Shown piece after piece: positions 1-23,740 of a stretch of DNA of 23,740 nt. Below the pieces are notes generated by a model. It was not told where the DNA came from. It made no database searches and saw only the letters and a program-made list of their open reading frames with translations. Position 1 is the first letter of the stretch. The number at the start of each line of letters is the position of its first letter. The stretch spans positions 1 to 23,740 of IMG/VR virus record IMGVR_UViG_3300009160_000172. One strand, given 5' to 3'. A program made the position numbers and the translations under genes. The DNA is from a virus.

Positions 1-140
1 CACCACCCCCCCGAGCCAAGTGGTGGGAACCCCACCCCCCCCCCCCCCCGTTTTTTTGGGGACACCCGGCGGGCCCCCCCCCCCCCCGGTCCCCCCCCCC
101 CCCCCCCGCGGGGGAACCCGTTTTTCCCCCCCCCCCCCCG
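1..140. other. low-complexity C-homopolymer contig edge
   Basis: This stretch is dominated by runs of C (several of about 14 to 17 bases), broken by short G and T runs. Nothing like it occurs elsewhere in the window. It looks like degraded consensus at the end of an assembled contig rather than biology. The proline-rich translations it gives should not be read as protein. Normal-looking sequence resumes at about 141. Confidence 0.75.
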
Positions 141-201
141 AACGTCCAAGAATCTGCGTCAGGGAGACGGGGACGACAAGGCCCCGAGGGAAGGAACTGA
201 C

Positions 202-969
202 GTGAAGCAGATGACCCTGTCAGAGGTCGCGCCGTTGTGGATCACGGCGCGCAGCTACGCACCCAGCTCGCGCAAGCTGCGCGAGATACAGGTGCGCGAC
301 TTCGTTGAGGTCGTCGGCGACGTCAACCCGGCCGACGTCGAGCTCGTCGACGTGCTGCGCTGGTGGTCCGGGCTTGAGGGCCAGTCGACGAACACGCGCC
401 GGTCGTCGCTGATGGCAATGCGCAACCTGTTCCGCTGGATGGTCCAGCTCGGCATGACGCCCACCAACCCGGTCGAGGCGATCCGGGTGCCGCCCGAGCC
501 CGACCTGGCACCGAACGCCGTGACCGTCGAGGAGCTCGGCCGGCTGTGGTCGGTGACGCCCGACGGGCCGATGCGTCTCGTCATCGCGCTCGCTGCGGGT
601 GCCGGGCTGCGACGCGCCGAGATCCTGTCGCTGCGCGGCAACGACGTCGACCGCTCCGCCGAGCCGTGGCTCATCACGGTGCGCCGCAAAGGCGGCAAGG
701 TGCAGGTGCTGCCCGTCGAGTCGCCCTGGCTGCGCGCCGAGCTCGCTGGGCTGCCCCGCACCAAGGACCTGCTGGTGGCGTACAACGCCGACTACCTGAC
801 GACCGCAGTGAAGCGTCTGATGCTCGAGGCCGGGATCGAGAACCGCAGCTTGCACAGCCTGCGGCACTTCTTTGCCCAGGACGCCTTGCGCCGCAACCCG
901 GTCAACCGGGTGCAGCAGCTCATGGGCCACAAGAGCCTCGGCACCACCGGCCGGTACCTTGCGATCTAG
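202..969 (+). CDS. compact tyrosine-family integrase/recombinase
   Basis: This is a site-specific tyrosine recombinase that probably integrates or excises the phage genome. Residues 1-95 resemble a SAM-like core-binding domain and about 105-255 form the catalytic domain. The full catalytic set is visible: R137 (in GLRRAEI), K166 (in KGGKVQVLPV), H218 and R221 (in HSLRH), H243 (in GHKSLG) and nucleophile Y252, nine residues after H243. The GTG start at 202 follows an AAGGAA ribosome-binding site. At 255 residues it is shorter than XerC/XerD (about 300) and has no N-terminal arm-binding domain like that of lambda integrase. The frame stays open upstream into the damaged contig edge, so an N-terminal extension cannot be excluded. 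It lies on the strand opposite the late operon and is followed by a small membrane-protein gene. No attachment site was recognised. Confidence 0.93.
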   Translation: MKQMTLSEVAPLWITARSYAPSSRKLREIQVRDFVEVVGDVNPADVELVDVLRWWSGLEGQSTNTRRSSLMAMRNLFRWMVQLGMTPTNPVEAIRVPPEPDLAPNAVTVEELGRLWSVTPDGPMRLVIALAAGAGLRRAEILSLRGNDVDRSAEPWLITVRRKGGKVQVLPVESPWLRAELAGLPRTKDLLVAYNADYLTTAVKRLMLEAGIENRSLHSLRHFFAQDALRRNPVNRVQQLMGHKSLGTTGRYLAI

Positions 970-975
970 GACGCG

Positions 976-1344
976 ATGCGGCCTAGCGTGTCGGCGATGA
1001 GGAACGTGGAAGGACCTCCCGAGAGGCCCAGTACCAACATCACGTCGACGCTGTTCAAGGTCGTCGGGTTTGCTGCGGCCTTCTACGCGCTCGTTGAGTT
1101 CATCGGCCAGAACGGTAACGCCCAGATCGGGCTTGAAGCGGATTACCTGCTCCCGGTGTTTTTGACGGTATTTGCCGTCGGCTGTTTCTGGCTGTCCAAG
1201 GTCAGCCGACCGGCGCGAGCCGAGGACCTGCCGCCACCGATACCACCGGGTACGAATCCGGCACGGTGGATGCCGGACCCGTCTGGCGAGTACCGGCTGC
1301 GCTGGTGGGATGGCGATCGTTGGACCGACCACACTCACGACTAG
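976..1344 (+). CDS. small membrane protein with C-terminal DUF2510 motif
   Basis: This 122-residue protein has two hydrophobic segments (about 27-44 and 57-74) and a cytosolic-type C-terminus. Residues 95-119 match the actinobacterial DUF2510 pattern: a W-x-PDPSG turn, then RLRWWDGDRWTDH. DUF2510 has no known enzymatic function and usually occurs at the ends of small actinobacterial membrane proteins. The ATG at 976 lies six bases after the integrase stop, and AGGAC overlapping that stop could serve as the ribosome-binding site, so the two genes are probably cotranscribed. A second ATG at 997 is a possible alternative start. The role is unknown; a lysogeny or superinfection membrane function is only a guess from the position next to the integrase. 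Confidence 0.8.
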   Translation: MRPSVSAMRNVEGPPERPSTNITSTLFKVVGFAAAFYALVEFIGQNGNAQIGLEADYLLPVFLTVFAVGCFWLSKVSRPARAEDLPPPIPPGTNPARWMPDPSGEYRLRWWDGDRWTDHTHD

Positions 1345-1354
1345 GACGCGACAA

Positions 1355-1397
1355 AGCCGCCGCCTCAACGCCGGGAAGGACGGCGGAGGCGGCGGCT
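1355..1397. terminator. bidirectional terminator hairpin between convergent operons
   Basis: AGCCGCCGCCTC at 1355-1366 is perfectly complementary to GAGGCGGCGGCT at 1386-1397, giving a 12-bp GC-rich stem. An inner 5-bp stem (1369-1373 with 1381-1385) closes most of the loop. It sits between the stop of the plus-strand gene (1344) and the stop of the minus-strand holin gene (1432). On the minus strand it is followed by TTTGTC, a weak U tract; on the plus strand the tail is poorer (CTGTC). Its position suggests it stops both converging transcripts. Confidence 0.75.
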
Positions 1398-1431
1398 CTG
1401 TCAGCGCTGCGGAGGGCAGGAGCAGCGCGAG

Positions 1432-1650
1432 CTAGTCGTGGCTGATGGCGCTGGCCGAGTCGGGGTCGCCCAGGTTCTTCGACAGCAGGCCGACGCAGGC
1501 CGAGACGCCAGCGGCCACTGCGGCCACCAGGAGCGTCCTGGCACCGTCGACGCTGGTGACGCCGGCGAGATCGGTGACGACGACGGCGAGGGCGGCCTGC
1601 ACGAACGTGCGCAGCACCCGCTCGGCGAGGTCCTTCTGGAACTTGGTCAT
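1432..1650 (-). CDS. r1t-like phage holin
   Basis: This 72-residue protein resembles the phage r1t holin family: an N-terminal charged helix with an ERVLRTFVQAALAV motif, a hydrophobic segment at about 13-28, a short polar link containing D35, then a second hydrophobic segment at about 40-57. Holins of this type open the inner membrane at the end of infection so that the endolysin reaches the cell wall. The ATG overlaps the stop of the upstream metallophosphoesterase (ATGA). It is the last gene of the late operon, just before the terminator hairpin, and the endolysin lies three genes upstream. Identification rests on family resemblance and context. Confidence 0.75.
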   Translation of the reverse strand: MTKFQKDLAERVLRTFVQAALAVVVTDLAGVTSVDGARTLLVAAVAAGVSACVGLLSKNLGDPDSASAISHD

Positions 1651-2846
1651 GGTTGCTCCGTAGGTCGGACGACCTCAAGGCCCCACCAGGCGCCTCGTCG
1701 GGTCGTAAAGGTCAAGGTGCCGGGCATTGAGGTGCCGCCACCGCCGTCGGCGAACCAGCGGGACTCGCCGCCGAGAGTTGGGGCCACCATCAGCCAGCGG
1801 CCCACGGCGAGCTCCTCGATGCGGAGGTGGTGGCGGTGGCCGGTGAGCAGCACGTCGGCGACGTCGGCGTCGCCCCACCGGGTGAACGACACCTTGCGCC
1901 ACCAGTCGCGCACCTTGTCGGCAGACCCGGCGACCTGGTCGCCGTGGGCGAGCAGCAGCTGCGAACCGGCAGCATGGACGGGCGCTACTGCCGTTTCTGT
2001 CGGTATGACGAACTCAATGGCGTGCCGGTCTGCCATGCCGGACTCGTTCAGCGCCTCGGCCATGCCGTCGGCGGCCATCAGGTCGAGGCTGTCCTCGGGC
2101 GTGGTGATGACCTTGGGGGCGTTGCGGCCGTGGTTGCCGGCGATGGCGACGACGGTGGTGCGGTCGAACAGCGGCGCCAGCAGCTTCACGAGCGCCGTCT
2201 CGCACTGGCGCACGACGCGCACCTGGTCGCGCACCGTGAGGTCGGCCTCGAAGGTCTGCGCCGAGTAGTTGCCGTGCACGCCTTCGACCTGGTCGCCCAA
2301 ATACGCGATGACGAGGTGCCGGGCGCCGTCCTTGACGGCCTTGCGGGCCTCGGCGTAGAGGCCGTCGAGGGTAGATCGGAAGCGATCTAGGAACGCCTCG
2401 TGGCCGCCGTGGCCGCCGACCTGCCAGTCAGCTGCAGCGACCACCCATGCCGACGGGTCGTCGACCTCGGGCGCCGGCTTGCGAGGACGCCAGCGGGCGA
2501 CGGCGCGCAGTGCGTCGTCGACCTCGACGCCGGGCCGGGTGCGTCGCACGACGTTGGCCCGGTACTGGCGGTAGATCGTCGGGCCGTCCTGCGAGGGGCC
2601 CTCCCAGGCGTTGACGCGCAACGAGCCGGGCAGGACCTCCCAGAGCGCCGGGTCGAGGTTCCAGTGTCGGAAGATCGAGTCCCAGTCGGGGTCGCCGTCG
2701 ACAACGCCGGTGGTCAGCTGCCCAGCGCCCTCGTTGAGCTCAAGGCTCGGGGACCAGGGCGGCGTGGCTGCGGCGGTGCGACGGCTGGCCGGTGCTGGCG
2801 GCCGGGTCGCGTTGAACTGTTCAAGGCTTGGTCGGTCGTCGCCCAC
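1647..2846 (-). CDS. phage metallophosphoesterase with N-terminal DNA-binding-like region
   Basis: This is a calcineurin-like metallophosphoesterase of 399 residues. The metal-binding motifs appear in order: D140-W-Q (a variant of the usual DxH), GDQ at 184-186, GNH at 237-239, HGD at 301-303 and GHRHH at 336-340. A region at about 50-100 (starting with DPDWDSIFRHWNLD) precedes the catalytic domain; similar regions precede metallophosphoesterases in actinophages. The GTG start at 2846 has GGAGG seven bases upstream. The gene overlaps the upstream HTH-like gene by 26 nt, suggesting translational coupling. The substrate is unknown; DNA-end processing or phosphodiester cleavage are family possibilities. 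Its location inside the lysis block is unexpected for a nucleic-acid enzyme. DxQ in place of DxH may alter metal use. Confidence 0.85.
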   Translation of the reverse strand: MGDDRPSLEQFNATRPPAPASRRTAAATPPWSPSLELNEGAGQLTTGVVDGDPDWDSIFRHWNLDPALWEVLPGSLRVNAWEGPSQDGPTIYRQYRANVVRRTRPGVEVDDALRAVARWRPRKPAPEVDDPSAWVVAAADWQVGGHGGHEAFLDRFRSTLDGLYAEARKAVKDGARHLVIAYLGDQVEGVHGNYSAQTFEADLTVRDQVRVVRQCETALVKLLAPLFDRTTVVAIAGNHGRNAPKVITTPEDSLDLMAADGMAEALNESGMADRHAIEFVIPTETAVAPVHAAGSQLLLAHGDQVAGSADKVRDWWRKVSFTRWGDADVADVLLTGHRHHLRIEELAVGRWLMVAPTLGGESRWFADGGGGTSMPGTLTFTTRRGAWWGLEVVRPTEQP

Positions 2847-3045
2847 GGAGACGCCTCCAATGGTCCACTTTTGAGTGCGTCACTTCATCAAAACCGAGCG
2901 ACTTGAGCCACGCGACGATCTGGCTGCTGGAGATGTCGCCCGACTCGTCGATCTGCTCAAGGATGTCGGCGGGCAGCGTCTCCATCCACGAGCGGTAGCC
3001 CGACTTCGTGGGGTTGGCCTTGGCGAACTCCTCGAGCGAGCTCAA
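2821..3045 (-). CDS. small helix-turn-helix-like protein
   Basis: This 74-residue basic protein contains a helix-turn-helix-like segment (SSQIVAWLKSLGFDEVTHSK) followed by a basic tail (WRRLRGRRPTKP). Small proteins or domains like this accompany phage metallophosphoesterases in actinophages, and here the stop overlaps the metallophosphoesterase start. The chosen start is TTG at 3045: it lies two bases after the endolysin stop and has GGAG seven bases upstream. A GTG at 3078 would add 11 residues but has no ribosome-binding site and would overlap the endolysin by 31 nt. Whether it binds DNA as a regulator or is a partner subunit of the phosphoesterase cannot be told. Confidence 0.65.
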   Translation of the reverse strand: MSSLEEFAKANPTKSGYRSWMETLPADILEQIDESGDISSSQIVAWLKSLGFDEVTHSKVDHWRRLRGRRPTKP

Positions 3046-3047
3046 GG

Positions 3048-3491
3048 TCAGGCTCCGAACAGGAAGTGGTCGAACCACTTGCGCAGCTCGGGCGTGTCGG
3101 GCCGTGACGCCATGTCGATCGTCTGGCTGCAGTGGACGTGGTCAAAGTGGTTGGTCGGCTTGTAGGGCTGCACGCCCTTGTCGCCGGTCCACCGCTGGTG
3201 GCGCCAGATGACCTCGCCGACGCCGATCTGGTTGCAGGCGTTGACCAGGCGCAAGAACAGCTCGTCGCCGGTGGCCTTGTCGGGCACCATCCAGTCGATG
3301 CCCCGCCCGGCGGCGTGCGTCGACCAGGACAACCCGCCACGGACCCGCCGGCTGTTGTAGATGCCGCCCGTCTTGACGCCACGCGACGCCATGCGGGCGA
3401 GCACTACGTCGGACAGGGCACGGCTGCCGGGCCGTGGCCCCTGGATCGCCTTGGCCTCGGCTGCGGTCACTGGCTGGTACTTCGGGGCCAT
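3048..3491 (-). CDS. M15-type peptidoglycan peptidase (endolysin)
   Basis: This is a 147-residue zinc peptidase of the M15/VanY-like fold, expected to cut peptide bonds in peptidoglycan during lysis. The zinc site is visible as H59 and D66 (in STHAAGRGIDW) and H120 (in HFDHVHCS), with D117 or H118 next to the catalytic position. The protein is only the catalytic domain: there is no cell-wall-binding repeat and no signal peptide, so it should need a holin. The ATG at 3491 has GGAGGAC upstream and lies two bases after the stop of the upstream membrane-protein gene. The exact bond cut (L-Ala-D-Glu or D-Ala cross-link) cannot be decided from sequence. Confidence 0.88.
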   Translation of the reverse strand: MAPKYQPVTAAEAKAIQGPRPGSRALSDVVLARMASRGVKTGGIYNSRRVRGGLSWSTHAAGRGIDWMVPDKATGDELFLRLVNACNQIGVGEVIWRHQRWTGDKGVQPYKPTNHFDHVHCSQTIDMASRPDTPELRKWFDHFLFGA

Positions 3492-3493
3492 GG

Positions 3494-3796
3494 TCAGTCC
3501 TCCTCGAGCTCTGCGCCGAGGTGCCGGTGCAGCTTCTCGGCCAGGTCGTCGTGCTTGTCGTCAAGGTTGTCGATGCGATTGCCAAGGCCGTCGACCTTGC
3601 CGCCGAGCTCGCCGACGCTGCGCACGACCTCGCCCATGATCCGCTGGCTCTCGCCGTGCTGCTCGGTGTTCTCTGCCGCCTGGGCCTCGGCGACCTTGCG
3701 CGTGCGGCTGGTCATCACGGCCGAGATGGCGGCAGGCACTCCGGCTAGGACGCCAAAAATGCCGGCCACGACGGCGATAATCAGGCCTTCGCTCAT
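3494..3796 (-). CDS. small membrane/coiled-coil protein, DUF2746-like, possible lysis accessory
   Basis: This 100-residue protein has one N-terminal transmembrane segment (about 5-28), then a charged coiled-coil helix (about 35-95) with regular leucine and valine spacing (VGELGGKVDGLGNRIDNL). The layout resembles DUF2746-type phage proteins found beside endolysins in actinophages. It could be a second holin, an anti-holin or a spanin-like accessory. The ATG overlaps the upstream stop (ATGA), and the endolysin follows after two bases, so the two are translated together. Confidence 0.7.
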   Translation of the reverse strand: MSEGLIIAVVAGIFGVLAGVPAAISAVMTSRTRKVAEAQAAENTEQHGESQRIMGEVVRSVGELGGKVDGLGNRIDNLDDKHDDLAEKLHRHLGAELEED

Positions 3797-4089
3797 GTCG
3801 AAACGTCTCCAAGGATGGCGAGCGCCGTGGGCTTCACGTCGTCAAGGGTGGTGGCGTCGACGATGGCCTGCGCCAAGAGCAGCAGCGGGTCAGGCGTGGG
3901 TGCCACTGGCCCGGCGTGGGCGGCGACGACAGCACCGAGGGCCGTCTCGTCCTGAGCGCCGGGCGTGTAGACCGCCACGAGACCGCCGACGTCGTTGGCG
4001 GCAATGACGGTTGCGTCGACGGCGCGCAGCTCGGAGGCAAGTAGACCGAAGTCGACCGGGCCGGGTGTCGGGTACAGGACTCGGATCAT
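3793..4089 (-). CDS. hypothetical protein between tail fibre and lysis genes
   Basis: No family was recognised for this 98-residue acidic protein. The N-terminal half (about 1-45) alternates hydrophobic and polar residues like a small alpha/beta fold; the middle is proline- and alanine-rich (about 57-67) and the C-terminus is helical. There is no signal peptide or clear membrane segment. Both ends overlap their neighbours by 4 nt (ATGA), placing it firmly in the late operon after the fibre gene. A fibre chaperone or small virion component would fit the position, but the sequence does not show it. Confidence 0.6.
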   Translation of the reverse strand: MIRVLYPTPGPVDFGLLASELRAVDATVIAANDVGGLVAVYTPGAQDETALGAVVAAHAGPVAPTPDPLLLLAQAIVDATTLDDVKPTALAILGDVST

Positions 4090-5561
4090 GCGGCCAACCT
4101 CGTGACGGTGATGCGTTCAAGTGTCCCGGTCTGCGTCACTGTGCCAGTGCTCGACGCAAGAGTCAGGTCAAGTGCCAACGCCGAGCTAATGGTCTCGGTG
4201 GCGACACCGCTGCACGACACCGCCACGCCAGACGTGCCGGCCACGGTGTTGTGCACGAGGTTTGCAGAGGCGCTCTGCGACGTCGTCGTGTTCACACGGA
4301 TGCACGCCTGGAACGCATGAACTCGCGTGGCGACGGCCTGCGAGCCGAGCGTGAACGTCAGGATGCTGGTTGCCCCTAGCTTGAGGACGCCGGTGTAGGT
4401 ACGCGAGGCGGTCGAGTTGTTGTTGATCGTGAACGAGCCCTCAACAAGCAGCACGTCGCCAGCGGCGCAGGCGGGCAGCGTGATCGTCGAGCTCAGGATT
4501 GAGGCGGCGGTGGCAGTGATCGCAACGCCGGAGCCTGCGCCCAAGCCGCCGACTGCCTTGGTCGACAGCTGCGCCGACGGCACGGTGCCGGCCGACAGGT
4601 CAGATGCCGATCCGCTGGTAGCGATCGTGGCCAGGCCGGTGATCTTGCTGGTAGCGATGGCGGCCGAGGCGCTGATGTCGGCGTTGACGATGGTGCCGTC
4701 AACGATCTTGGCCGACGTGACCGACGAGTCAGCAAGCTTCGCCGTCGTCACTGCGCCATCAGTAGGCGTGCGGGTATCGGTGAGGCGTGTGTCGGTGCCG
4801 TAGACAACCTCGGTGGCTGAGGCGTTGCCGGTGGCCGGGACGTTCTTGGCGGCAGCGGTGCCAGCGTCGGAGATGGTCGACAGCGCCTGCGTGCCGGTGT
4901 GGTTGGCGCGAGCCAGCAGCGTGGCGTTGGAGCTGTTGGCCGTGGCGCCGGTGGCGACGCCGTCGAGCTTCGTCTTGTCGGCTGCCGACATCGAACCGGC
5001 GGCCGAGGTCGTCGCAGCGGGCAGGTCGCCAGCGGCAATGCTCGCCCACGCCGGGGCGCCGGTGCCGTCGATGCGCAGCACCTTGCCCGCAGCGAGGCTC
5101 TGGCCGACCCACACGGGCAGGTCGTAGCTCGAGCCCTGCCGGGTGACGATCGCCCAGCCCCAGGAGCCATTTACGTTGATCGCCGTGAAGCCGACGCCGT
5201 TGCCGTTCTGGACTGCAAACGTCGTGCCGCCGCTGCCGTCGATGAAGATGTCGGTGCCGGACGTGTTGACGGTCAGGTTGGCGCCGGCGCCAACCAAGAC
5301 GGAACGGCCGGCCTTGGCCTGGGCTGACGGCAGCACGACCGTGGACCCGGTTGAGACGATCGTCGTCTCGCTGGTGACCGTGTAGCTGGCCGCAGCGGTA
5401 AAAGCCGACTCGGACCGCTGGTACTGGGTGTGGTCGTCGCCGGTGGTGAGGCCGGTAAGGGCCGAGTGAGCTGTAACTCCACCGCCCGAGCTGCCGCCCG
5501 AGACGGCGTTGACGACGATCTTGACGGCGGCCTTCGATGCGACCTCGATAGCGGCGGTCAT
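4086..5561 (-). CDS. trimeric-type tail fibre protein
   Basis: This 491-residue low-complexity protein is rich in A, T, S and G and has features typical of phage fibres. GDDHTQY (41-47), MSAADKTKLDGVATGATAN (191-209) and ANHTGTQ (219-225) all recur in phage fibre shafts. Residues about 271-310 hold degenerate repeats of the type T-x-AK-(L/I)-x-D. The C-terminal part (about 340-491) has beta-rich sequence and could be the receptor-binding or capping domain. It is probably a homotrimer at the tail tip. The start overlaps the upstream minor tail gene by 4 nt. It contains only one cysteine-rich patch near the C-terminus and no enzymatic motif. Confidence 0.8.
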   Translation of the reverse strand: MTAAIEVASKAAVKIVVNAVSGGSSGGGVTAHSALTGLTTGDDHTQYQRSESAFTAAASYTVTSETTIVSTGSTVVLPSAQAKAGRSVLVGAGANLTVNTSGTDIFIDGSGGTTFAVQNGNGVGFTAINVNGSWGWAIVTRQGSSYDLPVWVGQSLAAGKVLRIDGTGAPAWASIAAGDLPAATTSAAGSMSAADKTKLDGVATGATANSSNATLLARANHTGTQALSTISDAGTAAAKNVPATGNASATEVVYGTDTRLTDTRTPTDGAVTTAKLADSSVTSAKIVDGTIVNADISASAAIATSKITGLATIATSGSASDLSAGTVPSAQLSTKAVGGLGAGSGVAITATAASILSSTITLPACAAGDVLLVEGSFTINNNSTASRTYTGVLKLGATSILTFTLGSQAVATRVHAFQACIRVNTTTSQSASANLVHNTVAGTSGVAVSCSGVATETISSALALDLTLASSTGTVTQTGTLERITVTRLAA

Positions 5562-5908
5562 CGGACGATCCTCAGCTGCGGGACAACACGCCCCTGCACG
5601 AACGTCACGACCGTGCCCGACTTGGTGCCCTGGATCGCGTAGACGAGCGTGTCGCCACCGGTCCAGTCGTCAGTGGTCGTCGCTGCGACCTTGGCGCTGA
5701 GGGCCAGCACTGTCGACGTCGACGAGTCGGTGAAGGTGAACGTGCCGACGGTGGACGCTGCGTCGGCCGTGGCGCGTACCTGCCCGGTCCACGTCCAGCC
5801 TGTCCAGGTGTAGTCGGTCGACGTCGAGCTGATCGCCAGCTCAAGGGTGTCGCCGACCGGGCCGACGACGTCGACCTCGGTGCCGTTGGGGATGGCTTTC
5901 CAGCTCAT
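5558..5908 (-). CDS. small beta-rich minor tail protein
   Basis: This 116-residue protein has alternating hydrophobic strands and a TWTGWTWTGQVRA segment. The pattern resembles the N-terminal domain of baseplate upper proteins (BppU-like), which anchor fibres to the tail tip. The ATG at 5908 has GGAGGG upstream. It lies between a 250-residue minor tail gene and the fibre gene and overlaps the fibre start by 4 nt. Acting as a fibre adaptor is an inference from resemblance and order. Confidence 0.65.
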   Translation of the reverse strand: MSWKAIPNGTEVDVVGPVGDTLELAISSTSTDYTWTGWTWTGQVRATADAASTVGTFTFTDSSTSTVLALSAKVAATTTDDWTGGDTLVYAIQGTKSGTVVTFVQGRVVPQLRIVR

Positions 5909-5925
5909 CGGTGCCCTCCAAGGGT

Positions 5926-6678
5926 TCAGTACTTGATGCGGCCGACGGACCAGCCGGTGCCGAGCGCAGGGTCGTCGGACGGGGCGTCAAGGAAGCCGTG
6001 CCAGCAGATCGACTGCGTGTAGAAGTTGGCGGTGCCGGTGCGGTCCCACGCGTCGACGGCGCCGGTGGACACGTTGGTCGTGAAGAGCCGGTCGGCGATG
6101 CGGAACGCTCCGCCGCGGTTCGTCACCGCCGCCTGGTCGAGCTCCGACGTCCAGCCGGCGGACGTCGGTCCGGTGCCGGTCAGCGTGCTGGTCTGGGTGA
6201 CCTGCGCCGTGACCGACATCGACCCGTTCGTGCCGTAGAGGCTTGATATGGCGCCGAAGAACAGGTTGCTGTTGTCGGTGAACCTGCCGCCGTTGGACAC
6301 AGCCGTGTCGCCGACGTCCTTGGACGGCCGCCAGGCTGCCGTCTGGAGCCGCCACGAGTAGGCGCCCGCCGACGTCGTGATCGTCGGCGACACCGTGGCC
6401 CCGGTCGCCGCCGACGTCCAGCGGGCCGTGAAGACGTACATGGCGACGTAGCCCATGACCGCGTTGGAGACGTCCTGAGAGTCGACGAGCGTCCAGCCGC
6501 TCGGCGTCGGGCACGTTGACGACGCCGTTGAGTTGGCAAACATGGTGACGAACAGCAGGACCCGGTCGCCGTTGACGACGTTGGCGGGCGTGCTGTCCGA
6601 GACTGCGATCGACGCCGGGAACGCCGTGGTGGCGTCGTAGGCGACGGGGCCGGCGCCGACAAAGTACGGGTTGGCCAC
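5926..6678 (-). CDS. minor tail protein, beta-sandwich type
   Basis: This 250-residue protein is rich in T, S, A and aromatic residues. The pattern NGDRVLLFVTMFA...PSGWTLVDSQ (about 37-70) followed by YVFTARWTS is typical of beta-sandwich domains in tail-tip and receptor-recognition proteins of actinophages. There is no transmembrane segment or catalytic motif. The start is GTG at 6678, one base after the stop of the preceding hub fragment. The best guess is an appendage on the hub protein, possibly involved in host-surface recognition. Confidence 0.7.
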   Translation of the reverse strand: MANPYFVGAGPVAYDATTAFPASIAVSDSTPANVVNGDRVLLFVTMFANSTASSTCPTPSGWTLVDSQDVSNAVMGYVAMYVFTARWTSAATGATVSPTITTSAGAYSWRLQTAAWRPSKDVGDTAVSNGGRFTDNSNLFFGAISSLYGTNGSMSVTAQVTQTSTLTGTGPTSAGWTSELDQAAVTNRGGAFRIADRLFTTNVSTGAVDAWDRTGTANFYTQSICWHGFLDAPSDDPALGTGWSVGRIKY

Positions 6679-6679
6679 G

Positions 6680-7492
6680 TCAGTAGCCCGGTCCGCCGAC
6701 CATCTGGACGTTCAGGTTCTTGGCCCCGGTGCCCGCAGCGGTCGTCTCGACGGTCAACCAGTCGAACTGCGTCAGTGACAGGTCTACCGGCAGCGCCGTG
6801 TTGTGGTAGATGCCCGAGGTCAGCGACAGCGTCACGACCGTCGACCCGTTCTTCTTGACGACCACCGTGGTCGTTGACGAGCCCGGCGTGTCGAGCGTCG
6901 CGTCGACCTGGGTGATGCGCACCGTCTTGTCAGGCGACCAGCGCGGCGACGCCTCGACCGCCACGGTGGCCTGGCTGAAGTTGGACGGCGTGACGACCTC
7001 GACCTTGCCCGACAGGACCTGGGTGTCAAGGGGCCGGACAAGCTGCGCCTTCGGGGAGCGGCCGGCAAGGGTGCCGTCGCCGACACGCTTCAGCCACAGC
7101 TTGGTGCGGTCCGCAAAGGCGTCGGCCTTGGTGTCGAGCTCGGGGACGAACGTGGCGAAGCCTTCGTCGTCGATGCCGGCGGTGATGCTGACGACCCGGT
7201 ACGTCGTCGGCGACGCGCTCAGGTTCGGGGCGGTCACTGCGTCACGGACGAACACGCCCTTGTAGGGGCAGTCGGCGTCGGTGAGCGGCTCGATGGCGAT
7301 CGTGACGGTGCGTTGCAGCTCGGCGTACAGGTCGAGGGTCTTTTCGCCGGACTGCTGCGCCGAGTCGGCCTCCTCGAGCGAGGACAACGACAGGAACGAC
7401 TCTTTGCGGCCGTAGCTGCTGATCGACGTGGCGTCGGTGGCCGACTTGTAGCCCTTGGCGTAGCGCACCAGGACGGCGTTGAGGATTGTCAT
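6680..7492 (-). CDS. C-terminal part of amber-split Gp37-like tail hub protein
   Basis: This 270-residue product begins in the middle of what looks like the ReqiPepy6 Gp37-like fold. Its start (NAVLVRYAKGYKSATD, then SISSYGRKESFLSL and a helix EEADSAQQSGEKTLDLYAEL) reads as a direct continuation of the upstream protein. The remainder is the end of the fold (to about 135) plus a beta-sandwich domain (about 155-270). It is in the same frame as the upstream gene, separated by TAG and one GCG codon. ATG at 7492 has AAGGG seven bases upstream, so independent or coupled initiation is possible. Whether it is made separately, by readthrough, or the stop is a mutation or error is open. Confidence 0.75.
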   Translation of the reverse strand: MTILNAVLVRYAKGYKSATDATSISSYGRKESFLSLSSLEEADSAQQSGEKTLDLYAELQRTVTIAIEPLTDADCPYKGVFVRDAVTAPNLSASPTTYRVVSITAGIDDEGFATFVPELDTKADAFADRTKLWLKRVGDGTLAGRSPKAQLVRPLDTQVLSGKVEVVTPSNFSQATVAVEASPRWSPDKTVRITQVDATLDTPGSSTTTVVVKKNGSTVVTLSLTSGIYHNTALPVDLSLTQFDWLTVETTAAGTGAKNLNVQMVGGPGY

Positions 7493-7495
7493 CGC

Positions 7496-8734
7496 CTAGC
7501 CCTTCTCGGTGTGCACAAGCTCGGTCAAGTTCGTCCCGGCCGCATAGGTCGCCGCCGAAGTGCGCGAGCCACCCTTGACAAAGGCGTTGAGCTGCAGGTT
7601 GACCGGGTCGACAGTCACGTCGAAGTACGCCTCGCCGAGCTGGCGGATGATTGACAGCAGGTCGGCACCGATCTGGAACGTCTCGGACAGCATGTACGGC
7701 CACGGGTCGCCGGCCGAGTCGGTCTCGGCGTCGAACGAGATGGTCCAGCCGGTCATTGACCCTCGGGCGAGCGCCTCGAGCAGCAGCTCGTAGATGGCTG
7801 CCCCGGCGGTGCGGCCGGGCACGACCGTCGGGTAGTCCAGGCACTGCCAGGTCGAGTCGGTCTTGAACACTGACGAGCCGGTATCGAGGACGCCGTCGCT
7901 CGGCAGCTGGTGCGCCGAGAGTGCGACCATGCCCCGGTACAGGCCGTTGGGGCTGGTCTCGTAGACCTCGGCCTCGATGCCGATGGCGTGGTACCCGGCC
8001 GAGATCGGCACGACGGTGCGGTAGCACTCCTCGAAACTGAACGCCGGGTACTGCTCGGTCTCCAGCACGCTGATGCCGTCGACGTACAGCGTGGCCCGGT
8101 TGTCGGCCGCCAGGTACATGACGAGGTCCATGTCGCTCGGGGCGTTGTAGACGTAGATGAAGTAGCAGGTACCCGACGGCGTGACGTCGCCGTAGTTCTG
8201 CGTCCACAGCCAGCAGGCCGACGACGGTGACGGCCAACCCTTCGGCGGGTACCAGGGCGAGTAGAGCGGCGGGTCGCCCTCAATGCGGGTGGCGATGGCG
8301 CTGTGGCGCACAAAGGCAAACGGCCAGCCCAGCAGGTAGGGGTTCTCGCTGAAGCACCAGTTGAAAGGACGCACGTCGCTCGAGGGCTTTGCGTCGATGC
8401 CACCCTTCGGGTAGACGACAGCGTCCTCCCAGCGGGCCAGCAGGCCACGGCCGGACAGCTCGACGACCTGGTCGACCTCTTCGCCTCGGGCAACGATGCG
8501 CAGCTCGCGTTGCTCAATGACGCCGGCAAACGCCGGTTCGCCGTCGACGAGGAACCGCACGACGGTGCCGTAGGTCGCAGACGACAGCGCTGCGTCGTCG
8601 GTGCCGACGTTGACCGACCAGGTGCCGCAGTCGTTCAGCACTTCTTGCCAGCGGTGGTCAAAGGCGTAGGGCAGCTCGGCAAGGCGCGTCGAGTTGCCGG
8701 CGTTGTACAGCTCGGCGGTGATCGTCGCAGCCAT
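7496..8734 (-). CDS. Gp37-like tail hub protein, N-terminal part, with PA14-like insertion
   Basis: This 412-residue protein resembles the siphovirus ReqiPepy6 Gp37-like family, which forms part of the tail tip hub. Residues 1-110 match the start of the fold (WQEVLNDCGTWSV, then GVIEQRELRI and VELSGRGLLARWEDAVVYP). Residues about 118-290 are an apparent insertion resembling PA14-type carbohydrate-binding modules (LAADNRATLYVDG at 208-220). The Gp37-like fold resumes at about 303 (AAIYELLLEALARG, then FDVTVDP) and stops abruptly at GTNLTELVHTEKG. The TAG at 7498-7496 is in frame with the next gene. The ATG at 8734 is one base after the upstream stop; a longer frame to 8779 adds only non-native-looking residues. 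Confidence 0.82.
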   Translation of the reverse strand: MAATITAELYNAGNSTRLAELPYAFDHRWQEVLNDCGTWSVNVGTDDAALSSATYGTVVRFLVDGEPAFAGVIEQRELRIVARGEEVDQVVELSGRGLLARWEDAVVYPKGGIDAKPSSDVRPFNWCFSENPYLLGWPFAFVRHSAIATRIEGDPPLYSPWYPPKGWPSPSSACWLWTQNYGDVTPSGTCYFIYVYNAPSDMDLVMYLAADNRATLYVDGISVLETEQYPAFSFEECYRTVVPISAGYHAIGIEAEVYETSPNGLYRGMVALSAHQLPSDGVLDTGSSVFKTDSTWQCLDYPTVVPGRTAGAAIYELLLEALARGSMTGWTISFDAETDSAGDPWPYMLSETFQIGADLLSIIRQLGEAYFDVTVDPVNLQLNAFVKGGSRTSAATYAAGTNLTELVHTEKG

Positions 8735-8735
8735 G

Positions 8736-8879
8736 TCAGGACGTCCTTGGGCCGCGCTGCACCTTGGCCTTGCGGGCAATGGTGCCGAGCACCAGCGTCA
8801 GGTTCGCCGGGTCAATGGCGGGCGCCTGAGGCGTTGCGGTCTGGGTGATGACCGGCAGCGCCTCGGTGACGTCGGCCAT
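8736..8879 (-). CDS. 47-residue hypothetical protein in tail module
   Basis: This short gene encodes 47 residues: an acidic start, a proline/alanine/threonine linker (about 11-25) and a basic C-terminus (KAKVQRGP). The ATG at 8879 overlaps the upstream stop (TGATG) and its own stop lies one base before the hub start. That tight spacing supports a real gene. The longer frame starting at 9026 is antisense-like noise before this methionine. No family was recognised. Confidence 0.55.
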   Translation of the reverse strand: MADVTEALPVITQTATPQAPAIDPANLTLVLGTIARKAKVQRGPRTS

Positions 8880-9280
8880 CAGATGGTGAACCAGCCCGAC
8901 GCAGCGACGGTGATGGTGATGTTGCCGCCCGAGGTCACGATTGAGATTGGTGCGGCCGAGGAGTTGGTGTCGTACCAGGCGATGAGCGGGCTGGTCGATG
9001 CGGTGCCGGTGTCCTTGTAGATCCAAAGCCCGGTGACCGTTGAGCCGCCTGCTACGGCGGTGAACACAGGGTCGGCAGAGTCAAAGGCGCCGCCCGTAGT
9101 CGTCTTCGATGCCAGCGTGGCTGTCGCCACCCGGTAGCCGGCACTGACGTCGTCAAGGTAGTCGTGGGCGCTTGAGTAGGTGTACGTCTTGGTGAGCACC
9201 GCCTTGATGGTGTCGGTGCCGAAAGCGATGGACCCGTCGAGGAACAGCTTGCGTGCGGATGCCTGGACTGCGTTCGCCAT
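8879..9280 (-). CDS. tail-associated structural protein
   Basis: This is a 133-residue beta-rich protein. Its ARKLFLDGSIAFGTDTIKAV start, the YSSAHDYLDDVSAGYRV segment and a C-terminal SPLIAWYDT segment are typical of a small structural protein seen in many phage tail and head operons. The exact virion position is not known. The ATG at 9280 is one base after the stop of the distal-tail-like gene and has GGAAGGA upstream; the earlier ATG at 9364 would add 28 non-native-looking residues. Confidence 0.7.
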   Translation of the reverse strand: MANAVQASARKLFLDGSIAFGTDTIKAVLTKTYTYSSAHDYLDDVSAGYRVATATLASKTTTGGAFDSADPVFTAVAGGSTVTGLWIYKDTGTASTSPLIAWYDTNSSAAPISIVTSGGNITITVAASGWFTI

Positions 9281-9281
9281 G

Positions 9282-9755
9282 TCAGACGATCCTTCCGGTG
9301 GGGATTGACAGCTCAAGCACGGCTTTCGCCCAGCCGCCGTCAAGCGACAGGTCGCCGAGCTCAAGGCCGAGGACGTGCACCGGCTCGGTGCGGGTGGTGC
9401 CGTCAGGCATGGTCAGCACCGCCGAGCGGGTGCCGTCGGTGGCGCCCGTCGGGACGACCACGTTGGCGATCAGGTAGTCGACGTTGGCCTGGAGGCCCTC
9501 AAACTTGTCGGCCGCTGCTGCACCGGTGCGGTCGTGGGTGCCCGAAATGAGCATCTGGAGGCTGCGGACCGTCACGGTGGCCCGACGTTGGTAGGCAACG
9601 ACGCCGGCGCTGCCGGGGATGATCCGGTCGGAGCCCCGGACGTTGGCGGGCTGCCACAGCTCGTAGAGGTTCAGGACCTTCCACGCCGGCCCGTTCATGG
9701 CCACGCCACCGATGGTGAGGTCGCCGGCCGCCGTGTTGTACGTCAGCTTCGGCAT
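9282..9755 (-). CDS. putative distal tail (Dit-like) protein
   Basis: This 157-residue protein is encoded directly after the tape measure, where siphoviruses place the distal tail protein that links tube and hub. The N-terminal region (LTIGGVAMNGPAWKVLNLYE) and the strand-rich core ending in LELGDLSLDGGWAKAVLELS fit a small beta-barrel/sandwich protein like distal tail or minor tail proteins of actinophages. It starts at ATG 9755, one base after the tape-measure stop. Assignment is mainly by position, with moderate fold resemblance. Confidence 0.65.
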   Translation of the reverse strand: MPKLTYNTAAGDLTIGGVAMNGPAWKVLNLYELWQPANVRGSDRIIPGSAGVVAYQRRATVTVRSLQMLISGTHDRTGAAAADKFEGLQANVDYLIANVVVPTGATDGTRSAVLTMPDGTTRTEPVHVLGLELGDLSLDGGWAKAVLELSIPTGRIV

Positions 9756-9756
9756 C

Positions 9757-12240
9757 TCAGCGTCCGATCAGGTAGGCGGCGTCGCGCTGCTTGCGGACGA
9801 TCTCCGTCGCGCTGAGCATCGGGTCGGTCGTCGTGATGTTGAACGTGTTGCCGCCGCCACCAGCGAGCATGGCCTCGACACCACGCACGAGGGCCTTGGA
9901 GTCGTCGCTGTCCATGACGAAGCCCGAGCTGGTCGGCACGAACATCTCGGCGCCGATCTCGTTGACGAGCGAGCCCTGGCCCTTGGCGAGCGGGCCGCCG
10001 AGGGCGCGTTTCGGGGCCTTCTTCTTCGACTTGCTGGGCTTCTTCGGCGCTGCTGGCTGCACAATGCCCTGACCGGGGCCGAAGGCACCGGGGATGTTGC
10101 CGCTCGTCGGGTCGTTGGCGTAGACGCCCTTGACCCGAACGTTGACGTCGACGTTCTTCTGAGCGATGACGTTGTTCTCGATCAGCCGGTTGACCTCGGT
10201 GATGTCACCAGCCGTGAGCGCCTGGTCGATGGCGACGCGCACGGCCTGCGGCGCTTCACTCAGGTCGGTCTGGAACAGAGCCAGGCGCTGTTTGACGAGC
10301 GCGAGCTGCTCCTCGACCTGTGTGACCTTGAGGGCCACCTGGATCTGCTCGTCGTTGAGCCCGGCAAGCCCGAGGTACTGTTTGATCTGGTCCGGCGGAA
10401 TGCCAGCAGCCTGCAGCGCCTTGGTGATCGTGTCCCGGTACTGGGCTGCCAGGCCGGGGATGAGCTGCTCGTTGCCGCTGACGATCAGCGTCTGAAACTG
10501 CTTCGTCACTGCGTCGCCAATGGCAAGCAGGCTTTCAATAGCCTTGCCCGACCCCTCGGTGATCTTTGCCGGGTCAAAGGCGTCCTGGAAAGACTTGGGC
10601 AGCGCAGACAGGTCGGCGGTGATGGTCCGCAGCCTGTCGCTCACGTTGACGGCGGCGCCAGCAAGGTTGTCGAGCTCGGTGCTGCGCTCAATAGAGTCTC
10701 CGAACGCCTTGGCGCCGGTCTGCGCCGCCTCGTAGGCGTCGTCGAGCGAGCGGATCTTCTTCTCGTAGTCGGCGACCGTCTTCTGAATGCCCTCAAGGGT
10801 GGCGTTCTCTGAGTCGTAGGCGTCGACGGAGTCTTGGACGGCCTTCGTCTGCTCTCGCTGGGCGACGGTCGCAGCTGCGGTAGCGCCGGCAGAATTTTTG
10901 ACGTCTTCCTTGTAGGGCTTGAGAATGCCCTGCAGGTCCTTCAGCTCCTGCTTGCTGCCCTTGGTGTTGTTCTCAAGTACAGCGATGGCGTTTCCGAGCG
11001 CTTGGAAGTTGCCGTCTTTTGCCAAAGAGCCGAGGGTCTTCTTGACCTGGCTCAGGGAGACGTCGTAGCCCTCGACGGAAACTCGTGCTCCGTCGTAAGG
11101 AGTTGTGTCCCTCAACAGCGTTGAGATCTCGCCGATCTTGTCCGGCAGGCTTTTGCTGTCCTCCGATGCCTGCTTGAACGCCCTGCCGAGCTCCTTCGGC
11201 CCGTCGGCGTCTGCCAGATCGCCGACCGCTTTCTTGAAAGTCACGCTCGCAATCTGCGCGTCGTTGAAAGCTTGGACGATCTCGTAGACCGCAAAGGCGC
11301 CAGCGGCAAAGCCAATTGCACCCGCAGCCTTACCGAACCGGGTGAGGCCGCCCTCGGCGTTGAACGCAGCCTGCTTGACCTTGTCGAACTGGCCGACGAC
11401 GACGGCGAGGCCGCCGACAGCGGTCGCTGCGATGCCACCGATGGCGCCGATGCGGCCGACGCTGTCGCCGATGGCTGGGTTGATGTCGTTGAGGGCGCCG
11501 ATGAACCCGTTGGCGCCTTGGGCAAGGTCGCCGAAGACGCCAGCAGCACCCTTGCCGACCGACTCGCCGAGGTCACCCAGGTTGTTCTTCAGGATCTCAA
11601 TCTGGCCGGCGAAGGTCTTGCCCTCGTTCTTGGCGAAGCCGCCGACAGAGCCGGACAAAGCGTCGACGGTCGCTGCATAGGCGTCGGTTTTGATGCGCGT
11701 GGCATCAACTTCGATCCCTGCCTTCTTCAGGGCACCTGCGGAGCCCCCCACAGATTTGCCAACCATCTTCGCTGCGGTGTCCAGGTCGATCCCGAGCTTG
11801 CGAGACAAATCGACCACCAAAGGGGTGATGTTCTTGACCTGCTCTTCGGTCAAACCGAACTGAACGAGCAGGGACTCGGCCCCGACAATGGCGTCGCCGT
11901 CGGCCGCAGTGACTTTCTGCAGGTCGTCAGCAAGATCGCGAAGTGCTTTGCCACCGTTCTTGAACGAGTTGTCCGAGTTTTTGATCGAGTTGTCCAGCTT
12001 GACCTGCTGGATCTCGGCCTCTTCTGACGCCTGGGCAAGCTTGAACAGACCGCCGAGGACAATCGTGCCGCCGATCGCAGCCTTGGTCCCGATTGACGTC
12101 AGCTTCGCCGAGGTCTTGGCCGAGCCCTTTTCGAGCTTGGCGTCAAGACGGTCGGCAGCCTGGCCGGCCTTGTCGAACTCTCGCACCGCCCCTTTGGCGT
12201 CTGCGTCAATGAGAATCTGCAGACGTTCAAGCAGTGCCAC
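9757..12240 (-). CDS. tape measure protein
   Basis: This 827-residue protein sets tail length and is threaded through the tail tube before ejection. It is largely helical, with coiled-coil segments (about 15-48 and 430-520) and hydrophobic stretches (about 49-70 and two more between 260 and 330). Close to the end is a lysine/proline-rich patch (KKPSKSKKKAPKR), followed by ALGGPLAKG...VNEIGAEMFVP, a typical tape-measure ending. The start is GTG at 12240, three bases after the stop of the frameshifted chaperone, as expected for the conserved order tube, chaperones, tape measure. At about 0.15 nm per residue the tail would be near 124 nm. No lysozyme or peptidase motif was seen inside it. Confidence 0.95.
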   Translation of the reverse strand: MALLERLQILIDADAKGAVREFDKAGQAADRLDAKLEKGSAKTSAKLTSIGTKAAIGGTIVLGGLFKLAQASEEAEIQQVKLDNSIKNSDNSFKNGGKALRDLADDLQKVTAADGDAIVGAESLLVQFGLTEEQVKNITPLVVDLSRKLGIDLDTAAKMVGKSVGGSAGALKKAGIEVDATRIKTDAYAATVDALSGSVGGFAKNEGKTFAGQIEILKNNLGDLGESVGKGAAGVFGDLAQGANGFIGALNDINPAIGDSVGRIGAIGGIAATAVGGLAVVVGQFDKVKQAAFNAEGGLTRFGKAAGAIGFAAGAFAVYEIVQAFNDAQIASVTFKKAVGDLADADGPKELGRAFKQASEDSKSLPDKIGEISTLLRDTTPYDGARVSVEGYDVSLSQVKKTLGSLAKDGNFQALGNAIAVLENNTKGSKQELKDLQGILKPYKEDVKNSAGATAAATVAQREQTKAVQDSVDAYDSENATLEGIQKTVADYEKKIRSLDDAYEAAQTGAKAFGDSIERSTELDNLAGAAVNVSDRLRTITADLSALPKSFQDAFDPAKITEGSGKAIESLLAIGDAVTKQFQTLIVSGNEQLIPGLAAQYRDTITKALQAAGIPPDQIKQYLGLAGLNDEQIQVALKVTQVEEQLALVKQRLALFQTDLSEAPQAVRVAIDQALTAGDITEVNRLIENNVIAQKNVDVNVRVKGVYANDPTSGNIPGAFGPGQGIVQPAAPKKPSKSKKKAPKRALGGPLAKGQGSLVNEIGAEMFVPTSSGFVMDSDDSKALVRGVEAMLAGGGGNTFNITTTDPMLSATEIVRKQRDAAYLIGR

Positions 12241-12243
12241 GGC

Positions 12244-12653
12244 CTAGCCCTTCGACTCGTTCAGCAGCCGGAGGCTGCGCGTTGACTGACGGAGAGTCAC
12301 GTCTGGGGGCCAGCCGAACTCTCTTGCGCACCAGACGACCCAGGCGTCACTGCCTCGGCCTCCGAACCCGCTTTTGGGATACCGCCCTCGTAGAGGGTCG
12401 GCAGGTCTTCCTCGACCGTCTCGAAGGTCCCCTCGAGCAGGTCCCGCATGGTGAGCTCGGCAGGCTTGGCGCCCTTGAACTCGCAGCATGCGGCGTAGAC
12501 GTAGCTAGCAACTCGTGCGGTCTGGATCGGGTGCGCTGCGATGCGCCACCACTCCAGCTCGCAGTCGGCTTCCAGAGTGACCACTGCCGCAAGGGGCAGG
12601 TCCGCGATACGGACCTGCCCCGCCGGCGTGGTGACAGCCCACTCCTCAGCCAT
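12244..12653 (-). CDS. tail assembly chaperone G-T fusion made by -1 frameshift
   Basis: This is the predicted 136-residue fusion made when ribosomes slip back one base at 12378-12372. Residues 1-94 are those of the short chaperone; 42 residues from the -1 frame follow (from AGC at 12372-12370), containing SDAWVVWCAREFGWPPD and TLRQSTRSLRLL, and ending at TAG 12246-12244. Lambda G and GT are the model: the short form coats the tape measure and the T extension recruits tube subunits. The -1 frame has no good start of its own between these genes, and the product ends three bases before the tape measure. Confidence 0.85.
12297..12653 (-). CDS. tail assembly chaperone (G-like, unshifted form)
   Basis: This 118-residue protein sits between the major tail protein and the tape measure. 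It begins with a beta-rich domain (EWAVTTPAGQVRIADLPL) and continues with a helical part, as in gpG-like chaperones of long-tailed phages. The ATG overlaps the tube gene stop (TGATG). After K94 the unshifted frame runs into a serine/glycine/alanine-rich tail, while the -1 frame continues with a conserved-looking tryptophan-rich sequence. The longer G-T form is probably the minor product. Confidence 0.85.
   Translation of the reverse strand: MAEEWAVTTPAGQVRIADLPLAAVVTLEADCELEWWRIAAHPIQTARVASYVYAACCEFKGAKPAELTMRDLLEGTFETVEEDLPTLYEGGIPKAGSEAEAVTPGSSGAQESSAGPQT
12372..12378 (-). other. -1 programmed frameshift slippery site CCCAAAA
   Basis: On the minus strand, codons ATC CCA AAA GCG contain C CCA AAA, a classic X XXY YYZ heptamer. 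Slipping by -1 reads CCC AAA and continues into the tryptophan-rich T frame. It lies at residue 94 of 118 in the upstream chaperone frame. No clear downstream stimulatory hairpin was identified by eye. Confidence 0.85.
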
Positions 12654-13054
12654 CAGCCGACGTACGCCACGGAGGTAGCGGCGGCCCAGGAGCCGGACGC
12701 CTCGACGGCGCCGCTGACCGAGGTCGACACGGTGATGTCGAACGTCGCCGTGCCGAACCAGTACTTCGTCGCGTCGGACGTCGTCGGGTACAGGTAGAAC
12801 TTGCGGGCGTTGCCGTCGGCCACTGCCTGCAGGCCGCCGGCGCTGTCCCAGAAGCCCGAGAACGAGCCGGAGGCGTCGGCCAGACCAGCCACGAACACCT
12901 TGGAGGTGTCTCCGAACGAAGTGACCTCTGTACGGTCACGATTCTGCTGGATGTCGAACGTGTTGAGGTTGGCGACCGTCACTGCGGAGCCGTTGGCCCC
13001 GCTGCTCTGGTCGACCTTGAGCTGGCCGTTACGGCCGGTGATGGGAGAGGCCAC
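12653..13054 (-). CDS. major tail (tube) protein
   Basis: This 133-residue protein forms the tail tube. It has the segment order of tube proteins of this size class: an N-terminal loop, a central NTFDIQQNRDRTEVTSFGDT segment, then GLADASGSFSGFWD and strand-rich sequence to the end. It is followed immediately by the chaperones and the tape measure. The start is GTG at 13054 with AAGGAG six bases upstream, and its stop overlaps the chaperone start. Many serines and threonines are exposed-type residues, which matters because a glycosyltransferase gene lies directly upstream. Confidence 0.9.
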   Translation of the reverse strand: MASPITGRNGQLKVDQSSGANGSAVTVANLNTFDIQQNRDRTEVTSFGDTSKVFVAGLADASGSFSGFWDSAGGLQAVADGNARKFYLYPTTSDATKYWFGTATFDITVSTSVSGAVEASGSWAAATSVAYVG

Positions 13055-13084
13055 GACGGGCTCCTTCTGTGCTTGGGGTGGGTG

Positions 13085-14110
13085 TCACACGTCGAGCGCC
13101 CGAAGTAGGCGCTCGGCGTTCTTGGGGAACGTGCGGTCGGCGACCGCCGCTCGGGCTTGTTCGACGGCTGACTGCCGCAGGTCTGGGTTCGCCTTCGCCC
13201 AACGAAGCAGGTCGCCCAGCTCCTCGGGGCTGTCGAACGTCGGCAGCATCGGGAACAGCTCGTCGGACTCGGGCCGGGACTGCCTGGCGAACCAGGTGCC
13301 GGTTGCTGCGAGCTCGACCTCTCGGGGACCGATGGCCCAGCCGTCGGCGCCGGAGTTGAGCCCGCCGTCGTCCTCGAGGCGGTACAGGTTGAACGACGCC
13401 AGCGCCCCCTGGTAGAGGCCGACGGCGTCGACGTTGTCGATGCACTCCGTCTCGCCGTGCACGAGCCGGTCAAGGAGCTGCGGCGACGAGTGCTCCCAGT
13501 TGCCGGCGAGGACGAGGTCCAGCCCGGTCCAGTCGACGCGCTCCAAGAACCGCTGCCGTGACGGGTAGCCGGTGCCGACGAACGCGACGTCGCTCTGTCG
13601 AGTGCCGGGTCCCGGCTTGTGGACGTCGGGCCGGTAGCAGTGGTGGCCGTAGATCACCGGGCAGTCAAGCGTGTCTTGGTACAGCTCAAGGTTGGCCGGG
13701 TCGTTGAGGACGACGGCGTCGAAACCCCACTTGGCTTTCTCCAGCGTGCGGGTCGTCTCGTAGGGCTCTTCGGTGGCGACCAGGACCACCTTGTGGCCCC
13801 TGTCGCGCATCATCTCCACGAGCATCGGATACATGAAAAAGCCGCTGACGATCACGACGATGTCAGGCCACCAGGCGTAGCACTCGGCCCTGATGTGGCC
13901 GGCGGCGAGGTGGGCGACTTCGGCCTGCTCGTAGGGCTGCACCCAGGCGCCCGAGGCGTCCTGTTGGTGCGCCGTCGAGTACCACTGCAGGAGCTTGTCG
14001 AGCTCGAACAGGCGGGTCTCCACGCCCAGTGCTGCAAGCCCTTCGGCCCAGCCCCGGTAGACGTCGGCCACCGAGTAGTTCGGGCCCGGTGCGACGACGA
14101 GCGCCCTCAT
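13085..14110 (-). CDS. CgeB-like GT-B glycosyltransferase in the tail operon
   Basis: This 341-residue protein has a two-domain GT-B layout resembling CgeB/family 1 glycosyltransferases. The N-terminal domain begins MRALVVAPGP and contains WWPDIVVIVSG (80-90). The hinge and sugar-nucleotide side show YGHHCYRPD (154-162), SDVAFVGTGYPSRQRFLE (173-190) and GPREVELAATGTW (261-273), the usual place of the acidic residue that binds the donor ribose or sugar. It overlaps the gp10-like gene by 4 nt (start ATG 14110) and lies just upstream of the tail tube gene, which suggests glycosylation of tail protein. Donor and acceptor are unknown. Reading frame upstream of 14110 is not native-looking. Confidence 0.8.
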   Translation of the reverse strand: MRALVVAPGPNYSVADVYRGWAEGLAALGVETRLFELDKLLQWYSTAHQQDASGAWVQPYEQAEVAHLAAGHIRAECYAWWPDIVVIVSGFFMYPMLVEMMRDRGHKVVLVATEEPYETTRTLEKAKWGFDAVVLNDPANLELYQDTLDCPVIYGHHCYRPDVHKPGPGTRQSDVAFVGTGYPSRQRFLERVDWTGLDLVLAGNWEHSSPQLLDRLVHGETECIDNVDAVGLYQGALASFNLYRLEDDGGLNSGADGWAIGPREVELAATGTWFARQSRPESDELFPMLPTFDSPEELGDLLRWAKANPDLRQSAVEQARAAVADRTFPKNAERLLRALDV

Positions 14111-14736
14111 CGGCTCAATGCCCGCAGCAGCGACCGCTGGTGCGAGGACTTGAACACCCGCATGGCGCCCGGTGTCCGCTTGGCGAGCGATCGTGACCAG
14201 GTCTTCTTGGCCTTGGCGCCTTTGACGATGGCAAACATGGCGTATCCGGTGGGGCTGCCTGGGATGCGCAGCGGCCGGACACGGCCCCGCACGCCACGGG
14301 CAGCTCGGGCGATGGTCGCCGTGTCGTTCTCTAGGCCGAACAGGGCCCCGAACGCCTCGGCGTTGCGCGCCCTGGTGCGCGTGGTGCCGGGGATGATGTT
14401 GTGGTCCTTTAAGCCGTACTCGAGGACCTTCCACGGGCCCTGCGGGCGGGCCTTGAGCTTGGCGACGGCGTTGGTGTAGCCCCGCAGGTCGTACCCGGCG
14501 CTGACCTGCAGCGCCTTGCGGCTGCCAGGCATGCCTTTGGAGTCTTTACCCCAGCGTGAGAACGAACGCTTTGGGGACGGGTTGCGGCTGTCAAGGTCGC
14601 GCTCGGCGTTGTCGAGCAGCTCGTCCTTGTACTGCATGGCTGCGGCCGAGACGGCCTGGCGGTTGGCCCGGCCGAGGTCCTTTGACACTGCGGTCAGCTT
14701 CTTGGCGAGGTCGGCGCCGGAGCGCGACGAGCCCAT
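14107..14736 (-). CDS. HK97 gp10-like neck/tail completion protein
   Basis: This 209-residue, strongly basic protein is mostly helical at the N-terminus (AKKLTAVSKDLGRANRQAVSAAAMQYKD is within the first 40 residues) with a charged beta-rich middle. It resembles HK97 gp10-type head-tail connection or tail completion proteins, which belong in this part of the operon. The start overlaps the tail terminator stop (TGATG) and its stop overlaps the glycosyltransferase start. Resemblance is moderate and the position helps. Confidence 0.7.
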   Translation of the reverse strand: MGSSRSGADLAKKLTAVSKDLGRANRQAVSAAAMQYKDELLDNAERDLDSRNPSPKRSFSRWGKDSKGMPGSRKALQVSAGYDLRGYTNAVAKLKARPQGPWKVLEYGLKDHNIIPGTTRTRARNAEAFGALFGLENDTATIARAARGVRGRVRPLRIPGSPTGYAMFAIVKGAKAKKTWSRSLAKRTPGAMRVFKSSHQRSLLRALSR

Positions 14737-15143
14737 CAGCCCCAGACCTCGACGCCAAGCGTGATGGCCCAGTACCCAGACTCGCCGACAGTCAGCTCGC
14801 GCAGCCCGTCGACCGTGCCGACGATGACGTCGGAGACCCGGCCGCCGAGCGTGTTGTCGGCCTCAAGGGCGGTCTGCACGCTGCGGGTGTCGGAAGGCTC
14901 TATTAGGCGCAGCAGCTCGTCAAACAGCTGCACTTGGCGGGCCGAGACGATGACCGTGAGCTCAACGCTGAACTTGCGGGCATCGGCACCGAACTGGACG
15001 TGCGGGTCAAAGCTGAAGCCGGTGAGCAGCACGGCCGGGGCGACGACCTCCATGGGCGGCACCCGGTACACCTTGACGCCGGGGCAACCGGCCGACAGCG
15101 CCGTCTCAATCCCCTCAAGGACCTCGGCGTTCGTGACGGCCAT
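14736..15143 (-). CDS. tail terminator protein
   Basis: This 135-residue alpha/beta protein matches the usual layout of tail terminators, which cap the tube and join it to the head. An N-terminal helix (TNAEVLEGIETALS) is followed by a strand, then FSVELTVIVSARQVQLFDELL and a C-terminal strand pair (GYWAITLGVEVWG). It is placed between the connector and the gp10-like gene and overlaps both by 1 nt. In most siphoviruses the terminator follows gp10; here the order is reversed. Confidence 0.75.
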   Translation of the reverse strand: MAVTNAEVLEGIETALSAGCPGVKVYRVPPMEVVAPAVLLTGFSFDPHVQFGADARKFSVELTVIVSARQVQLFDELLRLIEPSDTRSVQTALEADNTLGGRVSDVIVGTVDGLRELTVGESGYWAITLGVEVWG

Positions 15144-15787
15144 CAGCCGATACCGGGCGACAGCATCTTGTACGGCTGCAGCATGGCGTCGATGTCAGGG
15201 TCGAGGCGCGAGACACGCACGACGCCGAACTCGCCGAAGCCTGCGACGCCGAGCGGCGACTCCTGGCGCTTCATAATGCGAGCGACCTGAATGCGGCACG
15301 CCTGCTTCACCATGGCCGGAACAGCCGGCCAGCCCCAGGTGCCGGTGATCTTGATGAGCTGCTGGCGCCGGGTGCCAGCGGTGCCGCCGGGGATCGGCCA
15401 GTAGATCATGTTGACGAGGTTGGCCTCGGTGTAGGGGTGCTGCTCGGCGTAGGCGTAGGCGTTGTCGGCGTCCTTGCCAGTTGAGAACACCACGTTGGTG
15501 AGGCTGAGCGTCTCGTCGAACGTGCCCGTGCCGGGTCGGTCAAGGGTGATCGAGGCGCAGGTCGTCAGGTCGTTGAACGGTCCGAAGACAAGCCGGTACA
15601 GGTCCTGTGTGCGGAACACGCGGTCGGTGTTTGCCGAGGTCTGCCAGAAGTGGCGCTGGCACACGTTGTCGATCATGCGGGACACGGTCGTCACGACGTC
15701 GTCAAGGAGCTCGGTGTCGGCCAGGTCGGACAGGCCGGCGTAGGTGCGGGCCTCGGCGGTGGTGAGGTAGCCGTTGGTAATGGTCAC
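15143..15787 (-). CDS. head-tail connector (gp6-like adaptor)
   Basis: This 214-residue protein starts with the typical adaptor helices (LTTAEARTYAGLSD, then LLDDVVTTVSRMIDNVCQRHFW), characteristic of HK97 gp6/SPP1 gp15-like connectors that bind beneath the portal. The start is GTG at 15787, which overlaps the upstream stop (GTGA) and has GGAGG upstream; the longer frame to 16024 adds antisense-like residues. No separate head-closure (stopper) gene was recognised nearby, so this phage either lacks one or uses a diverged protein. Confidence 0.82.
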   Translation of the reverse strand: MTITNGYLTTAEARTYAGLSDLADTELLDDVVTTVSRMIDNVCQRHFWQTSANTDRVFRTQDLYRLVFGPFNDLTTCASITLDRPGTGTFDETLSLTNVVFSTGKDADNAYAYAEQHPYTEANLVNMIYWPIPGGTAGTRRQQLIKITGTWGWPAVPAMVKQACRIQVARIMKRQESPLGVAGFGEFGVVRVSRLDPDIDAMLQPYKMLSPGIG

Positions 15788-16320
15788 GACTGGCCCTCCT
15801 GGGGGCGGACGAGGTAGCCGACCTCGGTCGACATGGCGATGGTCCTGCCCTGGTCCATGAACCGGCGCACGAGCTCGAAATCCTCGCCCCGGAACGTGGC
15901 CGGCGGACCGGCAATGAATGGGTTGGCCCGCCACAGGTCGGTGCGAACCATGAAGCTGATGCCGACGTTGCCGTGGTCCAAAGGCCAACCGGGCCGAGGA
16001 ATCGGGCCGACCTGCGGGTGCCACATGGTGTGGATCAGCACGTCGACGTCGGGATGCATCTCGACGCCCCGCTTGTAGACCTCGGGGATCAGGACGTCGT
16101 CGTCGTCGCAGAACGCCACGAAGTCGGTGCGGACGTGCGGGGCGGCAGCGTTGCGGACGAGGCCGGGGCAGCCGAGCTCAACGTGCAGGTCGGCTTCAAC
16201 CTTGGGGGCACGGTCGGCGACGACGATGACCTGGTCGGCAAAGGCGTTGGCGGATGCGACGGCGCGATCGAGGGTCGGGCGGCCGACGGTCGGGATGACG
16301 ACACAGATGGTGGCGGTCAT
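15784..16320 (-). CDS. short GT-A (family 2-like) glycosyltransferase
   Basis: This 178-residue GT-A-type sugar transferase begins with ICVVIPTVGRPTLDRAVAS, the first nucleotide-binding strand and helix. The divalent-metal motif DDDD is at 72-75 (in FVAFCDDDDVLIP), and the catalytic-base-type segment GEDFELVRRF is at 145-154. It is short for the family (200-300 residues) but complete in its motifs. It starts at ATG 16320 overlapping the membrane protein stop, and its stop overlaps the connector start, so it is fully embedded in the morphogenesis operon. It probably modifies a virion protein or lipid-linked sugar; substrate unknown. Confidence 0.82.
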   Translation of the reverse strand: MTATICVVIPTVGRPTLDRAVASANAFADQVIVVADRAPKVEADLHVELGCPGLVRNAAAPHVRTDFVAFCDDDDVLIPEVYKRGVEMHPDVDVLIHTMWHPQVGPIPRPGWPLDHGNVGISFMVRTDLWRANPFIAGPPATFRGEDFELVRRFMDQGRTIAMSTEVGYLVRPQEGQS

Positions 16321-17135
16321 CCGACGACCGGCTCTCGCCACCACACTGCGTGTACGACGACGGCGAGTAGCAGCCAATGCGTCGGGATGACGCCGGCGGC
16401 TGCGAGGCAGACGACAGGCCCGGCGGCCATCTGGTAGAGCCGGACGGTGTCGGTGGCCACGACGAGCTGGGCGTATGCCAGGCCGACGGTGGCGAACAGC
16501 TGCGGCGACGGTGTTAACAGTGCGGCTAGGCCGGCGCCCCAGGGGGCCACCATGAACCAGGCGCTGCGCCACTGGCCCCGGTGGTGCTCGAGCGAGCTGC
16601 GCACCGGGTGGTCGTGCACCCGCTTCAGCAGCGGCTGTGCGGTGACCGGGTCGACCTCGTGCTTGCGGACGACGGCGGCGATGGCCGGGGCGACCAGGCC
16701 GACGAGGGCGAGGGGCGTCCACGCCCACAGCGCCACCCAGACCGGCATTGTCTCCTTAATGCACGCCGCCCACAGCACCAGGACGACGCCGATAACCGGC
16801 TGCCCGTTGGTGAAACAGGCGGCGGCCCAGATGCCGATGGCCATGGCGGGCAGGTCGACTCCGACGGGGCGCACCGAGTGCGGGCCCCAGATGCCAGGCA
16901 GGGCCACGAGCAGCGCTGCAGCGGCCGCAGAGACCGCCCACGATGCGCCGGTGCCTCTGGCCCACCAGACAGTGCCGAAGGCCAGCAGGGGCCACGACAG
17001 CGCCCACACGACCCACCAGCGGCGAGCGTGTTGGCGGCAGATAAAGGGCAGCAGCCAGCGAAGGTTGAACGGCCGGGCCACAGGCGTGCCGTCGCCGGCC
17101 AGCCAGTAGCGCGAGGCGTCAGGCCCGAGCCTCAC
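16317..17135 (-). CDS. polytopic membrane protein, possible GT-C-like glycosyltransferase
   Basis: This 272-residue protein has about seven or eight hydrophobic segments (around 41-58, 66-80, 93-108, 113-126, 130-155, 192-207, 212-228 and 236-262) and a basic cytosolic-type loop at about 157-190. In the segments are D94 (in VGVDLPAM), K127-E128 (in AACIKETMPVW) and R232 (in DTVRLYQM). Charged residues at such places recall polytopic GT-C sugar transferases using lipid-linked donors, but the family is not certain. The start is GTG at 17135 overlapping the upstream stop (GTGA); residues before it are not native-looking. It lies between two GT-A genes, which supports a sugar-handling role. Confidence 0.72.
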   Translation of the reverse strand: MRLGPDASRYWLAGDGTPVARPFNLRWLLPFICRQHARRWWVVWALSWPLLAFGTVWWARGTGASWAVSAAAAALLVALPGIWGPHSVRPVGVDLPAMAIGIWAAACFTNGQPVIGVVLVLWAACIKETMPVWVALWAWTPLALVGLVAPAIAAVVRKHEVDPVTAQPLLKRVHDHPVRSSLEHHRGQWRSAWFMVAPWGAGLAALLTPSPQLFATVGLAYAQLVVATDTVRLYQMAAGPVVCLAAAGVIPTHWLLLAVVVHAVWWREPVVG

Positions 17136-17917
17136 TGCGACTCGAACACTGTGTCGGGCGACACCGGGTTGGTGCGAGCGTCCTCGGGCATCCAGGTCTT
17201 GGGACCTTTGTGGTGCCCGACGTGCAGCGTCGTGTCGACGTGGGTCAGGTGGCCGGCCTTGCGGGCCCGGAGGCAGAAGCTCACGTCTTCGCCACACTCA
17301 AACTCGCGCCCGGTTTCCGACGTCACGACGTCGTAACCGAACCAGCAGTTTTTTGAGCCGCCGGTGGCGTCCTGCATCTCGGTGAACACCCGGCGGTGCA
17401 CCAACAGGCAGCCGGTGCCGGTCGCTGCGAGCTGGGCAACCGTGTTGTCCTCGTAGTCGAGGAGGACGTGCGTGATCGTCTCGGCGTTGTCGACGAACAA
17501 CGTGGGCACTGCGCCGGTCTCGGTCACCACGACGCACAGGGCGCCGAGGATGGTCAGGTCGTGCTCGTGGGCCCGGCCGACGATGCGCTGCAGCAGGTCC
17601 GGGTCGAACACCATGTCGGTGTCGAGGAACAGCAGCCAGTCGGCGCCCTGGTACCGCTCGTCGGTCAGGAACTCGTGCACCAGGCGGTTGCGCGCCTTGG
17701 CGAGGTTGTTCGTGCTTTCGACGCAGGCGTACGAGTCGAACAGGCGAATGTCGTCAGGGTTCGGTGACTCGGGTGCGCCCATGCGCTCCCAAGTGACGTA
17801 GCCCCAGTGCCGGTCGTAGGTCTCCATCTGGACGAACGACGCCAGCCAACGTGTGCTGATGTCGTGGCCGTTCGACGGGAACGCGACGACGACCTTGCCG
17901 GGGTGTCCGGTGGTCAT
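17132..17917 (-). CDS. GT-A (family 2-like) glycosyltransferase
   Basis: This 261-residue protein is a GT-A-type glycosyltransferase. Motifs in order: the N-terminal VVVAFPSNGHDIS, a STNNLAKARNRLV helix (68-80), the metal-binding DTD at 99-101 (in LLFLDTDMVF), ATGTGCLLVHRRVF (165-178), and the acceptor-side GED at 209-211 followed by H232 and H235-H236. Phage proteins with this layout are encoded near capsid genes. ATG at 17917 has GGAGGG seven bases upstream; a TTG at 17932 would place the start within that site and is unlikely. It is preceded by the hairpin/repeat region after the capsid gene and starts the three-gene glycosylation cassette. Confidence 0.87.
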   Translation of the reverse strand: MTTGHPGKVVVAFPSNGHDISTRWLASFVQMETYDRHWGYVTWERMGAPESPNPDDIRLFDSYACVESTNNLAKARNRLVHEFLTDERYQGADWLLFLDTDMVFDPDLLQRIVGRAHEHDLTILGALCVVVTETGAVPTLFVDNAETITHVLLDYEDNTVAQLAATGTGCLLVHRRVFTEMQDATGGSKNCWFGYDVVTSETGREFECGEDVSFCLRARKAGHLTHVDTTLHVGHHKGPKTWMPEDARTNPVSPDTVFESQ

Positions 17918-17934
17918 TGAATTGCCCTCCAAAA

Positions 17935-18000
17935 TGACAGCGGTGACAGCGGGTGACAGCGAGAGAGGCCGGTGCCGCTGTCAAGCACCGACCCCTCTCG
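17935..18000 (-). promoter_or_regulatory. hairpin with loop-complementary triple repeat (candidate pseudoknot)
   Basis: Between capsid and glycosyltransferase genes the minus strand forms a 16-bp stem (18000-17985 with 17975-17960, two G-U pairs) with a 9-nt loop UUGACAGCG. Immediately downstream are three copies of CGCTGTCA (minus strand 17961-17954, 17951-17944 and 17942-17935), each the exact complement of UGACAGCG in the loop. The repeats end about 6 bases before the GGAGGG site. TTGACA also resembles a -35 box, but no good -10 box lies 16-18 bases later, and there is no U tract as in a simple terminator. Confidence 0.7.
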
Positions 18001-18018
18001 GACTAGCTACGCCCTAGA

Positions 18019-19359
18019 TCAGAGGACGTTGGTGAAGCCGGTGCCCTGAAGCACGGCCGTGGCCACGGGGTAGCGACCGGCGGTGAAGGCCGAGAAGCCG
18101 TAGGTGACCATGCGCACCGAGAGCTGGTCCGCGAGGACCTCCTCAAGCTGCAGGCCCACCGGGGCGCCAGCGGCCTCCATGAACAGCACGTCGGCGGCAC
18201 GGGTGACGATGACCCGGTCCTCGTTGGTGGCCGCACCGAGGTTGGTGGGGATGCCAGCGTCGGTGATGACCTTGATGCCAGCGATGGAGCCGACGCCGCT
18301 GTAGCCAGCGGCGACACCGTTGCCGACGGCGTTGAAGCCGGGGCCGTCGATCTGCACGAGCGGGCGGTTCGACGTGTCGGACTGCGCGCACAGGAACGCC
18401 CAACGGCGGGGGTGCATTACGATGAGGTCCGCAGCGGCGTACCGGGCAGCGTTGATGGTGCCGATGGCCTTGTGCAGCGACGAGACGAAGCTGGCGCCGG
18501 TGGTGCCGGTCCAGGCGACGGTCGCAACCGACGTGGTGTTGAGGATGCCGTAGTGGCTTCCGGCGGTGCCGTCACCCGAGATCGCCGAGACGTTCACCTT
18601 GGTGGCGTACTGCTGGAACAGGTCCGCAAGCAGGATCTGGCCGATCCCGGTGCCACGCTCGATGGACTGGCGGGACACGACCTGCTGGCCGGCGAAGGTG
18701 CGCACAGGCACGACGAGGTCGGACTCGACGTAGGTCGTGTTCGACACCGAGGTGTTCTCCGTCGCGACGGCCGCCACCGAGGTGCCGGTCGAGCCACGCG
18801 GGATGGTCAGGTTCATGCCCGAGTCCGGCAACGCCACGTTGGTGACGGCGCTGAGGAAGGGGCGGCCCGAGACGAGCACCGGGGCGAACTGGTCGACCAG
18901 GTACTGCGGGACCACAAGGCCACCGAAGGCGCCGGTCGTGGACCGAAGCTCGACGGACATCTCGACGCGGTTGCGCTCGATGCGGGCCGCAGCCTGTGCG
19001 TCGGCCTTGGCGTTGAGGGCGTCGGCGAAGAAGTCGAACTCTCCACCGGCGCGGTAGGTCAGGGCCTCGGCGCCGACACGGATGTCGGCTGCGTGGGCGA
19101 TCTCGCTGCGGACTTCCGCAGCCTCGGACTTGATGGCGTCCTGCTCGGACATGTCGGCCTCCTGGGCACGTAGTTCGGTGAGGCGCTCGTCGATCTCGCG
19201 CAGCTCGTTGCGAGCGGCGTCGAAGTCGGCGATCTCCTCGGGGGTGAGGTCGGAGCGACCCTCTGTCTCGACGGCGTCGAGCAGGGTGGTGAGACGCTCC
19301 TGGGCGCCCTCGCGTTCGGCGAGGGCGTCGATGATGAGTGAGCGGATCTGCTCGACCAT
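18019..19359 (-). CDS. HK97-fold major capsid protein with N-terminal coiled-coil domain
   Basis: This 446-residue protein is the capsid shell subunit. Residues 1-70 are a charged coiled coil (VEQIRSLIIDALAEREGAQE and following), fitting the delta/scaffolding domain of HK97-type capsids that the prohead protease removes. The shell domain runs from about 140: GGLVVPQYLVDQFAPVL, then GRPFLSAVTNVALPD, RQSIERG and a C-terminal LSVRMVTYGFSAFTAGRYPVA strand set. It is directly downstream of the protease gene. The ATG at 19359 has AAGGGAG upstream. The cleavage site cannot be fixed by eye but should lie between about 80 and 140. Confidence 0.95.
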   Translation of the reverse strand: MVEQIRSLIIDALAEREGAQERLTTLLDAVETEGRSDLTPEEIADFDAARNELREIDERLTELRAQEADMSEQDAIKSEAAEVRSEIAHAADIRVGAEALTYRAGGEFDFFADALNAKADAQAAARIERNRVEMSVELRSTTGAFGGLVVPQYLVDQFAPVLVSGRPFLSAVTNVALPDSGMNLTIPRGSTGTSVAAVATENTSVSNTTYVESDLVVPVRTFAGQQVVSRQSIERGTGIGQILLADLFQQYATKVNVSAISGDGTAGSHYGILNTTSVATVAWTGTTGASFVSSLHKAIGTINAARYAAADLIVMHPRRWAFLCAQSDTSNRPLVQIDGPGFNAVGNGVAAGYSGVGSIAGIKVITDAGIPTNLGAATNEDRVIVTRAADVLFMEAAGAPVGLQLEEVLADQLSVRMVTYGFSAFTAGRYPVATAVLQGTGFTNVL

Positions 19360-19470
19360 CGGGTCTCCCTTGGATAAGTGGACTATGGACGTGTCAGGTG
19401 GCCCAGGTGCGCGACGTGGTGGCCCCGGGGGCTCCGGCGTCGCTGCGGCGTGAGTCGGCGTGACGGTGCG

Positions 19471-20685
19471 TCAGAGCTCGGTGACGAGCAGCTGACGGCG
19501 GGCAAGGTCAAGGCTGCGACCGGTGGCCGGCGCCTCTTCCTCGCTGCGCAGGGTGGCGACGGTGGCGGGGTTGGCCGGGAAACCGACAACGCTCACGTCG
19601 TGGAGCTTGACCTCGCTGATGGTGCGGTTTGTATACCCGGAGTCCCAGGCGTCGCGCACCACCCGAAATGCAAAACTCATGGCGTTCATGTCGCCGCGCT
19701 GCATGGCAGAGCGCAGCTCGGCGGCCTTCGGGTTGGCCGGGTCGAGCTCGGCGCGCACACGCAGGCCGACGTCGTCGGACTCCAGCTGCAGCGTGCCCGA
19801 CTTGGTGCGGGCCAGCGGCGTGCCCTCGTGGTCGATCAGCAGGACCACGTCGGCTTCCTTGGCCGACTTGGCTGCAGCGCCACGGGCGATGGTCTCGGTG
19901 AAACCACCGGCCTCGGGGCCACCAGCGATGTCGTAGGCGAAGTTGTAGACCGTTGCGTAGCCCTCGACGGTGAGCTTGTCACCCTCGGAGCGCAGCTCAA
20001 GGCGCTCGGACAGGCGACGCTCGGTCGTCGGCACGTCGAAACCTTCGTCGGTGCGCCGGTACTCGGTGTCGACCTCGAGCGAACGCACCGGCGCCATGTC
20101 CTCGACGCCAGCAGGCTCGACCTCGGCGACGACCGGCTGGACCTCGGGCAGGTCGGGGCCGTCGACCTGGTCAAGGACGACGGTGCCCCCGGGGATGCCT
20201 TCCTCGTCGGCCTCGTTGCCGATGGCGGTCAGGATCGAACGCAGCATCCAGCGACGCTTCTGCGACTCGTCCTGCAGCTCGGCAAGGAAGTTGACAAGCC
20301 CCTGCTCGTTGACGGCGTCGGCGGCGACCAGCAGGTCCTTGAGCGCCGCCACGAACTCCTCGACCTGGCCGAGCAGCACGGTGACGATCTCGCAGAAGTC
20401 GCCGAGCACCATGTCAAGACCGGCCGGGCCGAACACGGTGGGCGCCGGCGCGTCGAAGCGTCGAATCCACTCGGCGATGTCGTCGATGCGTCCCTGTGCG
20501 GCCTCGTAGACGCCCTGCAGGAAGGCGTGCTGCTCGGGGAAGTTGTAGCCGACCACGTTCCAGTGGGCGCCGTGCGCCGTTGCGTAGTGGTTCAGGTTCA
20601 GCTCGAAGAGGCCACGGAGGGCCACGACCAGCTCGGTCTGCGGCGCCGGCTGCGGCACGGGCTCGTAGGTGGGGACGTCAGACAT
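19471..20685 (-). CDS. Dps-like domain fused to HK97-family prohead protease
   Basis: This 404-residue protein joins two domains in one frame. Residues about 18-153 resemble Dps miniferritins: H41-W42 in AHGAHWNVVG, F49, H53, D68 and E72 in RIDDIAEWI, and a final helix with FLAELQDESQKRRWML. In Escherichia coli Dps numbering these match H51, H63, D78 and E82, with the same 12-residue histidine spacing; the D67 position is Q57. An acidic linker (about 158-215) leads to the prohead protease (about 235-380): GYATVYN, H286 in LIDHEGTP, S337 in MSFAFRV, and an acidic residue in VKLHDVSVVGFPANP (E358 or D363). The protease matures the capsid; the Dps part could act in the prohead or in iron/DNA protection. 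The gene lies between portal and capsid, as expected for the protease. Confidence 0.92.
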   Translation of the reverse strand: MSDVPTYEPVPQPAPQTELVVALRGLFELNLNHYATAHGAHWNVVGYNFPEQHAFLQGVYEAAQGRIDDIAEWIRRFDAPAPTVFGPAGLDMVLGDFCEIVTVLLGQVEEFVAALKDLLVAADAVNEQGLVNFLAELQDESQKRRWMLRSILTAIGNEADEEGIPGGTVVLDQVDGPDLPEVQPVVAEVEPAGVEDMAPVRSLEVDTEYRRTDEGFDVPTTERRLSERLELRSEGDKLTVEGYATVYNFAYDIAGGPEAGGFTETIARGAAAKSAKEADVVLLIDHEGTPLARTKSGTLQLESDDVGLRVRAELDPANPKAAELRSAMQRGDMNAMSFAFRVVRDAWDSGYTNRTISEVKLHDVSVVGFPANPATVATLRSEEEAPATGRSLDLARRQLLVTEL

Positions 20686-20696
20686 CGGGGCCTCTG

Positions 20697-21842
20697 TCAG
20701 TTGGTCGTCGGGCCGGCCGGTGCCTGGTCCGTCTGGGTGGGCTGCTGTTCGAGGGGCGGCAGGTTCTCGATGGCGCGGATCTCGTCGACGGTCCGCCAGC
20801 CCGATGCAAGTGCCTTGGCGTGCGCCTCGTAGCGGTCAAGCGTCGTCATGCGCAGCAGCGCTTCACGGCTCGCCTGGGCGTACTGCGGGCGTGGCAGCAG
20901 CTCGCTGAGCCCGCGCTCCACTTCTGCCAGCACCGGGTCCAACGAGAAGCGCAGCAGGTCCACGGCACGGCCCTCGACCGTGCTGTACGTCATGGAGCTG
21001 CCCGACTCTGCCCCGACGAGCTCCGGCGGCACTGCGAAGTACCTGCACACGTCCTGGACGCTGAGCTTGTAGGCGTTGAGGAACTCGGCGTCGGACGGCG
21101 TCACGCCGATCGGCTTGTACGAGAAGCCCTGGCCGAGCACCGCGATGCCGCGACGGTTGGCCACCGCAGCGTTCCAACGGTCCTTCAGTGCGGAAGCCTG
21201 GTCGGCGGTGATCTCGGCGTCGGACTCGAGCACGCCGTTTGGCTGGCCGCCCGACTGGAAGAACTGCAGGCCGTAGGTCTCCGACGCAGTGCCAAGACCA
21301 ATGCTGATCTTGGCCTTGTCGAGGACCGACATGCCGAGCGGCGAACCGGGGCCCACGTTGATCGCCGTGTGCCAGATCTTGGAGGCGTCCATCGGGACGC
21401 CGCCGATCCGGTACTTAACCGTGTCGGTGCGCCAGTCGTAGCGGGCGTTGACGAGGTCCGGGTGCAGGATCTGCACCGCCGACGGCAAGTTGTTGGCGCC
21501 ACGGGCCACGATGAGGCCAAAGGCGTTGCCTCGCAGCACCAGCGACTGCACGACCTGGCTGACCCAGTGCGTGATGGGCTGGTCGGCGTTCGGGTAACGC
21601 AAAATCTGCGGGTCCGTCGGCAGCCGCTTCTGGATGCCGTCGGCGTCCCGGTAGGCGTGCATCGGCAACGTCGACAGCAGGCGGCTGTACAGGTTGACGC
21701 AGGCGAACACGGCGCTGTGCGCCATGGCGTTGTCGGTGTTCAGTGGAGCGAACGCCGGATCAAGGCGCATCATCTGCGCGGCGGCGACGAGCTGGCCCGC
21801 AGACGGCTGCATGGCGCGCTTTTCGGGGAAGAACAGGCCCAT
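20697..21842 (-). CDS. HK97-type portal protein
   Basis: This 381-residue protein is the dodecameric portal through which DNA enters and leaves the head. Typical portal features occur in order: HSAVFACVNLYSRLLSTLPM (about 42-61), LVLRGNAFGLIVARG, WHTAINVG, an extended helix-rich region, and FAVPPELVGAESGSSMTYSTVE with the C-terminal helical crown. Its length fits HK97 gp3-type portals. The start is ATG at 21842, overlapping the stop of the 47-residue membrane gene (TGATG); an earlier frame to 21920 adds only arginine-rich residues from another frame. The protease gene begins 11 bases after its stop. Confidence 0.94.
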   Translation of the reverse strand: MGLFFPEKRAMQPSAGQLVAAAQMMRLDPAFAPLNTDNAMAHSAVFACVNLYSRLLSTLPMHAYRDADGIQKRLPTDPQILRYPNADQPITHWVSQVVQSLVLRGNAFGLIVARGANNLPSAVQILHPDLVNARYDWRTDTVKYRIGGVPMDASKIWHTAINVGPGSPLGMSVLDKAKISIGLGTASETYGLQFFQSGGQPNGVLESDAEITADQASALKDRWNAAVANRRGIAVLGQGFSYKPIGVTPSDAEFLNAYKLSVQDVCRYFAVPPELVGAESGSSMTYSTVEGRAVDLLRFSLDPVLAEVERGLSELLPRPQYAQASREALLRMTTLDRYEAHAKALASGWRTVDEIRAIENLPPLEQQPTQTDQAPAGPTTN

Positions 21843-21985
21843 CAGCGGCGCTCCAGAAGTACGCCCACAGCGACGAGGCAGATGCCGCCGGCGAGCAGGC
21901 CGAGCCGGTAGTCGACGCACGCAGCAGCGGCGACGACAAGGACGAGACCCGCAACCTCGAGCAGCGTGGTGATGATCTGACGCAT
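21842..21985 (-). CDS. 47-residue membrane protein between terminase and portal
   Basis: This small gene lies between the large terminase and portal genes. The ATG at 21985 is five bases after the terminase stop, and the TGA overlaps the portal ATG. It encodes a hydrophobic protein starting MRQIITTLLEVAG, with two membrane segments (about 6-22 and 28-43, the second ending in a VLLERR basic cap). Seamless fit between two essential genes and the membrane pattern support it. Function unknown; small membrane proteins at this position occur in some phages without an assigned role. Confidence 0.7.
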   Translation of the reverse strand: MRQIITTLLEVAGLVLVVAAAACVDYRLGLLAGGICLVAVGVLLERR

Positions 21986-21990
21986 ACGGG

Positions 21991-23424
21991 TCACCACACT
22001 GCGAGGACGGGGTCAGGAGCCTCGGGCTCGACCTCAGGTTCGATCGTTGTCACGCCCCACAGGGCGAGGGTTGCCGCAACAAGCGGCGAGATGTCGACGG
22101 CCGACGACGAGCGTGAGAACGCCCAGGCGTCGCCGAGCTTGCGCTTGGCTGCACCGGCGACGGCGGCGGTCAGGTCCGGTTGGCCAAGGTGGCGCACTTT
22201 GTCGTTGAGCACGGCGTCGAAGAGACGCCCGCACGCCTGGGCCATGTCCCGGCTCGAGGTCGTCACGACGTTGACGCCGGCGGCCTCAAGCTCGGGGATG
22301 ACCGTAGATGCCGGGCCGATTTGGTCGACGATGACCGCTCGGGGCTTCCACTTGTCCCACAGCTGGACGATGCGACCGACGACCCAGTCGGTGCCGGCAC
22401 GCCGGTCGACGAGCTCGATGACGTGCTTGTCCCCGGGGCCGAGACCAGCCACGGCGATCGAAGCGTGCTCACGGTCGGGAGCGAAGTCGACGGCGAAGCA
22501 CACGTCGTCGCCCGGCGACGTCTCCTTGTCGGTGCGACGCTCCCACGTCGAGACGGGGATGGGCGCAGAAGTGATGCCAGACGTCCAGCGGTTCAGGTAG
22601 GCGCGCTCAAACTCGGCGAGCTCCATCGACGTGAAGTCGGACCGGATCACGTCAAGGTCGATCGTGTGGCCGAGCGCCGGGTGGCACGACTGCCAGGTGA
22701 TCGGGTCGGCCGGGTCAAGCTCGTCCTCGGCGGACCACTCGAAGAAGCACACGCCGTCGGTCACGCCCTTTGCGGCGATCTCGCGCCCACGGTCAACCTT
22801 CTGACGCAGGTAGGTGCTGTCGGCGGTGCCGGCGGTCGACACGATCCACAGCTGCGGCTGGTCACGGGTGACCATCGACGGCTTGATTGCCTGCTCCATG
22901 CGGCCGTCGATCAGATGGAACGCCTCGTCGATGACGCCAACGTCCGTCTGCCTGCCGTGAACAGCAGTTTCGTGCGTCGCAGCGATCGTGTGCAGCGAGC
23001 CGTTCGCCCAACGGATCGCCTCGGAACCGTTCGACCGCCGGACGTGGAACATCGACGCCAGCTCGGAACGCTCGAGCACCGGGACGTGGTTGTCAGTGAA
23101 CTGCAAGTAGGCGTCGTTGCGGGTCTGCGCCGTGTAGACGATCTTCTGGTCGGGCCACTTTGTCGCACGCCAGACGAGCATGGCGAGCATGGCGCTCGTC
23201 TTGCCGGCCTGCCGCGGAATCGTGAGCACACACTCTCGGTAGACCAGGCGTCCGGTCGTCGGGTCGTACTCGAGGGCGACGTCCATGACGTGGCGCTGCC
23301 ACGGCATGAGCTCGAAGCCGAGCATCTCGGCGATGCCCGCGACCTCGCCGCCCCACGTCGGGCGGTCGGTCCTAGCGGTGCTCCACCTGGGCAGACAGGC
23401 GCGCGGCGAGCTGGTCGAAGGCAT
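21991..23424 (-). CDS. terminase large subunit
   Basis: This 477-residue protein is the ATP-driven DNA packaging motor. The ATPase domain has PWQRHVMD (41-48), a Walker A-type PRQAGKT (70-76), Walker B GVIDEA (163-168) and the coupling motif STAGT (196-200). The nuclease domain has its acidic residues D313 (in AVDFAPD), D367 (in AVIVDQIGPA) and D444 (in SSSAVDISP). The chosen ATG at 23424 gives 53 nt of overlap with the small terminase; a longer frame to 23493 adds residues from the other frame. The next gene starts five bases downstream. Confidence 0.95.
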   Translation of the reverse strand: MPSTSSPRACLPRWSTARTDRPTWGGEVAGIAEMLGFELMPWQRHVMDVALEYDPTTGRLVYRECVLTIPRQAGKTSAMLAMLVWRATKWPDQKIVYTAQTRNDAYLQFTDNHVPVLERSELASMFHVRRSNGSEAIRWANGSLHTIAATHETAVHGRQTDVGVIDEAFHLIDGRMEQAIKPSMVTRDQPQLWIVSTAGTADSTYLRQKVDRGREIAAKGVTDGVCFFEWSAEDELDPADPITWQSCHPALGHTIDLDVIRSDFTSMELAEFERAYLNRWTSGITSAPIPVSTWERRTDKETSPGDDVCFAVDFAPDREHASIAVAGLGPGDKHVIELVDRRAGTDWVVGRIVQLWDKWKPRAVIVDQIGPASTVIPELEAAGVNVVTTSSRDMAQACGRLFDAVLNDKVRHLGQPDLTAAVAGAAKRKLGDAWAFSRSSSAVDISPLVAATLALWGVTTIEPEVEPEAPDPVLAVW

Positions 23425-23626
23425 CGTTGACACCCGTGTCCTTGGTTGACAGCAGTTGGATCGTCGCCCGGTACTCGCGAGCCACCGCAGCAAGGCCGGA
23501 GCCGGCGTCGGTGTCGAGCGTGGCGGCGAGAGTCATGGCGAGCGAGGCGATGGCCTCAAGCTCGGCAGTCCAGTCGGCGTCCTTGCGGCGCTGCGCCAGG
23601 AGGGCCTTGAGCTTGCGCGTGTTCAT
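23372..23626 (-). CDS. putative terminase small subunit
   Basis: This 84-residue helical protein (KLKALLAQRRKDADWTAELE, then AIASLAMTLAATLD and REYRATIQLL) lies directly upstream of the large terminase and overlaps it. Small size, helical content and position fit a small terminase that recognises packaging DNA, although no DNA-binding motif is clear. The ATG at 23626 has GGAGGA two bases upstream, rather close; TTG at 23641 would add five residues. Its start overlaps the stop of a further open frame running off the right edge. Confidence 0.65.
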   Translation of the reverse strand: MNTRKLKALLAQRRKDADWTAELEAIASLAMTLAATLDTDAGSGLAAVAREYRATIQLLSTKDTGVNDAFDQLAARLSAQVEHR

Positions 23627-23739
23627 GGTCCTCCGTTGCAAGTTCTTGCAGCCGATCGGCGGTCGGGCCGGTCGACCTCGAGCGGCACCGGCTCAGACCC
23701 CTTTGTTTGCAAGGGTTTCGCCACGGACCTCGGGGAGAG
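23623..23739 (-). CDS. possible partial gene at right edge
   Basis: An open minus-strand frame enters from the window edge and ends with TGA overlapping the small terminase start (ATGA). It shows the same coupling as other genes here, but only about 38 codons are visible. Codon use looks coding-like in the first half and less so near the end. A GTG inside (reading VAKPLQTKG) could instead start a short gene. No family can be named. Confidence 0.2.
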   Translation of the reverse strand, partial: LSPRSVAKPLQTKGSEPVPLEVDRPDRRSAARTCNGGP

Positions 23740-23740
23740 A

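Follow-up and report, generated by a model that had tools for sequence, protein, structure and literature searches.

The stretch of DNA analyzed here, referred to as the window, is a virus record of 23,740 bases from environmental DNA that carries tail and head genes at a G+C content of ~0.62–0.69. Its head genes lie on the minus strand in the order terminase large subunit, portal, a fusion gene and major capsid protein (MCP), with a connector beyond the MCP (Table 1). The fusion gene, for which the first-pass annotation had named no strand, reads from 20685 to 19471 on the minus strand as 404 codons with an ATG start and no internal stops. That annotation had placed the motifs of a Dps-type miniferritin and of a capsid maturation protease in this one gene between portal and capsid, which is confirmed by the ORF and by Pfam, PHROG and TIGR01543, and all of the residues it named are correct (H41-W42, H53, Q57, D68, E72, W146-M147-L148, H286 and S337). 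A truncated tyrosine integrase (PF00589, phrog_1) is found on the plus strand at the left end of the contig (positions 1–969). The record is probably a fragment of a tailed phage, and the integrase makes it probable that this phage is temperate.

Table 1. Head genes of the window and parts of the fusion protein.
Feature	Position	Strand	Basis
Terminase large subunit gene	21991..23493	-	phrog_9 6.1e-83
Portal protein gene, upstream of fusion gene	20697..21920	-	PF04860 2.5e-65; phrog_12 3.2e-73
Dps-like/prohead-protease fusion gene	19471..20685	-	404 aa + stop, ATG start; homologues L001-L003 in same frame
N-terminal tail, residues 1-14	20644..20685	-	residues 1-18 without Lys/Arg
Dps-like four-helix ferritin domain, residues 15-161	20203..20643	-	PF00210; AlphaFold; Foldseek; VIA
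Ferroxidase-type ligand stretch H41, H53, (Q57), D68, E72	20470..20565	-	invariance in fused ORFs
Linker, residues 162-228	20002..20202	-	mostly predicted disordered; acidic; dN/dS 0.40
HK97-type prohead protease domain, residues 229-385	19531..20001	-	PF04586 1.3e-34; phrog_80 8.6e-48; TIGR01543 5e-27
Major capsid protein gene, HK97 type, downstream of fusion gene	18019..19359	-	PF05065 4.3e-13; TIGR01554 3.1e-24

The N-terminal part of the fusion protein had been proposed to be a Dps-like four-helix bundle, and structure prediction followed by a Foldseek search returned a ferritin fold with Dps proteins as the best hits. Pfam Ferritin (PF00210) matches residues 31–154 with 44.6 bits (E 1.7e-11; gathering cut-off 24.5), in agreement with PHROG 3636 (Dps), and AlphaFold places helices at 15–43, 49–76, 97–124 and 128–161 with pLDDT mostly ~95 in a monomer model. 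The best Foldseek match in the PDB is to 3iq1 (E 9.5e-8, TM(target) 0.82). VIA gives a Z of 19.5 to the same structure with Dps tied with bacterioferritins, and thus the fold alone cannot separate the two. In sequence searches, the closest solved structures to the N-terminal part are Dps proteins, and a viral Dps profile recovers dodecameric Dps across the full length.

The window domain shares with Dps miniferritins (V. cholerae Dps 3iq1, P. aeruginosa PA0962 8ff9 and H. cinaedi CAIP 5lbh) the four-helix fold, the HW-x(10)-H and D-x(3)-E motifs and a Trp near the end of helix D. It differs from them in that it is fused to a protease, has Gln at the D67 position, lacks the BC-loop helix and any tail Lys/Arg, is acidic and falls far under the NCBIfam cut-offs (best Dps equivalog score 19.4 bits against 114). 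AlphaFold models no helix in residues 77–96, and the BC-loop segment is ~6 residues shorter in the window lineage than in nearly all relatives (22 vs. 28–29 residues), whereas a less divergent fusion, L265, keeps the BC helix in its own model (H151–157). Judged from these models, the window lineage has lost a BC-loop helix that its relatives kept. Since the helix is absent and the equivalog score lies below its cut-off, strict Dps membership fails and the domain is best described as Dps-like, not as a textbook Dps. It also sits on a long branch of the Dps-domain tree, in which 20 of the 88 inner branches are well supported, and fused Dps domains outside its own lineage are ~27–39% identical to it. 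Because of the long branch and the lost helix, the oligomer of this divergent domain may differ from that of Dps. The Dps part has a net charge of ~-9 (9 Lys + Arg vs. 18 Asp + Glu), the Lys/Arg-rich DNA-binding tail that is a feature of some Dps only is absent, and the fused Dps copies are acidic throughout (46/46 tabulated).

The residues H41, H53, D68 and E72 are the equivalents of E. coli H51, H63, D78 and E82. None of them is substituted in the 27 fused ORFs from the first two scans or in alignment A3, and 177 lone viral Dps show almost no variation at the same positions. Because of this invariance in the 27 fused ORFs, the Dps part probably still binds metal. The acidic residue at the E. 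coli D67 position is absent in the window, where Q57 is found, and this position is variable both in fused Dps (Q/L/G/N/E/K) and in lone viral Dps (G/E/A/D/S/Q). The first-pass count of four kept ferroxidase positions out of five holds, but the replacement of D67 by Q57 does not stand out as a special gap. Since all of the viral Dps sampled vary at this position, the alignments do not mark Q57 as a specific loss.

The linker has pLDDT values below 50 at residues 163–208 and 220–227, and a beta-rich protease follows it in the AlphaFold model. PF04586 (Peptidase_S78) matches residues 229–380 with 120.2 bits against a cut-off of 21, so that the profiles of both domains, ferritin and protease, score above their curated cut-offs. 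TIGR01543 reaches 94.8 bits against 59, and PHROG 80 is the head maturation protease family. The active-site residues H286 (19828–19830) and S337 (19675–19677) lie in columns that are invariant in an alignment of 14 sequences (A4), in line with the earlier reading of a complete HK97-type prohead protease. Likeness to the known enzyme (Peptidase S78/TIGR01543, PHROG 80) thus covers the complete domain, the His and Ser and the position between portal and MCP, while the window protein differs in its ~230 extra N-terminal residues, which comprise the ferritin domain and the disordered linker. A cleavage motif common to the MCP delta junction and the linker (R-S / EYR-like, by eye) was considered and dropped as too short to carry meaning.

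The same uninterrupted ORF occurs in three other IMG/VR contigs, L001 with a 100% identical protein and L002 and L003 with ~88–89% identity. By the Nei-Gojobori method, comparison of the window with L003 gives dN/dS values of 0.15 (Dps part), 0.10 (protease), 0.40 (linker) and 0.35 (N-terminal tail). These values indicate purifying selection on the Dps part and thus that selection preserves both domains while the linker is free to drift. A frameshift, chimera or assembly error was rejected given that L001–L003 are in frame and that the Dps part has a dN/dS of 0.15. Neither of the two outcomes that the first-pass annotation had named as fatal to its proposal, a fold other than ferritin and a frameshift between the two parts, was borne out.

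The search for the same two-domain architecture that had been suggested as a check was run on IMG/VR, with two DNA patterns for the Dps motif and a profile of fused Dps domains, and the ORFs were then classified with purpose-built HMMs. The Dps-protease fusion was recovered in at least 40 distinct contigs besides the window, in both domain orders and with several protease families. These contigs form at least 18 clusters at 70% and at least 8 at 50% identity, and the Dps domain is N-terminal in at least 35 of them and C-terminal in at least 5. Linkers across the fusions listed range from 31 to 292 residues and are largely of low confidence in the two models (window and L265). By PHROG match, the carriers fall into four protease families, namely 80 (window), 2753 (L077), 9427 (L112 and L289) and the portal/protease families 859/18402 (L022). 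Wherever the contig covers the region, N-terminal-type fusions follow the order terL, portal, fusion and MCP. The argument for multiple origins of the fusion is based on the different PHROG families of the protease and on the occurrence of both domain orders, not on the Dps-domain tree, which is too short for counting fusion events. In L170:5422-7833 and L235:2762-5824, the partner of Dps is by PHROG match a minor head protein (phrog_16619), and the C-terminal region of the L170 fusion also matches Zeta toxin PF06414.

Among the matches listed from the first two scans, no stretch with a lone Dps also held an S78 protease. None of the fusion partners that could be assigned, those of several long Dps proteins aside, is a tail or replication gene. 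In a sample obtained with a protease-only DNA pattern, Dps is carried by 2 of 117 related proteases; the Dps module is therefore an optional, minority choice. The viral-type Dps profile matched four loci (L223–L226) in ~85,000 prokaryote species genomes compared with at least 575 in IMG/VR, and for this reason the subfamily looks largely viral. Two of the four loci are the same fusion (L223 in an Actinomycetota MAG and L225 in a Betaproteobacteria MAG), and both adjoin portal, terminase and capsid genes. Searches of isolate phages by tblastn, for which the Dps parts of the window and L045, the full P0002 and L077 served as queries, returned lone Dps or Dps-less proteases and no fusion among the matches examined; weak Dps matches also came from two unannotated faecal phage records, H63 and H66. 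The same type of search found no fusion in plasmids, and there were no DNA-level relatives of the window among 50,697 isolate phages.

Two BFVD/UniProt proteins, A0A6J7WIS1 (432 aa) and A0A6J7WPK9 (763 aa), align to the structure model of the window protein at 33% identity over 413–421 columns running through both domains and almost certainly share its architecture. Both are named just "Prohead protease [uncultured Caudovirales phage]". The architecture is thus already deposited in UniProt, in at least two proteins, with the ferritin domain unannotated. A description of a Dps-protease fusion was not found in the open-access papers searched; ferritin has been listed for the defence of freshwater phages against reactive oxygen species (ROS) with no mention of a fusion (Kavagutti et al., 2019; PMC6802176). 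The Dps/ferritin genes of Synechococcus phage S-EIVl and Aeromonas phages LAh_6/8/9 belong to the same superfamily but are separate genes, unfused to head proteins. The ferritin gp217 of a Vi01-like phage, found by virion mass spectrometry and proposed to be located on the tail (PMC10892097), is likewise encoded by a separate gene, unlike the head-protein fusion of the window.

The nearest parallel in possible working is the ferritin-loaded encapsulin. Encapsulins are nanocompartments with an HK97-fold shell that house ferritin-like cargo (PMC8346489, PMC5012862); an origin from HK97-type phages has been proposed for them, and fusions of ferritin-like domains to encapsulins are known (PMC8346489). 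Both systems pair an HK97-fold shell with a protein of the ferritin superfamily, but the window has a true phage capsid and a Dps-like ferritin, and its proposed carrier is the maturation protease and not a targeting peptide or shell protein. The window system itself is not an encapsulin, since its shell gene encodes a phage MCP (PF05065, TIGR01554) beside portal and terminase and not a shell of the encapsulin family. A check against EncFtn/IMEF-type ferritins gave Dps proteins as the best sequence matches, in a ranked list in which absence decides nothing.

Proheads of HK97-type phages enclose the protease together with the delta domains of the capsid protein. The scaffold of HK97 is borne by the MCP, and its Prohead I contains the protease (PMC10275583). 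The best explanation of the fusion, which we hold with moderate confidence, is that attachment to the protease carries a ferroxidase/ROS-protection module into the prohead. The fusion would act as an encapsidation device in which the ferritin domain is enclosed along with the enclosed protease, and its conserved site would bind metal and oxidize and sequester Fe(II), the removal of which would limit peroxide/Fenton damage to incoming or packaged DNA. With less certainty, the disordered linker may be cut during self-digestion of the protease so that the ferritin part stays in the capsid, and as a further step the freed part might protect DNA or carry iron. The ferritin part may form a cage or only dimers, and dimers would suffice for a Dps-type inter-subunit site. 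We infer that Dps enters the head via fusion because the carriers share head membership while they differ in fold and in the end that bears Dps; with both domain orders and several protease families involved, placement in the prohead would be the most economical common denominator. The conservation of the metal ligands in turn suggests metal chemistry.

The presence of the Dps part in virions, its assembly as a cage and its oxidation of iron are candidate properties. The first-pass annotation had suggested that the Dps part might be left inside the capsid to bind iron and protect DNA. Its interpretation is supported in part, and a DNA-binding role is weakened, as the acidic surface and the lack of a basic tail disfavour DNA binding. 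It is equally conceivable that the disordered linker allows the Dps part to be degraded by the protease at maturation. It is also possible that the prohead proteases of environmental phages accrete domains in general, since they bear other accessory domains too. More tentatively, and with more doubt than belief, we suggest that the capsids of some HK97-type phages are ferritin-loaded compartments, which Dps would enter as a fusion to the maturation protease or a minor head protein, be freed in by proteolysis and stay in with the genome, detoxifying or carrying iron, as a viral counterpart of the ferritin-loaded encapsulins.

Instead of being a cargo, the ferritin fold could be an assembly module that, by oligomerizing the protease as a dimer or dodecamer, sets its copy number, holds it inactive or docks it in the core of the prohead, with metal only stabilizing the oligomer. 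Dps proteins are strong oligomers, and such a role would suit the attachment of Dps to an assembly protein within the head operon as well as the joint conservation of both domains. However, the low share of related proteases that carry Dps argues that the domain is not generally needed for protease assembly, and the exact ferroxidase residues are retained even in very divergent copies. Dps can be N- or C-terminal to the protease, and a minor head protein carries it as well. The MCP, moreover, bears its own N-terminal delta-like region of ~140 residues (before residue 146), which also makes the scaffold role mentioned in the first-pass annotation less likely. We therefore consider an assembly module unlikely, though worth keeping in mind.

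A purely cytoplasmic role, in which the Dps part is an iron/ROS-protective auxiliary in late infection and is fused only for co-expression, is in keeping with the lone Dps genes that are common in viral contigs and with the ferritin among the ROS-defence functions of freshwater phages (Kavagutti et al., 2019). Co-expression does not need a fusion, however, and repeated fusion to head proteins specifically would be unexpected, so we find this role improbable. Control of the protease by metal or redox sensing, in which Fe bound or oxidized by the Dps part switches the protease so that maturation follows a cellular signal, would make use of the covalent bond between a metal site and a protease that are both intact; it appears very improbable given the long linkers, low-confidence in two models, which speak against tight allosteric coupling, and the swapped domain order in at least 5 contigs. 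That the fusion is a functionless passenger or artefact, arisen by chance or by assembly error, is scarcely credible in spite of the missing BC helix and long branch of the window lineage, given the same frame in independent contigs, a dN/dS of 0.15 and at least 40 other contigs.

Prohead proteases are regarded as transient enzymes that are gone at maturation. The recurrent coupling to Dps, in both orders and with different protease families, suggests that the protease may be a vehicle that loads other activities into the head. If true, this would give capsids a concrete route to acquire ferritin-type proteins, with a bearing on the origin of encapsulins from phage capsids, on virion-borne iron in water and on the shielding of packaged DNA from Fenton chemistry. 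A further consequence of the coupling is that many proteins labelled only "prohead protease" conceal a second domain.

Several other domain combinations were seen in the same collections. Three proteins consist of an HAD/acid-phosphatase-like domain (PF03767), Dps and prohead protease in that order (L080:306-2651, L156:788-2905 and L184:4881-6899). Prohead proteases from the environment often bear long N-terminal extensions with small domains, DUF5824 in L334, L390, L327, L308, L344 and L378 and Hva1_TUDOR in L122, L202, L370 and L415. In ~40% of the sampled proteases, >120 residues lie between the preceding stop codon and the protease. In L011:634-2892 and L147:676-2232, Dps is followed by DUF5824, a domain borne elsewhere by prohead proteases, and these two proteins are possibly cargo-only.
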